Source: Candidatus Scalindua sp. (GTDB taxonomy: Bacteria; Planctomycetota; Brocadiia; Brocadiales; Scalinduaceae). From it: DNA of 64,000 bases. Under the pieces are notes generated by a model. The model was not told where the DNA came from and ran no database searches. It saw nothing but the letters and a program-made list of their open reading frames with translations. A program made the position numbers and the translations under genes. The stretch spans positions 1-64,000 of the forward strand of contig JAIQZU010000084.1 in NCBI GenBank assembly GCA_021776915.1, written 5' to 3'. Shown one piece after another: positions 1 through 64,000 of this stretch; the stretch's first letter is position 1; the number at the start of each line of letters is the position of its first letter.

Positions 1-147
1 GGAAAACTTCTTCATACGATTTCAGAAACACCTATAGATTTCATGCCCAATCTTCGTATGGTTCTTTTAGGAGTTAATAATTTTTTAAGCAATTTTGTAT
101 TGAATATAGATTATCCTGAAAAGATATTTTCAATTAAGCATTCTTAA
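1..147 (+). CDS. C-terminal end of an unrecognised protein (cut by window edge)
   Basis: Frame 1 is open from the first base to a TAA at 145-147, giving a 48-residue tail without a recognisable motif. It ends where the HigA-like remnant in another frame begins. It may be a real gene tail or chance; the sequence upstream of the window would decide. Confidence 0.3.
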   Translation, partial: GKLLHTISETPIDFMPNLRMVLLGVNNFLSNFVLNIDYPEKIFSIKHS

Positions 148-148
148 G

Positions 149-277
149 GCCATTCGGCTTGAAAAGGCTTTTGGCAGCAGTGCCGACGTTTGGTTACGCA
201 TGCAGGCGGCTTATGATCTTGCACAGGCAAGGACTCACGAGAACCGCATTGATGTAAAACGTTATGAAGCTGTATGA
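149..277 (+). pseudogene. HigA-type antitoxin remnant (C-terminal part only)
   Basis: The reading frame gives AIRLEKAFGSSADVWLRMQ followed by AAYDLAQAR and a TGA at 275-277. This matches the well-known C-terminal half of HigA antitoxins (RLxKAFGxSxxxWLxLQxxYDLxxA). The frame opens only at base 110 after a stop, so the DNA-binding XRE half is missing, and no HigB toxin is seen next to it. It is most simply a decayed higBA module at the edge of an accessory region. Confidence 0.6.
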
Positions 278-577
278 GAAATGAATACAGTTTACATACC
301 AACAACTGATGAATAATGTTTCCCCTTGATTTCAGTAATTACCTGAGTATTTGATCCCTAGTGTTTCTACAACCTACTGAATTGACATTTCATACAGAAA
401 TATACTATGTCAAATGATGGATATTCTATCATCTTTCCTCCAAAATGATTTATATTGCAAAACAACCCCACTCTTTTATAATAATTAATCAACAATGTAG
501 TTACAACTCACTTTTACCACATTTTAAATATCTATTCAAAAAATAGACGCTAGCTCTATTATCAATAAATAAAGGAA
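278..577. other. Intergenic, AT-rich, no gene seen
   Basis: About 300 bases of AT-rich sequence without a convincing frame. A purine run AAAGGAAA directly precedes the next ATG at 578. Confidence 0.5.
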
Positions 578-1150
578 ATGGCAATATCATCGCCCAATAG
601 AATAATTTGGCAATATTTTCAGTGCTTGCAAAGGGCTATCAATCGGATCAAGAATATTACAGCTGAGGAAGAAAAAAAACAAGATATCGCTCTTTGTATT
701 TTTCTTGGGGTAACAATTGTTGAAGCATTTTTTAATATTTACTTTAGAATCATTGTTGAAGAAGAACCATTCACAAAGCATAAAAACCAAATTTTGGAGG
801 ATTTAGAAAAAAGGAAATCTTTGGATCATAAAATTAGAAATTGGCCTAAGATTATCTTTAGAAAAGGGTTAAATTTTGAAAAGGGCATTTCCAAAGCTTT
901 CTTAGAATTTAAAAACCTTCGAAATGAATTAATGCATTTTAAAAATACCTATGAATCTGTGAATTTTTCAAAAGTCTCAATGCATGGGCTTGCGAATACA
1001 TCTGTTCTAGATGATCTATTTATTGATGATGCAGTGTTATCTCATGAATTAGCAGAAGGAATGTTGACAGAAGTATTCCGTCTCCGAGGAATAACAGAGG
1101 AAAAAATACCTGGTGCAATTCATCTTTGGACAGGCAGGATCATATCATAA
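578..1150 (+). CDS. HEPN-like protein, hypothetical
   Basis: A 190-residue, mostly helical, soluble protein of no family I can name with certainty. It carries the hexamer RNELMH near residue 115, which fits the R-X4-6-H motif of HEPN ribonuclease domains, including a polar residue right after Arg. HEPN proteins commonly serve as toxins or as effectors in anti-phage systems. The setting agrees: an antitoxin remnant lies upstream and a restriction-modification gene downstream. A nucleotidyltransferase partner (MNT), the usual HEPN companion, is not visible. The purine run AAAGGA lies only one base from the ATG, so the start is not well supported. Confidence 0.5.
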   Translation: MAISSPNRIIWQYFQCLQRAINRIKNITAEEEKKQDIALCIFLGVTIVEAFFNIYFRIIVEEEPFTKHKNQILEDLEKRKSLDHKIRNWPKIIFRKGLNFEKGISKAFLEFKNLRNELMHFKNTYESVNFSKVSMHGLANTSVLDDLFIDDAVLSHELAEGMLTEVFRLRGITEEKIPGAIHLWTGRIIS

Positions 1151-1278
1151 ATTAAAGTGTTTAAATTTGTTATTTTTTTTAACGACTGTAAATATTTATT
1201 GTGTAAAAATTAAATTAAATCTAAGATAATGGCGGCAAACAACCCTATTGAAAATCCAAAATAAAAATTATCAGACCA

Positions 1279-1602
1279 ATGACAAAAGCGTTTGAAATAT
1301 CTGCCGGAATCTTTTCTCTTCTCGCTATTTTGTTTTACAAACTTAATCATACCTTGCCTTTTGTTATTTCAACAATTATTGCTTGCCTATTATTTCTTTG
1401 GGCTTTAATCTCTCATATTAAAACTATCAAATCTGTCCCAAAAGGTGACATTTGTCCAAAGTGTAATAAGCCAACGTTTTTCCCAGACAGCTTAACCCCA
1501 TCAACTACAGATCCTCGCCTTCAACATTTTTTTGGGTATAGCACTGTATTTTTATGTAAATCATGTGGATTTAACGAATCAAAACTTATAACAAAACGCT
1601 GA
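1279..1602 (+). CDS. Small membrane protein with C-terminal zinc ribbon, hypothetical
   Basis: A 107-residue protein with two hydrophobic helices in the first 55 residues (ISAGIFSLLAILFY and VISTIIACLLFLWAL). A soluble tail follows with two Cys pairs, CPKC and CKSC, about 40 residues apart, as in a zinc ribbon. The Cys-rich part should be on one face of the membrane after a helical hairpin. No family is recognised and there is no clear ribosome binding site. It lies between the HEPN-like gene and the MmeI-type enzyme, so a link to defence is possible but unproven. Confidence 0.5.
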   Translation: MTKAFEISAGIFSLLAILFYKLNHTLPFVISTIIACLLFLWALISHIKTIKSVPKGDICPKCNKPTFFPDSLTPSTTDPRLQHFFGYSTVFLCKSCGFNESKLITKR

Positions 1603-1745
1603 ATTTAACCCCTTTATTACGCGGTGTTTTCATGTTTTCAGATTCTTTGTTTATTTTATTCTTATTCATAGTTTTCTCCGCCAAGCGGGTTAGCTTATCT
1701 AAGTCGTTACAACGTTAAAAGAAAAATTAAGTTTTTAGGATAGAT

Positions 1746-4478
1746 ATGGCTTTAAGCTGGAACGAAATAAAAGACAGATCCCTTAAATTCTCCAAAGAAT
1801 GGGCTGATGAAAGCAGAGAACACGCGGAGGCGAAATCGTTCTGGGATGAATTCTTCAATGTTTTTGGAATTTCAAGGAGAAGAGTGGCAACATTTGAAAA
1901 ACCTGTCAAAAAGCTCAACGACAAGTATGGTTTTATTGACCTTTTCTGGAAAGGAAACTTATTAGTTGAGCATAAATCAAAAGGAAAAGATTTAAGCAAA
2001 GCATACTCCCAGGCATTAGATTACTTTAATGGATTAAAGGAGCATGAATTACCTAAATACGTTTTAGTATCCGATTTCGAAAAATTCCGACTATATGATT
2101 TAGAGGAAGGTTCCGAAAACGAATTTCATACAAAGGACTTCCATAAGCATATAAAGCTGTTTGGTTTTATAGCCGGTTATCAAAAAATAACTTACAAAGA
2201 ACAAGATCCAGTAAACATTCAAGCAGCAGAATTAATGGGAAAATTACATGACCAACTAAAGGACAGTGGTTATGAAGGACATCCATTAGAAATATATCTT
2301 GTCCGTTTATTGTTCTGTTTGTTTGCTGACGATACAGGAATATTTGAAAAAGATACTTTCAAGGAATTTGTTGAGATAAAAACGAAGGAAGATGGAAGCG
2401 ATTTAGGCGCTGTTTTAGCTCAGTATTTTCAAGTACTCAATACGCCCAATGAAAAGCGACTAAAAACGCTTGATGAACACTTAAACCAATTCACATATAT
2501 AAACGGAAAGTTATTTGAAGAACATTTACCAATAGCAGCATTTAATTCTGGAATGCGTGAACTTCTTATGGAATGCAACGCATTGGACTGGGGCAAAATA
2601 TCACCTGCAATATTTGGTTCATTATTCCAATCAGTAATGAATCCTCAAGAAAGAAGAAACCTGGGCGCACACTACACTTCTGAAAAAAATATATTAAAGC
2701 TAATAACTCCTTTATTTCTGGATGAATTACATAATGAGTTCAGGAAAGCAAAAGGAAATAAACGAAAGCTACAGGAATTCCATAAAAAACTTGCTTCATT
2801 AAAGTTTCTTGACCCTGCCTGTGGCTGTGGCAACTTTTTGGTAATTACATATCGAGAACTGCGGTTGCTGGAGTTAGAAGTATTACGTGAACTCCACAAA
2901 GGTGGACAAAGAATTCTTAATATTTCTGAAATCATCTGGATTGATGTTGACCAGTTCTATGGAATTGAATGCGAAGAATGGCCAGCGAGGATTGCGGAGG
3001 TAGCCCTCTGGCTCATGGATCATCAAATGAACATGCGCATTTCAGAAGAATTTGGGCAATACTTTGTAAGACTTCCTTTGAAAAAATCAGCTAAAATTGT
3101 TCATGGCAATTCACTTAGGATAGATTGGGAGGAAGTTATTACCAAAAGTGAATTGTCATATATACTCGGTAATCCTCCTTTTGTTGGTTCAAAATTTCAA
3201 AATAAGGAACAACGAGCAGAAATAGCCTCTGTCAGCAACGGAACAAAAGGTGTTGGTATCCTCGACTATGTCACTGGTTGGTACTTTCTTGCTGCTCAGT
3301 ATATTCAGGGTACAGATATTCAAGTTGCCTTTGTTTCTACAAGCTCAATATCTCAAGGTGAACAGGTAGGCGTATTATGGAAAGATATGTTTTCTAAGAA
3401 CGTAAAAATTAATTTTGCTCACAGAGCTTTTCAGTGGAATAGTGAAGCAAGGGGAAAGGCGGCTGTGCACTGCGTCATTATTGGTTTTTCTCTGAAAGAA
3501 AATAAAAAGAAGAAAATCTATGAATATGACGATGTCCGCTCAGAGCCACATGAAATAAATGCATCAAATATAAATGCTTACCTGCTAGATGGTCCCTCCG
3601 TTGTAATTGAAAACAGGCAAAGGCCGCTTTGTAACGTGCCAACTGTCTGCATAGGCAACAAGCCAATTGATAACGGATATTATTTGTTCACTCCTGAAGA
3701 AAAAGAAGCATTTCTGAAAATAGAACCGAAAGCTGCTGAATATTTCAGGCGGTGGGTAGGAGCAAGAGAGTTTCTAAACGGAATAGAAAGATGGTGCCTG
3801 TGGCTCGGTGACTGCTCCCCTGCGGCTCTGAAAAGTATGCCTGCATGTCTTGAAAGAGCAAAAAAAGTGCAGGAATACAGGTCGAAAAGCAAGAGCGCAC
3901 CTACCCGTAAGCTGGCAGCTATTCCAACACGATTTCATGTTGAAAACATGCCAACCGATCATTACTTGATAATACCTGGTGTATCATCAGAGAGGAGAAA
4001 ATATATTCCTATTGGTTTTATGACATCTGATGTTTTGGCAAGTAATTTAGTGAATATATCAGGCAATGCAACTCTCTATCATTTTGGCATACTTGCTTCA
4101 ACAATGCACATGGCATGGATGCGGTACACAGCAGGAAGGCTTGAAAGCCGTTATCGTTATTCAATAGGGCTTGTTTACAATAATTATCCGTGGCCTTCTG
4201 AAGTGCAGGGTAGCCAGAAGGGAGCAGTAGAAAAATTGGCTCAGGCAGTTATTGATGCACGTTCAGCCTTCCCTGACAGTACACTCGCTGACCTATACAA
4301 CCCAATTTCAATACCTGCAAGGCTGACAAAGGCACATGGAGAATTAGACAGGGCTGTTGACAAATGCTACCGCCCTCAGCCATTCACAAATGAAACCGCT
4401 CGTATTGAGTTTCTGTTTGATTTATATAATCAATATACAGCAGGTCTATTCGTTACAAGAAAAAAACAAAAGAAATAA
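1746..4478 (+). CDS. MmeI-type (type IIL) single-chain restriction-modification enzyme
   Basis: A 910-residue protein combining DNA cleavage, N6-adenine methylation and target recognition in one chain. The N-terminus has the nuclease signature D65-x9-E75-x-K77 in FIDLFWKGNLLVEHKSKG, the same spacing as the MmeI PD-(D/E)XK site. A helical linker follows, then methyltransferase motif I (LDPACGCGNF, D356) and the catalytic NPPF motif (N476), with a target-recognition region in the last 300 residues. Length matches the MmeI family (about 900) and no disruption is seen. In this family host protection comes from methylation of one strand by the same protein, so no separate methylase gene is expected; none is present. 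Confidence 0.9.
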   Translation: MALSWNEIKDRSLKFSKEWADESREHAEAKSFWDEFFNVFGISRRRVATFEKPVKKLNDKYGFIDLFWKGNLLVEHKSKGKDLSKAYSQALDYFNGLKEHELPKYVLVSDFEKFRLYDLEEGSENEFHTKDFHKHIKLFGFIAGYQKITYKEQDPVNIQAAELMGKLHDQLKDSGYEGHPLEIYLVRLLFCLFADDTGIFEKDTFKEFVEIKTKEDGSDLGAVLAQYFQVLNTPNEKRLKTLDEHLNQFTYINGKLFEEHLPIAAFNSGMRELLMECNALDWGKISPAIFGSLFQSVMNPQERRNLGAHYTSEKNILKLITPLFLDELHNEFRKAKGNKRKLQEFHKKLASLKFLDPACGCGNFLVITYRELRLLELEVLRELHKGGQRILNISEIIWIDVDQFYGIECEEWPARIAEVALWLMDHQMNMRISEEFGQYFVRLPLKKSAKIVHGNSLRIDWEEVITKSELSYILGNPPFVGSKFQNKEQRAEIASVSNGTKGVGILDYVTGWYFLAAQYIQGTDIQVAFVSTSSISQGEQVGVLWKDMFSKNVKINFAHRAFQWNSEARGKAAVHCVIIGFSLKENKKKKIYEYDDVRSEPHEINASNINAYLLDGPSVVIENRQRPLCNVPTVCIGNKPIDNGYYLFTPEEKEAFLKIEPKAAEYFRRWVGAREFLNGIERWCLWLGDCSPAALKSMPACLERAKKVQEYRSKSKSAPTRKLAAIPTRFHVENMPTDHYLIIPGVSSERRKYIPIGFMTSDVLASNLVNISGNATLYHFGILASTMHMAWMRYTAGRLESRYRYSIGLVYNNYPWPSEVQGSQKGAVEKLAQAVIDARSAFPDSTLADLYNPISIPARLTKAHGELDRAVDKCYRPQPFTNETARIEFLFDLYNQYTAGLFVTRKKQKK

Positions 4479-4651
4479 GTTGTAATAGGAATACTTTCCC
4501 CAGAAAATCATCTTGATAGATTTTCTATTTTCACCTGATCTCCAATCCTCTTATTATCCGAAGCTTTAATTCTTGCCGTTTGTACTATCCAAATCAAGAT
4601 ATCAAAGAAAGATGATTAGTAAATGGTTATAATAGTTGCTACTTTTTACGC
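4479..4651. other. Intergenic, no gene seen
   Basis: A short AT-rich stretch between the restriction enzyme and the repeat flanking hicAB. No supported coding frame or strong hairpin was seen. Confidence 0.4.
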
Positions 4652-4792
4652 ATGAAAGTAGACAAAAGCAATAGCTGGAAAGAGAAGATAGGCCCTGCCT
4701 TTGATGATTTTATTAAAGTATACCTGGATTATATAGAACTTACCCGTATTTGCAGCACTGATAAACATAAGAGATATTTATCACGTTATTGA
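4652..4792 (+). pseudogene. 46-codon ORF remnant within direct repeat copy A
   Basis: ATG at 4652 and TGA at 4790 encode a 46-residue peptide containing WKEKIGPAFDDFIKVYLDY. Nearly the same peptide is encoded, with a one-base frameshift, at 5641-5775. Two decaying copies with one disrupted suggest fragments of a once longer gene, perhaps from a mobile element. The family is not recognised. Confidence 0.4.
4661..4782. repeat. Direct repeat copy A flanking hicAB
   Basis: About 120 bases align with 5653-5773 at high identity, including the shared run TTATTAAAGTATACCTGGAT. The pair brackets the hicAB module in direct orientation. Confidence 0.8.
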
Positions 4793-4877
4793 ATAGCTAT
4801 CAAGGGAAAGCTGAGATCAGCCATGTACAGAGCCTATCAGAGATGAAGTTCTGTATGGTGACAGGCATATTTTTGAC

Positions 4878-4907
4878 TTGAGATATATCTAGATTTGCTA
4901 CTATAAT
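4878..4907 (+). promoter_or_regulatory. Probable hicAB promoter
   Basis: TTGAGA at 4878-4883 and a perfect TATAAT at 4902-4907 are separated by 18 bases, upstream of hicA. This is a sigma-70-type match by eye only. Confidence 0.45.
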
Positions 4908-4971
4908 AGATATCAATTAAAGTTTGACAAGAGTTGAGAGTGATCAAATACGATTAAAGAGTAAGCAAACC

Positions 4972-5193
4972 ATGGGGAAACAAGAAAAACTTTTAATGCA
5001 AATACTGAAGGGCCAATCAGATGCTAATATCAATTTCCAGGATTTAGTAGGGTTGATGCAAAGATTTGGTTTCGACAAAAGAGTAAGTGGCAGTCATCAT
5101 ATATTCAGGAAAGAAGGGGTATTGGAAAAGATCAATTTGCAAAAAGAAGGTAACAAGGCCAAGCCTTATCAAGTTCGGCAAATTATGAGTTAA
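4972..5193 (+). CDS. hicA: HicA-type mRNA interferase toxin
   Basis: HicA toxins are small double-stranded-RNA-binding-fold ribonucleases that cut mRNA. The product contains the family's GSHHIF motif, whose histidine is catalytic, on the usual scaffold of LxxxGF, then the GSHH strand, then a C-terminal Val-Arg-Gln helix. The ATG at 4972 gives 73 residues, close to the normal size. An upstream in-frame TTG at 4924 would add 16 residues with no family match. hicB starts six bases after the stop codon, so the two are surely co-transcribed. Confidence 0.85.
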   Translation: MGKQEKLLMQILKGQSDANINFQDLVGLMQRFGFDKRVSGSHHIFRKEGVLEKINLQKEGNKAKPYQVRQIMS

Positions 5194-5198
5194 GTCTA

Positions 5199-5411
5199 AT
5201 GGATAAGTATGAAGTCATTATTTACTGGAGTAAAGAAGATAACGCTTTTGTTGCAGAAGCACCAGAATTGCCTGGATGTATTGCCCATGGTGAGACACAC
5301 TCAAAAGCCTTGACAAACCTGAAATCGGCAATGAAACTTTGGATAAGAACTGCCAAAGAATTTGGAGATCCTATCCCGGAACCCAAAGGTCATAGGCTTG
5401 CGTTTGCATAA
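5199..5411 (+). CDS. hicB: HicB-type antitoxin
   Basis: This 70-residue protein has the HicB partial RNase-H-like fold signature: YEVIIYWSKEDNAFVAEAPE, then LPGCIAHGETHSKAL, then a helix with AMKLWI. HicB neutralises HicA by direct binding. This short form has no obvious C-terminal DNA-binding domain (neither HTH nor ribbon-helix-helix), so autoregulation may be weak or need other factors. It lies six bases downstream of hicA, in the usual toxin-first order. Confidence 0.88.
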   Translation: MDKYEVIIYWSKEDNAFVAEAPELPGCIAHGETHSKALTNLKSAMKLWIRTAKEFGDPIPEPKGHRLAFA

Positions 5412-5652
5412 ATATTTTATAAGACATTGGGACAGGACAATGAAATCCGACTTCACCGCGCCTTTTGATTTTCGTTGTATAAGTGTCGGATATAACTAAT
5501 CCGCACCAGCCCGCCTGAACGGCAAGTTGCCCGCCCGTGCCGGTACGGACGGGGGTAGGTCATTCATCCAGTTCAAGGCTTTTTCTGGAATTATCACTTT
5601 CATATTTTTCTACATTGCTATTTCTTCAAGTGGGTTAATTATGCGATTCTAC

Positions 5653-5773
5653 GACAAAAATAGTTGGAAGAAGAAAATAGACCCTGCCTTTGATAAACCT
5701 TATTAAAGTATACCTGGATTATATAGAAATTACCCGTATTTGCAGCACTGATATACACAAGTGATACTTATCT
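5653..5773. repeat. Direct repeat copy B flanking hicAB
   Basis: Second copy of the repeat at 4661-4782. A single-base change around 5693-5700 shifts the shared frame to a stop, so this copy is the more decayed one. Confidence 0.8.
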
Positions 5774-5942
5774 CTTGATGGTGAAGCCCTAAAAGTCTTG
5801 GAGCGCAAAGGATACCCGCCTCTCCTAAGAGAATTTAGTCCAAATCTAGAGATTTGACTACAATCGAGCAAAAGAGAAGTTTTGTGGCTTGCCCAAACTC
5901 AAGCTAAGCCTTTTATTTGTAAGGGCTAATGTATTTACTTAG

Positions 5943-5970
5943 TTGACTGTGTGCCCTTTACGGTTATAAT
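5943..5970 (+). promoter_or_regulatory. kdsB promoter
   Basis: TTGACT at 5943-5948 and TATAAT at 5965-5970 with 16 bases between, 41 bases before the kdsB start codon. A strong sigma-70-type match by eye. Confidence 0.6.
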
Positions 5971-6011
5971 ACGACTTTTGTAAAATACGATTAGATTAGA
6001 TAAAGAAAAAT

Positions 6012-6821
6012 ATGCCAAAGACCGTAGCCATTATCCCTGCAAGATACGCATCAACCAGGCTTCCCGGCAAATTAATTAAAAATGAAGCGAGAGAACATAC
6101 GGGAAAATATCTTATCGAACATGTATACAGAAATGTAGTTAATGCGAAAAATGTTCACGAGGTTATTGTAGCTACAGATGATGAACACATTGCAGAAGTG
6201 GTAAAACACTTTGGTGGATGTGTTAAAATGACATCTACGAATCACAAATCAGGTACGGACAGGATCGCTGAGATAGCATCAAACCTGGATGCAGATTTCA
6301 TTGTGAATATTCAGGGAGACGAGCCGGACGTCAGAGGAAGTATGATAGACGGCTTGATTGAAGCCATGTACAATGAAAAGGAAGCGGCGGTTTGCACATT
6401 TGCAAATAAAATAAGGTCTATGGAAGAATTCACTGATCCAAATGCCGTAAAGGTCGTTATAGATAAAAATAGCTATGCCATGTACTTTTCAAGGGCAACT
6501 ATTCCGTATATCAGAGATGAAAATAGTAATTCTAAATTTTCCATATCAGAGAAAACCCCAGATGAATATAGTACCGGAAACAATACATCGTTTCTTTTTT
6601 TAAAACATCTTGGTATATATATGTACCGTAAAGACTTCTTGCTGAGCTTTCCCAGCCTTGCAATACCGGATATAGAAGAGATAGAAAAGCTGGAGCAACT
6701 TAGAGTTCTTTCAAATGGATACAAAATCAAGGTTATTGTCACTCCTTACATGTGTGAGGGAGTAGACACACCTGAAGATTTTGAACGATTCTTAAGAAAA
6801 TACCGTCTAGAAGACCTATAG
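6012..6821 (+). CDS. kdsB: 3-deoxy-manno-octulosonate cytidylyltransferase
   Basis: KdsB couples CTP to Kdo to give CMP-Kdo, the donor for the inner core of lipopolysaccharide, in the cytoplasm. The family signature is clear: IIPARYASTRLPGK (residues 7-20) binds nucleotide, TGTDR-like SGTDRIAE follows near residue 80, and NIQGDEP (99-105) carries the metal-binding Asp. At 269 residues it is slightly longer than the usual 245-255. It is separated from pyrG, which makes the CTP it uses, only by the inserted GxxExxY cassette. The gene implies a Kdo-containing outer membrane. Confidence 0.95.
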   Translation: MPKTVAIIPARYASTRLPGKLIKNEAREHTGKYLIEHVYRNVVNAKNVHEVIVATDDEHIAEVVKHFGGCVKMTSTNHKSGTDRIAEIASNLDADFIVNIQGDEPDVRGSMIDGLIEAMYNEKEAAVCTFANKIRSMEEFTDPNAVKVVIDKNSYAMYFSRATIPYIRDENSNSKFSISEKTPDEYSTGNNTSFLFLKHLGIYMYRKDFLLSFPSLAIPDIEEIEKLEQLRVLSNGYKIKVIVTPYMCEGVDTPEDFERFLRKYRLEDL

Positions 6822-6844
6822 AAGAATTAATGAAATAGTTATAT

Positions 6845-6871
6845 AACCACAGATTTCGCAGATTTCACAGA
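6845..6871. repeat. Left inverted repeat of GxxExxY cassette
   Basis: 27 bases beginning AACCACAGATTTCGCAGA. They match the reverse complement of 7362-7388 at 26 of 27 positions. Confidence 0.85.
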
Positions 6872-6909
6872 TAAATAATTGCAAAAAATGACTGTAAGAA
6901 TATTTAGTT

Positions 6910-7328
6910 ATGCAAAAAGATCCAAGGACACATGCAATTATTGGTGCTGCAATGCCTGCCTGTCGGCAGACAGGGATGTTCATTGTGCAACTGAAACATA
7001 GGTTACATTTTAGACCGGAGACATAGGTCCGAAACATCTGGAAGCAGTATATCAAGAATGCCTGGAGATTGAATTTAAATTAAGACAAATACCATTTACT
7101 TCTCAACCCCGATTGGAAATATTCTACAAGAACCAGAAACTAAAGAAATTCTATATTCCAGATTTTATTGTTTATGAAGAAGTAATAGTAGAAATAAAAG
7201 CAGAAAAAGCATTAACAAAAGTTGATGAAGCCCAATTGATAAACAGTCTTACAATTAGTCGCAATAAAGTTGGATTACTCCTAAACTTTGGAGAAGAATC
7301 TCTCCGATACAAAAGATTCGTAGGTTGA
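6910..7328 (+). pseudogene. GxxExxY-family protein, disrupted
   Basis: GxxExxY proteins (PDDEXK_3-like, about 125 residues) are small nuclease-fold proteins of unknown function. Here the expected N-terminus starts at 6910 (MQKDPRTHAIIGAAM) but is interrupted at 6955-6975 by a short palindrome and then runs out of frame. The rest is intact and recognisable: EAVYQECLEIEF from about 7042, then FYIPDFIVYEEVIVEIKAEK with the family's D...ExK pattern, ending at 7328. A shortened product from an internal start at 7113 is possible but would lack the GxxExxY helix. The gene sits between 27-base inverted repeats. Confidence 0.75.
6955..6975. repeat. Palindromic insertion inside the GxxExxY gene
   Basis: CCTGTC and GACAGG arms surround a GGCA loop, and the surrounding gene frame is intact before and recognisable after. 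It resembles the short palindromic repeats dispersed in many bacterial genomes. Confidence 0.6.
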
Positions 7329-7361
7329 ACTTAATAACTACTTTTTCATTTTTAAAAAAAT

Positions 7362-7388
7362 TCTGTGAAATCTGCGGAATCTGTGGTT
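7362..7388. repeat. Right inverted repeat of GxxExxY cassette
   Basis: 27 bases ending GGAATCTGTGGTT, the inverted partner of 6845-6871 with one mismatch. Confidence 0.85.
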
Positions 7389-7410
7389 AATTTAAAATAA
7401 AGGGTTGTAT

Positions 7411-9012
7411 ATGACAAAGCATATATTTGTTACAGGTGGTGTAGTTTCTTCCCTGGGGAAAGGCTTGAATGCGGCCTCTATTGGAATGCTTTTAGAAAGC
7501 CATGGCCACAAAATAAGCTTACAGAAATTTGACCCTTACGTGAATGTTGATCCAGGTACGATGGCCCCGTTTGAGCATGGAGAGATTTATGTTACAGATG
7601 ACGGCGCCGAGACCGATCTCGACCTGGGACATTATGAAAGGTTTACAAATACAGTTACTAATAGGGATTGTAATTGTACTACAGGTTCAATTTATTTCTC
7701 TGTGATAACAAAAGAACGTCAGGGAAAATATCTGGGGAAGTGCATACAGGTAATACCTCATATAACGAATGAGATAAAGGATTGCATTCGTAAGCTGGCA
7801 ACTGCGGATACAGATGTAGTAATCTCAGAAATAGGTGGAATCGTTGGAGATATTGAGAGTCAGCCGTTTGTAGAGGCTATCAGGCAATTTGGCAGGGAAA
7901 TAGGCAGAGAAAACGTTCTGTATATACACCTGACACTTATACCTTATCTCCGGGCGGCAGATGAGATAAAGACAAAGCCGACTCAGCACAGTGTTGGCAT
8001 GTTACGCCAGGCAGGAATTGAGCCGGACATATTGATATGTAGAACAGAAAAACCACTTTCTGATGAAATAAAAGAGAAGATTTCACTTTTCTGTAACGTG
8101 GACAAAGAATCGATAATAGAGGAGATGGATGTAAAACCCTACCTTTATGAAATACCTTTACTATTAGTCAGAGAGGGACTTGACAAAATAATATTAAAGA
8201 AGCTTCAATTAAAATCTGAAGGAGGCACCCTTGACAAATGGCTCAATATGATGGAAGTCCTGAAGAATCCACAGAAGGTTACTGAAATAGCTATTGTTGG
8301 CAAGTATATCGGACATCAATCTGCATACGAATCAATTTATGAAGCATTAACACACGGAGGCATCGGTAATGCCACCAAGGTAAAGGAGAGAAGGATTGAG
8401 GCTGAGGATATCGAGAAGGTAGGTGCGGAAAAACTTCTCCAGGGATGCAATGGTATCTTGATACCGGGTGGATTCGGGGAAAGGGGAATCGAGGGCAAGA
8501 TAGAGGCTGTAAGATATGCCAGAGAAAACAAAATCCCATATCTTGGACTGTGCTTAGGTTTGCATTGCGCTGCTATAGAGTTTGCGCGAAACGTGTGCAA
8601 CCTTGCAGAAGCAAACAGTACTGAGTTTGACACTAACACACCGGATCCGGTTATATGTCTGTTAGAAGAACAGAAGGATATTGAGAAAATGGGCGGCACG
8701 ATGAGATTGGGTGCGCAACCGTGCAGGCTTGAGGCAAACACCATTGCCCGCAAAAGTTATGGCCGGGAGATTATTTCAGAGCGACACAGGCACAGGTATG
8801 AATTCAACAACAAATACAGAGATATTTTTGCACAGAAAGGGATGATTTGCAGTGGTTTCACTATGGACAATGAGTTAGTGGAAATAATCGAGTTAAAAGA
8901 CCATCCATGGTTTGTAGCAGTACAATTTCATCCCGAGTTCAAGTCTAAACCAACTAATCCACATCCTTTGTTTAAAGAATTTATTAAGGCTACTCTGGAT
9001 GTTAATAGTTGA
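7411..9012 (+). CDS. pyrG: CTP synthase (glutamine-hydrolysing)
   Basis: PyrG converts UTP, ATP and glutamine to CTP. The N-terminal synthase domain opens [18 protein letters not shown] with the P-loop, followed by [12 protein letters not shown]. The C-terminal class I glutamine amidotransferase has the nucleophile Cys in GLCLGLHC (C381) and the His/Glu pair in FHPEF (H507, E509). The ATG at 7411 is preferred to the TTG at 7405 because AGGG at 7401-7404 lies at proper spacing. The 533 residues are normal. It stands in the kdsB-pyrG order seen in several Gram-negative phyla, interrupted here by the GxxExxY cassette. Confidence 0.96.
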
Positions 9013-9055
9013 TATATTATAAAATTAATCGATCTGTTTTAATGGAGGCTTGAAA

Positions 9056-9394
9056 ATGGGCGATCACGAAAAGTTGAAACAGTCAGGCTCGGATTCAGAA
9101 AAAGAAGTGGATGGGAAAAGTGAATCTGCACAAGAAGACAAACCAAGGATTCCAGAAGCAAGTTTTTCCCTGTTTGCATCAAGCCTTGTAACGCAGGCAT
9201 TAATCAGTCTAGGAGAAGTGGAAAACCCATTCAGCCAAAAGAGTGAACAGAATCTGGACCAGGCAAAGTTTACAATTGACACACTGGAAATAATTAGAGA
9301 AAAAACAAAGGGAAACCTTGCCGAAGATGAGGCGAAGCTGTTAGATACAGCTCTCTACGATTTAAGAATGAGATATATTGAAAAGTCCAAGTAA
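9056..9394 (+). CDS. DUF1844 family protein
   Basis: A 112-residue cytoplasmic protein with a charged, low-complexity N-terminus and then the DUF1844 core: SFSLFASSLVTQALISLGEV followed by LDQAKFTIDTLEIIREKTKG and a final amphipathic helix. The family's function is unknown; members are common in planctomycetes and deltaproteobacteria. GGAGG at 9044-9048 supports the ATG at 9056 over the upstream TTG at 9050. It follows pyrG by 43 bases and is likely in the same transcript. Confidence 0.8.
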   Translation: MGDHEKLKQSGSDSEKEVDGKSESAQEDKPRIPEASFSLFASSLVTQALISLGEVENPFSQKSEQNLDQAKFTIDTLEIIREKTKGNLAEDEAKLLDTALYDLRMRYIEKSK

Positions 9395-9398
9395 GCAG

Positions 9399-9593
9399 TT
9401 ATTCCCGGATTAGCTCCATAAGACGTTTTGCAAGTTCTATATGACCTTTTTCTTCATTACTGATTGACCGCAGAATTCTGATAGTGTTCTCATCATCAAG
9501 TTTCTCTATGCAATCATCATATAATGTTTTAGCATCTTCTTCAAACTTCAGAATTCTTTGAAATATTTCCGTAATGGCTTCCTTAGTATACAT
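9399..9593 (-). CDS. Short ferritin-like protein (two-helix)
   Basis: Only 64 residues, predicted as two helices. The first carries EED (FEEDAKTLYDDC) and the second EEKGHIELAKRL with the ExxH pattern of ferritin and rubrerythrin iron sites. One chain supplies only half a four-helix bundle, so dimerisation would be needed to form a di-iron site, as in encapsulated ferritins. It overlaps the end of the 80-residue companion gene by 11 bases, so the two are translated from one message. It could instead be a non-metal helical protein. Confidence 0.6.
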   Translation of the reverse strand: MYTKEAITEIFQRILKFEEDAKTLYDDCIEKLDDENTIRILRSISNEEKGHIELAKRLMELIRE

Positions 9594-9825
9594 CTTTATT
9601 ACTCATTTTAATTTCTTGTATTAACTTTTCTATGATATTCTTGTGTCTCTTAGTATCATCACTTAACTTTGCTATTATGCTCTGTACCTTTTCCTTTTTA
9701 TCTTCATTTAGCCACTTGTAATATTTAAGTGACTTAATTGTATAGTCATAAAATTGATTGTTTGCTTCCTCTTCACGGTCAAGAGCATTATATAGATATT
9801 CTATAAGCTGTTTCTTTTTAATCAT
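9583..9825 (-). CDS. Short ferritin-like protein, companion of the 64-residue one
   Basis: An 80-residue, lysine-rich, all-helical protein. The first helix contains REEEANNQFYDY, and the second contains LSDDTKRHKNIIEKL, in which an acidic pair lies four to five residues before His, a looser form of the ExxH iron motif. It is first in a two-gene minus-strand unit and overlaps its partner by 11 bases. The two share a design but not close sequence, which suggests a heteromeric pair. The function is inferred only. Confidence 0.5.
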   Translation of the reverse strand: MIKKKQLIEYLYNALDREEEANNQFYDYTIKSLKYYKWLNEDKKEKVQSIIAKLSDDTKRHKNIIEKLIQEIKMSNKDVY

Positions 9826-9896
9826 AATTTAGTCCACTGGGAATCCCAAAAGATGAAATATAACAAACACTTACAATATAAAGCAAGTTTAAAAAG

Positions 9897-11441
9897 ATGA
9901 GTTATTCAATGTTTGTCAAGAAAGATATAGACGGATTTTTTGGCCTTGCCATTGATAATCTCGTACAGCTAATACTCATCGTGAGTTTTTGCAAGATGTT
10001 GTGCGGCATGCCTGACAAACTTGTCTTCGGTGTGATACTTCCAGGAGCCGCTATTTCAATACTTCTGGGGAACCTTTTCTATTCATGGCAGGCCAGAAGG
10101 CTTGCAATCAAAACAAAAAGGAATGACGTAACAGCATTGCCTTATGGAATAAATACGGTTAGTCTTTTTGCCTTTATCTTTTTTATCATGCTTCCGGTTT
10201 ATGAGGCTACCAGGGACCCGTACTTAGTGTGGAAGATTGGTATGGTTGCCTGTTTCCTCAGTGGAGTGATAGAGATGCTGGGGGCATTAATCGGGGGATA
10301 CCTGAGACGCATTACTCCAAGGGCGGCCTTACTCTCCACTCTTGCAGGTATTGCTATTACGTTTATCTCTATGGATTTCGCATTCAGGATATTTGAGAAA
10401 CCATTAATAGCCTTATTTCCGCTTGCGTTTATTCTTGTCCAGTATTTCTCAAAAGTGAGATTTCCTCTGGGACTGCCGGGAGGTCTGATTGCCATTGGAG
10501 TCGGTACAGGATTGGCTTGGGTGTTGGGTTATATGGGTGGTGAAAGTATTGTCAGTAAGGATGGATTTGTTCACTTTTCCCCTCCACATTTTTGCGTCGG
10601 AAGCATGATTGAGATAATTCAAAGTAAATATATTCTTCAATATATTTCAATCATTATTCCGATGGGGGTATTTAATGTCGTGGGTTCACTGCAAAATCTT
10701 GAGAGCGCCGAGGCCGCTGGAGACAAGTACAATACACCTTCATCTCTATTAACGAACGGAATCGGTTCAGTTGTGGCCTCTTTATTTGGCAGTTGTTTTC
10801 CCACCACTATTTATATAGGCCATCCGGGTTGGAAGGCTATTGGCGCCAGGGCTGGATATTCAATCTTAAACGGCATATTTGTAACCATCATCTGTCTAAG
10901 TGGGTTTGTCACCATTATACTCAAAGTGGTTCCTCTTGAAGCCGGAATAGGAATATTGTTGTGGATCGGAATTGTAATAGTTGCTCAGGCCTTCCAGGAG
11001 ACTCCAAAACATCATGCTATGGCAGTAGCCATAGGCCTCTTCCCTGCAATTGCGGCATGGGGTCTATTAATGGTTGAAAGCACTCTCAGATCAGCAGAAA
11101 CTACTCTATTTATAATCGGCAAGGAAGCGTTCGCCAACAATCTGGCCATTCACGGAATGATATCACTGGAGAGAGGATTCATTTTTACTTCTATGATACT
11201 TGCTTCTATCTCTGTATTCTTGATTGAAAAGAAATTTCTAACAGCATGTATGTGGTCTCTGGGTGCGGCGTTACTTTCTTATGTAGGCATTATCCATGCG
11301 TATGAGCTTACACCAAATGGTGTGGTAAGTGTGTTTGGATATGGAGTTGCAAGTGATTTTTCTGTGGGCTACTGTTCTTTCGCCATATTGTTCATTGCCA
11401 TGCATTTTTATATGCGTGGAAATGAGTTAAATAACAAATGA
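9897..11441 (+). CDS. NCS2-family nucleobase/solute permease
   Basis: A 514-residue inner-membrane protein with about 12-14 hydrophobic segments. It shows NCS2 (xanthine/uracil permease superfamily) features: the RNDVTALPYGINT segment near residue 80 and the repeat-half substrate site region around LQNLESAEAAGDKYNT. These permeases import purines, pyrimidines or similar compounds with protons. This subtype is not well characterised, so the substrate is open. It stands alone, divergent from the ferritin-like pair. Confidence 0.8.
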   Translation: MSYSMFVKKDIDGFFGLAIDNLVQLILIVSFCKMLCGMPDKLVFGVILPGAAISILLGNLFYSWQARRLAIKTKRNDVTALPYGINTVSLFAFIFFIMLPVYEATRDPYLVWKIGMVACFLSGVIEMLGALIGGYLRRITPRAALLSTLAGIAITFISMDFAFRIFEKPLIALFPLAFILVQYFSKVRFPLGLPGGLIAIGVGTGLAWVLGYMGGESIVSKDGFVHFSPPHFCVGSMIEIIQSKYILQYISIIIPMGVFNVVGSLQNLESAEAAGDKYNTPSSLLTNGIGSVVASLFGSCFPTTIYIGHPGWKAIGARAGYSILNGIFVTIICLSGFVTIILKVVPLEAGIGILLWIGIVIVAQAFQETPKHHAMAVAIGLFPAIAAWGLLMVESTLRSAETTLFIIGKEAFANNLAIHGMISLERGFIFTSMILASISVFLIEKKFLTACMWSLGAALLSYVGIIHAYELTPNGVVSVFGYGVASDFSVGYCSFAILFIAMHFYMRGNELNNK

Positions 11442-11791
11442 AATAATACAAGATTTTTACCTGATTTGATCAAAACCAGCAATAATCCACAGTATAACAA
11501 AGTTTTCTTCTATATTACCTTCTCACCCATTTTACCCATATTTTTATTGACATGAGCGAATAATTCATTACACTATAATGCTTTAAGGCGTATTCACCCA
11601 CGAAGTTTTACCTTCGGCAAGCAATCATTCCTGGATTGCAACATACTTATTTCTAAAGATCATAGCTAACAACTTAGCCTATCCAACCAACACATAATCA
11701 TAGACCTATCACTCGATACCAAGAATTATTCCCGTGATGCTGCCTGATTCGATTGATAAATCTACTGAACTTTTCTTTAAAGGAGAGATTT
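11442..11791. other. Intergenic, leader of the H1-like gene
   Basis: About 350 bases without a supported gene. It ends with a good ribosome binding site, AGGAGAG at 11781-11787, for the next gene. Confidence 0.5.
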
Positions 11792-12325
11792 ATGGTAAAT
11801 GTCAAAGTAAAAAAAACAGTAAAGAAAACAGTTAAAAGTACTGGAAGTTCACCAGCAAAAAAATCTTCAAAACAAAAGCGTATTGGTCAAGAGAAAAGAC
11901 TTTCTGTAAAAAAAATAACCTCCAGTGGAAAACAGCAGAAAGTAAAAAAAACTACAAGTAATTCTGTGAAGAAGACATCTAAAAAAGCAACAACCAAAGT
12001 AGCAGCACAAAGGAAATCTTCAGAAAAGAATTCAATCAATGGAGTCTTTAAAGCAAAAAACACCCTAAAGGTTAGAAGAGCAAACGTAAATGAACTTAAG
12101 AAAGTAGAGAATGTAATAGAGAAACTTTCGCAAAGGCCGGAGCCAAGTGTACAGAAAACTGTCCAGGTTGTTCGGGAAACAGAGTCAACCGTCAGAAGAA
12201 CAGTGCCAGGTGTTTTAAGGATAGTACATGATGTTGAGAACACAGCGCCGGTCGCTCCAAAGGCAATACCAATAGTAGAAATAAAAGGCTATTTTAAAAA
12301 GTTATTAGCAGGAAGCAATGCTTGA
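11792..12325 (+). CDS. Lysine-rich histone H1-like DNA-binding protein
   Basis: A 177-residue basic protein. The first 90 residues are almost all Lys, Ser, Thr, Val and Ala in KKTVKKTVKS-like runs, as in bacterial H1-like or Hc1-type nucleoid proteins. The second half is less basic, with repeated Val-Arg-Thr units (VQKTVQVV, TVRRTVPGV) and a YFKKLLAG end. The ATG at 11792 is chosen over an upstream in-frame start at 11753 because of AGGAGAG at 11781-11787. Planctomycetes often have condensed nucleoids and such proteins; a DNA-compacting role is inferred from composition. Confidence 0.6.
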   Translation: MVNVKVKKTVKKTVKSTGSSPAKKSSKQKRIGQEKRLSVKKITSSGKQQKVKKTTSNSVKKTSKKATTKVAAQRKSSEKNSINGVFKAKNTLKVRRANVNELKKVENVIEKLSQRPEPSVQKTVQVVRETESTVRRTVPGVLRIVHDVENTAPVAPKAIPIVEIKGYFKKLLAGSNA

Positions 12326-12455
12326 TGTTCGCAGGTTGCTCCTGGGTGCGCCAGTGGCTGTCGATGTAAGATGGTTATTTGTTTTCAATTGTTCAGTTAT
12401 ATGAGGACAACTGATGTCCCATTGTCTTGTCTATATTATTTGTTTTAATGGGTCT

Positions 12456-13712
12456 TCACTTGCGGATTTGACCAGTTCCATGAACGATGTATTTGTATGA
12501 TGTGAGTTCATTCAGGCCCATTGGGCCGCGGGCGTGAAGTTTGTCTGTACTGATGCCAATCTCTGCACCCATTCCGAACTCAAAACCATCGGTGAAGCGC
12601 GTGGATGCATTTACGTATACAGCAGCAGAATCAACCTCATCTGTAAATTTCTTTGCATTGGATTTGTCTTCAGTTATTATGGCATCCGAATGTGAAGAAC
12701 CATAAGCAGAAATATGGCCGATAGCATCATCAATCGATGCTACAATCTTTACTGAAAGAATCTTTTCTAAATATTCTGTTGACCAATCTTCCTCGATAGC
12801 CTGTTGTATTTCAGGAATAATCCTGCTACTTTTTTCACACCCACGCAATTCAACTCCCGAATCTGACATACCCTTGAAGATAACCGGAAGGAATGTTTTT
12901 GCTATATTCTCGTGTACCAGCATGGTCTCCATAGCATTGCATGTACCCGGCCTCTGAAGCTTCGCATTCAGACATATTCCGCATGCCATGTCAGGATCAG
13001 CAAATTCGTCCACATAAACATGACATACACCTTTATAATGTTTTATGACCGGGATGGTGGAATTTTCAACGACATTTCGTATCAAACTCTCTCCGCCTCT
13101 GGGAATTACCAGGTCTACATATTCATCTGCCTTGAGAAGATAGTCAACGGCTTGCCGGTCAGCAGTTTCAATAACCTGAATGGCATTCTTGTCCAGACCA
13201 ACCTTTTCAAGCGCTGAGCTTATTTGTCTATAAATTGCTATATTAGAATGTATTGATTCCTTACCACCACGAAGTATTGTAGCATTGCCTGTCTTCAAGC
13301 AGAGAGATGCGGCATCCGCCGTAACATTTGGCCTGGATTCATAAATAATGATTATGACGCCTATTGGAATTCTTACCTTTTGAATTTCCAGGCCATTTGG
13401 ACGGACAGTCTTTTCCATTACCTCACCAACAGGATCTCCAAGGTTTACAACCTCTCTTATGCCTTTTGCCATATCTTCTATACGTGAATCAGTCAACATT
13501 AACCTGTCGATCATGGCAGAAGATATACCGGCCTCTCGAGCGGCATTCAGGTCTTTTTCGTTCTCTGTCAGCAACACATTTTTATTGTTTACCAGATTGA
13601 TTGCCATCTGCTCCAGTGCAGCATTCTTTACTGACGTATCTGCAACAGCCATAAGTCGTGATGCTTTTCTGGCATCTTTCACAATTTTATCGATATAAGC
13701 CTTAACGTTCAT
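12456..13712 (-). CDS. proA: Glutamate-5-semialdehyde dehydrogenase (gamma-glutamyl phosphate reductase)
   Basis: ProA reduces gamma-glutamyl phosphate with NADPH in proline synthesis. The 418-residue product shows the family's IIIIYESRPNVTADAA segment, LVIPRGGESLI, and the catalytic Cys in RPGTCNAMET (C258), ending GLNELTSYKYIVHG. Start at MNVKAYIDKIV; a longer frame from 13745 overlaps the upstream gene without family support. It overlaps the end of the DivIC-like gene by 11 bases, consistent with an eno, divIC, proA operon. proB is not in the window. Confidence 0.95.
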   Translation of the reverse strand: MNVKAYIDKIVKDARKASRLMAVADTSVKNAALEQMAINLVNNKNVLLTENEKDLNAAREAGISSAMIDRLMLTDSRIEDMAKGIREVVNLGDPVGEVMEKTVRPNGLEIQKVRIPIGVIIIIYESRPNVTADAASLCLKTGNATILRGGKESIHSNIAIYRQISSALEKVGLDKNAIQVIETADRQAVDYLLKADEYVDLVIPRGGESLIRNVVENSTIPVIKHYKGVCHVYVDEFADPDMACGICLNAKLQRPGTCNAMETMLVHENIAKTFLPVIFKGMSDSGVELRGCEKSSRIIPEIQQAIEEDWSTEYLEKILSVKIVASIDDAIGHISAYGSSHSDAIITEDKSNAKKFTDEVDSAAVYVNASTRFTDGFEFGMGAEIGISTDKLHARGPMGLNELTSYKYIVHGTGQIRK

Positions 13713-14133
13713 ATTTATAAGAAAGCCATAAAAACAATGTTGCAATCAATATCAAGCCCAAAGGCACCTGCCAGGGGAATGGACCGTCAAACAGGAATGA
13801 CTCCAACCCACCCGATTCAGTCGGCTTCTCTGCCTTGTCATTCTCAGGTTCTGAAATATTAAATTTGTATTTTTTGTAAGTAACTTCTCCCTCTCTGGTA
13901 TATCCATAGTTGTCCCTGGCTTCCCTCTCAATTTGTATCGGATCATCAACGAGCGCTTTATTTTCTTTTTTTAGTTTTTCGTTTATTTTGCTTAAAGAAT
14001 CTACCTTTTCGGCAAGCTCCATTTGTCTTGCCTCAAAAGCTCTCCTTTCTTCCCTTTTTTGTGTAACGATAACAGAAAAAATGATTATTATCGAAGCTAC
14101 TATAGAAAAAGTAAAAAGGAAACGTCTTAACAT
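13702..14133 (-). CDS. Septum-formation initiator protein (DivIC/FtsB family) with an extra C-terminal helix
   Basis: DivIC/FtsB proteins are small bitopic division proteins. The 143 residues give an N-terminal membrane helix (about 5-25), a coiled coil (about 28-65), and the family motif DPIQIEREARDNYGYTREGE, which matches DPxxIExxARexxGxxxxGE. Unusually, an acidic linker leads to a second membrane helix (VPLGLILIATLFLWLSY) at the very C-terminus. It follows eno, a common neighbour of ftsB-like genes. Many planctomycetes lack FtsZ, so the role here needs care. Confidence 0.75.
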   Translation of the reverse strand: MLRRFLFTFSIVASIIIIFSVIVTQKREERRAFEARQMELAEKVDSLSKINEKLKKENKALVDDPIQIEREARDNYGYTREGEVTYKKYKFNISEPENDKAEKPTESGGLESFLFDGPFPWQVPLGLILIATLFLWLSYKYER

Positions 14134-14206
14134 GTTTTATTACTCATAATAATAAAAATTGGAAATGATACTCGGCTCTAGATACTCTTCTGCATTCAGC
14201 ATCAAA

Positions 14207-15951
<1,745 letters not shown>

Positions 15952-16161
15952 ATGCTTATATTGACAAGAAGATTAGGTGAAAGCATCATAATCGAAGATA
16001 ACATAAAGATAACTGTTGTAGATATAAATAATCAACAAATCAAACTGGGGATTGATGCTCCAAAGCACATCACTATAAATAGAGAAGAGGTTGCCAAAAA
16101 AGTTAAAGAGGAGAATCAACTATCGTCTGATTCGATGATAATTGATGTTGCAAAGAAATGA
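15952..16161 (+). CDS. csrA: CsrA/RsmA RNA-binding post-transcriptional regulator
   Basis: CsrA dimers bind GGA motifs in mRNA leaders and control translation, often of carbon storage and motility genes. The 69 residues start MLILTRRLGESIIIED and contain IKLGIDAPKHITINREEV, covering both RNA-contact strands. TGAGGAATG lies before the start. A csrA gene a few kilobases from a large glycogen cluster is suggestive, since glgC mRNA is a CsrA target in enterobacteria, but a link here is inference. Confidence 0.94.
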   Translation: MLILTRRLGESIIIEDNIKITVVDINNQQIKLGIDAPKHITINREEVAKKVKEENQLSSDSMIIDVAKK

Positions 16162-16255
16162 TGCCAATCACTTTTTACTTTGTATCCGTTTCTTTCCATT
16201 GAATGAACTTTGAGTAAAGGCCAGCCCAGGCGGGCGGCTACAGTACAATAGACTT

Positions 16256-17446
16256 CTACTGCAATCTTTCTACGCCAAGGAACACTGCCATTTTCAAGAA
16301 AGCCCTGCCAAGAAATGTGCGCTTCATTACAATCGCCTTATAATTGCACACTTCGTCACAGCAAAAGCATCCAATACATTTGTCCTCGTCAACGATAACC
16401 CTGCCATCAGGAGCTGACATCGCTTTTGCCGGACAATTTCTAATACATTCATAACACCTTGTACAATTCGGCTCGTATACTGAAGATACGGATGAACAGC
16501 TATTGTCAAACATTTTTGCAAGCAGGAAATTTGGGATATAATCAGATGCAAAATCCTGTGCAGAGCTGGAAGGCTTCTTAAAATCAGCTACTGTTACCTT
16601 GCTGATGTCCTCACCCACTACATTAATTTCCTTCATATCTGCAGTACCCAGCTTTCTTTCATGGGCGTACTTGATTATAGGTACTTTCATGGGGTCAAAG
16701 CCGATAATTGTACTGGCCACAGCATCTAACGCAACACCATCAAAGCCGGCAATAATTAATCCTACCTTTCTCGGATCTCCGGCGTTAGGGCCGTTACCTT
16801 CCATTCCAATAACAGCGTCCATTACTGTGATGTGAGGCTGCACCATCTCGAAGACATCTACCAATGCCTGTGCCATTAATCTGTTCTTTGGCGCCAGCAG
16901 ATGCACATTCTTCTTTCCATTTGCAGGAATGGAGCCGAACATATTCTTAATCGCACCTGTGTATCTTGTCAGCCCGTGTGTTTTCAGCTTCGGGACAGAT
17001 ACTACAACGTCTACTGATTTAACAGTCTTTGCAATCTTAAATTCTTTTAAGATTGCAGCATTGTTATTTGTCACGTCAATGGCTTCATCTTTGTCAAAGT
17101 TTACGATAATGGCTCCAGTGTCTTCCGCTATCTTGTCTATTTGTGTAATCCTGAAGGCCTTATCTGTTGAACCGGTTCTGAGGCTACCGCAAGAATCTCC
17201 GATGTAGACCTCACAGCCATAATCTTTCATAAAAATGTCAACAAGCGCCCTGATAACAGCAGGGTGTGTATTAACCGCCCTTTCCGGCCCTAATGAGGCG
17301 GAAAGGAGGTTCAGTTTCAACAACACCTTCATTCCTGGCCTTACAATGGTTTCAATGTTGCCCATCAGGCTCAGACATTCTTTAGTAGCAGCACTGACTT
17401 TTTCTAATTCATAATCTTCACAACGTGAGATTGCAATCGTTGTCAT
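16256..17446 (-). CDS. DUF362 protein with C-terminal 2[4Fe-4S] ferredoxin domain
   Basis: A 396-residue cytoplasmic protein. Residues 1-300 are a DUF362 domain (PKLKTHGLTRYTGAIKNMFG; MEGNGPNAGDPRKVG). The C-terminal 80 residues carry two clusters of cysteines, CTRCYECIRNCP and CIGCFCCDEVC, for two [4Fe-4S] centres. DUF362 ferredoxins are common in anaerobes, and their reaction is not established. The second cluster has an extra adjacent Cys pair. It appears to be a single-gene unit. Confidence 0.88.
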   Translation of the reverse strand: MTTIAISRCEDYELEKVSAATKECLSLMGNIETIVRPGMKVLLKLNLLSASLGPERAVNTHPAVIRALVDIFMKDYGCEVYIGDSCGSLRTGSTDKAFRITQIDKIAEDTGAIIVNFDKDEAIDVTNNNAAILKEFKIAKTVKSVDVVVSVPKLKTHGLTRYTGAIKNMFGSIPANGKKNVHLLAPKNRLMAQALVDVFEMVQPHITVMDAVIGMEGNGPNAGDPRKVGLIIAGFDGVALDAVASTIIGFDPMKVPIIKYAHERKLGTADMKEINVVGEDISKVTVADFKKPSSSAQDFASDYIPNFLLAKMFDNSCSSVSSVYEPNCTRCYECIRNCPAKAMSAPDGRVIVDEDKCIGCFCCDEVCNYKAIVMKRTFLGRAFLKMAVFLGVERLQ

Positions 17447-17659
17447 CTTTTATACCTTAATAAATTGTTAACCGTTATTCTGGAATCCCGCCAGGGCGGA
17501 CAAGGACGTTCGCCATAGCGAATCTGCCTCAGGCACGACCTCCCGAAATGGAGGTCTAGCCCTGCTTCCCCGGACAAACAACACCGAGGATTTTTCACAG
17601 AGAATCCAGATTTGCACTAAAGCGTAGAACTGTACCAGGCGTGGGCTATGGCAGTGCGT
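17447..17659. repeat. Hairpin-rich intergenic repeat
   Basis: It contains the hairpin GACCTCC-CGAAAT-GGAGGTC and GC-rich words such as CCCGCCAGGGCGG, typical of dispersed extragenic palindromes in this window. No gene is seen. Confidence 0.5.
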
Positions 17660-18166
17660 TCACGTGATTTCCCTTACCATTTCTTCAAGTGGTTTTCGAA
17701 AAGTTGGCTCAGGAATGGTCTCCGGGTAGCCTAAGGGTGTTAAAACCATGGGTTCCATATTGTCAGGTATGTTTAAGACTTCCCTTACTACTTCCGGTTT
17801 AAAGGCTGCTATCCAGCAAGTACCAAGCCCTTCGGCTGAGGCAGCAAGTATTAAATGATCCATTGCGATTGCCACATCAAAATCAACGTATGTCTTCCCA
17901 TCATTTCTTTTCCAGGCATCATCAGGCAATGCACACGCACATACAATTACAGGAGCCGTATAAAACCATTCCTGCGAATAAGCCTCTTTTAGTTTTTGTC
18001 TGGTTTCTTCATCTTTAACTACGATAAGAGAGAATGGTTGCTTGTTTGCGGCAGATGGTGCAAGCCGTGCAGCATTCAGGATTCGACTGAGTTTATCATC
18101 TTCCACAGGACCTTTTTTATATGCCCTTATGCTTCTCCTTTTGTTTATTACTTCATAAAATTCCAT
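17660..18166 (-). CDS. Nitroreductase-family flavoprotein
   Basis: A 168-residue FMN-binding oxidoreductase of the nitroreductase superfamily, with the N-terminal FMN loop in NKRRSIRAYK, AARLAPSAANKQPFS, and the C-terminal GYPETIPEPTFRKPLEEM. The natural substrate of such short forms is usually unknown (quinones, nitro compounds, flavin). It is monocistronic, between the DUF362 ferredoxin and the divergent ispH fusion. Confidence 0.9.
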   Translation of the reverse strand: MEFYEVINKRRSIRAYKKGPVEDDKLSRILNAARLAPSAANKQPFSLIVVKDEETRQKLKEAYSQEWFYTAPVIVCACALPDDAWKRNDGKTYVDFDVAIAMDHLILAASAEGLGTCWIAAFKPEVVREVLNIPDNMEPMVLTPLGYPETIPEPTFRKPLEEMVREIT

Positions 18167-18283
18167 TTTAAGCGCTCCTCTTATCTTTACATGAAATGAT
18201 AGATTTAGGCGAAAAAGATTCTAAAATGTTACCATGCACCAGTTATTTTTTCTGGCATTAAATCTTATCAAATCTGAATTTCT

Positions 18284-18312
18284 TTGACAAGAAAATTGTA
18301 TGGTGATAGTAT
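18284..18312 (+). promoter_or_regulatory. Probable promoter of the ispH-ubiA gene
   Basis: TTGACA at 18284-18289 with TAGTAT 17 bases on (18307-18312), about 75 bases before the start codon. The -35 is perfect and the -10 is moderate. Confidence 0.4.
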
Positions 18313-18388
18313 TACTTACAGAATATTCTAGAGTATATTTGGATAGGCTGATATGGTCGGCCTTATGTATGTTTAGGAATGGTTAAAA

Positions 18389-20134
18389 ATGCGAGTCATA
18401 GTTGCAAAAACGGCAGGCTTTTGCATGGGTGTGCGCAAAGCCATGGACAATGTACTTGATGCTGCAAATAAAAGGCAGAGAGACGACGGGTCTGTATACA
18501 CAGAAGGGCCGCTAATACATAACCCTCAAGTACTTGAGAAACTGGAGAAAAAGGGGATAAGCGCTCTCAATGAAGATACTGACCTGTCCAAAAGTACTGT
18601 AGTCATAAGGGCGCATGGCATTACACCCGAAAGAAGGAGAGAGCTTGAAGCATCCGGAGCAGAGATATGTGATGCAACCTGTCCTCGCGTAAAACGGGTA
18701 CAATTAATTATTGAGGAACATGCAAAGAAAGGATACTCTACTATTATAGTAGGCGATGAAGGACATGCCGAAGTAATAGGACTACTTGGATATACTGAAG
18801 GTAATGGTTATGTAATTTCTTCACCGAAAGATGTGTCAGGTTTACCTGACATGGAAAAGATTTGTGTTGTTGCCCAGACTACACAGGATATGAGTACATT
18901 TGCATCAACAGTAGAGAAACTCAAGCATAGATATGGAAATCACAAGGTGTTTGATACGATTTGCAGCTCTACATCAAGGCGACAGGCGGAAGTAATAAGT
19001 CTGAGCGAAGAGGTAGATGCGATGATTGTTGTTGGCGGTAGAGGTAGTGCTAATACAAACAGGTTGGTTCAGGTCTCTACAGACAGAGGCACACCTACAC
19101 TCCTGGTAGAGACAGAAGATGAACTGGATTTAAGGAAACTTGTAGATTACGATGTGATTGGAGTAACAGCCGGCGCTTCAACTCCTAACTGGCTACTCCA
19201 GAGAATTGTCGACAAAGTGCAGGATTTTAAAGGTAAGAAGATAAGGAAAATACGGATATTTGCTGAAAAGGCAATTTCAATCTTAATTGGCAGTTTTATG
19301 TACATTGGAATTGGCGCCGCAAGTTTCAGCTACTCGAGCGCTGTTCTACTCGGCGTCGATCCCAGGATTAAATACTGTGCAATCGCAACACTATTTCTGT
19401 TTTCAATGTATGCTTTAAACCATTTTGCAGACAAAGAGGCCGCTGCCTTGAGTGAGCCGGCCAGGGTAAAGCTTTTTGAAAAATATCAAACCTTTTTTAT
19501 AGTCCTGAGTATTACTGCGGCGATCACTTCCTTCGTTTTGGCATTTACGGTTAGCATAGAAGTATTTTTCTGTGTGTTTTTTGCAACTTTATTTGGAATA
19601 GCATACAGGGTCTCTATAATTCCTAAGAGATTCTCCAGTTTTTTCCGATATCGAAGTCTGGCACAGATTCCGGGTTCTAAGGCGGTATTTATAAGCATAA
19701 CATGGGCTGTGAGTACAGGTTTAATTCCATTCCTGGGAGCAGCAACGTCATCTTTGTCAGCACTTCCTGTAGTATTAGCATTTACTTTCAGCATGGCATT
19801 TATAAGAACAGTATTACTTGATGTAAAGGACGTTCAGGGTGATAGAATAATTGGTAAGGAAACTATACCGATAGCAATAGGAAAAGAAAGCACGAAGGCT
19901 ATTCTAGTTGCAATGTCAATATTATTGACAATACTACTGATTATCAGCCACATGATTGGCTGGACTTCGAAATTTTCATATTATCTTGTTCCATGTGTTA
20001 TCTATGCATGCGGATATTTGTATCTATATCACAAACGACTTATGCCTGGTGGATTAGTCTGTGAAAGTATTACCGATTTTAATTTTATCCTTGCAGGTAT
20101 TATGATAGTATTCTGGCGGCTTTTTGTAATCTGA
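18389..20134 (+). CDS. ispH: IspH (HMBPP reductase) fused to a UbiA-like prenyltransferase
   Basis: A 581-residue two-domain protein. Residues 1-280 are a full IspH, which makes IPP and DMAPP from HMBPP. Its three [4Fe-4S] cysteines are present (C12 in GFCMGVRKA, C98 in ATCPRVKR, C192 in TICSSTSRRQ), as is the H126/E128 pair in GHAEVIG. Residues about 300-581 are a multi-helix UbiA domain that keeps the second Asp motif (DVKDVQGDR, D478-D485). Its first motif is NHFADKE (344-350) where NDxxD is usual. The fusion suggests hand-over of a prenyl precursor to a membrane acceptor; the acceptor is unknown. One continuous frame with no frameshift. Confidence 0.88.
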   Translation: MRVIVAKTAGFCMGVRKAMDNVLDAANKRQRDDGSVYTEGPLIHNPQVLEKLEKKGISALNEDTDLSKSTVVIRAHGITPERRRELEASGAEICDATCPRVKRVQLIIEEHAKKGYSTIIVGDEGHAEVIGLLGYTEGNGYVISSPKDVSGLPDMEKICVVAQTTQDMSTFASTVEKLKHRYGNHKVFDTICSSTSRRQAEVISLSEEVDAMIVVGGRGSANTNRLVQVSTDRGTPTLLVETEDELDLRKLVDYDVIGVTAGASTPNWLLQRIVDKVQDFKGKKIRKIRIFAEKAISILIGSFMYIGIGAASFSYSSAVLLGVDPRIKYCAIATLFLFSMYALNHFADKEAAALSEPARVKLFEKYQTFFIVLSITAAITSFVLAFTVSIEVFFCVFFATLFGIAYRVSIIPKRFSSFFRYRSLAQIPGSKAVFISITWAVSTGLIPFLGAATSSLSALPVVLAFTFSMAFIRTVLLDVKDVQGDRIIGKETIPIAIGKESTKAILVAMSILLTILLIISHMIGWTSKFSYYLVPCVIYACGYLYLYHKRLMPGGLVCESITDFNFILAGIMIVFWRLFVI

Positions 20135-20160
20135 TATCTTAAATCTCAAAATTATCAAAT

Positions 20161-20859
20161 ATGAAATCAGGAAGACTATACACAGGCGATTTCAAGGATT
20201 TTAAGAAGAATACTAGAAGAAAATTAGTTACAGGCCTTCTTGTTGTTTTCCCAATCTTTATTACATTTATTGTAATTAAATTTCTGTTTGGTTTAATAGG
20301 CGGAATCCTCTCTCCAGTAGTAAAAAAAATCTTCATTTTTATGGGACTTTCTCTTAAAAATAGTACGGTTGATGAGTTTGTTATCACGTCAGTTGCCTTT
20401 GTACTTACCTTTGTAACGCTTTATTTTATCGGTGTCATAGCGACCAATTTCTTTGGAAAACTGATCTTAAGGTTTTTTGAAGCGATTTTGCACAATACTC
20501 CCATTATAAAGAATATTTACACATCATCTAAAAAAATAATTGAAATTATAAGTCTCCCAAGCAGAGAATCTTTCAAACGTGTAGTTATTGTTGACTATCC
20601 AAGAGTTGGTATGAAGGCATTTGCATTTGTCACCGGAAACATAAAGACAGATGACGGGACGGAACTAACGAGTATATTTCTTCCAACGACACCAAATCCA
20701 ACTTCCGGTTTTTTAATTTACCTTTCTGAGGAAGACATAATAGAAACCAGCATGAATATAGAGGAAGGAATGAAGTTGATTGTTTCAGGTGGGATATTGG
20801 TGCCGAAACACTTGGAACTCTACAAAGATAAGTTGACAAATGAGGCGCATGAAGAGTAG
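20161..20859 (+). CDS. DUF502 family membrane protein
   Basis: A 232-residue protein with two long hydrophobic hairpins (about 22-52 and 68-95). A conserved soluble part follows with HNTPIIKNIYTSSKKI and SIFLPTTPNPTSGFLIYLSEED, the DUF502 signature. The function is unknown. It starts 26 bases after the ispH-ubiA gene and is probably co-transcribed. Confidence 0.88.
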   Translation: MKSGRLYTGDFKDFKKNTRRKLVTGLLVVFPIFITFIVIKFLFGLIGGILSPVVKKIFIFMGLSLKNSTVDEFVITSVAFVLTFVTLYFIGVIATNFFGKLILRFFEAILHNTPIIKNIYTSSKKIIEIISLPSRESFKRVVIVDYPRVGMKAFAFVTGNIKTDDGTELTSIFLPTTPNPTSGFLIYLSEEDIIETSMNIEEGMKLIVSGGILVPKHLELYKDKLTNEAHEE

Positions 20860-20975
20860 GAATTCCCGAATTGCCCGGCCCCCGCTACAAAAAAACCATT
20901 TCCATTTAGCTCTCTTTATCAATCTGTCCAACTAGTCCCGGCTGGCAAGGCACAAATACAAAAGGAGTGAGAAGC

Positions 20976-22247
20976 TTGATTGACGGCCACAAATTAATTC
21001 AGATCAAACAGAAATTCCCATCTGATTCGGTAGATAATGCAACCGAAAGAATTAAATCGGAAATAGCTAACCTGAAACTGGAGAAACGGATTAAACCCGG
21101 CGACAGTATCGCAATTACTGCCGGTAGCCGTGGTATTACAGATATAAATGTGATTACCAGGACAGTTATTGATGAATTAATTAAGTTGCAGGGAAAGCCA
21201 TTCATAATACCGGCCATGGGCAGTCATGGTGGAGCCACAGTCAGTGGTCAGCTTAAAGTATTAGAAGGGTATGGTATTACAGAAAAGAAGATGGGAGTGC
21301 CAATAAAAGCTACCATGGATGTTGTTAAAATTGGAGAAAGCAACAATGGCATTCCTGTTTATGTTGATAATAACGTTATTGATGCAGATCACGTTGTTGC
21401 GATTAATAGAATAAAGCCGCATACACGTTTTGCAGGTGAGATAGAAAGCGGCCTGATAAAAATGTTGCTGGTCGGGCTTGGCAAGGATGCCGGCGCCAGG
21501 GTATACCACAGAGCTATAATGAAGAATACTTTTGACCGGATAGTTGAATCCGTCCTTCCAATCGTTTTGTCAAAGCTATCTGTTTTGTTTGGATTAGCTA
21601 TAGTTGAGAATGCTTATGGCAAGATTGCAGATATCAGTGCGATGATTGGAGAAGACATCATTAAAAAAGAACCCGGACTTAGAAAGAAATCTTTTGAATT
21701 GATGGCAAAGTTACCATTCAGGAATATAGATTTGCTGATTATTGACAACATGGGCAAGGATATAAGCGGCACCGGCATGGATACAAATATTATTGGACGC
21801 AAAGACGAAACCTCTAGTAAAACCCCTAACGAAGGTGCAGAAATATCAAGGATATTTGTGCGTGATCTGACTCCAAATTCACATGGTAATGCGTGTGGTA
21901 TTGGACTGGCAGATTTCACTACACGAAAATTGGTTAACAAAATTAACCTTCAGGAAACGTATATAAATTGCGTTACGGCCCTCCGGCCTGAAGGGGCAAA
22001 GATTCCCATGACTTTTGAATGCGACAAAGACGCCATAGAAGCAGCAGTATCAACATGCGGTATTGAAAATCCTCATCACATGAGGATTGTCTGGATAAAG
22101 AGCACCCTCGATTTAGAAAAGATTATTGTGTCCGAGGGGTATCTTGATGATTTAAATGGACTTGATAATTTTGAGCAAGTATCCTCTGCCAGAGAGACTA
22201 CCTTTGATTCCTCAGGCAACCTCCCACTTTTCGATATGTGGAGTTAA
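20976..22247 (+). CDS. LarA-like (lactate racemase N-terminal, DUF2088) protein
   Basis: The 423-residue product has the DUF2088/LarA N-terminal fold with GDSIAITAGSRGI and FIIPAMGSHGGAT. NRIKPHTRFAGEIESGLIKM follows, where LarA places cofactor- and substrate-binding His/Lys residues. True LarA uses a nickel-pincer cofactor made by LarB, LarC and LarE, none of which are seen here, so lactate racemase activity is doubtful. AAAGGAG at 20962-20967 places the start at TTG 20976 rather than GTG 20967. Confidence 0.8.
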   Translation: MIDGHKLIQIKQKFPSDSVDNATERIKSEIANLKLEKRIKPGDSIAITAGSRGITDINVITRTVIDELIKLQGKPFIIPAMGSHGGATVSGQLKVLEGYGITEKKMGVPIKATMDVVKIGESNNGIPVYVDNNVIDADHVVAINRIKPHTRFAGEIESGLIKMLLVGLGKDAGARVYHRAIMKNTFDRIVESVLPIVLSKLSVLFGLAIVENAYGKIADISAMIGEDIIKKEPGLRKKSFELMAKLPFRNIDLLIIDNMGKDISGTGMDTNIIGRKDETSSKTPNEGAEISRIFVRDLTPNSHGNACGIGLADFTTRKLVNKINLQETYINCVTALRPEGAKIPMTFECDKDAIEAAVSTCGIENPHHMRIVWIKSTLDLEKIIVSEGYLDDLNGLDNFEQVSSARETTFDSSGNLPLFDMWS

Positions 22248-22248
22248 A

Positions 22249-23478
22249 TCACATTAGATGCATTCCCTTGCGCACTACCACTATGCCGCTATCGGTTACA
22301 GTAAAGTGTTTAGAATCTTCTTCCAGATTATAACCAATATTCATATTGTCCGGGATGTTTACATATTTATCTATTATAGCCTTTCTGATCCTTACATTCT
22401 TGCCTATCCTGACACTCTCCATTATAACTGAATCGTAAATTTCAGAATTAGTGCCTACTATAACATCAGGTGATAAAATGCATCCTTCTACCTTTGCACC
22501 ACTGATAATACATCCTCCGGAAACGAGAGAATTCATGATCATATCTTTTCGGCCTTCAGAAATATTTTTATCAAGAACGGTTTTTGCCGGTGGGTATTGT
22601 TTTTTATGAGTACGGATTGGCCAATCTTTGTCATAAAGATTGAATTCCGGTGACGTCTGTACGAGGTCCATATTCGCCTCCCAGTAAGCGTCCAGTGTGC
22701 CGATGTCGCGCCAGTAGTTGTTTTCATCTCCAAATGGGTATCCGTATACTCTCTTTGAGTGTATCATTCCGGGTATTATGTTTTTTCCAAAATCATGGTT
22801 TGTATTTTTCTTAGCATCATCAATTATCGCCTTAACCAGGGTTTTGGTATTAAATAAATATATACCCATGGAAGCAAGCGCAGCTTCGGGATTGTTTGGC
22901 GAAGGAATCGGTTCTGAAGGTTTTTCATGAAATCCTACAATTCTGTTTTCTTCATTTGTCTTGATTATGCCAAACCGTTTCCCTTCATTTAGAGGCACTT
23001 CCATGCATGCGACGGTAATATCAGCTTCGTTTTCTTTGTGAAAGAGTATCATGTTACTATAATCCATCTTGTATATATGATCGCCGGATAGTATCAAGAC
23101 CATTTCAGGCTGCTCTTTTTCAAGGGTGTATATATTCTGGTAAACGGCGTCCGCAGTTCCCTGATACCATTGATCGCTGATTCTTTGCTGAGGCGGTATT
23201 CGCTCAATATATTCATTTAATTCGTAATTATAAATATTCCATCCAAGACTTAAATGTTTATCTAGAGAAAATGACTTATATTGTGTCAAGACTACTATCT
23301 TGCGTAGTCCGGAATTCAGACAGTTACTTAAAGTAAAGTCTATTATCCGGTATATGCCTCCAAAAGGCACAGCAGGTTTTGCCCTGTCTTTTGTCAGTGG
23401 ATACAATCTTTCTCCCTGACCCCCCGCAAGGATTATGGTAAACATTTTATCATGTGCTGGTGTATTACTTAAAGGCAT
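22249..23478 (-). CDS. glgC: Glucose-1-phosphate adenylyltransferase
   Basis: GlgC makes ADP-glucose, the donor for bacterial glycogen synthesis, and is the usual control point of the pathway. The 409 residues show the nucleotidyltransferase start LAGGQGERLYPLTKDRAKPA, the QWYQGTADAVYQN loop, LSGDHIYKMDY, and a C-terminal left-handed helix region (ISGAKVEGCILSPDVIVG). A start a few codons downstream at MFTIILAGG is also possible. It is tail-to-tail with the LarA-like gene and heads the glycogen island. Confidence 0.95.
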   Translation of the reverse strand: MPLSNTPAHDKMFTIILAGGQGERLYPLTKDRAKPAVPFGGIYRIIDFTLSNCLNSGLRKIVVLTQYKSFSLDKHLSLGWNIYNYELNEYIERIPPQQRISDQWYQGTADAVYQNIYTLEKEQPEMVLILSGDHIYKMDYSNMILFHKENEADITVACMEVPLNEGKRFGIIKTNEENRIVGFHEKPSEPIPSPNNPEAALASMGIYLFNTKTLVKAIIDDAKKNTNHDFGKNIIPGMIHSKRVYGYPFGDENNYWRDIGTLDAYWEANMDLVQTSPEFNLYDKDWPIRTHKKQYPPAKTVLDKNISEGRKDMIMNSLVSGGCIISGAKVEGCILSPDVIVGTNSEIYDSVIMESVRIGKNVRIRKAIIDKYVNIPDNMNIGYNLEEDSKHFTVTDSGIVVVRKGMHLM

Positions 23479-23562
23479 GTCTTGTACTCTAATATTGTCT
23501 GGTACTGGTTATCGGACTTAAACACTCGAGACACTGTATAATCGTAATTTATTTACGTTGGA

Positions 23563-23931
23563 TCAGGAATTCATGGCTTTATTTGCCAATACTTCTTTAA
23601 TTTTATCTTTCAATTCTGACAAGTTTGAAGATTTCACGATATAGGCATCTGCAGCCCATGACATAAAGCTATCTTTATAATTGCTATAGGCCGTATTGAT
23701 AATAACAGGAACCTTTTTGTTTTTGCATAAAATTTTACCCATCGCCTCAATACCATCCATCTTTGGCATGTTAATATCCATTATAATAAGGTCCGGCAGT
23801 TGTTCCTGAACCTTTTCCAGGGCTTCTTTACCATTAGTTGCAGTTACAATCTCATAACCTTCATGTCTTAATTCCTGTTCGTAAAGCAACCTTTGGTTTT
23901 TGTCATCTTCTACAAGGAGGATAGTCGTCAT
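23563..23931 (-). CDS. Single-domain response regulator
   Basis: A 122-residue receiver domain only, of the CheY type: acidic pocket VEDD (residues 7-10), phosphoacceptor D52 in IIMDINMPKMDG, conserved Thr in INTAY and Lys in YIVKSSN. There is no output domain, so it acts by protein contact or phosphotransfer. It begins 19 bases after the histidine kinase ends and is surely its partner or a co-product. Confidence 0.93.
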   Translation of the reverse strand: MTTILLVEDDKNQRLLYEQELRHEGYEIVTATNGKEALEKVQEQLPDLIIMDINMPKMDGIEAMGKILCKNKKVPVIINTAYSNYKDSFMSWAADAYIVKSSNLSELKDKIKEVLANKAMNS

Positions 23932-23950
23932 AATTTTGAACTCCTTTCCG

Positions 23951-25849
23951 TTATCTTATTGGTAACGTTATTGACATAGTTGTCCCTTCTCCATGTCTGC
24001 TTTTTACATCTATGCTGCCACCGTGGTATTCAATAATCTGAAGGCTTACAGGCAAGCCGACACCGGTGCCTTTCTGTTTTGTAGTAAAAAATGGATCAAA
24101 AATACGTTGTAATAAATCCTGCGGTATACTCTTGCCGCTGTTAGTTATATCTATCTCTATAGAATCAGTTGCGGACATGATCTTTATATTCAGGTCTCCT
24201 CCGTCAGGCATAGCTTCTACCGCATTCATCAGTATATTCAGAAAAACCTGTCTTATTTGTGCAGGATCAACAGAGACGACAGGCACATCAGTTGCAAAGT
24301 CTTTATGTAGCTTTATGTGCTTTTCCTGGAAATAATTCTCCATTAATATACACGTGTTCTCCATAACTTCACATATCTGCGCATCAACCTTTTCCAGTGT
24401 CGATGGCTTGGCAAAGTCTGTGATATTATTGAGTATCTTTTCCAGGCGATTTACCTCTTCTATGATTATGTCAATATTAGTCTTAATTTTCGAGTCTGTA
24501 AAATTAAAGCGGGAAAGAGATTTTGCAAATCCGCCTATAGTTACCAGAGGATTTCTTATCTCATGCGCAACGTATGATGACATCGAACCTATGGCCGCCA
24601 GCTTTTCAGAACGAATAAGTCTCTCTTGCGTTTCTGTAAGCTGGTTTATTTTGTCTTCCAGCCTTTTGTAGATTTCAGCATTATCAATAGCCAGCGCCGC
24701 CTGATTGGCAAACATTGTCAGTGTATTGACACGGTCCTCGGATATAGGTTCTCCTGTATAGGCGTTATCTGCCACGATAACACCTATTGAATCGTTTTTT
24801 GCGATCAAAGGTACACAGACAAACTCATCCACTCCCAGAGCCTTCCTGAACTCCTCTGTTACACGTGTGTCATTAACGGCGTCTTTAATAATTATAGGGG
24901 TTTTCTCTTTTGCGCAGGATATGACAATCTCTCTTGTATCTGATAACGAGTACACCATGAGTTTTGTCATAGTGTTTAAGAGTGTGTCGATATTGTGGCT
25001 ATGGCCTAGCCCTTCAAGTAAATCTTTAAGAGAGCTATACTTGCTTGACATTTCCTGCCATATACGGTTTGCTTCCTCCGGAGAAGACGGGCCTACCGCC
25101 AGCATTCCATTTAAAACGTCGTGTTCTTTATTAATTAAAAAAAGCCTTGCACGGTTAAATCCAAACGCATAACCGGAAGTCACACATGTCAATATTAAAT
25201 GCAGTAATTTGTCAAGTTGAAGAGTGTCTTGCATCGCCTCACCAAGCCTCTGCAGCAACAACAGCTTGTTTAATGTCTTTTCGCTTTCAGTTGCGTCTAT
25301 TGTAAGTAACAATGCGTTATTCACATTTTCACTTTTATTAATAATAGGCATAGCAACATGCTGCACGCACATTTTCTTCCTGTCTTTAGACTCAATCCAG
25401 GTCTCAATTATGCTGCTTACATTTCCGTTAAATACATTTCCCGCCGGACATACGCCGGTTCCTATCTCATCACAGTGATAAATATCATGGCAGTATTTGC
25501 CCACAGGCGAGTCGTTCAGATTTAACCACTCGCATAAGGTCTGGTTGGCCCATGTAATTTTCAGATCTTTATCAAGCAGGCATAAGCCTATTCCGATAAC
25601 ATCAATTATTTTATCTTTATTTCTTCTTTCTAATTTTCTCCGCTCCTCCGGTTGTTCAGTATTTTCAGCCATTATTGTGATTCCAGCGTCTCTTTCGGTA
25701 AAATCTGCATCTAAGCCTATACAAATATCCTCAATCTTTTTTGATAAATCTTCGTCAAGGGGCATTCCTCTATATTCATTCAGCAGGCCGCTTAGTTTAT
25801 ATATTTTTGTATTGGAATTAAATGCTGAAGGATCGTTATTCATGGTCAC
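23951..25849 (-). CDS. PAS-GAF sensor histidine kinase
   Basis: A 632-residue soluble kinase without membrane helices. A PAS domain at about 80-190 contains a Cys-rich stretch (GKYCHDIYHCDEIGTGVCPA). A GAF domain (about 200-395), a coiled coil, and a HisKA dimerisation helix with the phospho-His in AHEIRNPLVT (H429) follow. The HATPase domain has NILMNAVEAMPDGG and GTGVGLPVSL. The start overlaps the end of galT by 14 bases, so it is translationally coupled to sugar metabolism genes. The cytoplasmic signal is unknown. Confidence 0.93.
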   Translation of the reverse strand: MTMNNDPSAFNSNTKIYKLSGLLNEYRGMPLDEDLSKKIEDICIGLDADFTERDAGITIMAENTEQPEERRKLERRNKDKIIDVIGIGLCLLDKDLKITWANQTLCEWLNLNDSPVGKYCHDIYHCDEIGTGVCPAGNVFNGNVSSIIETWIESKDRKKMCVQHVAMPIINKSENVNNALLLTIDATESEKTLNKLLLLQRLGEAMQDTLQLDKLLHLILTCVTSGYAFGFNRARLFLINKEHDVLNGMLAVGPSSPEEANRIWQEMSSKYSSLKDLLEGLGHSHNIDTLLNTMTKLMVYSLSDTREIVISCAKEKTPIIIKDAVNDTRVTEEFRKALGVDEFVCVPLIAKNDSIGVIVADNAYTGEPISEDRVNTLTMFANQAALAIDNAEIYKRLEDKINQLTETQERLIRSEKLAAIGSMSSYVAHEIRNPLVTIGGFAKSLSRFNFTDSKIKTNIDIIIEEVNRLEKILNNITDFAKPSTLEKVDAQICEVMENTCILMENYFQEKHIKLHKDFATDVPVVSVDPAQIRQVFLNILMNAVEAMPDGGDLNIKIMSATDSIEIDITNSGKSIPQDLLQRIFDPFFTTKQKGTGVGLPVSLQIIEYHGGSIDVKSRHGEGTTMSITLPIR

Positions 25850-26843
25850 AATTTACATTTCTTAAAATTTCCGCAGCTTGTTCCGGCGGTGTTGAATTAA
25901 TATAAAATCCGGTGCCCCATTCAAATCCTGCTATGTTTGTAAGTCTGGGTATTATTTCTATATGCCAATGGAAATAATCTGATTCATTTATATTAAATGG
26001 AGCGCTGTGAATGATATAGTTATAGGCAGGAAAGTCCAAAGCTGTTTCTAACCTGGTTAGTGTACTCTTTAAGACATTTGCCAGTTCATTTATCTCTGAA
26101 TTTTGCAGGTTTTCAAAATGAGCTTCGTGTCTTTTAGGCAGTATCCATGTTTCAAAAGGAAATCTGGAGGCAAAAGGAGCAAAGGCGACAAATTTGTCTG
26201 CTGAAATGATTATTCTGCTATTCGTATCTATTTCCTGTTGTATCATATCGCAAAAGATACATCTTTCCCGGTGTTTGTAAAATGTTTCGGCGCTTTCCAT
26301 CTCATTTGCAACCAGCTGGGGGACAATTGGCGTCATAATTAACTGCGAGTGAGAGTGTTCGAGTGATGCGCCTGCAGAAAATCCAACATTTTTAAATAAC
26401 AGACCATAAACAAACCTTTTGTCCTTCTTTAAATCAATCAGACGGTCTCTGTAACATAATAAGACTTCTTCAACATTTCCATTATCAAGAGCAGTTAGTG
26501 ACTGAATATGTCTGGGGCTTTCTATTATAACTTCATGAGCGCCGATACCACTCATCATATCGTAGATACCATCTCCGCGCTTGTTTTGTTCACCTTCTAT
26601 CTGTAACGCAGGAAATTTGTTAGGCACGACCCTGACCCTCCAGCCGCCTGTGTTTGCCTCTGATCCATTATCTCTATATGCAAGGGTTTCCGGCGGTGTT
26701 TTGTCTTCATTCCCTTCGCAGAAAGGACAGAAACTGCTTTTTATGACTTGATGATTAATTTTGTAATCTGTAGGCCTTGCAGCTCTTTCAGTGGCAATAA
26801 TTATCCAACGTCCTGAGACAGGTTCTCTTCTTAATTCAGGCAT
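25836..26843 (-). CDS. galT: Galactose-1-phosphate uridylyltransferase-like protein
   Basis: A GalT-family HIT-superfamily enzyme of 335 residues, exchanging UMP or AMP between hexose 1-phosphates. It has the N-terminal ELRREPVSGRWIIIATERA, a zinc pair CPFC (about 38-41), the active-site region LEHSHSQLIMTP, a second CIFC pair, and the C-terminal HWHIEIIPRL metal site. The canonical HPHxQ is HSHSQ here. Members in glycogen-rich bacteria can act with ADP-glucose, so specificity is open. It is in one unit with the kinase and response regulator. Confidence 0.88.
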   Translation of the reverse strand: MPELRREPVSGRWIIIATERAARPTDYKINHQVIKSSFCPFCEGNEDKTPPETLAYRDNGSEANTGGWRVRVVPNKFPALQIEGEQNKRGDGIYDMMSGIGAHEVIIESPRHIQSLTALDNGNVEEVLLCYRDRLIDLKKDKRFVYGLLFKNVGFSAGASLEHSHSQLIMTPIVPQLVANEMESAETFYKHRERCIFCDMIQQEIDTNSRIIISADKFVAFAPFASRFPFETWILPKRHEAHFENLQNSEINELANVLKSTLTRLETALDFPAYNYIIHSAPFNINESDYFHWHIEIIPRLTNIAGFEWGTGFYINSTPPEQAAEILRNVNCDHE

Positions 26844-26961
26844 TTTTATCCTTTAAGATTATTAAGTTAGTTCTTTTAAGTGGCGGTAACATTATTTCAT
26901 TTTAGCTTATATTGAAAATGTTTGCAAGTATGCGTTGGGTATTTTAAGTTGTCAGGTGCAG

Positions 26962-29466
26962 TTAGAGGGTCAAACGGCAGCTCCCATCCAAGTTTACAGG
27001 CACAGACTCTACATCCCAGATATCCTTAGCATATTCACTAATTGTTCTATCGCTGGAGAATTTTCCCATATTAGCAACATTGCAAATCGATTTCTTCGTC
27101 CAATCATCCTGGTTATTATAAGCCTTGCCGACTTCTTCCTGACAACGAAGATAAGAGGAGAAGTCAGCAAATAACATATATTGATCATGCCGCAGCAAAG
27201 AGTCAACAATGGGCATAAAAAGTGAAGGATTTGACGGAGAAAAATACCCACTTGCCATCATATCTATTGCTGTTTTGATCTCTATATCGTTATCGTAATA
27301 ACCATGTGGATTGTAGCCCAGGCGTTTGTGGTCGGCAACTTCCCTGGCAGTAAGACCGAAGATAAATATATTCCCGTTTCCCACCTCCTTCATAATTTCG
27401 ATGTTGGCTCCGTCCAACGTGCCGATAATTAATGCGCCATTAAGGGCGAATTTCATATTACTAGTCCCCGATGCTTCGGTGCCGGCGGTAGAAATATGCT
27501 CTGATATATCTGTGGCGGGAATAATAAGTTCTGCCAGTGACACACTGTAGTTTGATAAAAACACTACTTTAAGTTTGTCCGAGACCTTAGAATCATTGTT
27601 TACAATTTCGGCAACTGAGTTGATAAGTTTAATAATTAATTTAGCTATATGATAACCAGGGGCCGCCTTGCCGCCAAAGATTATGGTTCGCGGAACAACA
27701 TTGTCAACCAGTCCGTTTTTAATGCGGTTGTAAAGTGTGATCACATGTAAGACATTGAGTAATTGACGCTTATACTCGTGTATACGCTTCACATGAGAAT
27801 CGAATATTGAATTCACATCGACCTGTATACCGTTCACGCGTTGGATATAGTCTGCTAATTTTTGTTTATTGTCAACCTTGACTTTCCGCCATGCCTTGTG
27901 AAAGGATTCGTCTTCCGGCAACAGAATCAACTTTTTCAACTCGTTCAAATCTTTCAGCCATCCATCGCCGATCTGTCCAGATATTAATTTAGAGAGTTCA
28001 GGGTTACATTTTTTCAACCATCTTCGCGGAGTGATGCCGTTTGTTTTGTTATTGAACCTATTTGGGTAAAACTCAAAGAAATCCTTGAATACTTGAGATC
28101 TTAAGAGTTCTGTGTGTAGCTCGGCTACACCATTAGTCGAATGACTGCCGACAATGGCCAGATGAGCCATGCGTAGTTCTTTCTTGCCTCCTTCTTCGAT
28201 TAACGACATACGGCACAGACGCTCACCGTCATTCGGATACCGGCGGGCAACCTCTTCCAGAAAGCGGCGGTTGATTTCATAGATTATCTGCAAATGTCTC
28301 GGCAAAACATGTTTTATAAGGCTTATGGACCATTTTTCCAACGCCTCCGGCAGGATAGTATGGTTGGTATACCCAAAGGTTTTTGTCGTAATCTCCCAGG
28401 CTTTTTCCCAGGTAATATTTTCAAGATCTACGAAAATTCTCATCAGTTCCGGAATCGCAATGGCAGGATGAGTGTCGTTCAACTGTATGGCGACTTTATC
28501 GGAAAAGCAATCAAAGGTATCATGCGTATTTTTGTAACGGCGAATAACATCTTGTAAAGTTGCCGACACAAAGAAGTACTCCTGTTTAAGGCGCAGTTCT
28601 TTGCCTTCAAAAATGTTGTCGTTGGGATAGAGAACCTTGGATATGGTCTCACTTTGCTGTTTATCTTGAACTGCCTTGATGTAGTCACCTTTATTGAAAT
28701 AGCTTAAATCAAACTCACGGGTAGATTTAGCCGCCCATAGGCGTAAATTATTAACCGTATTATTGCTGTAACCTGCAACTGGTATATCATATGCCATTGC
28801 CATAACTCCCTGGGTATCTAACCATTCGGTTTTCAGGATACCATTGGCATCTTTATATTGATGGACTCTACCGTAAAACTGTATAGGATACAAATGCTCG
28901 GGTCGGGCTATTTCCCAGGGATTTTCATAACGCAACCAATTATCAGGGGTTTCAATCTGATAGCCGTCCTGAATTTTCTGGGAAAAGATACCATACTCGT
29001 AACGGATACCATAACCGTAGGCAGGAATTTCATGGGTTGCCATTGAATCCAGAAAACAGGCTGCCAGCCTGCCCAGACCGCCGTTGCCAAGTCCTGCATC
29101 ACATTCCTGCTCGCATACATCTTCTAATTCAAATCCTAATTCATGCATTGCACTACAGCATTCCTCAACAATATTAAGATTGACCAGGTTGTTGCCGAGC
29201 ACTCTTCCCATCAAAAACTCTAAAGAAAGATAATATACTCGTTTAACATCCCTGTCATAATAGGTTTGTTGTGTGGCAAGCCAGCGTTCTACCAGACGAT
29301 CCCGGACTGTATAGGACAGACTTTTGTAAATATCCAACTTTGTAGCGGAGTAGTCATCCTTAACCAAAGAACTTTCCAGGTGACGGGCAAATGACTTCTG
29401 CAATGATCCTGCATCAGCAGACAGGAATTCGCCTTTGAGTGATTTATATATGTCTTTATTGGACAT
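26962..29466 (-). CDS. glgP: Glycogen/maltodextrin phosphorylase (long form)
   Basis: A GT35 phosphorylase releasing glucose 1-phosphate from alpha-1,4-glucan ends. The 834 residues match the classic family. LEFLMGRVLGNNL is near the N-terminus, GLGNGGLGRLAACFLDS follows, and the PLP-binding Lys is in EASGTSGMKFALNG (K672). It lies upstream of galT on the same strand with a 118-base gap. A second, shorter phosphorylase at 36560 is not closely similar. Confidence 0.96.
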   Translation of the reverse strand: MSNKDIYKSLKGEFLSADAGSLQKSFARHLESSLVKDDYSATKLDIYKSLSYTVRDRLVERWLATQQTYYDRDVKRVYYLSLEFLMGRVLGNNLVNLNIVEECCSAMHELGFELEDVCEQECDAGLGNGGLGRLAACFLDSMATHEIPAYGYGIRYEYGIFSQKIQDGYQIETPDNWLRYENPWEIARPEHLYPIQFYGRVHQYKDANGILKTEWLDTQGVMAMAYDIPVAGYSNNTVNNLRLWAAKSTREFDLSYFNKGDYIKAVQDKQQSETISKVLYPNDNIFEGKELRLKQEYFFVSATLQDVIRRYKNTHDTFDCFSDKVAIQLNDTHPAIAIPELMRIFVDLENITWEKAWEITTKTFGYTNHTILPEALEKWSISLIKHVLPRHLQIIYEINRRFLEEVARRYPNDGERLCRMSLIEEGGKKELRMAHLAIVGSHSTNGVAELHTELLRSQVFKDFFEFYPNRFNNKTNGITPRRWLKKCNPELSKLISGQIGDGWLKDLNELKKLILLPEDESFHKAWRKVKVDNKQKLADYIQRVNGIQVDVNSIFDSHVKRIHEYKRQLLNVLHVITLYNRIKNGLVDNVVPRTIIFGGKAAPGYHIAKLIIKLINSVAEIVNNDSKVSDKLKVVFLSNYSVSLAELIIPATDISEHISTAGTEASGTSNMKFALNGALIIGTLDGANIEIMKEVGNGNIFIFGLTAREVADHKRLGYNPHGYYDNDIEIKTAIDMMASGYFSPSNPSLFMPIVDSLLRHDQYMLFADFSSYLRCQEEVGKAYNNQDDWTKKSICNVANMGKFSSDRTISEYAKDIWDVESVPVNLDGSCRLTL

Positions 29467-29560
29467 GTGTCAATCATTGCTACGGAAAAAGAACTGCGTT
29501 GTGAGAAAACAAACTTAATCCATTATCATTGGAAGGAATTTGTGAATAAGGGTGAAGTTA

Positions 29561-29953
29561 TTAGAAAGTCGTAACGACTGAATTATCACTATCTCCATAA
29601 AGACTTCTTACATATTTATCGGCATGCCAGTCATTCTCCCACCTTGATTCGTCAATGAAGTAGCGGTAATGATACTCCTTTCCCGGCTCAAGATCAAGCT
29701 TGATGGTGTAGTCTCCGTTTTTTAGCTTCTTCATTGGGTCTGCATGAATATTCCAGTTATTAAAATCACCAACTATATAAACACTCTTAGCATTGGAAGC
29801 CGCTATTTTTGGCAGCCTGAACGTTACCCTGCAAATATTCTTGGTCTTAAAATACTCTTTTTTAATACCACCGCTCGTTGTCGTTGGTTTCTCTGATGTT
29901 GTTTTCTTTCTAATCGTCCTTTTCGTGGTAGTTTTTTCATTATTCTTTTTCAT
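29561..29953 (-). CDS. CBM48/AMPK-beta-like glycogen-binding protein
   Basis: A 130-residue protein with a Lys/Thr-rich tail of about 35 residues and one CBM48 (isoamylase N-terminal, early-set) domain: VYIVGDFNNWNIHADPMKKL with the carbohydrate-contact Trp, then YHYRYFIDESRWENDWHAD. It has no catalytic domain, so it probably binds glycogen or docks other enzymes to it. It sits 94 bases upstream of glgP on the same strand. Confidence 0.85.
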   Translation of the reverse strand: MKKNNEKTTTKRTIRKKTTSEKPTTTSGGIKKEYFKTKNICRVTFRLPKIAASNAKSVYIVGDFNNWNIHADPMKKLKNGDYTIKLDLEPGKEYHYRYFIDESRWENDWHADKYVRSLYGDSDNSVVTTF

Positions 29954-30358
29954 TATTACTGCACCTCACTTCTCTGATAAAAGTTAAATTGGTTCCCTCT
30001 AAAATACTTTACATATACTGAAATAGACTTTTGCATTTATAGAAATGAAAAATGGAATGGTTTTGCGTTGGCTTCGCAATTAGATGGCCATATCCTTACT
30101 TGTGACAATGCCGACAAGATTGTTTTTTCGTCTACTCACCTCCTCTCTTTTTTGAGCGAAAGTCGATATTTCCAAGGAGTAGTATAATACATTTTAAGTA
30201 GATTGCAAAGAAACAAATGTCTGTTAATAAGTAGATTTTCTGGATTTTAATATCCAAGAATTCCTGAATTTATGTATAATGTGAGCATAGATGTATGAGC
30301 GCTAATATTATTGCAAAATAGATCAACAAGGGAGTAAAATCTTTACAGTATAATTACA
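29954..30358. other. Divergent regulatory region between CBM48 gene and glgB
   Basis: About 400 AT-rich bases between head-to-head genes. TATAAT occurs at 30275-30280 on the glgB side. No gene is seen. Confidence 0.45.
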
Positions 30359-32299
30359 ATGAAAGATAGAGAAAACAGGGCAGAAGGCGTAGTCCATAAC
30401 GTGAACTTTATTACGGACCATGACATATATCTTTTCAAGGAGGGAAACCACCATAGATTATATGACAAACTTGGTGCGCATATAATGACAGTTGGTGAAA
30501 AAAACGGAGCTGTTTTCGCATTGTGGGCTCCAAACGCAGAAAATGTTTCTGTTACAGGAGATTTTAATGGATGGAACAAGAAATCTCATCCATTAAAGGG
30601 AAGGGAAGATGGATCCGGCATATGGGAAGGGTTCATACCCGGCATAAATCAGGGAGACATTTATAAATACCACATACATTCCAGATACAACAACTATAAA
30701 GTTGACAAAGGCGACCCATTTGCTTTTTATTGGGAACAACCTCCTAAAACGGCTTCTGTAGTATGGGAACTGGATTATAAATGGAACGATAATGAGTGGA
30801 TGACAAACAGGCATAAACACAATTCTCTGAATGCCCCTTTTTCTGTATATGAGATGCATCCTGGCTCGTGGAGACGAAAAATTGAGGAAAATGGAAATAT
30901 CGAGTTTCTTGCATATAGAGAAATGGCACATGAACTTGCAGATTATGTAAAAGAGATGGGCTTTACGCATGTAGAGTTAATGCCAATTACAGAACATCCA
31001 TTTTATGGTTCCTGGGGGTATCAGACCGTGGGATACTTTGCCCCTACCGGCAGGTACGGAACTCCTCAGGATTTTATGTACCTGGTTGACCATCTTCATC
31101 AAAATGGAATTGGTGTTATACTGGATTGGGTGCCGTCACACTTTCCGTCTGACGAACATGGGCTTTCCTATTTTGACGGAACATGTCTCTATGAACACGC
31201 CGATCCAAAAAAGGGATTTCATCCTGAATGGAATAGCTATATTTTTAACTATAGCAGGAACGAGGTGCGTGCCTTTCTTATAAGCAGCGCTATTTTCTGG
31301 CTTGATAAATATCATATTGACGCTATCAGAGTCGATGCTGTGGCGTCTATGCTTTATCTCGACTATGCAAGAAAAGAAGGAGAGTGGATACCGAATAAAT
31401 ATGGAGGAAAAGAGGATATAGATGCCATAAGCTTCATAAGGCAATTAAATGAGGCAGTCTACGCTTCTCATCCTGACGTTCAGACTATAGCAGAAGAGTC
31501 GACTGCATGGCCGATGGTAACAAGGCCTACCAATGTAGGAGGTCTTGGTTTCGGCATGAAATGGAATATGGGATGGATGCACGATACGTTGAAATACTTC
31601 TCAAAAGATCCTGTTTACAGAAAATCCCACCACAGTGAGCTTACCTTCAGCATATGGTATGCATTTACAGAGAATTTCCTTCTTCCTTTGTCCCACGATG
31701 AAGTCGTTCATGGCAAAGGTTCGCTTATAGGAAAAATGCCGGGTGACGAACGGCAGAGATATGCGAATTTGAGACTTTTATACGGTTATATGTACGGCCA
31801 TCCGGGGAAAAAGCTCCTGTTTATGGGAGGAGAATTTGCGCAATGGAAAGAGTGGGACCATGATGAAAGTCTGGAATGGCATGTTTTGCAATATCCTTTT
31901 CACCAAGGGATGCAAAAGTGGGTTAAAGACTTGAATCATCTCTACAGAGCTGAGCCGGCAATGTACGAGTTAGATTTCTCAATAGACGGCTTTGAGTGGA
32001 TAGACTCTAATGACTGGGAGCAAAGTATAATAAGTTTTATCAGAAAGGGTAGGGATACTGACAAGAAAATTCTTACCGTCTGTAATTTCACTCCAGTTCC
32101 CAGAAACAACTACAATGTCGGTGTCCCGCAGGGAGGTTTTTGGAGGGAGGTATTAAACAGCGACGCAGACATATATGGCGGAAGCGGCTGCGGTAACTCT
32201 GGGGGTGTTAATGCAGCGCCGACACCTGCACAGGGGAGAACACACTCCCTTTCATTAATCTTACCCCCTTTGAGTGTTTTATTCTTTATAAATCCCTGA
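30359..32299 (+). CDS. glgB: 1,4-alpha-glucan branching enzyme
   Basis: A GH13 enzyme making alpha-1,6 branches in glycogen. The N-terminal CBM48 domain reads [20 protein letters not shown]. The barrel has the nucleophile D326 in IRVDAVASM, acid/base E379 in IAEESTAWP and the third acid D447 in [12 protein letters not shown]. The 646 residues are normal. The last 40 residues are low-complexity ([12 protein letters not shown]), but the final beta-domain ending is present. First plus-strand gene of the glycogen island. Confidence 0.96.
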
Positions 32300-32302
32300 A
32301 GG

Positions 32303-32444
32303 AAATTGAGGGATTGAGGATGGAGTCAGGCAGGATGCCTGACCTATATAATTATTGACATTCTATAGGTCAGGCGTCCCGCCTGACCGTCCCCTGTACA
32401 ATACATAGGGATTAGGGGATTCCGTAATCCCTCAATTCCTAAAT
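32303..32444. mobile_element. MITE-like palindromic element
   Basis: Outer arms AATTGAGGGATT and AATCCCTCAATT are inverted, with two inner hairpins built on GTCAGGC/GCCTGAC. It fills the space between glgB and the GH57 gene and has no coding frame. Confidence 0.6.
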
Positions 32445-32455
32445 CTCAAAATATC

Positions 32456-34882
32456 ATGAACAAATATATCTGCATACACGGACACTTTTACCAGCCGCCG
32501 AGGGAAAACCCATGGCTTGAAGAGATTGAACTCCAGGAATCGGCATATCCATATCATGATTGGAACGAAAGGATTACCGCAGAGTGTTATGCACCAAATG
32601 CGGCCTCACGCATTCTCGACTCGGAGAATAAGATAACAGGGATAACCAATATGTACGCCAGGATCAATTTTGATTTTGGCCCGACTCTTTTGTCATGGAT
32701 GGAAAGACAGAGGCCTGATGTCTACCGGGCAATTCTTGATGCAGACAGATTAAGTATGGAAAATTTCTCCGGACACGGCTCCGCAATGGCTCAGGCATTC
32801 AATCATATGATATTGCCTCTCGCAAATAAAAATGACAAGTATACTCAGGTAATATGGGGAATAAAGGATTTTCAAAAGAGATTTAACAGATACCCTGAAG
32901 GGATGTGGCTTCCGGAGACTGCTTTGGATATAGAGACCCTTGAAGTGTTGGCAAACCTGGGAATAAAGTATACGGTGCTCGCTCAGAGGCAGGCGAAAAG
33001 AGTTAAGAAGATAGATGATACAGGGAACTGGGTTGACGCAACTGAAGAAAAGATCGATCCCGCCATGCCTTATCTCTGCCGCCTTCCATCCGGACAATCT
33101 ATAACCCTCTTTTTCTATAATGGCCGGATTGCACAGGAAGTATCTTTCGGGAAATTGTTAGATAACGGAGAGGCGTTTGCCAAAAGGCTGGTTTCTGCTT
33201 TTAACGACATGGTGAATGACCATCCCAGGATTGTTCATATCGCAACTGACGGCGAAACGTTTGGCCATCATCACCGTTTTGGAGACATGGCGCTCTCCTA
33301 CTGTCTATATTATATCGAATCTAACAATCTGGCAAAGATTACGAACTATGGCGAGTATCTTGAGAAACACCCCCCAACTCATATAGCTGAAATCTCTGAA
33401 AACTCGTCATGGAGTTGTGTTCATGGCGTAGCAAGGTGGAGAGATAATTGCGGGTGCAACACCGGCATGAATCCGGGATGGACTCAGGCGTGGAGAAAAA
33501 CATTGAGAGAGGCTATGGACTGGCTGAGGGATAAGGCCATTCCCATTTATAGAAGTGAAGCTTCTGAATATTTTGAAGATCCGTGGAATGTAAGAAATGA
33601 ATATGTTGAGGTGATGCTTGACAGGTCGCATAAGAATGTGGAAGCTTTTTTGAAAAAACACTCTATCAGAAAACTTTCAAAGGGAGAAAAGATACGGGCG
33701 TTAAAACTGCTTGAGATGCAGAGAAATGCCATGTTGATGTATACGAGTTGCGGCTGGTTCTTTGATGATATCTCCGGCATTGAGACCATACAGATAATGC
33801 AGTATGCATTGAAAACTATTCAGTACGTAGAAGAGCTACAGGATTTGTCTATTGAATCGGAATATTTGAAATATTTAGAAAAATCTCCCGGTAATAAGTT
33901 TAAAAATACTACAGAAATTTATGAATCATTTGTAAAGCCTGCCAAAAGCGACCTCCTGCGGGTTGGAGCGCATTACAGTATATCATCTATCTTTGAGAAA
34001 TGTCCAGAAGAAGACATGAAAACGTTTCAATATAACGCAAAGAGCTTTTTATGCGGCAAAATAAAGGCGGGAAAGCTAACACTTACAGTAGGAAAAGTAA
34101 ACATTACTTCCGGAATAACATGGGACGGGAAAACGATTATCTTTGCGGTGCTCCATCTTGGAGATCATAATATAAACGGAGGCGTTAAAGAATTTGCCGG
34201 AGACGAAGACTTCCTGATTATGCAGGACGAAATAAAGAAGGCATTTGAAAAAGGCGATGTCCCTGAAATGATAAGACTTATGGACATACACTTTGAAGGC
34301 AACATCTACTCTATCTGGCATCTATTTAAAGACGAACAGAGAAAGGTCTTAAATCTGATACTTAAGTCAAGATATGAGGATGTTGAAACCTCTTACCGTA
34401 AAATATACGAGGACAACTATACTATAATGAATTATTTTAACAGCTTACACATACCGATACCAAGACCGTTCTCCTCGGCGGCCGAATATGTGCTGAATAC
34501 CGACCTGAAAAGAATTTTTGAAGAAGAGGATTTAGAAATAGAAAAACTTGAAAAATTGATAGAAGAAACCGGAAGATGGCCTGTCAAGACCGATACAACT
34601 ACGATTGAATTTGTCGCAAGCTCATGGTTGAATTTACTGATAGAGAAGCTGTATCGGCAGCCGGAAGATTTACGGCTTTTTGAAAAGATAGACAGAGCTT
34701 TAGAAGTATTAAAACCATTGTCTTTATCACTTGATCTATGGAAGGCACAAAACAATTACTTTTCAATAGGGAAGGATTTCCATAATAAGATGAAGGAAAA
34801 AGCCGGGAATGGAGACAGCCTTGCAAAGAGGTGGATTGAAGATTTTCTCAAGCTGGGCTATTACCTGAATGTAAAAGTATAA
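32456..34882 (+). CDS. GH57 family glycoside hydrolase with DUF3536 domain
   Basis: An 808-residue protein of the GH57 clan (alpha-amylase, branching or 4-alpha-glucanotransferase activities). Visible motifs are HGHFYQPPR near the N-terminus, MWLPETALD with the likely nucleophile Glu, and HIATDGETFGHHHRFGD with the likely acid/base Asp. The C-terminal part (after about 400) fits DUF3536. The exact activity cannot be told from sequence; acting on glycogen or maltodextrin is inferred from its place between glgB and malQ. Confidence 0.9.
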   Translation: MNKYICIHGHFYQPPRENPWLEEIELQESAYPYHDWNERITAECYAPNAASRILDSENKITGITNMYARINFDFGPTLLSWMERQRPDVYRAILDADRLSMENFSGHGSAMAQAFNHMILPLANKNDKYTQVIWGIKDFQKRFNRYPEGMWLPETALDIETLEVLANLGIKYTVLAQRQAKRVKKIDDTGNWVDATEEKIDPAMPYLCRLPSGQSITLFFYNGRIAQEVSFGKLLDNGEAFAKRLVSAFNDMVNDHPRIVHIATDGETFGHHHRFGDMALSYCLYYIESNNLAKITNYGEYLEKHPPTHIAEISENSSWSCVHGVARWRDNCGCNTGMNPGWTQAWRKTLREAMDWLRDKAIPIYRSEASEYFEDPWNVRNEYVEVMLDRSHKNVEAFLKKHSIRKLSKGEKIRALKLLEMQRNAMLMYTSCGWFFDDISGIETIQIMQYALKTIQYVEELQDLSIESEYLKYLEKSPGNKFKNTTEIYESFVKPAKSDLLRVGAHYSISSIFEKCPEEDMKTFQYNAKSFLCGKIKAGKLTLTVGKVNITSGITWDGKTIIFAVLHLGDHNINGGVKEFAGDEDFLIMQDEIKKAFEKGDVPEMIRLMDIHFEGNIYSIWHLFKDEQRKVLNLILKSRYEDVETSYRKIYEDNYTIMNYFNSLHIPIPRPFSSAAEYVLNTDLKRIFEEEDLEIEKLEKLIEETGRWPVKTDTTTIEFVASSWLNLLIEKLYRQPEDLRLFEKIDRALEVLKPLSLSLDLWKAQNNYFSIGKDFHNKMKEKAGNGDSLAKRWIEDFLKLGYYLNVKV

Positions 34883-34897
34883 TCAGTCATTGACATG

Positions 34898-34945
34898 CCT
34901 CTCTTTCGAGAGGATTCCAACTCTGGAATCCTCTCGAAAGAGAGG
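34898..34945. repeat. Perfect 22-base-arm hairpin
   Basis: Arms starting CCTCTCTTTCGAGAGG pair perfectly over 22 bases around an ACTC loop, just after the GH57 stop. No T-run follows, so it is a dispersed palindrome or mRNA-stability element rather than a standard terminator. Confidence 0.85.
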
Positions 34946-35053
34946 CCACCGTCAGGCCAGCCCGAATAGCGTTGTCAAGCAAGCATTCTGGCGGGTCTGC
35001 AGAATCTGTGGTTTCTATATTTGCGACAACACATTGAAATTACAGGAGGAGAA

Positions 35054-36553
35054 TTGGAAAAAAGAGGATGCGGGATACTTCTTCATGTTACATCGCTTCC
35101 ATCACCTTACGGTATTGGAGACCTTGGGCGAGGAGCTTATAGTTTTGCGGATTTCCTTGCAGAGGCCGGTCAAAGCTTCTGGCAGATACTTCCATTAAAC
35201 CAGACATGCGCTGTCTATGGAAACTCGCCTTACAGCAGCTTTTCTGCCTTTGCCGGGAATACTCTTCTGATAAGCCCTGATTTAATGGCGGAACAGGGAA
35301 TCCTTTTGAAATCTGACATAGAAAATCATCCCGTATTTCCGGAAAAAAGGGTTGATTATAGAACCGTTACGAAGTATAAAGATGAAATTTTTAAGATCGC
35401 TTTCGAGAAAAACAAAGACAGTTTAGAAGACGATCATGAATTTAAGAAATTTTCTGTTGAAAATTCTCACTGGCTGGATGATTACGGTCTATTCATTTCT
35501 ATAAAAAAACATTTTAATAAGGTTGACTGGGGCAGGTGGCCTGAAGAACTGAGGGATAGAAAAGAAGGGACGATTAGAGAGTGGAAAGAAAGATTGTGGG
35601 AAACAATATTGATGGAAAAGTTTCTCCAATTTATATTCTTCCGACAGTGGCATTTGCTTAAAGGTTACTGTGAAAGCAAAAACATTCGCATAATCGGAGA
35701 TCTGCCTATCTATGTGAATTATGACAGCTCAGATGTATGGTCAAATCCGGAAATCTTCAAGCTGAACAAAGAAAAAAAACCTGCTTTTATTGCGGGGGTG
35801 CCGCCGGATTACTTCAGCTCTACAGGTCAGTTGTGGGGACATCCGGTTTATGACTGGGGAGTTCTTAAGGAAACTAAGTACTCATGGTGGATAAAACGCA
35901 TGGAACACAACCTTAAGTTCTTTCATATGATCAGACTGGATCACTTTAGAGGGTTTGTCGGTTACTGGGAGATACAGGCAGGTGAAAAGGTAGCAACGAA
36001 TGGAGAATGGGTTAAAGCGCCTGCGAAGGATTTCTTTGATACCCTTTTAAAACATTTTCATGATCTTCCGGTTATTGCCGAAGATTTAGGGGTTATTACG
36101 CCTGATGTCAGGGAAATAATGGATCAATTTGGTTTTCCGGGCATGAGAGTGCTGCTCTTTGCGTTTGGAGAAGACCTTCCGGCTAATCCTTATGCGCCTC
36201 ACAACTATGTAAAAAACTGTGTAGCTTATACAGGAACGCACGATAACAATACAATTAAGGGCTGGTTTAAGAAAGAAGCAAGTCCTGAGGACAAAAAAAG
36301 GGTCTTTGAATATATAGGACGTAAGGTTACAGAGAAAGAAATACACTGGGAACTTATAAAACTTGTTATGAGTTCTGTCGCAGATATGGCTATAATATCC
36401 ATGCAGGATGTTCTTGGCCTGGGAGAGAAGGCAAGGACAAACTTGCCTGCAAGCATTGAGGGTAATTGGAGATGGAGGCTCGTACCGGAGAGATTATCCC
36501 CGTTAATCACAAAAAAACTTTTAGAAATGACCAGGATTTATGGAAGAGGATAA
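35054..36553 (+). CDS. malQ: 4-alpha-glucanotransferase (amylomaltase)
   Basis: A GH77 enzyme moving alpha-1,4-glucan segments between maltodextrins. From the TTG at 35054 the product is 499 residues and begins MEKRGCGILLHVTSLPSPYG, the normal family start; AGGAGGA at 35044-35050 supports it. Catalytic motifs are RLDHFRGF (nucleophile Asp), IAEDLGVITPDV (acid/base Glu) and TGTHDNNT. It ends seven bases before the short phosphorylase, with which it should be co-transcribed. Confidence 0.94.
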   Translation: MEKRGCGILLHVTSLPSPYGIGDLGRGAYSFADFLAEAGQSFWQILPLNQTCAVYGNSPYSSFSAFAGNTLLISPDLMAEQGILLKSDIENHPVFPEKRVDYRTVTKYKDEIFKIAFEKNKDSLEDDHEFKKFSVENSHWLDDYGLFISIKKHFNKVDWGRWPEELRDRKEGTIREWKERLWETILMEKFLQFIFFRQWHLLKGYCESKNIRIIGDLPIYVNYDSSDVWSNPEIFKLNKEKKPAFIAGVPPDYFSSTGQLWGHPVYDWGVLKETKYSWWIKRMEHNLKFFHMIRLDHFRGFVGYWEIQAGEKVATNGEWVKAPAKDFFDTLLKHFHDLPVIAEDLGVITPDVREIMDQFGFPGMRVLLFAFGEDLPANPYAPHNYVKNCVAYTGTHDNNTIKGWFKKEASPEDKKRVFEYIGRKVTEKEIHWELIKLVMSSVADMAIISMQDVLGLGEKARTNLPASIEGNWRWRLVPERLSPLITKKLLEMTRIYGRG

Positions 36554-36559
36554 AATTAA

Positions 36560-38272
36560 ATGTCAATATTAGAAAAACACACAAATGGATCTAAGATCGC
36601 TTATTTCTCTATGGAAATTGGTCTTAGAGATGAGATACCCACGTTCAGTGGAGGTTTAGGCATACTTGCCGGAGACACCATTAAATCAAGCGCTGATTTA
36701 AACCTTCCTCTTGTTGCAGTAACATTAATATACCATAAGGGGTATTTTAAACAGGACATAGATGATCAGGGACGACAGATAGAGTTAGCCGCACAATGGG
36801 CGCCTTCAGAAATTATGACTACCCTGCCGGAAAAGGTAGATGTCATAATTGAAGATAGAACCGTATATATTCAGGCATTGGTTTATGCTGTTATAAGTCC
36901 CAGGGGTGGTGAAATCCCTGTGATTTTTCTTGATACTAATTTACCGGAAAACAGCGAAGAGGACAGAGCGCTGACAGATCATCTCTATGGCGGTGATGAT
37001 AGTTACAGAATCAAACAGGAGGTAATCCTCGGGATTGGTGGCGTCAGGATGTTAAGAAAGCTCGGGTTGCAAATAAAGAAATATCATATGAATGAAGGAC
37101 ACGCTGCGTTTTTGACCCTTGAGCTTTTGCATCAATTTAAGAATGATTTAAAGGACGTCTGGGACGAGTCGTTCATGTGGAATTTTGAAACCGTTAAAGA
37201 GTTGTGTGTATTTACCACACATACACCGGTTGAAGCAGGACATGATAAGTTTTCTTATGATCTCTACCGGAGGGTTATTGGCGATTATTTCCCGGAAAAG
37301 GTTATTCGCGGCATTGCCGGGGAAGAAAATCTTAACATGACACTTCTTGCCTTAAACCTGAGTAATGATGTAAATGGAGTCGCCAAAAAACACGGCGAGG
37401 TATCACAGAATATGTTCCCGGGTTATAAAATAAACTCAATAACAAATGGCGTGCACTCTTATACATGGACGTGTGACAGTTTTAAGCGATTATTTGATAA
37501 ATACCTGCCTGGCTGGGCAAACGAACCGGAGCTGTTTGTGAGGATTGACATGGTTCCGCCTGCAGAGCTTTGGAACGCACATTTAGAAGCAAAGAAAATA
37601 CTCATTGATTATGTAAACTCTATCCATGATTTGAACATGGATTATGAAACGCTTACGATAGGATTTGCAAGAAGATTTGCCACATACAAGAGAGCGTCCC
37701 TTTTATTTACTGATATTGAAAGGCTTGAGAAGATCGCATCCGGTAAGATCCAGCTAATTTATGCGGGAAAGGCACATCCAAAGGATGAAGGAGGCAAAAA
37801 ACTTATAGAAGATATATTTTCATATTCACAGAAACTTAAAGGCAGGATAAACATTGCCTTTATAGATAATTATAATATGGAAACTGCACTAAAGATGGTT
37901 TCTGGTGTGGACATCTGGCTGAACAACCCTGTAAGACCTCTTGAAGCATCTGGAACAAGCGGCATGAAGGCAGCTCACAATGGAGTCTTGAACTTCAGTG
38001 TCCTTGATGGGTGGTGGATCGAAGGTCACATAGAAGGAGAAACCGGCTGGTCTATTGGTCCAGAGTCAACAGAGGCCGTGCCTGATGAGAATGCTGATGC
38101 GATAGACACAAGCGATCTTTATAAAAAACTAGAAGAAGTAATAATCCCAACCTTTTATCAAGACAGAGACAAATGGATTAGCATGATGAAGAGCGCTATT
38201 GGTAAAAATGCCTACTACTTTAATACTCATAGAATGATGCGGAGATATGTCACTGAGGCATATATAAGGTAG
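36560..38272 (+). CDS. Alpha-glucan phosphorylase, short form
   Basis: A 570-residue GT35 enzyme of the alpha-glucan phosphorylase subfamily (TIGR02094-like), shorter than classic glycogen phosphorylases. It starts IAYFSMEIGLRDEIPTFSGG, has EGHAAFLTLE and RRFATYKRA, and the PLP lysine in EASGTSGMKAAHNG. It releases glucose 1-phosphate from maltodextrins. It is compact but carries all core motifs, so it is a natural short form rather than truncated. It lies between malQ and glgA. Confidence 0.92.
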   Translation: MSILEKHTNGSKIAYFSMEIGLRDEIPTFSGGLGILAGDTIKSSADLNLPLVAVTLIYHKGYFKQDIDDQGRQIELAAQWAPSEIMTTLPEKVDVIIEDRTVYIQALVYAVISPRGGEIPVIFLDTNLPENSEEDRALTDHLYGGDDSYRIKQEVILGIGGVRMLRKLGLQIKKYHMNEGHAAFLTLELLHQFKNDLKDVWDESFMWNFETVKELCVFTTHTPVEAGHDKFSYDLYRRVIGDYFPEKVIRGIAGEENLNMTLLALNLSNDVNGVAKKHGEVSQNMFPGYKINSITNGVHSYTWTCDSFKRLFDKYLPGWANEPELFVRIDMVPPAELWNAHLEAKKILIDYVNSIHDLNMDYETLTIGFARRFATYKRASLLFTDIERLEKIASGKIQLIYAGKAHPKDEGGKKLIEDIFSYSQKLKGRINIAFIDNYNMETALKMVSGVDIWLNNPVRPLEASGTSGMKAAHNGVLNFSVLDGWWIEGHIEGETGWSIGPESTEAVPDENADAIDTSDLYKKLEEVIIPTFYQDRDKWISMMKSAIGKNAYYFNTHRMMRRYVTEAYIR

Positions 38273-38295
38273 ATAATTATACATTCGCCTCTTTC

Positions 38296-38323
38296 TCGTT
38301 CCCAAGCTCCTGCTTGGGAACGA
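38296..38323. repeat. Palindromic repeat between phosphorylase and glgA
   Basis: TCGTTCCCAAGC and GCTTGGGAACGA form a perfect 12-base-pair stem with a TCCT loop. This word is a widely dispersed extragenic palindrome in bacteria. Confidence 0.8.
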
Positions 38324-38357
38324 CAATGTGCCAAAAGCTTTGCTTTGAGAGAGAAAT

Positions 38358-39821
38358 ATGAAAATAGCAGAAGTATCTCCTGAAATAATTCCATACGCTA
38401 AAACAGGCGGTCTTGCTGACGTTGTGGGCACATTGCCCTTATACCTGGAAAAAGCCAAACAGGAAATATCAATATTCATGCCTCTTTACAGGCCGGTAAG
38501 AGAATCAGGACTGGATATTGAGCTTACGGATATAACTTATGATATTCCGGTTGGTAAAGTCGTTTGCACAGGGCATTTATGGAAAAGTGTGCATCCCGAT
38601 TCAAAGAACATCACGGTATATTTCATACAATGTGATGAATATTATGATAGAGATGCGCTTTACGGAACAGAAGCCGGCGATTACCCGGACAATGCGGAGC
38701 GTTTTATTTTTTTCTCAAGGGCAGTGCTTGAAGCAATTAAGAGACTGGGATTGTCAATAGATGTAATCCATTGCCATGACTGGCAGACAGCCTTAATACC
38801 AGTTTATCTGAAGACATTGTATGCTCACGAGAAAATCCTTTCATCCACGAAAACAGTCCTGACAATACACAACCTTGCATATCAAGGGTTGTTTCAACAC
38901 GAAGATATGAAACTTACCGGATTAGACCACTCCTTATTTAACCCGTTACAGCTTGAACATTGGGGTAAAATCAACTTTCTTAAAGGAGGGATTGTATTTT
39001 CCGATATTGTAACAACCGTTTCAAAAAAGTATGCGGAAGAGATCAAAACCGTTGAGTTTGGATGTGGGCTTGAAGGTGTGCTCAATGAACACGCAAACAA
39101 GCTCTATGGAATAATTAATGGTGTTGACTACGGTCAATGGTCGCCGGAAAATGGTAAATTTATATCCCACAAATACAGTTCTGAGGATTTGCGCGGCAAG
39201 GCCATGTGCAAAAAACACCTGCGGAAAATCCTGAATCTTCCACAATCAAAAGCGCCGCTCCTTGGTATGATCAGCCGCCTGGCTGAACAAAAGGGAGTTG
39301 ATCTTTTGGTGGTAATTTTAGATGAATTAATGCAAAGAGATATTCAGCTTGTCATACTTGGTATTGGAGAAGAAAGATATCACCAAATGCTTAAGGAAGC
39401 GGCTCCCAGGTATAAGGAAAAGCTCTCTGTAAACATAATGTTTGATAATCAACTTGCACATCAAATAGAAGCTGGCGCCGATATCTTCTTGATGCCTTCA
39501 AAGTATGAACCATGCGGCTTGAGTCAAATGTACAGCTTAAAGTATGGAACCATTCCTGTCGTGCGTGAAACCGGAGGTCTGGCAGATACTATAATTGATG
39601 CAGATGCTGAAAATCTCAAGAACGGAACCGCTACCGGATTCACGATGAAGGGCTATTTCGCCGCCGAACTCCTCTTTGCCATAGACAGGGCGTTAGAATT
39701 GTATCAGTCAAAGACAAAATGGAATGCCCTCAGAAAAAATGCCATGAAACAGGATTGGTCTTGGAATAAAAGTGCGCGTGAATATGTTGAATTATTTAAA
39801 TCTGTGTGGGAAAAAGAATAA
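38358..39821 (+). CDS. glgA: Glycogen synthase (ADP-glucose)
   Basis: A GT5 enzyme adding glucose from ADP-glucose to glycogen. The 487 residues begin MKIAEVSPEIIPYAKTGGLA with the donor-binding KTGGLADV. IHCHDWQTALIPVYLK and SRLAEQKGVDLLV follow, and the C-terminal half has MPSKYEPCGLSQMYSLKYGT. It is the last gene of the plus-strand glycogen run and completes the glgC-glgA-glgB synthesis route. Confidence 0.96.
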   Translation: MKIAEVSPEIIPYAKTGGLADVVGTLPLYLEKAKQEISIFMPLYRPVRESGLDIELTDITYDIPVGKVVCTGHLWKSVHPDSKNITVYFIQCDEYYDRDALYGTEAGDYPDNAERFIFFSRAVLEAIKRLGLSIDVIHCHDWQTALIPVYLKTLYAHEKILSSTKTVLTIHNLAYQGLFQHEDMKLTGLDHSLFNPLQLEHWGKINFLKGGIVFSDIVTTVSKKYAEEIKTVEFGCGLEGVLNEHANKLYGIINGVDYGQWSPENGKFISHKYSSEDLRGKAMCKKHLRKILNLPQSKAPLLGMISRLAEQKGVDLLVVILDELMQRDIQLVILGIGEERYHQMLKEAAPRYKEKLSVNIMFDNQLAHQIEAGADIFLMPSKYEPCGLSQMYSLKYGTIPVVRETGGLADTIIDADAENLKNGTATGFTMKGYFAAELLFAIDRALELYQSKTKWNALRKNAMKQDWSWNKSAREYVELFKSVWEKE

Positions 39822-39886
39822 GTTAGAAAATGGACAACTTTGCCTTGAAAGACTGATCGCTGATAAATCCGGAATAGTATTTCACT

Positions 39887-41344
39887 TCATTTTTCTTCCA
39901 GAGGATGTATTATTTTCTGCCAATACTCCTTAAACTCGAAGTTCGGACTGTGTTCATCTTCATGACAGATTTCACAGATCTCAACATCTGCTTTACCGTA
40001 ATCTTTTGATTGTGTCTCTTTGTGATTACTTCCGGGTCCATGGCAACTTTCACAGCCAACCCCCCTCAATCCCGGAGTTGACTCAATAGTTTCAAATCCT
40101 GTAAAATAGTTTAATCCGGTAACGTGACACTCTATACATTCAGGATCGTACTCGTGTTCAGCTTTCACTAAGGTTTCATAAGCAGTCGCATGACTTGTGC
40201 CTTCCCAGTGCCTGAATATCTTATTGTGACAAACAGCACAATCATCATTCCCAATAAAAGTCAGGTTTGAAGGCAGATCAGTCTTAAAAACCTGTGCCAG
40301 TAATTCTTCATCCATGAGTCTCTGCTGATAGGTTTTTAGCAGTATTTTCATTTCAGGTGAATCCTCAAATCTTTTATCTAATGATATTATTTCGGCAGGA
40401 GGCAAAAAACTATTAGAAGACCTGTCTCCATTTCTCCGGCTGAATTCTGGCGGTATAGTAATTGTTCCCAGATATTTACCCTTCTCCCCCACAGGAATTA
40501 CGTATGTATTCTTTACTTTTGCAAGATGGAGCACTGGCTCATCAATCCCATGACCTGAGATTATCAGGTCAAATTCCGGATAGATTTCTGCAATCTTTAT
40601 AGAATCCTCTATTTCTGCGTGAGAAAGCAATATTAAGAGGTCTGTCTTATCACTCAGTTTATTAAGTAAAGGTTTAAGCGACACAATGGGATCAACAACT
40701 TCTATTTCCTGATAAACATCATCAATAAGTCCTGGCGACACAATACCTAAAATACCAACCTTTAGTGTTGTCTCTTTTGTCTTTATCTCTTTTATAATAT
40801 AAGGCTCTATTTTGAGAATCTGAGGATTAAGATTAACGATATTACTTGAGACAAAATTAACACTGCTTATCTGGGACAGATAGCCTAACAAATCAATGCC
40901 CATGCTGATATCTTTTTCGCCAATATTATGTGCAGTGTAACCCATCTGTTCAAATGCCTTAAGCGTTGTTTCCATTTTGATTTCGTCTTGCCTGCCGACT
41001 TTGCCGGGGATATCTCCCAGGCTTAATATGATCCCGTTATTATCGTCTTTTCGCAGAAGATTGATTAATGAATGTCGTCTCGGAAGCCCACCAAGCTGTA
41101 CTTCCGAACAACCACAAGGTTCCAGATAACCATTTTCTTCGCCGGTAAAGATAACGTGTATGGCAGGCCCTGATGGCGCTTTATTCAGACTTTTACCGGT
41201 TTCATTTCCATAAAGCCTGTCATTATTTTGATTTGACAAAACCAGCAACAAAAAGACTATGATTAACGTTTTAAAAACTGAATAATATTGTTGTTTTGTA
41301 GGGGCGTATTGCAATACGCCCCTACTCCTGTAGCTTTTTCTCAT
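39887..41344 (-). CDS. Exported metallophosphoesterase fused to a tetrahaem cytochrome c domain
   Basis: A 485-residue protein with an N-terminal hydrophobic export signal (about 25-40). A UshA/5'-nucleotidase-like calcineurin fold (about 55-330) shows GYLEPCGCSEVQLGGLPRR and SGHGIDEP. A C-terminal c554-like part has four CxxCH haem sites starting at C369, C403, C431 and C457. The usual UshA DxH start is replaced by TGEENG, so phosphatase activity is doubtful. It should reside in the periplasm (or paryphoplasm), possibly in electron transfer. The first codons lie in a 28-base palindromic repeat. Confidence 0.85.
   Translation of the reverse strand: MRKSYRSRGVLQYAPTKQQYYSVFKTLIIVFLLLVLSNQNNDRLYGNETGKSLNKAPSGPAIHVIFTGEENGYLEPCGCSEVQLGGLPRRHSLINLLRKDDNNGIILSLGDIPGKVGRQDEIKMETTLKAFEQMGYTAHNIGEKDISMGIDLLGYLSQISSVNFVSSNIVNLNPQILKIEPYIIKEIKTKETTLKVGILGIVSPGLIDDVYQEIEVVDPIVSLKPLLNKLSDKTDLLILLSHAEIEDSIKIAEIYPEFDLIISGHGIDEPVLHLAKVKNTYVIPVGEKGKYLGTITIPPEFSRRNGDRSSNSFLPPAEIISLDKRFEDSPEMKILLKTYQQRLMDEELLAQVFKTDLPSNLTFIGNDDCAVCHNKIFRHWEGTSHATAYETLVKAEHEYDPECIECHVTGLNYFTGFETIESTPGLRGVGCESCHGPGSNHKETQSKDYGKADVEICEICHEDEHSPNFEFKEYWQKIIHPLEEK
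41298..41325. repeat. 28-base perfect palindrome in the 5' end of the cytochrome gene
   Basis: GTAGGGGCGTATTG and its exact inverse CAATACGCCCCTAC. It is translated as part of the signal-peptide n-region (residues about 7-16). A near-identical copy lies in intergenic DNA at 46207-46233. Confidence 0.85.
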
Positions 41345-41433
41345 TTTCCAAAAGTTTTTTCATTGCTCTGCTTTGCGGTGAACTATTACAAGATTCCTTT
41401 TTTACTGTTATACAGGTTTTGCAGTACCGGTAT

Positions 41434-42486
41434 CTAACCTTCCTTTATTTCTCCTATTATGGGTATTCTTACAACAGGTTGAATCTTACTATTTGTGTAC
41501 AGCTCTAATACCCCGCCAATCTTTCCGGCAGTAGCTTCTGGATGTAATTTCACTTCTATTAAGTAGTGAGGATTATTTGTTTCAAGATTATTAATAATTC
41601 TGGAGCTCAGATAATCCGGAGATGTTTTAATACTTGATAGAGTTATATTACTTTTATTAACCTTAACATAAATTTTTTGAGATAACTCTTTTCCTCTGGT
41701 GACATGGCCGTAATAGATTTTATTAGGATAAGTGGTAACATCCCCTACTATCTCTCCAAAAAAAGGTATATTAGCATTTTTTTGTATCTGGCTGTTTGTT
41801 TCCAGGTATATTCCCCCACTGAACCTTCCAATTTCAGGACTATTCTCCAATGCTACCTTGATAACATATTCACCCTTTTTCTCTTCAGCAATTGAAGCGC
41901 TTATAAATGGTTTGGACGGCGTAATCTTTTTTATCTTAAAATCAGGCGTGGTTTGTGATTTAATTGTAAAAGTCTTCTCCGCTTTTTCACCGATGTATAT
42001 TGAGCCGAAATCAATATTCCCGGGTTCTGTACTTACGTCTTCAATAATTTCGCCGGAAATCGTTAATTTGTAACTTGGACGCTCAGGATCATTGCTTATG
42101 ACGGATATGCTTTTAGTCACTTTTCCTGTAAAAGAGCCTGATTTGAATGTAGCCTTGATCTCGCCAGTGCTGCCTGGAGGAATAGTATTATTGGTTAGAA
42201 TTGCGGCAGTACATCCACAGGATGTCTTTACCTTTCCAATGTTCAGGATATCCTTACCGCGATTTTCAAGCTCATAGATATGCTCAATCTTTTGACCTTT
42301 GTAGATTTGGCCAAAATTAAAGTCCGGATTTTCGAAAAAGATTTTCGGGCCTTGTGCAGAAACATTAATGCCGGAATCTTTATCGTTACCATGAATAGCT
42401 TCTGCACCTTGCAATTCAACGCACATAATGAATTGACAGACGGCAACCATGAAGAGTAAGATTGTTGTGAAGTACGGTTTATCCAT
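41434..42486 (-). CDS. Exported DUF1573 (ASH-like) repeat protein
   Basis: A 350-residue exported protein. From the start at MDKPYFTTILLF a signal peptide of about 28 residues precedes tandem Ig-like DUF1573 modules. The first has the classic FNFGQIYKGQKIEHIYELEN and the conserved TSCGCT; later modules resemble it (IDFGSIYIGEKAEKTFTI). DUF1573 proteins are abundant in planctomycetes and bacteroidetes; their role is unknown, presumably structural or binding outside the cytoplasm. A longer frame from 42510 would overlap the divergent propeller gene and is less likely. Confidence 0.85.
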   Translation of the reverse strand: MDKPYFTTILLFMVAVCQFIMCVELQGAEAIHGNDKDSGINVSAQGPKIFFENPDFNFGQIYKGQKIEHIYELENRGKDILNIGKVKTSCGCTAAILTNNTIPPGSTGEIKATFKSGSFTGKVTKSISVISNDPERPSYKLTISGEIIEDVSTEPGNIDFGSIYIGEKAEKTFTIKSQTTPDFKIKKITPSKPFISASIAEEKKGEYVIKVALENSPEIGRFSGGIYLETNSQIQKNANIPFFGEIVGDVTTYPNKIYYGHVTRGKELSQKIYVKVNKSNITLSSIKTSPDYLSSRIINNLETNNPHYLIEVKLHPEATAGKIGGVLELYTNSKIQPVVRIPIIGEIKEG

Positions 42487-42503
42487 GATAGAAATTATAA
42501 CAA

Positions 42504-43661
42504 ATGACACAAATCAAAACAACTCAGTTAAAGTGTAACAGGTCTTCTACTTTTAAAACAGTCTTTATTGTAATTACAATTACGGCAGTTGCCTACTCTA
42601 ATGCGTTTATTGTTTCCGCACAGGAGTTAAGTGCACCATGGAGTGTATTCCGTCATGATTCCCTGCATACAGGGCGAAGCGAACTACGAGGGCCGGACAG
42701 TAATAATCTTAAATGGAGTTTTCATACTGAGAACATTGTGGATTCATCAGCAGTGCTTGACCGTGACGGTACGATATACATAGGCTCTCAGGACAAGAGA
42801 TTTTATGCAATTAAACCGGATGGCACACTTAAGTGGTCTTGCGATATTGGAAGCAACATATTTTCAACTCCGGCAATTTCAAAAAATGTCATCTATGTAT
42901 GCGCCTGGAACGGAAAAATATTGGCTTTAGACCTGGATGGTAAACTTAAGTGGAAAATACAAATAAAAGGCAGGGTTTCTTCGTCACCTGTAATTTCAGC
43001 TAATGGCAACCTTTTTTTAGGTTCAGACAATTACTATCTGTATAAGATTAGCCCTGCAGGAAAAATCTTATGGGCCTTTGCCACTCGCAAGTATGTAGAT
43101 TCTTCCCCTGCAATAGATAGTGAGGGTACTGTATATTTCGGGTCAAACGATGGTCATATATATGCTCTTGATCCTGACGGTAAGTTTAAGTGGCATTTTA
43201 AAACTAAAGGTCAGATTACATCATCGCCGGCAATTGGACCTGACGGTACGATTTATCAAGGAAGTAATGATGGCAGGTTATATGCTCTAAACCCTGACGG
43301 CAAACAAAAGTGGTATTTCCAGACAAGAAAATGGATTGATTCTTCACCTGCCGTCAGCAAGGATGGAAATGTATACTTTGGTTCCAATGACGGTAGTCTT
43401 TATGCACTTAATCCTGATGGGATTTTGAAATGGACTTTCAAGACTAATGGCGTTATAACATCATCTCCGGCAATAGATTCTGATGAAAACATTTATTTCG
43501 GATCCTGGGATAAAAAACTCTATGCATTAAGTCCTGATGGAACATTCTTATGGAGTTTTAAGACCGGTGGCATAATAAGATCTTCGCCAACGATAGGACC
43601 AGACAGGACTATATATTTTGGCTCAAGTGATGGTAATGTTTATGCTATTGGAGAGAAATAA
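42504..43661 (+). CDS. Exported eight-repeat PQQ-like beta-propeller protein (1)
   Basis: A 385-residue protein with a signal peptide ending near VSAQE and eight tandem blades of the form SSPAIxxDGTIYFGSxDGxLYALxPDGxLKWxF. The pattern is that of PQQ-dependent dehydrogenase-like or BamB-like propellers, but no quinoprotein active site or haem motif is visible. It probably binds a partner or ligand outside the cytoplasm. It diverges from the DUF1573 gene with only 17 bases between and is followed by a paralogue. Confidence 0.85.
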   Translation: MTQIKTTQLKCNRSSTFKTVFIVITITAVAYSNAFIVSAQELSAPWSVFRHDSLHTGRSELRGPDSNNLKWSFHTENIVDSSAVLDRDGTIYIGSQDKRFYAIKPDGTLKWSCDIGSNIFSTPAISKNVIYVCAWNGKILALDLDGKLKWKIQIKGRVSSSPVISANGNLFLGSDNYYLYKISPAGKILWAFATRKYVDSSPAIDSEGTVYFGSNDGHIYALDPDGKFKWHFKTKGQITSSPAIGPDGTIYQGSNDGRLYALNPDGKQKWYFQTRKWIDSSPAVSKDGNVYFGSNDGSLYALNPDGILKWTFKTNGVITSSPAIDSDENIYFGSWDKKLYALSPDGTFLWSFKTGGIIRSSPTIGPDRTIYFGSSDGNVYAIGEK

Positions 43662-43681
43662 GGGATAAAATTTTACATATT

Positions 43682-43827
43682 ATTAAGTGATTCGATATTG
43701 TTTATTATTGTAGCCGCTGGCTTCCTGCCCGAATAGGTACAGGCGGGTAGCCTGCGATTTACATCACCTGATGGATTTGCGTAAGTCACGCAACCTGAAG
43801 GATGCGGCTACTCAAATCGCTCAATTA
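43682..43827. mobile_element. MITE family A, copy 1
   Basis: About 146 bases sharing the internal GTAGCCGC...GCGGCTAC core and the right end AAATCGCTCAAT with copies at 46782 and 52842. The left end is decayed. TATTA occurs at both flanks as a possible target duplication. Confidence 0.75.
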
Positions 43828-43853
43828 TTAATATTCCAGGTAATAATTAAATT

Positions 43854-44987
43854 ATGTACAAAAAAATATTTAATGTTTTATTGGCTGCACTTGTTTTAGT
43901 TGCTGGTTTCAGCATACACTTTTCTATTGCAGACGCGGCAGACTCTCCGTGGCAGATGTTCCGGCATGATTTGAGACATACCGGGGTCAGCCCTTTTAAG
44001 GGAGCCAAAACAAACAGACTTAAGTGGAAGTTTGAAGTTGAAAAGAGGATTACATCATCACCGGCAATTGGCCTGGATAGTACAATATATTTTGGTTCGA
44101 TAGACGGGAAACTATATGCGGTCAGCCCTGAGGGCAAGCTGGTATGGAGCTTTCAGACAGGAGGTGAAGTTACCTCATCTCCAGCTATTGGGACTGATGG
44201 TACAATATACGTTGGTTCCAGAGACAAAAAACTTTATGCAATAAGTTCAGATGGCAGTCTCAGGTGGACTTATGAATCAGAGGGTGAGATTTATTCATCG
44301 CCTACTTTAGGAAGCAACAACACTATTTATTTCGGTTCTGCAGATGGCAATTTGTATGCAACGGATTTATATGGAAACCTGAAATGGGATTATAAGAACA
44401 AAATGTACAGCTCTATAAGTTCTTCACCATCAATCGGGCCTGATGGAAGCATTTACTTTCTCATAAGCAAAGGTATTATTTATGCGTTAGGTCCCAATGG
44501 TACATTTAAGTGGAGTAAGAGGATTGGCAGCAATGTTTATCAATCTTTTTCTTCTCCTGCTGTAGATAAGGATGGAGTTGTTTATGTCGGATCGGAAAAC
44601 GGCATTATGTATGCAATCAATCCGGATGGCAAGATAAAATGGAGAGTCAATACAGGAAAGACTGTTCAGTCATCACCGGCAGTAGACAGTGATGGAACAG
44701 TGTATTTCGGCTCTTACAACAAGGAGATATATGCAATCAGCGCTAACTGCACCCTTAAATGGAAGTTCAAGACCAATGGCTGGATTGAGTCATCACCGGC
44801 CGTGGATTCAGAAGGAACCGTTTACATCGGTTCAAGCGATGGAACTCTTTATGCTATAGACTCAGAAGGAGAGCTCAAGTGGAGTTATCAAACTGAGGGC
44901 TGGATCGAATCATCACCATTAATAGGCCATGATGGAACTATATATTTCGGTTCAAATGATAATCATTTGTATGCAATCTGTAATTAA
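43854..44987 (+). CDS. Exported eight-repeat PQQ-like beta-propeller protein (2)
   Basis: A 377-residue paralogue of the gene upstream: a signal peptide ending ADAAD, then SPWQMFRHDLRHTG (compare APWSVFRHDSLHTG), then eight blades. The fourth blade has an insertion (KNKMYSSISSSPSIGPDGSI) that the first paralogue lacks. The two are separated by a MITE-like element, so they may now be transcribed separately. No catalytic motif is seen. Confidence 0.85.
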   Translation: MYKKIFNVLLAALVLVAGFSIHFSIADAADSPWQMFRHDLRHTGVSPFKGAKTNRLKWKFEVEKRITSSPAIGLDSTIYFGSIDGKLYAVSPEGKLVWSFQTGGEVTSSPAIGTDGTIYVGSRDKKLYAISSDGSLRWTYESEGEIYSSPTLGSNNTIYFGSADGNLYATDLYGNLKWDYKNKMYSSISSSPSIGPDGSIYFLISKGIIYALGPNGTFKWSKRIGSNVYQSFSSPAVDKDGVVYVGSENGIMYAINPDGKIKWRVNTGKTVQSSPAVDSDGTVYFGSYNKEIYAISANCTLKWKFKTNGWIESSPAVDSEGTVYIGSSDGTLYAIDSEGELKWSYQTEGWIESSPLIGHDGTIYFGSNDNHLYAICN

Positions 44988-45175
44988 ATTACATAGGACG
45001 CAGATTTTCGCAAATGTGCGCAGATAGAATTTTTTTTTTGTTATAAGAAGTTAAAAGCGACTAAGCCTTGAAGTAAGCCAAAAGGAAAATCACATTACAT
45101 TAACTTTAGGCATTTTAGTTCACTTTAGTCACTTCAAACTTGGTTGCGGCTATGCCGCACTATGGGGGTGCATTT

Positions 45176-46189
45176 ATGATAATTGTAATGAAGCCAACTG
45201 CTGATAAGGGTGAGATTGATCATGTAGTTGAAAAGGTCGAGGAGGTTGGTTGTAAAACTATACTGCTGGAAGGTACCAATAGAAAAGTAATTGCCGTAAT
45301 TGGCGATAAACGCGATATTCCACCGGAGTACTGGGATTCCATACCCGGTGTGGAAAAGGCCGTCCCAATCTTAACTCCATATAAAATAGCAAGTCGTGAA
45401 GTAAAGAAAGCCGATACGGAAATCAAAATAAATGATCATGTCCTGGGAGGCAAAAAGATAGGCGTTATCGCCGGGCCTTGTGCGGTAGAAGACCAGGATC
45501 AAATTAATTATATTGCAGAGAGAGTTAAGAAAGCCGGCGCTATTGCGCTCAGGGGAGGAGCTTTTAAACCGAGGACCAGCCCCTATTCATTCCAGGGACT
45601 GGGAGAGAAGGGGCTTGAATACCTGGCCAAGGCAAGGGAGGCAACGGGGCTGGCCATAGTCACAGAAATACTCAGCCCGGAACATATAGAACTGGTAAGC
45701 AGCTATGTTGATGTATTACAGGTAGGAACGAGAAACATGGCTAACTTCCTGTTGCTGCAGGCAGTGGGTGAGTGTAAGAAACCGGTAATCTTAAAGAGGG
45801 GAATGTCCGCCACTTTAGATGAGTTCCTGCTTGCAGGTGAATATATACTGTCACATGGCAACCCTAACGTTATCTTGTGTGAAAGGGGAATAAGAACATT
45901 CGAGACACATACAAGATTTACCCTGTCATTGAGTATTGTTCCTGAGCTGAAACGGCTGACACACCTTCCCATAATTGTCGACCCCAGTCACGGTACCGGT
46001 GTGCGTGATCTTGTGCTCCCTATGTCAAAGGGTGCAATCGCAGTTGGCGCTGATGGGTTGATATTGGAAGTGCATCAAGACCCGGAAAAGTCTTATGTTG
46101 ACGGCCCCCAGTCAATAACACCTGAAGATTTTGAAAACCTGATGAAGGAAGCAGGCGCAGTTGCAAGAGCTGTAGGAAGAGACATTTAA
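45176..46189 (+). CDS. aroF: 3-deoxy-7-phosphoheptulonate synthase (AroA I-beta type)
   Basis: The first enzyme of the shikimate pathway, joining PEP and erythrose 4-phosphate. The 337 residues comprise an N-terminal ferredoxin-like/ACT-like regulatory domain of about 70 residues (MIIVMKPTADKGEIDHVVEK) and a TIM barrel with GVIAGPCAVED, LRGGAFKPRTSPYSFQG and VDPSHGTG, as in the Thermotoga-type enzyme. The start at 45176 follows a GGGGGTG ribosome binding site; an upstream start at 45140 has no support. Confidence 0.94.
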   Translation: MIIVMKPTADKGEIDHVVEKVEEVGCKTILLEGTNRKVIAVIGDKRDIPPEYWDSIPGVEKAVPILTPYKIASREVKKADTEIKINDHVLGGKKIGVIAGPCAVEDQDQINYIAERVKKAGAIALRGGAFKPRTSPYSFQGLGEKGLEYLAKAREATGLAIVTEILSPEHIELVSSYVDVLQVGTRNMANFLLLQAVGECKKPVILKRGMSATLDEFLLAGEYILSHGNPNVILCERGIRTFETHTRFTLSLSIVPELKRLTHLPIIVDPSHGTGVRDLVLPMSKGAIAVGADGLILEVHQDPEKSYVDGPQSITPEDFENLMKEAGAVARAVGRDI

Positions 46190-46206
46190 ACCTGAATTCC
46201 AAATAA

Positions 46207-46233
46207 GTAGGGGCGTATGGCAATACGCCCTTA
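46207..46233. repeat. Second copy of the GTAGGGGCGTAT palindrome
   Basis: It matches 41298-41325 with two changes (a central TGG and the final CCCTTA). Located just after the DAHP synthase gene. Confidence 0.75.
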
Positions 46234-46292
46234 TATTTTGAGTAGCAAGAGAGAGGCAGAATGTTTAGGTTGCAGGACAAGGAAAAAGTGTT

Positions 46293-46775
46293 TTGAGAAG
46301 AAGCGACAAAAAAGTTACTAACCGGGAAGAGGTTGAGGAATTATTGTCAAATGCTTTGGTAGGAAGATTGGGAACATGCTTCGATAATATACCGTATATA
46401 ACGCCTGTTAATTTTGTATACGATAAAGATAAAATTTATTTTCATAGCGCACATGAAGGCCGGAAGATTGATAATATAACATTCAATCAACAAGTGTGCT
46501 TTGAGATAGACGAGATTATATCAATTATCCCCGGCAGACGCATGCCATGCGGTTCCACAACTGAGTACAAAAGTGTAATTATATTTGGTGATATAAGGGT
46601 CGTCGATGATAGTGACGAAAAAACCTCTGCCTTGAACAAGCTTATTGAAAAATATGCACCTGAGGCGCCGAGACTTCCCCAGTCTTCAGACGCAGCAAAA
46701 AGAACAAATGTACTCGTAATTGATGTAAAAGAGATGACGGCAAAACAAAGTCCGATTGGTAAGAAAGTTATTTAA
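46293..46775 (+). CDS. Pyridoxamine 5'-phosphate oxidase-like flavin-binding protein
   Basis: A 160-residue split-barrel protein of the PNPOx-like superfamily (NimA/5-nitroimidazole-reductase-like): LVGRLGTCFDNIPYITPVNF, YFHSAHEGRKID, VCFEID and a C-terminal strand. Family members bind FMN, haem or F420; the ligand is unknown here. It is preceded by a short leader containing the palindrome, and followed by two MITE-like elements. Confidence 0.85.
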   Translation: MRRSDKKVTNREEVEELLSNALVGRLGTCFDNIPYITPVNFVYDKDKIYFHSAHEGRKIDNITFNQQVCFEIDEIISIIPGRRMPCGSTTEYKSVIIFGDIRVVDDSDEKTSALNKLIEKYAPEAPRLPQSSDAAKRTNVLVIDVKEMTAKQSPIGKKVI

Positions 46776-46781
46776 GCCTAT

Positions 46782-46900
46782 ATTGAGCGATTTTATATTA
46801 CATGCCGTTGTAGCCGCTGGCTTTAGCCTGCGTTTTTCATCACTCGATGGGTTTACGTAAGTTACGCAACCTCAAGGTTGCGGCTACAAGATCGCTCAAT
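46782..46900. mobile_element. MITE family A, copy 2
   Basis: A 119-base copy with inverted ends ATTGAGCGAT and ATCGCTCAAT. It lacks the GAATAGGTACAGGCGGGTAG segment present in copies 1 and 3. Non-coding. Confidence 0.85.
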
Positions 46901-46952
46901 TTAGGTGTTAAACAAGAGAGCATTCATAAATTGTTGTACAGAGTTGTTTTTC

Positions 46953-47056
46953 TGGAGTGCAGTAACCGCCTGCCCGCCAGTATGTTTTGCGGGTGTCACT
47001 TGCTTTAATACGCATCATCACACCTGCCATTCGTCGGGCAGGGATGGTGCACTCCA
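46953..47056. mobile_element. MITE family B, copy 1
   Basis: Inverted ends TGGAGTGCA and TGCACTCCA enclose a core with TTTAATACGCATCATCAC shared with 49508-49565. Non-coding. Confidence 0.75.
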
Positions 47057-47169
47057 TACTTGAGAAGTTTTAATTGTATATTAAGGGAAAGTTTGAAAAC
47101 CACTGGTTTTCATTTTACTACTTTAGGTTCTAATAATTTAAATAATTTTAAAACACAGGTGGAAATATA

Positions 47170-48393
47170 ATGGTAAAAAGAAATGAAAATATTGCAAAAT
47201 TGCAGGCAGGATATCTGTTTCCTGAAATTGGAAGACGTAAAAAAGCGCTTTTAGAAAAAGAGCCGGATGCTAAATTAATAAGCCTTGGAATTGGAAATAC
47301 TACCGAACCTCTAAGTACACACATTGTTGAAGGGCTTCAGAAAGAGGTAACTAAGCTTGGTACACCTGAAGGATACACTGGATATGATGATGATGCACTT
47401 GCTCAAGCGTTCTTAGACAAATTAAAAACCAGAATCTCAAAGAACTGGTATAACGGTATTATAAGTCCTGACGAGATCATTGTTTCAGATGGATCAAAAC
47501 CTGATTGCGGGAGACTGTTCTTTCTATTTGGCAGTGATGTGTCAGTTGCGGTTCAGGATCCTGCGTATCCGGTATATGTAGATGGATCAGTAATGATTGG
47601 AGCAACCGGTAAATATAATACTGACACAGAAGAATTTGATGGTATAGAATATATGAGGTGTACCGCTGAGAATGATTTCTTCCCTGATCTGTCAAAAGCA
47701 AAAAAAACAGATTTAATCTATTTTTGCTCACCTAACAATCCCACAGGCGCTGTTGCAACAAAAAAGCAGCTAAAAGAGCTGGTTGATTTTGCAAAAAAGA
47801 ATAATTCAATAATCATCTTTGATGCTGCATATTCTGAGTTTATTAAAGAAAAAGACCTGCCAAGATCAATTTTTGAAATTGAAGGCGCCAGGGAGTGTGC
47901 TATTGAGGTCAGTTCCTTGTCAAAGCCTGCCGGATTTACCGGTGTCAGGCTTGGCTGGACAATTGTACCAAAAGAGCTTAAATTTGATGACGGAGAAAGT
48001 GTAGGCAAAGACTGGCAAAGAGTAATGGGCACACTGTTTAATGGTTCATCAAATATTGCTCAATGGGGAGCGATCGCAGCGTTGTCAGAAACCGGACTAT
48101 CTGAAGTAAAAGAAAAAGTGAATTATTATATGGAGAACGCTAAAATAATTAAAGATGGATTAGAGGGGTTGGGTATAAAAACTTTTGGAGGAGTTAATTC
48201 TCCTTACATCTGGGCTGCTTTTCCCGGTAAAAAGTCATGGGATGTTTTTGAAGATATCCTGACTAAAGCGCATGTTGTCACAACACCAGGTGCAGGGTTT
48301 GGTAAGGCAGGCGAAGGATATGTCAGGTTTTCAGCATTCGGGAAAACCAGTGACATCAAGGAAGCCGTTAAAAGATTACAGGAACATTTATGA
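47170..48393 (+). CDS. dapL: LL-diaminopimelate aminotransferase
   Basis: DapL converts tetrahydrodipicolinate directly to LL-diaminopimelate for lysine and peptidoglycan synthesis. A PLP class I/II aminotransferase of 407 residues with the family start LQAGYLFPEIGRRK, SLGIGNTTEPL, the loop FCSPNNPTGAV, and the PLP lysine in EVSSLSKPAGFTGVRLGW. Full length. It is the plant/chlamydia-type pathway enzyme, also found in planctomycetes. Confidence 0.95.
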   Translation: MVKRNENIAKLQAGYLFPEIGRRKKALLEKEPDAKLISLGIGNTTEPLSTHIVEGLQKEVTKLGTPEGYTGYDDDALAQAFLDKLKTRISKNWYNGIISPDEIIVSDGSKPDCGRLFFLFGSDVSVAVQDPAYPVYVDGSVMIGATGKYNTDTEEFDGIEYMRCTAENDFFPDLSKAKKTDLIYFCSPNNPTGAVATKKQLKELVDFAKKNNSIIIFDAAYSEFIKEKDLPRSIFEIEGARECAIEVSSLSKPAGFTGVRLGWTIVPKELKFDDGESVGKDWQRVMGTLFNGSSNIAQWGAIAALSETGLSEVKEKVNYYMENAKIIKDGLEGLGIKTFGGVNSPYIWAAFPGKKSWDVFEDILTKAHVVTTPGAGFGKAGEGYVRFSAFGKTSDIKEAVKRLQEHL

Positions 48394-48407
48394 CATTTTA
48401 GGGTTTT

Positions 48408-48506
48408 GATGGGTTCGCTCCGCTTAACCCATCCTACAGAATATACAACACATATAGACCCAATGAGAGTTAGCACGTAGGTTGGGTCAAACGGAGTGGA
48501 CCCAAC
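48408..48506. repeat. Paired-hairpin repeat upstream of trpS
   Basis: Two hairpins, GATGGGTT/AACCCATC and GTTGGGTC/GACCCAAC, are themselves in inverted relation with similar loops (CGCTCCGCTT and AAACGGAGTG). It spans the longer possible trpS start, so that start is rejected. Confidence 0.7.
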
Positions 48507-48523
48507 AGAATTATTTAGAAAAA

Positions 48524-49501
48524 ATGAAAAAACGATTATTCAGTGGCATTCAACCAAGCGGTGAAGTTCATATCGGAAACTATCTGGGTGCAATCAAAAA
48601 CTGGATCAGTCTTCTTGACAAATACGATTGTATCTTCTCAATTGTAGACTACCATGCAATAACGATTGAGTATGATCCCGGTGAAATGCAAAAGAGGATT
48701 ATCAATGCCGCCGCTACAAATATTGCCGCAGGCCTTGACCCTGATCGCTGCATTATATTCGTACAGTCTCAAGTCCCCGAACATACGGAGTTGACGTGGA
48801 TACTTAATACTCTTACGCCTATGGGACATCTTGAGAGGATGACTCAGTTTAAGGATAAGGCGGGGCAGAACGAAAAGAACGTCAATGTCGGACTGTTTGA
48901 CTATCCGGTTCTTCAGACGGCTGATATTTTATTATATAAAGGCTGTGCAGTGCCTGTTGGAGATGACCAGGTACAACACATCGAACTGTCGCGCGAAATA
49001 GCGAGAAAGTTTAACTCGAGATATGGAGAACTGTTCCCCGAACCGCAGCATCTTCTTTCAAGCGCCCCCAGGATCATGGGACTGGACGGTAAGAATAAGA
49101 TGAGCAAGAGCATGAATAATTATATCTCTCTTATCGAAGAGCCTGACGCTATCTGGAAAAAGCTGTCAAGAGCCGTGACGGATGAAAACAGGAAAAGAAG
49201 AGATGATCCCGGAAACCCTGATATTTGTAATGTCTTTACCTTGCACAAATATTTCTCCAAACAATCAGAGATAGATAGGATTAACAAGGAGTGCAGGACC
49301 GCAGAGATAGGCTGTGTTGATTGCAAAAAAATACTTTCAGATAACATGATTAAAGAACTTGCACCGATCAGAGAAGAAAGCCTGGAATTAATCAACAACC
49401 CCGACAGCGTAATAGACGCCCTTAATACCGGCGCTGAGAAATGCAGAAAGATAGCCGGAGAAACTATGAAAGAAGTAAGGTCGTTGATGGGATTGAGATA
49501 A
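48524..49501 (+). CDS. trpS: Tryptophanyl-tRNA synthetase
   Basis: A class I aminoacyl-tRNA synthetase charging tRNA-Trp. From the ATG at 48524 it has 325 residues, starting MKKRLFSGIQPSGEVHIGNY with the HIGH-type HIGN motif. GMxx-like loops follow, with the KMSKS sequence in GKNKMSKSMNNYI. The longer frame from 48482 would begin inside a palindromic repeat and is not used. It has an ordinary length. Confidence 0.95.
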   Translation: MKKRLFSGIQPSGEVHIGNYLGAIKNWISLLDKYDCIFSIVDYHAITIEYDPGEMQKRIINAAATNIAAGLDPDRCIIFVQSQVPEHTELTWILNTLTPMGHLERMTQFKDKAGQNEKNVNVGLFDYPVLQTADILLYKGCAVPVGDDQVQHIELSREIARKFNSRYGELFPEPQHLLSSAPRIMGLDGKNKMSKSMNNYISLIEEPDAIWKKLSRAVTDENRKRRDDPGNPDICNVFTLHKYFSKQSEIDRINKECRTAEIGCVDCKKILSDNMIKELAPIREESLELINNPDSVIDALNTGAEKCRKIAGETMKEVRSLMGLR

Positions 49502-49507
49502 GTTATT

Positions 49508-49565
49508 TGGAGTGCAGTGACCGTGTCACTGTTTTAATACGCATCATCACGGATGATGCACTCCA
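49508..49565. mobile_element. MITE family B, copy 2 (short)
   Basis: A 58-base element with TGGAGTGCA and TGCACTCCA ends and the same GTTTTAATACGCATCATCAC core as copy 1, with an internal deletion. Confidence 0.75.
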
Positions 49566-49620
49566 TATTATTCCCTTCTTATATACATTGTACTATAAAC
49601 CATATACCAAAGAGAAAAAT

Positions 49621-49701
49621 ATGGGATATGTTCATGCTAAAATCCAGCTCAAAAATCCACGCCTGCAAAAATTAAAACCGATATCATCAAAGCATGGATA
49701 A
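49621..49701 (+). pseudogene. Possible N-terminal fragment of a retropepsin-like (clan AA) protease
   Basis: A 26-codon frame MGYVHAKIQLKNPRLQKLKP resembles the first strand of small bacterial clan AA aspartic proteases (MGxxxAxIxLxNPxxxxLxP). It stops before the catalytic D-T-G. Likely a scrap; the likeness is from memory only. Confidence 0.3.
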
Positions 49702-49790
49702 TCCAATAGTCAATTCTCCATGTTTTATTATTTATTATTAGAATAGATGGAAAACTTTCCATCTATTGACAATGTTAGCTATCGAGAAAC

Positions 49791-50723
49791 ATGTCAGAAC
49801 TCGTCGACAAAGGGTTAAAAGCAAAGCGTGAATCAAAATACGTAGATTTTAAGCGGTCGTTCAATCCTGCATCCGCCGGCAAGTGGTGTGAACTAATCAA
49901 AGATATCATCGCAATGGCTAATAGCGGAGGCGGGGTCATTTTAATTGGGCTGGATAACGGTGGGGTACCGTCGAAAGAGGACGTTCAGCCAGTACTCAAT
50001 ATCGACCACGCAACGCTAGTCGATAAGATTCGTAAGTACACCGGATACCAATTTAGCGACATCGAGATACACGAGGCAAAGAAGAAAGGTGAACAAATAG
50101 CTGTATTCGAAATATCAGGAGTCAAAGTGCCAATAGTGTTTCAAAACGTCGGTACGTATGAGGTTTCGCATAGAAAACAAAAAACGGCATTCTCTTGCGG
50201 AACCGTATATTTTCGCCATGGCGCAAAAAGCGAACCCGGAACGACAGAAGACATCAGGAAGGCAATCGAAAGACAACTGGAAACCATCCGTAGCGAGTGG
50301 CTTGATGGTGTTCGGAAAATTGTTACCGCACCACAAGGTTCCAAGGTCACGGTATTTAGTGGCGAGGTAAAAGAAAGCAAATCACCAGGTGCAACTCCTA
50401 TCAGGCTCGTCGACGACCCGGATGCCCCAGGCTACAGGTTAATAGACCATGACACCACCTATCCGCACCGACAAACCGAATTAGTTGATGTTGTTAACGG
50501 AATGCTCCCAGAAGGGGTAGAAATAAACACTTACGACATCTTAGCTGTACGCCGCACCAATGGAATTGACGGCGACGCACGTTATTGTCATACACCCAAA
50601 TTCGGGAGTCCGCAGTACAGCGATGCATTCGCAAAATGGATAGTGGAAGAACACAAGAAAAAAAGTAATTTCTTCCAGGAAGCACGGGAAAAATACTATG
50701 TGCAAACGCATAGCGATAGCTAA
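49791..50723 (+). CDS. Schlafen/AlbA_2-domain protein
   Basis: A 310-residue protein with an N-terminal AlbA_2 (Schlafen-like) domain: ESKYVDFKRSF with the E..DFK pattern, DIIAMANSGGGVILIGLDNGG, and FRHGAKSEPGT. This region often binds nucleic acid or carries RNase activity. The C-terminal 130 residues (after about 180) have no recognised fold but end in a charged helix. AlbA_2 proteins recur among phage-defence and regulatory genes. Its base usage looks more GC-rich than its neighbours, which together with its setting suggests acquisition. Confidence 0.8.
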   Translation: MSELVDKGLKAKRESKYVDFKRSFNPASAGKWCELIKDIIAMANSGGGVILIGLDNGGVPSKEDVQPVLNIDHATLVDKIRKYTGYQFSDIEIHEAKKKGEQIAVFEISGVKVPIVFQNVGTYEVSHRKQKTAFSCGTVYFRHGAKSEPGTTEDIRKAIERQLETIRSEWLDGVRKIVTAPQGSKVTVFSGEVKESKSPGATPIRLVDDPDAPGYRLIDHDTTYPHRQTELVDVVNGMLPEGVEINTYDILAVRRTNGIDGDARYCHTPKFGSPQYSDAFAKWIVEEHKKKSNFFQEAREKYYVQTHSDS

Positions 50724-50812
50724 CAAATCGTTGCATAAGACGCTCGGAAGAAAATGGTCAGGTTTTGCAATATCACAAACAAATTAATCTTACAACAAAC
50801 TAAATCAAGATC

Positions 50813-50864
50813 ATCTTAGAAATCGTTATTGAAGATAGAAGATGAGTGTTTATAAAGAAATTGA
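50813..50864. repeat. Duplicated upstream region of the MFS gene
   Basis: It matches 52799-52841 joined to 53000-53009 (shared ATTGAAGATAGAAGAT). It represents the second copy without the MITE insert and forms the leader of the protease gene. Confidence 0.8.
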
Positions 50865-51920
50865 ATGGTAAAAAATAATGGTAGATTCCTATCTACATCA
50901 ATAATACTGCTAACGTTTGCCCTCCTTCACACCGCGCCAATGTCCGCACAAACACTTCAACCAGAGCACCTTTTTGAGAAGAATCGAGTTATTGCTTCTT
51001 ATGATTTATTTGAGGAAAAGGTAGAGATAGATGACTTTGATGCCGTGAAGGATGCAGTTGCTGACTGGGTCTACCGGGTGGGAGATGAGTGGGGTAAGAA
51101 GGTATTGGGCAGGAGTGACCTCAGAAATAAAAATATTAAGTTTGTTGAGGTGCTTAGGCGGACGGCCAAAGCGACGGCTAAAGTCGCCAAAGGCACAGGT
51201 TTCTATTTGGGGCAGTTTAATGGGTTCCACTTGATAGCAACCAATTATCATGTCCACTTACGATTAGTTAACGAGCCAGAGGATTATAAGGAAATAGAGT
51301 TTCCGTTTCTTGATCTAAGTTTCAATTTTGGGCGAATATTTGGCGCCTGGATGGAGATCGATCTTGCACTCTTTGCTATTAATGTGGAAAGCAAATGGGA
51401 TCGGAAAATATTGCAATCTGTCGCAAGAAATTTTAGTTTTGACCACCCAATCACCAGGAATCAAAAGCTCTTGACGGTTGGATTTGGCCGGGCCAAAAAT
51501 CACTACAGTGATATGGCGGGCACTTGGGATTCGGATTGCAAGGTCTTTTCAGGAGATAATGAATTTAAGATTAAGTATGGACTGGATGAGAAGGATAAAA
51601 GAGCAGGCACCTGGGCCTTTGCAGTCGGATGCGATGCCTCTGACGGCGACTCCGGATCTCCAGTTGTTACCCGATATACCGGGGACATCATTGGTCTTCT
51701 TTGGGGGGTAGCCCCCAAAACCCCTATAGTGCAAAGTTCTCAATCCTTAGACAATATGATCAAAGAGAATAGCCCGGCAATATGGAAGAATCTCAACTAC
51801 GCTGTGCCTGCAGCGAAAATCAAGGAGTTTCTGCTTGAAAAGATTAATTCAGGCGCCATCACAGACAAGGTCGAAAGGAAGACCATCCTGGCCTTTCTTG
51901 GTGTGGATTCAAGTTCCTAA
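50865..51920 (+). CDS. Exported trypsin-like serine protease with captured MFS 5' end
   Basis: A 351-residue chymotrypsin-fold protease. The triad is complete: H129 in ATNYHV, D166 in EIDLALF and S263 in GDSGSPV. Residues 1-29 act as a signal peptide with a plausible cleavage at PMSA-Q. Those first 21 codons are nearly identical to the start of the MFS gene at 53010 (NGRFLSTSI, LLTFA), so the leader and export signal come from a duplicated transporter gene. The mature domain has no visible relation to the transporter. The substrate is unknown. Confidence 0.85.
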   Translation: MVKNNGRFLSTSIILLTFALLHTAPMSAQTLQPEHLFEKNRVIASYDLFEEKVEIDDFDAVKDAVADWVYRVGDEWGKKVLGRSDLRNKNIKFVEVLRRTAKATAKVAKGTGFYLGQFNGFHLIATNYHVHLRLVNEPEDYKEIEFPFLDLSFNFGRIFGAWMEIDLALFAINVESKWDRKILQSVARNFSFDHPITRNQKLLTVGFGRAKNHYSDMAGTWDSDCKVFSGDNEFKIKYGLDEKDKRAGTWAFAVGCDASDGDSGSPVVTRYTGDIIGLLWGVAPKTPIVQSSQSLDNMIKENSPAIWKNLNYAVPAAKIKEFLLEKINSGAITDKVERKTILAFLGVDSSS

Positions 51921-51973
51921 TGGCGTTTTTTAATTCTGAGGTTACCGCTTCTCGCCTTCATTGAAATATTGAA

Positions 51974-52057
51974 GCGGGATTCCTGATTCCGCTTTTGTCC
52001 TACTTTCACACCGCTCTCCATTTAACAATAACACAAGTAATGATTGCTTATGCGTGA
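51974..52057 (+). pseudogene. Internal fragment of a second MFS gene copy
   Basis: Codons 51974-52039 read AGFLIPLLSYF then H, T, A, LHLTITQV, matching 20 of 22 residues of the MFS transporter right after the part borrowed by the protease. A stop follows at 52055. It is the downstream half of the copy that the protease gene split. Confidence 0.85.
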
Positions 52058-52065
52058 AGTCAGGC

Positions 52066-52098
52066 TTGACACAGCTCAGAAATAGAGTACAATTGTAC
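52066..52098 (+). promoter_or_regulatory. Promoter and palindromic operator of the PIN toxin operon
   Basis: TTGACA at 52066-52071, 16 bases, then TACAAT at 52088-52093. The -10 lies inside a perfect 12-base palindrome GTACAATTGTAC (52087-52098), a likely autoregulatory site. The start codon comes only two bases later. Confidence 0.65.
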
Positions 52099-52100
52099 AA

Positions 52101-52490
52101 ATGAAGATTATTGCTGATACAAATGCGTTTCTTGCCGTAGCACTAGAGGAACCGGAAAAGGCAAAAATTATCCAACTTACTAAAGGTCATGATTTGGTAG
52201 CACCGGAAGTGTTACCATTCGAGATTGGGAATGCTTTGACAGCAATGTTAAAAAAACATACTTTAAATACCGACCAGGTGACTTCTGTATGGGATACAGT
52301 GCAGACAATACCAGTCGAATACTTCAGAGTTGACATACCGGCAGCATTGGAATTAGCCGCCAGGTGTAATATCCACGCTTACGATGCATATTTTCTTGAG
52401 TGTGCTATCAGCCTGCGATGTCCATTATTGACTCTTGATCGTCGTTTGAAGGCAGTAGCAGAGAATAACGGTATTAAGATTCAAGAGTAA
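52101..52490 (+). CDS. vapC: PIN-domain toxin (VapC type)
   Basis: VapC toxins are Mg-dependent ribonucleases. The 129 residues hold the acidic PIN residues: D in IIADTNAFLA near residue 6, E in PFEIGNALT, D in AYDAYFLE and D in LLTLDRRL. The toxin gene comes before its antitoxin, the reverse of many vapBC operons. The mRNA may be leaderless, because the -10 box ends seven bases before the ATG and no ribosome binding site is present. Confidence 0.88.
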   Translation: MKIIADTNAFLAVALEEPEKAKIIQLTKGHDLVAPEVLPFEIGNALTAMLKKHTLNTDQVTSVWDTVQTIPVEYFRVDIPAALELAARCNIHAYDAYFLECAISLRCPLLTLDRRLKAVAENNGIKIQE

Positions 52491-52512
52491 AACATAATTT
52501 GGGAGAAGTGTT

Positions 52513-52734
52513 ATGAAAGTATATACGTACTCAGAAGCACGACAGAGGCTATCGGAAGTACTCGATATTGCCCGTAAAGAGAAGGTGATTATCAAAAGAA
52601 GGAAGGGAGAAACTTTCTCTATTATCTACAAGAAACCGACAAAATCTCCTTTTGATGTTACCGGGATAAATACTAAGGCTACTACTCAAGATATTCTTGA
52701 TGCAATACGAGAATCAAGATCAAGGAACGTGTGA
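52513..52734 (+). CDS. Phd/YefM-like antitoxin
   Basis: A 73-residue protein with the Phd/YefM N-terminal DNA-binding pattern (VYTYSEARQRLSEVLDIARK, then VIIKRRKGETFSII) and a C-terminal toxin-binding tail (TTQDILDAIRESRSR). A GGGAGAAG ribosome binding site precedes the start. It follows the PIN toxin by 22 bases and should both neutralise it and bind the palindromic operator. Confidence 0.82.
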   Translation: MKVYTYSEARQRLSEVLDIARKEKVIIKRRKGETFSIIYKKPTKSPFDVTGINTKATTQDILDAIRESRSRNV

Positions 52735-52841
52735 CAATTAGATTCACTAAACCCTCCTTCCGCCGTAGCTCCAGGAGCTGAGTGATCCTTGAACGTTGAT
52801 CTCAGAAATCATTATTGAAGATAGAAGATAAGTAATTATAA

Positions 52842-52994
52842 CCTAAATTGAGCGATTTTATTTTACATGCCGTTGTAGCCGCAGGCTTCCTGCCCGAATA
52901 GGTACAGGCGGGTAGCCTGCGTTTTACATCACCTGATGGATTTGTGTAAGTTACGCAACCTCAAGGTTGCGGCTACAAAATCGCTCAATTTAGA
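52842..52994. mobile_element. MITE family A, copy 3, complete with target duplication
   Basis: A 153-base element with perfect 17-base inverted ends (CTAAATTGAGCGATTTT at 52843-52859 and its inverse at 52977-52993), flanked on both sides by TATAA (52837-52841 and 52995-52999). The paralogous leader at 50813-50864 lacks the element and has one TATAA. Confidence 0.9.
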
Positions 52995-53009
52995 TATAAG
53001 AAAAGTTAA

Positions 53010-54200
53010 ATGATAAAAGACAATGGTAGATTCCTATCTACATCAATAGTCCTGTTAACGTTTGCACACCTCTTTAATGACTTCTATGCCGGTTTTCTGA
53101 TCCCGCTTTTGTCCTATTTCCAGACATCTCTCCATTTAACAATAACACAGGTGTCTGTATTACCCACGGTATTGGCGGTGTTTGGTTCGATCCTGCAGCC
53201 CGTATTCGGCTTTCTCGGTGACAGATTTAATAGGAAACATTTTTTTGTCGTATCCGGCGTCTTATGTTCGGCAATATTCCTGAGCAGCATTTGCTTTGCG
53301 CCAAACTTCATTGTACTGGTCTTAATGCTCATGATCGGGGCATCAGGTGTGGCGGCCTTTCATCCTAATGGAGCAGCAACTGTAGCCGGTTTAAGCCAGA
53401 ACAGGTCGACGCTCCAGATGTCTATCTTCCTTATGGTGGGATGCATAGGGCTGGCCGGAGCGCCATTTGTTATTACGTTGATTGTTTCACTATACGGATT
53501 CAGCAAGTTATGGCTTCTGTCTCTACCAGGAGTAATCCTGGCGTTAATATTGATTAAGATGCCAGGAACTCCCGGGAGTCAAAATAATAATACGAGTCTG
53601 TCAGGCTTGAAAGTACTTTTTGCCAGAACTTCATGGCCGCTGTGGATTATGTTCCTGATAATGTTTATCCGGTCAATAGTCATTACGAGCTTCATGAGTT
53701 TTCTGTCAATACTTTTTACAGAAAAAGGAGTCTCTATGCAGAAGGGCGGAATCGCTATATCCATTTTCCTGGTCAGCGGGAGCATTGGCGGTTTGATAGG
53801 CGGATATCTGGCGGATAGGATAAACAGGAAAATAGTAATAGCGGGTTCCTCAATCTTTGCCTGTCCATTACTTTTGTGGTTTTTAGATTCAAGCGAAACT
53901 CTTTCCATAGTATTGTTAGGCGCAAGTGGTATGGTTATTTTTGCAGCCGCTGCAGTTAATGTATTGATAGTTCAAAGATTATGCCCGGATATGGCCAGCG
54001 CTGTTTCAGGCATTTCGATGGGCCTTGTCTGGGGCACTGCCGGCCTTACGCTTCCCGTAATCGGGCATATCGCTGACCATTACAGTATGACAACGTCGTT
54101 AGGTATTGTAGCATACCTGGCGCCCATAGCAGGACTGTTGGCCTTCCTGCTGCCGGATATCAATAATCCAACTCAACAACAGAGTATTAAGCAATTGTAA
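53010..54200 (+). CDS. MFS transporter, fosmidomycin-resistance (Fsr) type
   Basis: A 396-residue, 12-helix major facilitator. AHLFNDFYAGFLIPLLSYF near residue 20 is typical of the Fsr branch, and the MFS loop FGFLGDRFNRKHFF follows. A second loop GGYLADRINRKIV marks the duplicated half. Fsr proteins export fosmidomycin and perhaps natural phosphonates or toxic metabolites. Its leader carries MITE copy 3, and a broken second copy of its 5' end lies 2 kb upstream. Confidence 0.88.
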   Translation: MIKDNGRFLSTSIVLLTFAHLFNDFYAGFLIPLLSYFQTSLHLTITQVSVLPTVLAVFGSILQPVFGFLGDRFNRKHFFVVSGVLCSAIFLSSICFAPNFIVLVLMLMIGASGVAAFHPNGAATVAGLSQNRSTLQMSIFLMVGCIGLAGAPFVITLIVSLYGFSKLWLLSLPGVILALILIKMPGTPGSQNNNTSLSGLKVLFARTSWPLWIMFLIMFIRSIVITSFMSFLSILFTEKGVSMQKGGIAISIFLVSGSIGGLIGGYLADRINRKIVIAGSSIFACPLLLWFLDSSETLSIVLLGASGMVIFAAAAVNVLIVQRLCPDMASAVSGISMGLVWGTAGLTLPVIGHIADHYSMTTSLGIVAYLAPIAGLLAFLLPDINNPTQQQSIKQL

Positions 54201-54272
54201 TTTCCTGTTTTATAGTTTACTATTCTTTGGATAAATTTTTACAATACCAGGGTACATTTAAACGGGAACATT

Positions 54273-55988
54273 ATGGATATTTTTATTAAAAACATAGTAG
54301 ATTTATTAAAGGCTGAAATTCCACTGTCTGAGGATGAGATAAAAGGTTTGATAGAGATACCTCCGGACTTAAAGATGGGTGATTTTGCATTTCCATGTTT
54401 TGCTGTTGCGAAACAGCTAAGGAATGCTCCCGGAAAAATATCAAGCGAACTTGCACAAAAACTGGCCGCCAGCGAATTAATAACTGACATTAAGGCCCAT
54501 GGGCCTTACCTAAACTTTTACGTCTCGAAAGAAATGATTTTCAAGACAGTCCTGGATGAGGTCTTTACTGAATCTGATTCTTACGGAAATTCTGACTCTG
54601 GTGTGGGTAAGACGGCAGTAATAGATTACTCTTCGCCGAACATAGCAAAACACCTGGCCGTTCATCATCTCCGTTCGGCAGTAATCGGGAATGCTATTTA
54701 TAACCTTTACAAGACCCTGGGATATAAATGTATAGGCATAAATCATCTGGGAGACTGGGGCACACAATTTGGACAATTAATCGTTGCCTTTAAAAGGTGG
54801 GGACCGGAATTAAAGGATCAGGATTCGATAAAAGATACAGGACTCGATATCAGCAAGCTTAATGAGTTATATGTCAGGTTTCATAAAGAGGCCAGGGACA
54901 ATCCTTCCCTGGAGGAGGAAGCCAGAGATTGGTTTAAGAAGTTGGAGGATGGAAACGAGGAAGCAATAGAAACATGGCAATATTTCAAGGACATTAGTTT
55001 ATCAGAGTTTGAAAGAGTATATGAAAAGTTAGGCATAAAGTTTGATTCGTATGCAGGTGAAAGCTTTTATAACAATATGCTTGATGATACTGTTAATAGA
55101 ATCAAAGATGCCGGACTGTCTGAGATAAGTGAAGAAGCCCTGATAGTTAACCTCGAAAAATACGACATGCCTCCGTGCATCCTGAGAAAGAAGGATGATG
55201 CAAGCCTGTATGCCACCAGGGATATATGTGCTGCCGAATATAGAAAACGTGAGTATGATCTTGATAAGATGATCTACGTTGTTGGTTCAGAACAGAGATT
55301 GCACTTCAAACAATTCTTCAAAGTCCTGGAACTCATGGGATACGAATGGGTAAATGACTGCGTACACGTAGATTTCGGACTGATCAAGTTTAAGGATGGA
55401 AAGATGTCCACGAGAGAGGGCAAGGTTATCCTCCTGGAGGATCTACTGGAAGAATCGTGTAAGATCGCCATGGAAATTATAGAAGGAAAAACCTCTGAGC
55501 TGGAGAATAAGGCAGAAGTGGCAAATGACGTTGGCATCGGCGCTATCATATTTTCTGAACTGAGTACAAAGAGGGTTAAGGATGTAATGTTTGACTGGAA
55601 CGAAATACTCAACTTTGATGGAGAGACCGGCCCATACGTACAATATACACATGCAAGGCTGTGCAGTGTAATAAGAAAGTGTGGCGAAACAGTAACAAAC
55701 GAAATAGATTACGATGTGTTTAAAGAAGATGACGAGCTATTGTTAGTCAAAAAACTTGAGTCCTTCCCATTAACCATAATACGCGCTGCACAACATTGCG
55801 AGCCATCAATACTGAGCAAATACCTTCTCGATCTGTGCAGCACATTCAACAGATTCTATCAGCATCACAGGATTCTTATTGATGATACTGACCTGAAGAA
55901 AGCCAGGATTCTGTTGGTTGATTCAGTCAGGCAGGTGATAAAGAATGGCTTAAGCATTCTGGGCCTCAAAGCGCCAGAGAGGATGTAA
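54273..55988 (+). CDS. argS: Arginyl-tRNA synthetase
   Basis: A class I synthetase of 571 residues. It has an N-terminal Add-1 domain, the HIGH-like AKHLAVHHLRSAVIGN (with His at the second and third family positions), GINHLGDWGTQFG, a KMSTREGKVI in place of KMSKS, and a C-terminal DALR anticodon-binding domain (FNRFYQHHRILI). Normal length, in its own unit before tRNA-fMet. Confidence 0.96.
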   Translation: MDIFIKNIVDLLKAEIPLSEDEIKGLIEIPPDLKMGDFAFPCFAVAKQLRNAPGKISSELAQKLAASELITDIKAHGPYLNFYVSKEMIFKTVLDEVFTESDSYGNSDSGVGKTAVIDYSSPNIAKHLAVHHLRSAVIGNAIYNLYKTLGYKCIGINHLGDWGTQFGQLIVAFKRWGPELKDQDSIKDTGLDISKLNELYVRFHKEARDNPSLEEEARDWFKKLEDGNEEAIETWQYFKDISLSEFERVYEKLGIKFDSYAGESFYNNMLDDTVNRIKDAGLSEISEEALIVNLEKYDMPPCILRKKDDASLYATRDICAAEYRKREYDLDKMIYVVGSEQRLHFKQFFKVLELMGYEWVNDCVHVDFGLIKFKDGKMSTREGKVILLEDLLEESCKIAMEIIEGKTSELENKAEVANDVGIGAIIFSELSTKRVKDVMFDWNEILNFDGETGPYVQYTHARLCSVIRKCGETVTNEIDYDVFKEDDELLLVKKLESFPLTIIRAAQHCEPSILSKYLLDLCSTFNRFYQHHRILIDDTDLKKARILLVDSVRQVIKNGLSILGLKAPERM

Positions 55989-56052
55989 TTCACACATATT
56001 GTCATTCCCGGCCCTGATCTGGAAACTATTTTTCATCATTTAAAATTTCTGA

Positions 56053-56079
56053 TTGACAGATGATATTTGCTGCTATAAT
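56053..56079 (+). promoter_or_regulatory. tRNA-fMet promoter
   Basis: Perfect TTGACA at 56053-56058 and perfect TATAAT at 56074-56079, with a 15-base spacer, 16 bases before the tRNA. The strongest sigma-70 match in the window. Confidence 0.75.
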
Positions 56080-56094
56080 ATAGGAGAATTGAGA

Positions 56095-56171
<77 letters not shown>

Positions 56172-56176
56172 ATTTT

Positions 56177-56209
56177 AAAGGCTTTAGGATATCCCTAGAG
56201 CCTTTTTTT
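56177..56209 (+). terminator. Rho-independent terminator after tRNA-fMet
   Basis: AAAGGCTTTAGG pairs with CCTAGAGCCTTT (one G-T wobble) over a five-base loop, followed by a T7 run. The run ends one base before the ATG at 56210. Confidence 0.85.
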
Positions 56210-56899
56210 ATGAATACAAAAAGAAATAAAGACTCAGACCTGAACCATCTTATAAAGCCTGAAGTCTCTAATGACAGGTTTTGGCGTACCATACAGAACG
56301 TTGCATCTACCCCAAGCTTAAAACATATTCTGGAGATCGGCTCATCTTCAGGAGAAGGCAGTACTTCTGCATTTGTATCAGGCATTCTTGAGAATGTAGG
56401 CTATCCTACCCTTCACTGCTTTGAAATTTCCAAACCACGGTCTGAATCGCTGAAGAAACGATACGCTTCCTACAGTTTCGTTCATTATTATGACCACTCA
56501 ACCGTAGGCCTGGAACGTTTCCCAACGCAAACGGAAATTGTTGAGTTCCACAGCCGTTACCGCCCCAAATTGCGCAGGGCAAGTATAAAAATACAGTTAC
56601 AGTGGCTGCAACAGGATATTGAGTACATAGAAAAATACGGTCTCTCCTCAAACGGAATTCAACTCCTCAAAGCTGATCTTGGTATAGATCATTTCGATGT
56701 GGCCATGATTGACGGTTCTGAGTTCACTGGCAAGGCTGAGATGGAGAACGTATACGGTTCACGCTTTCTCCTTCTGGACGACATTTTAACTTTCAAGAAC
56801 CACGAGAATTATCTTCGCCTGAGCAGCGATAGTTCATATGAGTTGCTGGAGAAATCTCGCTGGCTGAGAAATGGATATGCCGTATTCAAAAAGACTTAA
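56210..56899 (+). CDS. Class I SAM-dependent methyltransferase-like protein
   Basis: A 229-residue Rossmann-fold protein with the SAM loop ILEIGSSSGEGSTSAF (about 38-53), an acidic strand end at HCFEIS, a DVAMIDGSEF strand and a C-terminal LLLDDILTF. This resembles macrocin-O-methyltransferase-like or CmcI-like enzymes; the substrate is unknown. The start is the ATG at 56210, right after the tRNA terminator. Frames starting earlier run through the tRNA. No gene-proximal ribosome binding site is seen. Confidence 0.65.
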   Translation: MNTKRNKDSDLNHLIKPEVSNDRFWRTIQNVASTPSLKHILEIGSSSGEGSTSAFVSGILENVGYPTLHCFEISKPRSESLKKRYASYSFVHYYDHSTVGLERFPTQTEIVEFHSRYRPKLRRASIKIQLQWLQQDIEYIEKYGLSSNGIQLLKADLGIDHFDVAMIDGSEFTGKAEMENVYGSRFLLLDDILTFKNHENYLRLSSDSSYELLEKSRWLRNGYAVFKKT

Positions 56900-56995
56900 A
56901 CATCAGGATAGACAGGAATGAAAGTAAAATAGTTTTCAATTTCCAACTATTTGTACTTATATCTTAAAAAAGCGTGGAAAACTTTAGTAACCGCC

Positions 56996-57379
56996 CTACC
57001 TTTCAATAACAGGTGACTGAAAGTTATATGAGGCAATGTACCAGGAAAGATAAATCAGAGTCGAGAACGTTTTCTTATCTATATCATTTCCATTAATCAA
57101 TGCCGTTCTCATATTTTCAAAAATCTCTGAGGCTTGACCTACAGTTAAATCACCATTATTAAGCTTGAATCGCAGACCTTCTCTCAATGCATGTAAAGTG
57201 TGAGCCACCATATCGTCAGGATGCTGTTGAATTAATGCATCCCACTCTATATTGTCACCCGGGTTATTATAATAATCTTTCTCTCCTGTACTGTATGTGT
57301 ATACCTCTGCCAATATGGACGAATAGGAAAATGATAAAATTGATAATGTCATAATAACGATTATATTAGTTCTTACCAT
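56996..57379 (-). CDS. Small exported protein, hypothetical
   Basis: A 127-residue protein with a signal peptide (hydrophobic 6-22, cleavage near ILAEV). A mostly helical mature part follows, including DALIQQHPDDMVAHTLHALREGL and LTVGQASEIFENMRTALI. No family recognised. It may be helical-repeat-like. It stands alone, and faces the methyltransferase tail to tail. Confidence 0.55.
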   Translation of the reverse strand: MVRTNIIVIMTLSILSFSYSSILAEVYTYSTGEKDYYNNPGDNIEWDALIQQHPDDMVAHTLHALREGLRFKLNNGDLTVGQASEIFENMRTALINGNDIDKKTFSTLIYLSWYIASYNFQSPVIER

Positions 57380-58006
57380 AAGCTATCTCAGGTCTTTAAT
57401 GTTACTATCGTTATTTAAATAGAAGGTACTAAAACTGTTTTGAACACGTTTAGTAAGTAACTGGTTGGAAACAAAACTCAAGACAATATCCTGACACATC
57501 ATCAAACAGGTAAGTTATTTTCGTGGATGTAGCTAAATGTGTAACATGCTACATCCTGTATGTCAAGCAAAATATTACCATACCTATAGTATATTTATAT
57601 TGTTTGAGATACAGACAACTTTTTATAAGATATACGCAGTTCGCAGTTCTACCCAAGTATAGCATTAAATAACTTTCTCTGGCTCCGTCCATTTCGGCTT
57701 AATCACACTTGAGGTGAGGTGGATAATTCCATTGCAAACTCACATTCCGGATATTGTAACCCCTAACCCTGCCCCCTACTGCTCTTGCCGCCTCTATATT
57801 ATTGGTATTGTCATATAGCTCAAGTTTTACTTGCTTTTTCGATATTACTGAATAAAATGAAATGAATACAATTTAGAACGATATGTATTCTAAGGCATGT
57901 TATTTTAGCAGGTTGTCTGCCAAGCTACATTCTTAAGGAAGGCAGCTTTCAGCTTAAAGATGACATCCTTATCGACAAAAACATTACGAAAGGAGAATAT
58001 TTAAAA
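57380..58006. other. Long intergenic region before trxA
   Basis: About 630 bases with no supported gene or strong palindrome. It ends in a good ribosome binding site (GAAAGGAG) for trxA; the promoter presumably lies in its AT-rich second half. Confidence 0.5.
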
Positions 58007-58336
58007 ATGTCAAACTTAACGGCTGTAACTAACGAAGATTTTGAACCATCTGTTATTCAAGCGGATACACCTGTCCTGGTAGACTTTTATGCAGATTGGT
58101 GTGGCCCATGCAAGACACAAACTCCTATCCTAGGTGAATTAGCTCAGGAATTCGATGGAAGGGTCAAGTTTGCAAAAGTAGATATAGATGTAGAAGGAAA
58201 CAAAGACCTTGCAGTAAAATATGGTGTTATGTCTGTGCCCACCCTGATAATCTTCAATAGTGGCGAAGTAAAGGAAACTATGGTGGGAGTAACAAGCAAG
58301 AGTAAACTTCAACAAAAACTTGAACAGCTTTTATAA
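58007..58336 (+). CDS. trxA: Thioredoxin
   Basis: A classic 109-residue cytoplasmic thioredoxin: WCGPCK active site with C32 and C35, the buried Asp in VDFYADW, the cis-Pro in SVPTLIIF and the G at GVTSKSKL. It reduces protein disulfides. It is the first gene of a four-gene run (trxA, ccdA-like, desulforedoxin-like, NifS-like), and the next gene starts 13 bases later. Here it most likely feeds electrons to the CcdA-like transporter. Confidence 0.95.
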   Translation: MSNLTAVTNEDFEPSVIQADTPVLVDFYADWCGPCKTQTPILGELAQEFDGRVKFAKVDIDVEGNKDLAVKYGVMSVPTLIIFNSGEVKETMVGVTSKSKLQQKLEQLL

Positions 58337-58349
58337 TTAAGGAAATAGT

Positions 58350-59057
58350 ATGGATGGATTTCTACAAGGCCTGGAAGGCTACCTCAGTGCGTCGCCAATT
58401 CTGGCTTTTATAGCGGTTTTCCTGGGAGGTGTACTCACCAGCTTCACGCCCTGCGTATACCCGATGATACCTATAACGATCGCTTATATAGGAGGACGCA
58501 GTGGTGATTCCAGACTGAAGGGACTTTCTCTCTCTCTGTTTTATGTATTAGGAATGGCCGTTACGTATGCCGCCCTGGGAGCGTTTGCGGCCTTGACCGG
58601 GAAGTTTTTTGGGTCAACCAGCACAAATCCCATACTTTACATTGTTGTGGCCAACATTTTCATCTTCTTAGGATTGTCAATGTTGGATGCTTTTACACTG
58701 CCAATTCCCTCTTTTTTAGCAGACAGACAACCCGGTAAAAAGGCTGGTGGACGTATTGGCGCATTCCTGGTAGGACTTCTTGCAGGAACCGTTGCGGCGC
58801 CATGCACGGCACCTGTGCTTGGTGTTGTCTTAACTTATGTTGCTGCAAAACAAAATGTTGCTTACGGTGTAGGCTTACTCTTTGTTTTTTCTATAGGGTT
58901 GGGAACGCTCTTAATAATTGTAGGAACGTTTGCGGGCTTGATGTCAAGTCTGCCAAAGACTGGAAATTGGAGTGTGATTATCAAGAAATTCTTTGGCTGG
59001 TTAATGATTGCAGCAGGAGAATATTTCCTCATAACTGCAGGAAAATTATTAGTATAG
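58350..59057 (+). CDS. ccdA: CcdA/DsbD-type thiol electron transporter
   Basis: A 235-residue membrane protein with six predicted helices. The two redox cysteines lie in TSFTPCVYPMIPI (C35) and TVAAPCTAPVLG (C152), each after a Pro or Ala as in DsbD-beta. These proteins carry reducing equivalents from thioredoxin across the membrane for cytochrome c maturation or disulfide repair, which fits a cytochrome-rich host. It has no periplasmic domains, so it is a CcdA-type form. Confidence 0.92.
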   Translation: MDGFLQGLEGYLSASPILAFIAVFLGGVLTSFTPCVYPMIPITIAYIGGRSGDSRLKGLSLSLFYVLGMAVTYAALGAFAALTGKFFGSTSTNPILYIVVANIFIFLGLSMLDAFTLPIPSFLADRQPGKKAGGRIGAFLVGLLAGTVAAPCTAPVLGVVLTYVAAKQNVAYGVGLLFVFSIGLGTLLIIVGTFAGLMSSLPKTGNWSVIIKKFFGWLMIAAGEYFLITAGKLLV

Positions 59058-59171
59058 TTTAACTCTCCCTCTTTCCCCCTTTAACAAAGGAGGATGTGGG
59101 AGATTTGCTTAATTCGTTTACTTTAAATCTTAAGGTTTTTATTTCAGCAGAAAACAAAGGGAGGAAGACAG

Positions 59172-59291
59172 ATGCCAACAGAAGCCAGTGAAGTTTATGA
59201 ATGTGAAATATGTGGCGCAATAGTTGAGGTAAAAGAAGGCGGCGCCGGCACATTAGAGTGTTGCGGACAACCAATGACATTACAGGACTAA
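59172..59291 (+). CDS. Desulforedoxin-like 39-residue iron protein
   Basis: A very short gene. Four cysteines stand as C11-x2-C14 ... C30-C31 ([12 protein letters not shown] and LECCGQPM), exactly the Fe(S-Cys)4 arrangement of desulforedoxin and the N-terminal domain of desulfoferrodoxin. The superoxide reductase domain that usually follows is absent. GGGAGGAAG sits before the ATG. It lies between the CcdA-like and NifS-like genes on the same strand, suggesting a shared redox role. Confidence 0.85.
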
Positions 59292-59385
59292 CACTTTTAA
59301 TTTACTTAATCTGAAAATACGAGACACATAAATATCGCGAAGATTAAGATCTGATAGTATCGAAAATCACAGAAGGGAACTTACA

Positions 59386-60570
59386 ATGAGAAAAGTTTAT
59401 ATGGATCATATGTCCACTACACCCACTGATCCAAGAGTAGTAGAAGAAATGTTGCCTTTTTTTACAGAAAATTTTGGTAACCCATCTTCTCACCTTCATT
59501 CATATGGACTCAGGGCAAAAAAAGCCGTTGACGAAGCAAGGGCAAAGGTTGCAGATTTAATTAATGCCAAACCTGAAGAGATAATCTTTACCTTTACGGG
59601 AAGCGAAGCAAATAATCTGGCTTTAAGGGGCTTAGCCCTTGCAAACAGAGACAGAGGAAAACACATAGTTATTTCCGAAATAGAACACTATTCAGTTTTA
59701 TACACAGCACGGGAACTGGAGAAAGAGGGTTTCAGGGTTTCATATATAAAGGTAAATAAGGACGGTCTGATAGACCCTGAAGATGTTGCCAAAGCCATAA
59801 ACAAGGATACGTTCCTTGTTTCAATTATGCATGCAAACAATGAGATTGGAGTTATCCAGCCTATAGAGGAAATCGGAAAGATAACGAAGGAAAAGGGTAT
59901 TATATTCCATACTGATGCCATTGCAACGGCAGGAGTTATTCCTGTGGACGTCCAGGAACTTGGCGTAGATTCATTAAGCCTGACATCGCACACATTTTAC
60001 GGCCCAAAAGGCATTGCAGCCCTGTACGTAAAAGAAGGGACTGAAATTGTTTCCATAATTAAAGGCGGCGCACAGGAAGGCGGCCTGAGACCGGGTACAG
60101 ATAACATACCGGCGATTGTCGGGATGGGCAAGGCGGCTGAGCTTGCCAAAACAGAGATGACATCAAGGATAGAACATCTTACCCCGCTTCGTGACAAAAT
60201 CATAAAAGCGCTTCCTGATAAAATCAAATACCTGCATTTTACAGGACACTTGACACAGAGGCTCCCCGGGCATGTAAGCTTCTGGATATCTTTTGCTGAA
60301 GGTGAATCACTTGTTTTATTTTTAAATTACAATGGCATAGCAATCGCCAGTGGCTCAGCCTGCAGCTCACCGGACCTCCAGGCATCTCACGTCCTTACGG
60401 CTATAGGCGTGCCGCCTGACGTATGCCATGGATCGATCACCGTAAGCCTTGGAAAGGATAATACAGAAGAAGACGTTGATTACTTTCTGGATACACTGCC
60501 AAAGGTAATAGACAGATGCTGGCAGATGTCACCCCTCTATGAAGACGAATTAAAGAAACAACAAGCCTAG
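59386..60570 (+). CDS. NifS/IscS-like protein lacking the PLP lysine
   Basis: A 394-residue class V aminotransferase-fold protein resembling cysteine desulfurases. It retains H101 (EIEHYSVL), D177 (FHTDAIA) and the mobile-loop Cys C326 in ASGSACSSPD. The segment that normally reads SAHKxYGPKG is TSHTFYGPKG, so the Schiff-base lysine is Thr203, and the usual Gln three after D177 is Ala180. The start DHMSTTPTDPRV also differs from DNNATTPxDPRV. It may act without covalent PLP, use another lysine, or be a scaffold. Clustered with trxA, ccdA and the desulforedoxin-like gene. Confidence 0.85.
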   Translation: MRKVYMDHMSTTPTDPRVVEEMLPFFTENFGNPSSHLHSYGLRAKKAVDEARAKVADLINAKPEEIIFTFTGSEANNLALRGLALANRDRGKHIVISEIEHYSVLYTARELEKEGFRVSYIKVNKDGLIDPEDVAKAINKDTFLVSIMHANNEIGVIQPIEEIGKITKEKGIIFHTDAIATAGVIPVDVQELGVDSLSLTSHTFYGPKGIAALYVKEGTEIVSIIKGGAQEGGLRPGTDNIPAIVGMGKAAELAKTEMTSRIEHLTPLRDKIIKALPDKIKYLHFTGHLTQRLPGHVSFWISFAEGESLVLFLNYNGIAIASGSACSSPDLQASHVLTAIGVPPDVCHGSITVSLGKDNTEEDVDYFLDTLPKVIDRCWQMSPLYEDELKKQQA

Positions 60571-60939
60571 AATAAAGGTATGAGTTACATTTCGTTTAGT
60601 ATGGGTTTAAAATCCCGACAGAGTCGGATCTTGAAGCTACCCACAGGGTCGTCCTCAGGCGACGGGCGACTTTAAACCCCTATTGGCAGGTTATACAACT
60701 GTACGGCAGTTCTACTGCCGTACACATAGACGTCAGAGTTCTACTCTCCGATGGCGCAGCAGAACTGCCTTATGCTGTTTCAATTTTATAGATTGAACTT
60801 AAATGTTTTGATTCAAGCCAACACCATCATCGCCACAACTGTTATCTATGAAATCCTGGGGCCTATTGCAACGCGTTACTCCCTTATAAAGGCCGGAGAT
60901 ATTTAATCTAAATCTACTTAAGAAGATCTTCCTGGCTGG
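60571..60939. other. Intergenic with hairpins
   Basis: No gene. It contains GTTTAAA...TTTAAAC framing a GC-rich palindrome (about 60604-60679) and a hairpin GTACGGCAG-TTCTA-CTGCCGTAC at about 60701-60723. These lie between convergent genes and may end transcription or be dispersed repeats. Confidence 0.5.
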
Positions 60940-62190
60940 TCAACCCTTTTTACTCTTCTCCCAAAGGTGATTGAACTGTGCATTTTCATCGTAAGTACTA
61001 GATTTATTAACCGTCCATTTCAGAGACATGGGCGCTATCAAGGTGGTGACGAAAGCCATGCAGATCAGGGCTGAAAATTGATCCTGGGTAAGCAAAGGTT
61101 CGCTTATAGTCTGACTGTTTATTAATTTGTCACTCAACTCAATAACCACGGCTGCAATTACCATCTCAACTGCTCCGCGGCCATTCATGCCTGAACCGAT
61201 TATGGCAGACTCCCATAAACTTTTTCCATACAGATACGCACCTAAACCGCAGCCCAGAATCTTTCCCATAATTGCAATCAGGGTGATGGTAATGGTGAAA
61301 AAAATGAACGACCATTCCCATCGAATACTAAGATGAAAAGATAAGGATACAAAGAAGATGGGGGCCATGAAACCATAACTTATACCGTAGAAACGGTCAC
61401 TTATCTTCTGATATATATCTATGTTCATTATCTCCTTCCTGACAAACTGCCCTGCCAGGAAGGCGCCGATTATCAGGTGAAGACCGGCGAGTTCTGCCAG
61501 ATAAGCCATTACCAAAGCACATACCAGGGCAAACGTAAAAGCCTTGCCCTCGCGATCGTCCAGTTTTCTGATAAACCTTGGAATCACAAAATGACCGATA
61601 AGTATGGTAAAACCAAAAAAAACCGCGACCTTGAATATAATGAATCCTACCTGTAGAACCTGGATTGTGCCGCTCTCTGCCAGTTCCAATAGTATTGATA
61701 GCGATATAAGCGCAAGAATATCATTTACAATAGCAGCGCCAATTATGATGTGCCCTATACTGGTATTATGAATATGCATATCATGCAGTATCCTTGCCTG
61801 AACGGCTATGGCAGTTATAGAAATCCCCATCCCTACAAACAGAGACTGGAACGAGGTACCCCCGAACATACTGCAGGCAAAGTATCCAAAAATAAACGGA
61901 AGAACAAACCCTCCAACGGCAACAGCAGTGGATGGCCAGATATGCTCTACTGCCTCCTTCGGGTCCATCTCAAGCCCCGCATAAAACATAAGGAAGAATA
62001 TTCCGAACTCCGCCAGCAGTTCAATCGGCTCGGATGTGCTGATAATGCCCAGCAACGGAGGTCCGAGGATGATACCTGCCAGCAACTCACCCAATACGAC
62101 AGGCAAGCCAAATCTGGCAAAAACTCTACCCATGAACCAGGCCACAGTTAAGATCAGGATAAGGTTTACAATAAGGTGTTCGGTAATCAT
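60940..62190 (-). CDS. CPA2-type cation/proton antiporter
   Basis: A 416-residue membrane protein with 12 or so helices in the Na+/H+ exchanger (CPA2, KefB-like) family: LGELLAGIILGPPLLG, FGIFFLMFYAGLEMDP, and the ion-site pattern AAIVNDILALISLS, in which the conserved pair is N-D. MNGRGAVEMVIA follows near the end. No TrkA-N regulatory domain is present. It likely exchanges Na+ or K+ for H+ at a membrane; the ion is not decided by sequence. Confidence 0.9.
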   Translation of the reverse strand: MITEHLIVNLILILTVAWFMGRVFARFGLPVVLGELLAGIILGPPLLGIISTSEPIELLAEFGIFFLMFYAGLEMDPKEAVEHIWPSTAVAVGGFVLPFIFGYFACSMFGGTSFQSLFVGMGISITAIAVQARILHDMHIHNTSIGHIIIGAAIVNDILALISLSILLELAESGTIQVLQVGFIIFKVAVFFGFTILIGHFVIPRFIRKLDDREGKAFTFALVCALVMAYLAELAGLHLIIGAFLAGQFVRKEIMNIDIYQKISDRFYGISYGFMAPIFFVSLSFHLSIRWEWSFIFFTITITLIAIMGKILGCGLGAYLYGKSLWESAIIGSGMNGRGAVEMVIAAVVIELSDKLINSQTISEPLLTQDQFSALICMAFVTTLIAPMSLKWTVNKSSTYDENAQFNHLWEKSKKG

Positions 62191-62387
62191 AATTTTCTTT
62201 GCCGCAGACTTCGGCGTGAACTCAGCCGAACGACTTACACAGACTAAGAAAGAATAAAGACATGATGTAACAAGATATTTATAATACTCAAACTAAGTCT
62301 ATATAGCCACAATTTTTCATTGGCTAAGAGTTTTTTTATCCACTGCCAGACATCGATATATTTCGCGACTTTTTACACATAAAGGAG

Positions 62388-62519
62388 TTGGTTGAGTGCC
62401 AGAAGATTTTTAACAAGGCTGAGATGGATTGTGATACTTGCTTTAAAATAAGAGAGCAAATATTAAGAGATGAATTCGGTAATCCAGAGTTTCTTGAGTC
62501 TGCGATAAGAGAATCCTAG
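62388..62519 (+). CDS. Possible small ORF, hypothetical
   Basis: A 43-codon frame from TTG, or 31 codons from ATG 62424, ends at TAG 62517. The product has a CDTC pair and an acidic helical end (FGNPEFLESAIRES). AAAGGAG touches the TTG directly, too close for normal use. It could be real, but the support is weak. Confidence 0.25.
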   Translation: MVECQKIFNKAEMDCDTCFKIREQILRDEFGNPEFLESAIRES

Positions 62520-62630
62520 CGAAATGTTTGGGTATATTGCTCTAGGAAGAGTAACCACCAGGATTCACAGGGATATTACAGGCTTGCCACCGTCCCGCCA
62601 GAAAGACTATGTATGGCGGGCGACTGTTAG

Positions 62631-62658
62631 TTTGTTTGTTTGCTTGTTTGTTTGTTTG
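62631..62658. repeat. TTTG tetranucleotide repeat
   Basis: Seven TTTG units with one C substitution in the fourth. It lies 36 bases downstream of the DUF1566 stop (minus strand), outside the coding frame. Confidence 0.85.
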
Positions 62659-62693
62659 GCCGGCCTGCCAGACGTGCTCTCTTTTGGCGGATA

Positions 62694-63305
62694 TCATTTG
62701 GCTGAGCGAACCGGACGAACATAGTTGGTGGCATTATCGTATACCCAGCATACATTACCACCTCCGTAAGCACCATGAAAGCGTATGCTCCACGCACCAT
62801 CCAGATAACCGGCACTATCGTTTTCATCACCTGTCCAGATACCGCTTTGCGTTACATCAAAAACAGTATCTATATACATGTCTCCGGCATTGTTGTTGGA
62901 GTCCAGCAGCGATATGGCTTCTTCCAAAGTAGGCAATCTCCAGTCGGAATATCCGGCATATCCCCTACTGTTCAAATCCTTTACCCATTGCCTGGCTTCA
63001 CTTAAGACCATATCTTTTTCAGAACCGGACTGATACCACATTAAACCTGTGGCATGGTCTATTACCACATTGTCTCCATTTATAGAGTTACTCTCATAAC
63101 TATGTATGATTGTACTGTATCCATAAAACCCGTAATTATGCTTTTTACGTATAGAAACATTAGAGGTTAACAGCACTTGATAAACAGATAAATCTCTATA
63201 AGAAGAACTCAGGGTAATTTGCGGCCCATCTTCTGCCAGCATAACCGGCGGATAAATGTATATAAACGATACGATCAAGATATGCAGTAGTAAATATTTT
63301 CTCAT
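62694..63305 (-). CDS. Exported DUF1566 (Lcl C-terminal) protein
   Basis: From the start at MRKYLLLHILIV a signal peptide of about 24 residues leads to a DUF1566/Lcl domain: VVIDHATGLMWYQSGSEKDM, YAGYSDWRLPTLEEAISLLD, and the end CWVYDNATNYVRPVRSAK. DUF1566 proteins are secreted or surface proteins with a C-type-lectin-like core, some of them targets of diversity-generating retroelements. No reverse transcriptase lies in the window. The 203-residue protein stands alone. Confidence 0.82.
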   Translation of the reverse strand: MRKYLLLHILIVSFIYIYPPVMLAEDGPQITLSSSYRDLSVYQVLLTSNVSIRKKHNYGFYGYSTIIHSYESNSINGDNVVIDHATGLMWYQSGSEKDMVLSEARQWVKDLNSRGYAGYSDWRLPTLEEAISLLDSNNNAGDMYIDTVFDVTQSGIWTGDENDSAGYLDGAWSIRFHGAYGGGNVCWVYDNATNYVRPVRSAK

Positions 63306-63528
63306 ATTAACCATTTAGCTAAATATTAAAATAATAGGAAACGCTGAAATATATAATGATTATAAGCTCAGGATGGAATTAGGCAAGGATTTTTTTAAAC
63401 TGTGAAATGTGCTTTGTGGCAAGATAAAATCGGCCAAATAATAAAACCTATTTTCCAGCGCCGATGTATATGAGCTACCACTACCAGAGATATATTAAAC
63501 ACGGGTCTCATTCCTTGTCTGGTTTTTT

Positions 63529-63924
63529 TCAAGATGGCAGGGTATGACCGTAAAATGATTTGACTTCCTTTTCAGTAACCTTCTTGACCTCAGATATCCA
63601 CTCGACCACTGATTTATTAAAAGCAACGAAGCCAATATTTTTATCATTGTTTTTTGTTTCTTCAACAGTGTTAACAATTGATAAGAACTTTCGGTCATCA
63701 TTCACTATGTCACTTACCCGGCACTTCAAGGTAGTAACATAAATATCACCAGTATATATCTTATCACTTGCTTTTAGCTTCACACTGATAAACTTTCCAT
63801 CTTTTGTTCTATACTCTTCAGGGATAGCAGTTCCACAATAACGACAAGTTTTTGCCCGTAACTTAATATCTTCAGCACATGCAGGGCATTCTTTATGTTC
63901 TATATATTCTTTCGACTCATCCAT
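63529..63924 (-). CDS. Zinc-ribbon protein, hypothetical
   Basis: A 131-residue protein with an N-terminal zinc ribbon (CPACAEDIKLRAKTCRYC; Cys at about 13, 16, 27 and 30). A beta-rich domain of unknown family follows (KLKASDKIYTGDIYV). It ends with a helix EVKKVTEKEVKSFYGHTLPS. It may bind nucleic acid or protein. No further neighbour in the window. Confidence 0.55.
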   Translation of the reverse strand: MDESKEYIEHKECPACAEDIKLRAKTCRYCGTAIPEEYRTKDGKFISVKLKASDKIYTGDIYVTTLKCRVSDIVNDDRKFLSIVNTVEETKNNDKNIGFVAFNKSVVEWISEVKKVTEKEVKSFYGHTLPS

Positions 63925-64000
63925 TTTAGCTTTCTTTATACAATACTAATTTAAGTAATGTCTTATGATCTATCCACAAAATACATTAAATTTGCCGCTA
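63925..64000. other. Window edge
   Basis: AT-rich upstream region of the zinc-ribbon gene. Nothing further seen. Confidence 0.4.

Follow-up and report, generated by a model that had tools for sequence, protein, structure and literature searches.

An IspH-UbiA fusion protein with an eroded first aspartate motif in Candidatus Scalindua and its relatives

Introduction

The DNA analysed here, a window of 64,000 nucleotides from a Candidatus Scalindua contig, contains a gene (18389-20134, + strand) in which an IspH domain is followed in frame by a UbiA-type membrane domain whose first Asp motif departs from the consensus. This raises the question of what a UbiA domain does when it is fused to an enzyme of isoprenoid precursor synthesis and its first metal-binding motif is altered. 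The original prediction, made from the sequence of the locus, was that the fusion would couple the release of IPP/DMAPP to prenyl transfer at the membrane and would thereby touch quinone and unusual lipid synthesis.

The fusion itself is already in print. In the excerpted text of Rao et al. (2015, Chem Sci, PMC4746011), IspH-UbiA hybrids are named on the basis of 47 cases, all from sulfate reducers, a local supply of IPP/DMAPP to the prenyltransferase is proposed with reference to two DXXXD repeats, and no full-length active hybrid protein was obtained. The UbiA half has been regarded as a probable prenyltransferase in which both Asp motifs are present. In the open-licence literature we found no description of motif I erosion in IspH-UbiA fusions, and no paper on an anammox IspH/lytB with a prenyltransferase or on a UbiA pseudoenzyme.

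Results

The gene is a single open frame with an ATG start and encodes a protein of 581 aa, in which Pfam matches to LYTB (residues 3-277, 304.6 bits, cut-off 24.5) and UbiA (PF01040, residues 331-547, 47.7-49 bits, cut-off 34.2) confirm the in-frame fusion. The IspH (LytB) domain, residues 1-278 (18389-19222, +), scores 285 bits on TIGR00216, above the cut-off of 187.85, and has Cys12, Cys98 and Cys192, the three Fe-S cysteines on which its description as intact had been based. It is followed by a linker placed at residues about 279-290 (19223-19258, +) from the domain edges, and by the UbiA-fold membrane domain, residues about 291-581 (19259-20131, +), with nine membrane helices predicted by the structural model. 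On the UbiA part none of the NCBIfam models exceeded its cut-off, the top one being PRK13591 with 50.6 of 238 bits. Among the 132 distinct fusions collected below, C12, C98 and C192 are invariant, as are H44, H76, H126, E128, T165, S220, N222 and S264, a set that we take to include the active-site His, Glu, Thr, Ser and Asn residues of E. coli IspH.

Fused orthologues were looked for in other Brocadiales and found in 35 of 39 related genomes, counting that of the window, with identities of 53-90% for the others. Full-length single frames make up 32 of the 35; two (G002, G003) are truncated by the end of their contig, and that of Scalindua rubra (G014) is frameshifted. This distribution rules out a sequencing or assembly artefact, and the alternative that relatives carry split genes fell away: no split ispH/ubiA pair was seen, and fused frames were found instead. 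Candidatus Scalindua records are the closest named relatives, in line with the anammox-like cell that had been suggested. The frameshift of Scalindua rubra (L014, the same as L099) lies in the UbiA part and comes from one assembly, and the Brocadiales assembly G038 holds three full-length copies of the fusion at 58-59% identity to that of the window, by strain mixture or duplication.

For the wider distribution we used a profile of nine UbiA parts (E 1e-10), which matched 48 of 294 genomes in the window's phylum (Planctomycetota), 111 of 297 in the phylum of locus L018 (titled Deltaproteobacteria) and 4 of 64 in that of locus L019 (titled Latescibacterota). The frames around most matches are as long as a fusion; the exceptions inspected were seven contig-end pieces (G177, G433, G510, G555, G597, G398, G621), a frameshift between the IspH and UbiA parts in G313, and two unfused proteins, L153 (G350:C6), whose genome also has a fusion, and L088 (G207). 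Fusion matches in G048, G133 and G342 contain in-frame stop codons (TGA, TAA), and L077 has an insertion within IspH. Inspection by eye of eight long frames (seven fusion, one neighbourhood) revealed no recognisable extra N-terminal domain, the 1193-aa frame of G314 being covered to 716 aa.

In its own genome (3.79 Mb, rated 95% complete) the fusion gene is the single LYTB match and encodes the sole IspH found there. The four related genomes with no match to the fusion (G011, G018, G029, G035) and G291 have no LYTB match whatsoever, for which assembly gaps are the simplest reading; ispH may really have been lost in G011 and G291, rated 94% and 99% complete, respectively. The profile search for UbiA yielded only two matches in the window's genome, the fusion and a separate protein of 294 aa (C18:33174-33908). 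The latter belongs to the same superfamily and differs from the fusion in its motifs (NRLVDARYD and QDLQHD) and in its Pfam UbiA score (160.8 bits versus about 49). It passes the TIGR01475 (ubiA_other) cut-off, and with the MqnP models its scores are high but fall short of their cut-offs. With this MqnP-like UbiA in the genome, the place of a quinone prenyltransferase is probably already filled, which makes the predicted role of the fusion in quinone synthesis unlikely.

We then compared the metal and ligand sites of the UbiA part with those of characterised enzymes. According to the excerpted report on AfUbiA (PMC4106721), N68, D72, D198 and D202 bind two Mg2+, D76 acts indirectly, and R22 and K146 contact the diphosphate; Ala at N68, D72, R22 or K146 led to loss of GPP binding, and the equivalents of N68, D72, D198 and D202 in E. 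coli MenA are needed for function. Motif I reads NALYDRDVD in AfUbiA, NNIADLDID in ApUbiA, NTYYDFSKG in human UBIAD1 (PMC9314443, as excerpted) and NRLVDARYD in the genome's other UbiA. None of these has Asp at N+1, and the NDxxD form against which the locus had been judged is not a requirement. Given the AfUbiA ligands and the UBIAD1 motif, the diagnostic positions are N and N+4.

In the window, motif I (19418-19444, +; canonical NxxxDxxxD) is N344-HFA-D348-KEA-A352, that is NHFADKEAA, with the Asn and an Asp at N+4 and without Asp at +1 and +8. The alignments pair AfUbiA N68 with N344, D72 with D348, D76 with A352, D198 with D481 and D202 with D485. NHFADKEAA coincides with the first Asp motif of AfUbiA in both the profile alignment and the joint alignment, and a chlorophyll synthase match, though very weak, is consistent with this placement. 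In the structural model the motif sits where helix 327-347 ends, the place of TM2, so the first motif is not located elsewhere in the domain. The claim of an altered first motif therefore stands as to position and departure from consensus, but the missing Asp at N+1 is shared by active UbiA enzymes. Motif II, D478VKD481VQGD485, is intact, as had been stated, and of the four residues that bind Mg directly (N344, D348, D481, D485) the window protein lacks none. The place of AfUbiA K146 is taken by A425; K/R occurs there in 87/132 fusions and in 0/36 from Brocadiales. The place of R22, the basic residue of TM1, falls on I296 or S297 depending on the alignment, and its loss is not secure, because K294 is adjacent and columns 293, 294 and 297 are 44-48% K/R. 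Y406, the counterpart of AfUbiA Y139, is kept in 122 of the 132 fusions.

To place these letters in the context of the family, we extracted 158 full-length fusion frames, 132 of them distinct, from 173 loci and the window slice; 15 loci were left out because their frames were partial, frameshifted, unfused or IspH-only, and no match came from L002. All 29 matches of the window's phylum outside Brocadiales were taken, and the phylum of L018 was represented by its 30 top matches by score plus a selection of 38 from the remainder, so that the percentages hold for this non-random sample only. The Asn and both Asp of motif I occur together in a single fusion (1/132), and all four direct ligands in 32, the window included. 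N344 is kept in 115 fusions and is accompanied by D/E/N at 348 in 98. Asp is found at N+1 in none of the 132, at N+4 in 67 (Asn in 32, Glu in 13) and at N+8 in eight; D348xxxD352 is present in two. In motif II, D481 is Asp in 92 fusions, D485 in 130 and both in 91, the pattern acidic-acidic-Asp occurs in 92, and D478, D481 and D485 are all Asp in 75, again with the window among them. Judged from these alignments, the true anomaly is family-wide: Asp has been lost from N+8 and, in many members, from N+4 too.

The loss at N+4 is unevenly distributed. Asp at D348 is found in 3/36 Brocadiales, namely the window and its two nearest relatives, in 56/68 fusions from the phylum of L018, in 8/25 from other Planctomycetota and in 0/3 from the phylum of L019; Scalindua-type relatives beyond the window's three-member clade have Asn or Tyr. 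On a fusion tree built without the motif columns, the state of D348 changed at least 11 times and that of D485 twice. Brocadiales group as a single clade whether the tree is built from the full fusion, the IspH part or the UbiA part. No association was detected between losses of D348 and D481 (median p 1, with too few independent pairs).

As controls we used ordinary UbiAs, 50 high-scoring non-fusion matches from a search of 38 fusion-bearing genomes, of which the joint alignment took 47 with frames below 420 aa. The Asn and both Asp of motif I are present in 44/47 and the four direct ligands in 40/47; Fisher tests gave extreme values, with related sequences taken as independent. Each of the 38 genomes checked has another UbiA. 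In G308 this is a 592-aa frame without IspH (L256, G308:C34), which carries a motif-intact UbiA (NDLTDSAED) in its second half.

Nine unfused relatives (L153, L247-L251, L254, L255, L088) provided a closer comparison. Unlike the fusions they have no IspH in frame, and eight of them retain the complete motif I. The set leans towards intact motifs, since seven members were found with L153, itself intact; all eight of these also have the three Asp of motif II. The exception, L088, has D, D and T at the three motif I places and is closer to the fusion profile (83 bits) than ordinary UbiAs are (10 bits). Erosion is therefore not confined to fusions, which weakens the idea that motif I was lost only after fusion. 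On the joint tree the fused domains lie on one side of a branch with 97% support, or 90% when L088 and L256 are added, a grouping made weak by long branches. Like the fusions, all nine relatives carry K431, and L153 also has W439 and P447; a role of K431 as a stand-in for the lost ligands is thereby ruled out. The nearest NCBIfam model to L153 (973-1851) is PRK13591, with 56 of 238 bits, and the frame of L088 starts from 790.

In seven Scalindua-type pairs, which are not independent and reach dS values of up to 1.19, dN/dS was 0.06-0.19 for the UbiA part and 0.07-0.12 for the IspH part, with the UbiA part higher in six of the seven. At such values the UbiA part is not simply decaying, and the sequences indicate a domain that is constrained, less so at motif I. 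The segment IPGSK (residues 427-431; 19667-19681, +), between helices 4 and 5, is well kept among the 132 fusions, with P in 119, S in 121 and K in 116; position 431 is K/R in 130 and W439 is found in 129. For R473 and the three Asp of motif II (D478xxD481xxxD485; 19805-19843, +) the counts are 124, 101, 92 and 130, and position 473 is K/R in 131. Position 491 is D/E in 126 fusions, T492 is kept in 128, G498 in all 132, and position 563 is D/E in 131. At R473, E491 and D563 other letters are commoner in the 47 ordinary UbiA controls.

An AlphaFold2 model of the fusion, computed from 17 sequences, had a mean pLDDT of 81.3 and a pTM of 0.55, a value that leaves the relative placement of the two domains uncertain. 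VIA-align matched the IspH part to the solved IspH 3f7t (Z 32.8) and the UbiA part to ApUbiA 4od4 (Z 18.1, 253 residues, rmsd 3.4) and AfUbiA 4tq3 (Z 16.5). Motif II is modelled after helix 459-479 (TM6), and pLDDT falls below 50 in a stretch of each motif loop (349-355 and 484-490).

Discussion

What, then, might the UbiA half do? The explanation that we tentatively favour, at slightly less than even confidence, is that the sole IspH is tethered to the membrane by a UbiA module that would still bind an isoprenoid ligand and would not be an ordinary Mg-dependent prenyltransferase. IspH, the predicted HMBPP reductase, would be fixed at the cytoplasmic face of the membrane by its C-terminal domain, as the UbiA fold and the modelled helices suggest. 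That domain, kin of the NxxxDxxxD prenyltransferases, would have been re-tooled, with its first metal motif eroded and its pocket mouth (IPGSK, R473, D485, E491/T492 and Y406) kept, and would most likely serve as an anchor with a retained pocket for an isoprenoid diphosphate or a lipid. Against re-tooling stand the retention of N344 and Y406 and of the acidic-acidic-Asp pattern of motif II in 115, 122 and 92 fusions, respectively, as well as the UbiA-type terpene cyclases, which in the excerpted account are active without an Asp at N+4 (PMC9835599). This explanation and its rivals overlap as readings. The main rival, which strikes us as rather unlikely, is substrate channelling, in which a working prenyltransferase with non-consensus motifs would use locally made DMAPP/IPP or prenyl diphosphates and may depend less on motif I than on K431/R473 and motif II. 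Both halves belong to isoprenoid metabolism, the UbiA part is under purifying selection, the frequencies of Y406, D485 and a basic residue at the K146 place speak for it, and a canonical mechanism is possible for the window protein and the other fusions, 32 in all, that keep the four direct Mg ligands. CloQ, of the different (ABBA) fold, is moreover described in an excerpted source as prenylating without NDxxD or metal (PMC7839719). Yet the erosion of motif I in most members tells against a coupling to prenyl transfer, and Asn or Tyr replaces the Asp at N+4 in the Scalindua-type relatives outside the window's three-member clade. K431, shared with unfused relatives whose motifs are intact, did not arise as a replacement for motif I, and among 26 neighbourhoods no family present in at least four had a fixed place outside Brocadiales.

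The conservation of the pocket mouth while motif I was not conserved would also suit a feedback sensor, in which the UbiA-like pocket would bind prenyl diphosphates and alter the activity or stability of IspH. By analogy, UBIAD1 is reported to sense GGPP while bound to HMG-CoA reductase (PMC9314443, as excerpted), the mevalonate-pathway enzyme that it controls, and in the fusion the UbiA domain stands in cis with the terminal enzyme of the MEP pathway. With the domain placement uncertain and the K146 place Ala in the window and never basic in Brocadiales, we regard such a sensor as distinctly unlikely. Its boldest form, also improbable in our judgement, would make the UbiA half a former prenyltransferase that now senses prenyl diphosphates or isoprenoids of the membrane from within the fusion and controls the sole IspH, a bacterial MEP-pathway counterpart of the UBIAD1-HMG-CoA reductase pair in one polypeptide; if true, such a sensor would be spread in anammox and other Planctomycetota, a Deltaproteobacteria-type phylum and Latescibacterota. 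A pure membrane anchor without a ligand would accord with the motif erosion, but the near-invariant charged residues are hard to account for by anchoring alone, and we consider it very unlikely. Most improbable in our view is a domain akin to the UbiA-type terpene cyclases, which would ionise a prenyl diphosphate through the three-Asp motif II (DxxDxxxD). The 75 fusions with all three Asp speak for it, as does the lack of Asp at N+4 in cyclases, whose second motif is QDxxDxxxD (PMC9835599). The cyclase form of motif I, Nxxx(G/A)xxxD, is nonetheless limited to 1/132 fusions (L061) and a Gln before motif II to 2/132, the window reading NHFADKEAA and LDVKDVQGD; DxxDxxxD also occurs in the eight unfused relatives with an intact motif I, so that the three-Asp motif is an inherited one.

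The fusions share with the hybrids of Rao et al. (PMC4746011, as excerpted) an N-terminal IspH and a C-terminal UbiA-like domain in one chain, an occurrence in anaerobes and a separate UbiA/MenA in the genome. Unlike those hybrids, reported from sulfate reducers only, they are found also in anammox Brocadiales, other Planctomycetota and Latescibacterota; and whereas two DXXXD repeats were cited, D348xxxD352 is absent from the window and from 130/132 fusions, unless the paper's first repeat is another one. UBIAD1 resembles the fusion in its UbiA fold, in a motif I without Asp at +1 and +8, and in its tie to an enzyme that is key to making isoprenoid precursors, and differs from it as a separate, active protein, the fusion domain being in cis with IspH and its N+4 residue often not Asp (PMC9314443). 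IspH-RPS1 fusions likewise join IspH to a C-terminal partner domain in anaerobes (PMC4746011); their partner is ribosomal protein S1, and the corresponding NCBIfam model matches our protein through IspH only, with 310.9 bits against a cut-off of 624.

The picture that emerges is of a domain, apparently of single origin, that has kept its fusion to IspH in several phyla under purifying selection while its motif I has changed many times. This counsels caution in annotating IspH-UbiA proteins as quinone or lipid prenyltransferases, and both the function of the sole IspH in anammox bacteria and feedback control of the MEP pathway at the membrane can be tested directly.

In the 26 neighbourhoods compared, the fusion is one long ORF in 23, and no neighbour points to a prenyl acceptor. 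Two families found in at least four loci have fixed places in Brocadiales, DUF502 and a nickel-pincer isomerase; DUF362 and three others reach that number at varied places, each extending to one or two non-Brocadiales loci. The DUF502 membrane protein gene (20161-20859, +; PF04367, 100.9 bits), tied to the fusion by position only, lies within 250 bp downstream in 53/53 Brocadiales loci with at least 900 bp of downstream sequence and in 0/57 other loci, several Brocadiales genomes contributing more than one locus. It is followed by a nickel pincer cofactor-dependent isomerase of group 22 (20967-22247, +; NF052515, 513.6 bits, cut-off 400), which is the second gene downstream of the fusion in six Brocadiales neighbourhoods. 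Divergent from the fusion are a small nitroreductase (17660-18166, -) and a DUF362 protein with C-terminal ferredoxin-type clusters (16256-17446, -), and both families recur upstream of the fusion in four Scalindua-type loci.

Follow-up and report, generated by a model that had tools for sequence, protein, structure and literature searches.

The window analyzed here is a 64-kb stretch of a Candidatus Scalindua genome (G000; the other G-numbers denote the relatives with which it was compared, G001 being Candidatus Scalindua arabica, an anammox planctomycete, G002 another Scalindua, and G013 and G014 members of other genera). Between its trpS and argS genes lies a gene for a putative Trypsin_2 protease that is bordered on both sides by pieces of an MFS transporter gene, and an intact MFS gene stands a short distance downstream. 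The features are as follows, in window positions:

48482..49501, + strand: trpS (tryptophanyl-tRNA synthetase), which bounds the variable interval on the left; tblastn orthologs in the same position in most of the family; named from its protein sequence
49791..50723, + strand: cargo gene with a Schlafen AlbA_2 domain (PF04326, E 7e-12) and a weak REase-like C terminus (EC042_2821, E 0.004)
50813..50864, + strand: leader copied from an MFS gene, homologous to the MFS leaders of G000, G002, G003, and G005
50865..51920, + strand: chimeric protease ORF, 351 aa (PF13365 Trypsin_2, E 1.2e-7; 91% amino acid identity to G001; dN/dS 0.24)
50865..50927, + strand: MFS-derived first 21 codons, with half of the first transmembrane helix (54 of 63 nt as in the MFS gene of the window, 56 of 63 as in that of G003)
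50940..50951, + strand: candidate signal peptidase site MSA↓Q, after A28, inferred and conserved in both proteases
51192..51698, + strand: Trypsin_2 domain (Pfam match, aa 110 to 278; triad by motif)
51974..52039, + strand: MFS remnant, codons 27 to 48 (AGFLIPLLSYFHTALHLTITQV; 20 of 22 residues, 85% nt)
52053..52829, + strand: PIN toxin/Phd-YefM antitoxin cassette plus half an MFS leader (PIN PF01850, PhdYeFM PF02604; 87.5% nt identity over 779 bp with L031)
52792..52840, + strand: leader of the intact MFS gene, 5' part, by nucleotide alignment
52840..52997, no strand: REP/MITE-like palindromic element in the MFS leader, with ends CTAAATTGAGCGATTTT and AAAATCGCTCAATTTAG, absent from the protease leader and from the leaders of G001, G003, and G005
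53010..54200, + strand: intact MFS transporter (PF07690, E 2e-41); orthologs in 12 relatives, beside argS
54273..55988, + strand: argS, right border; orthologs beside MFS in the loci examined; named from its protein sequence

The protease-MFS chimera is a real gene fusion at the DNA level. In BLAST comparisons within a sequence set of ~0.2 Mb, the 52 bp before the protease ATG match 53 bp of the MFS leader from position 52799 with 85% identity (E 9e-10), the start of the protease gene aligns with the start of the MFS coding sequence at 85% identity over 74 bp (E 2e-17), and positions 51974 to 52039 match MFS codons 27 to 48 with 85% identity over 65 bp (E 1e-14); in translation, 20 of these 22 residues agree. 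An earlier note on this DNA had described the leader and first 21 codons of the protease gene as near copies of those of the MFS gene at 53010 and had pointed to a 22-codon scrap of the same gene downstream; nucleotide alignment of the protease region with the MFS region bears out both observations, which lie far above chance. The arrangement also supports its proposal that the protease segment split a second copy of the MFS gene: an MFS leader and N terminus lie upstream and MFS codons 27 to 48 downstream. The occurrence of the chimera in S. arabica and an undivided, truncated MFS stub in G002 support it as well. The gap in transporter sequence that it reported between these pieces is likewise present, but it amounts to five codons (MFS codons 22 to 26) and not about six.

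Another detail of that account fell away: a shared 10-base word, TTCACACCGC, which had been offered as a possible trace of the event, is a chance resemblance. The S. arabica protease reads TCTACACTACGC at that site, and when neighboring segments of the window are compared in the same way, 26% of the pairs have some 10-mer in common by chance, which together rule out the word as a recombination trace; its second copy is only two changes away from other MFS genes. The MFS leader in G000 is interrupted by the ~158-bp palindrome and is thus not collinear with the protease leader; G002 and G003 have an uninterrupted, protease-like leader upstream of the MFS gene, and G005 has part of one. No recognizable Shine-Dalgarno sequence precedes the ATG of either the protease or the MFS gene, and a sigma-70 promoter scan gave no site within the leader; it is possible that the protease borrowed its promoter and ribosome binding site from the MFS gene, as had been suggested.

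The same chimera is present in S. arabica, where the encoded protein is 91% identical to that of the window. The homologous block shared by the two genomes runs from 50813, where the MFS leader starts, to ~51984, just inside the MFS remnant, and the flanks differ: in S. arabica the chimera lies on its own contig with a different arrangement downstream, and only about the first 13 nt of the MFS remnant match before unrelated sequence with a RAYT/IS200-type repeat begins. Because the blocks are homologous and their flanks differ, one origin for both chimeras is likely. An assembly chimera or a chance similarity might be suspected given that the two genomes are drafts and that one is described as assembled from a metagenome, but the fusion occurs in two species, inside contigs of 212 and 78 kb, in diverged sequence and with different flanks, and the E-values range from 1e-9 to 1e-17. 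The second species carrying the chimera refutes this explanation, and we regard its probability as close to nil.

The earlier note had taken the neighboring MFS gene to be the source of the duplicated pieces, which the comparison with relatives does not sustain. The MFS-derived pieces in the window share 84% identity with the MFS gene of the window and 86 to 88% with those of G001, G003, G005, G011, and G013, and in a tree built on 129 bp, a length that affords little power, the 5' ends of both proteases cluster together (support 89/89), apart from the resident MFS copies. These two results disfavor a direct tandem copy of the resident gene; on the sequence comparison, the neighboring MFS gene is best described as a homolog of the donor and not clearly the donor itself. 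A local birth, in which a tandem duplicate of the window's own MFS gene was split in situ and S. arabica received the chimera from this lineage, would account for the adjacency of the protease and MFS copies at an interval where MFS 5' ends are duplicated, and a grouping of the window's protease and remnant with its own MFS gene is not rejected by the AU test (P = 0.20). Set against the identities and the clustering of the protease 5' ends, we consider a local birth unlikely, and the chimera probably spread between species as cargo of the trpS-MFS interval and was not born here from its own neighbor.

Divergence at synonymous sites suggests that the chimera passed between Scalindua species after the species split. 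The dS of the protease (0.188) is the lowest of 43 G000-G001 ortholog pairs, most of which fall at 0.3 to 0.7, in a set that was taken from selected stretches and includes a few distant paralogs or antisense ORFs overlapping real genes; in a short single gene, such a low value can also reflect chance or codon bias.

The mature part of the protein matches PF13365 with 32.9 bits, where the curated gathering score is 27.6, and it shares the GTGF, NYHV, DLAL, and GDSGSPV motifs with Trypsin_2 peptidases. From motif context and conservation in both proteases, the catalytic triad is likely H129 (ATNYHVH), D166 (EIDLALF), and S263 (GDSGSP); an AlphaFold model built from the two sequences has a pLDDT of 30, too poor for geometry. 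Comparison of the codons of the window and S. arabica genes gave an overall dN/dS of 0.24, which indicates that the protease is under purifying selection and functional. Unlike other Trypsin_2 peptidases, it falls into no NCBIfam family and has no counterpart in the PDB, and its one sequence relative in the collections searched is the S. arabica protein. The genomes of 98 relatives and 392 Planctomycetota, together with plasmids, phages, viral contigs, and the PDB, yielded no further relative and no source for the mature domain, and the same genome, plasmid, phage, and viral collections contained no protease domain lacking the MFS 5' end. A scan of the genome contigs matched S. arabica alone, with two short, noncatalytic peptide patterns that distant relatives may escape, and a profile search across the family returned weak local matches only.

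The MFS-derived fusion probably supplies the export signal of the protease. MFS proteins have a cytoplasmic N terminus, and helix 1 therefore runs from inside to outside, a topology that fits export. Only the first half of this helix is kept in the protease, which fits the length of a signal peptide h-region. The proposed signal peptide would comprise an n-region with K3 and R7 and the h-region IILLTFALL (mean hydropathy 3.12), that is, the n-region charge and the core of 7 to 15 residues expected for Sec and signal peptidase I, followed by TAPMSA↓QT. At this candidate cleavage site the Ala at -1 is favorable and the Met at -3 atypical for signal peptidase I, which makes cleavage uncertain, and the protein could instead be held by an uncleaved anchor. 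The window's protease has Leu where the core MFS copies have His20, which lifts the hydropathy peak from 2.31 to 3.12, whereas the S. arabica protease retains His20 in its h-region.

These same features bear on whether the fusion is real but its product stays in the cell, either because the MFS codons serve expression only or because translation starts at Met26 and yields a cytoplasmic protease. Met26 is conserved in both proteases, the -3 Met is atypical, and the S. arabica core is the less hydrophobic of the two (2.31 versus 3.12), all of which would suit a nonexported protein; on the other side, codons 1 to 22 are in frame with a dN/dS of about 0.30, like the rest of the gene, albeit from few changes, no ribosome site is seen before Met26, and the gain of Leu for His20 in the window strengthened the h-region. 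We consider a nonexported product possible but doubtful.

The interval in which the chimera lies is a cargo hot spot in the Scalinduaceae. The family gene order is trpS, variable cargo, MFS, and argS; the trpS-MFS gap is 33 bp in G013 and 75 bp in G011, versus 2 to 5 kb of varied cargo in others, where genes for toxin-antitoxin modules and coiled-coil proteins and a gene that looks catalase-like by its sequence are among those present. The AlbA_2 gene at 49791 to 50723 has no ortholog in other trpS-MFS loci, and its product has weak PADLOC matches to PDC-S50 and PDC-S19, which are candidate defense models. Partial copies of the flanking genes accompany the cargo, with trpS 3' ends in G001, G002, and G008 and MFS 5' ends in G000, G001, and G002. 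Among the latter is an undivided second MFS copy of the kind that the earlier note had suggested seeking in relatives, a stub of codons 1 to 43 near trpS in G002 (C239, positions 3297 to 3425, minus strand).

Several of these genes appear to have moved. A RelE/antitoxin cassette follows trpS in S. arabica and G008, with a second trpS 3' end of ~46 codons (G001:C76:14200-14337 and G008:C159:17632-17770); it is 90% identical between the two over 663 bp, compared with 81% for the 5' part of trpS, and was thus probably exchanged. The toxin of the S. arabica RelE cassette looks frameshifted. The PIN/antitoxin cassette of the window, together with its half MFS leader, also occurs in G014, with a dS of 0.48 to 0.51 versus 1.1 to 1.9 for trpS, MFS, and argS. 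The MFS gene itself has a dS of 0.37 between G000 and G013 (G013:C14:20634-21821), compared with 1.8 to 2.2 for its neighbors trpS and argS, which argues that exchange at this locus is not rare; in trees, the G013 MFS is nested in the Scalindua MFS clade and the G013 argS falls outside, and the MFS gene alone appears to have crossed between genera.

We also considered whether a mobile element, either an integron cassette or an IS200/RAYT-type element, carried the protease into an MFS copy. The window's genome has a strong integron integrase (G000:C80:194128-195072, L106; 490 bits against a cut-off of 265), RAYT-type repeats lie just 3' of both the S. arabica protease and the G002 MFS stub, and a REP-like element sits within the MFS leader of the window. 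No terminal inverted repeats, target duplications, or attC-like site were seen by eye at the protease junctions, however, and the nearby repeats differ between the window and S. arabica and look secondary, so that transport by a mobile element seems to us decidedly unlikely. The repeat AAGTCTGCTTATGGCTTAACTG was excluded as an attC, since the start of a REP-type transposase-like gene follows one copy and the complete copies form palindromic elements with GGGTCAAGTCTGC/GCAGACTTGACCC ends. The repeat beginning GGGTCAAGTCTGCTTATGGCTTAACTG has many copies in Scalindua genomes (L024 and L090 to L105); complete copies of this type are palindromic and about 75 to 80 bp long, and one copy of the repeat precedes the start of a REP-associated tyrosine transposase-like ORF. 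Further REP/MITE-like copies with CTAAATTGAGCGATTTT ends lie in the window near 43708 to 43826 and 46761 to 46904, and a related element is found upstream of the G002 MFS leader. Integrases above the cut-off are also encoded in G001, G002, G004, G008, G009, G010, G019, and G021, and a literature search combining integron and Scalindua found no study of these integrases.

We think it fairly probable that the protease arose by capture of an MFS 5' end within Scalindua, with Sec export and later exchange between species. A Trypsin_2 protease segment would have been inserted into a spare MFS copy in a Scalindua ancestor, replacing codons 22 to 26. The MFS leader and 21 opening codons would thereby have come to head the protease gene in frame, and their Lys/Arg n-region and half of helix 1 would now serve the protease as a Sec signal peptide or an anchor, with transport left to the intact MFS gene. 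Cargo repeatedly inserted between trpS and MFS would have left spare MFS ends behind, probably because one end of each insert joined by homologous recombination within a flanking gene and the other end illegitimately, and the finished chimera would later have been exchanged between Scalindua species. We infer the order of events, the recombination mechanism, export, and the protease activity of the chimera, the mechanism because partial trpS and MFS ends, which are its products only, adjoin the cargo, and the direction, a protease inserted into an MFS gene, because an MFS remnant lies downstream. The events may possibly have run in another order, with insertion into a sole MFS gene that was later restored by an incoming copy.

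By analogy, the closest known process appears to be the terminal reassortment of secreted effectors. In type III effectors, as reportedly described by Stavrinides, Ma and Guttman in 2006, a 5' segment with its export signal becomes joined to a new C-terminal domain. In both cases an upstream region and an N-terminal export signal, a probable one in the chimera, stand on a new C-terminal domain beside an intact donor or, for the chimera, a homolog of the donor, and in the chimera the homology to an intact gene (MFS, at 53010) extends through the 5' region into noncoding DNA. The cases differ in what is donated, a dedicated type III signal of another effector there and, here, a leader with half of one membrane-spanning helix from a polytopic transporter, and in the route, which is type III for effectors and, by the proposed reuse of the helix, Sec for the protease. 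A passage of PMC6460904 cites Stavrinides, Ma and Guttman 2006 on terminal reassortment.

Two further processes resemble the trpS-MFS interval as a whole. In displacement arrays, described for effector-immunity modules, remnants of older genes stay beside the new cargo (PMC5361080), much as the gene ends here remain next to new cargo, and in homology-facilitated illegitimate recombination, homology anchors one end of the incoming DNA and the other end joins illegitimately (PMC3240628). The former was described for effector-immunity modules and the latter for transformation and conjugation, whereas the trpS-MFS case is read from copies of gene ends. A tentative extension, which we put forward with low confidence, is that the interval acts as a site of gene birth, where cargo repeatedly frees transporter 5' ends (leader and first membrane helix), any domain joined to one would at once be expressed and exported, and the protease, the first functional product recognized, would now move between species by recombination in its MFS-derived flanks.

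The chimera shows legibly how an export signal could be acquired by a bacterial protein, since its pieces can be traced: a homolog of the donor gene, a remnant downstream, a stub like the expected intermediate, a second copy in a sister species, and relatives free of cargo. The case suggests that new exported proteins can grow from the truncated 5' ends of transporter genes that recombination leaves behind, and such proteins can be searched for systematically.
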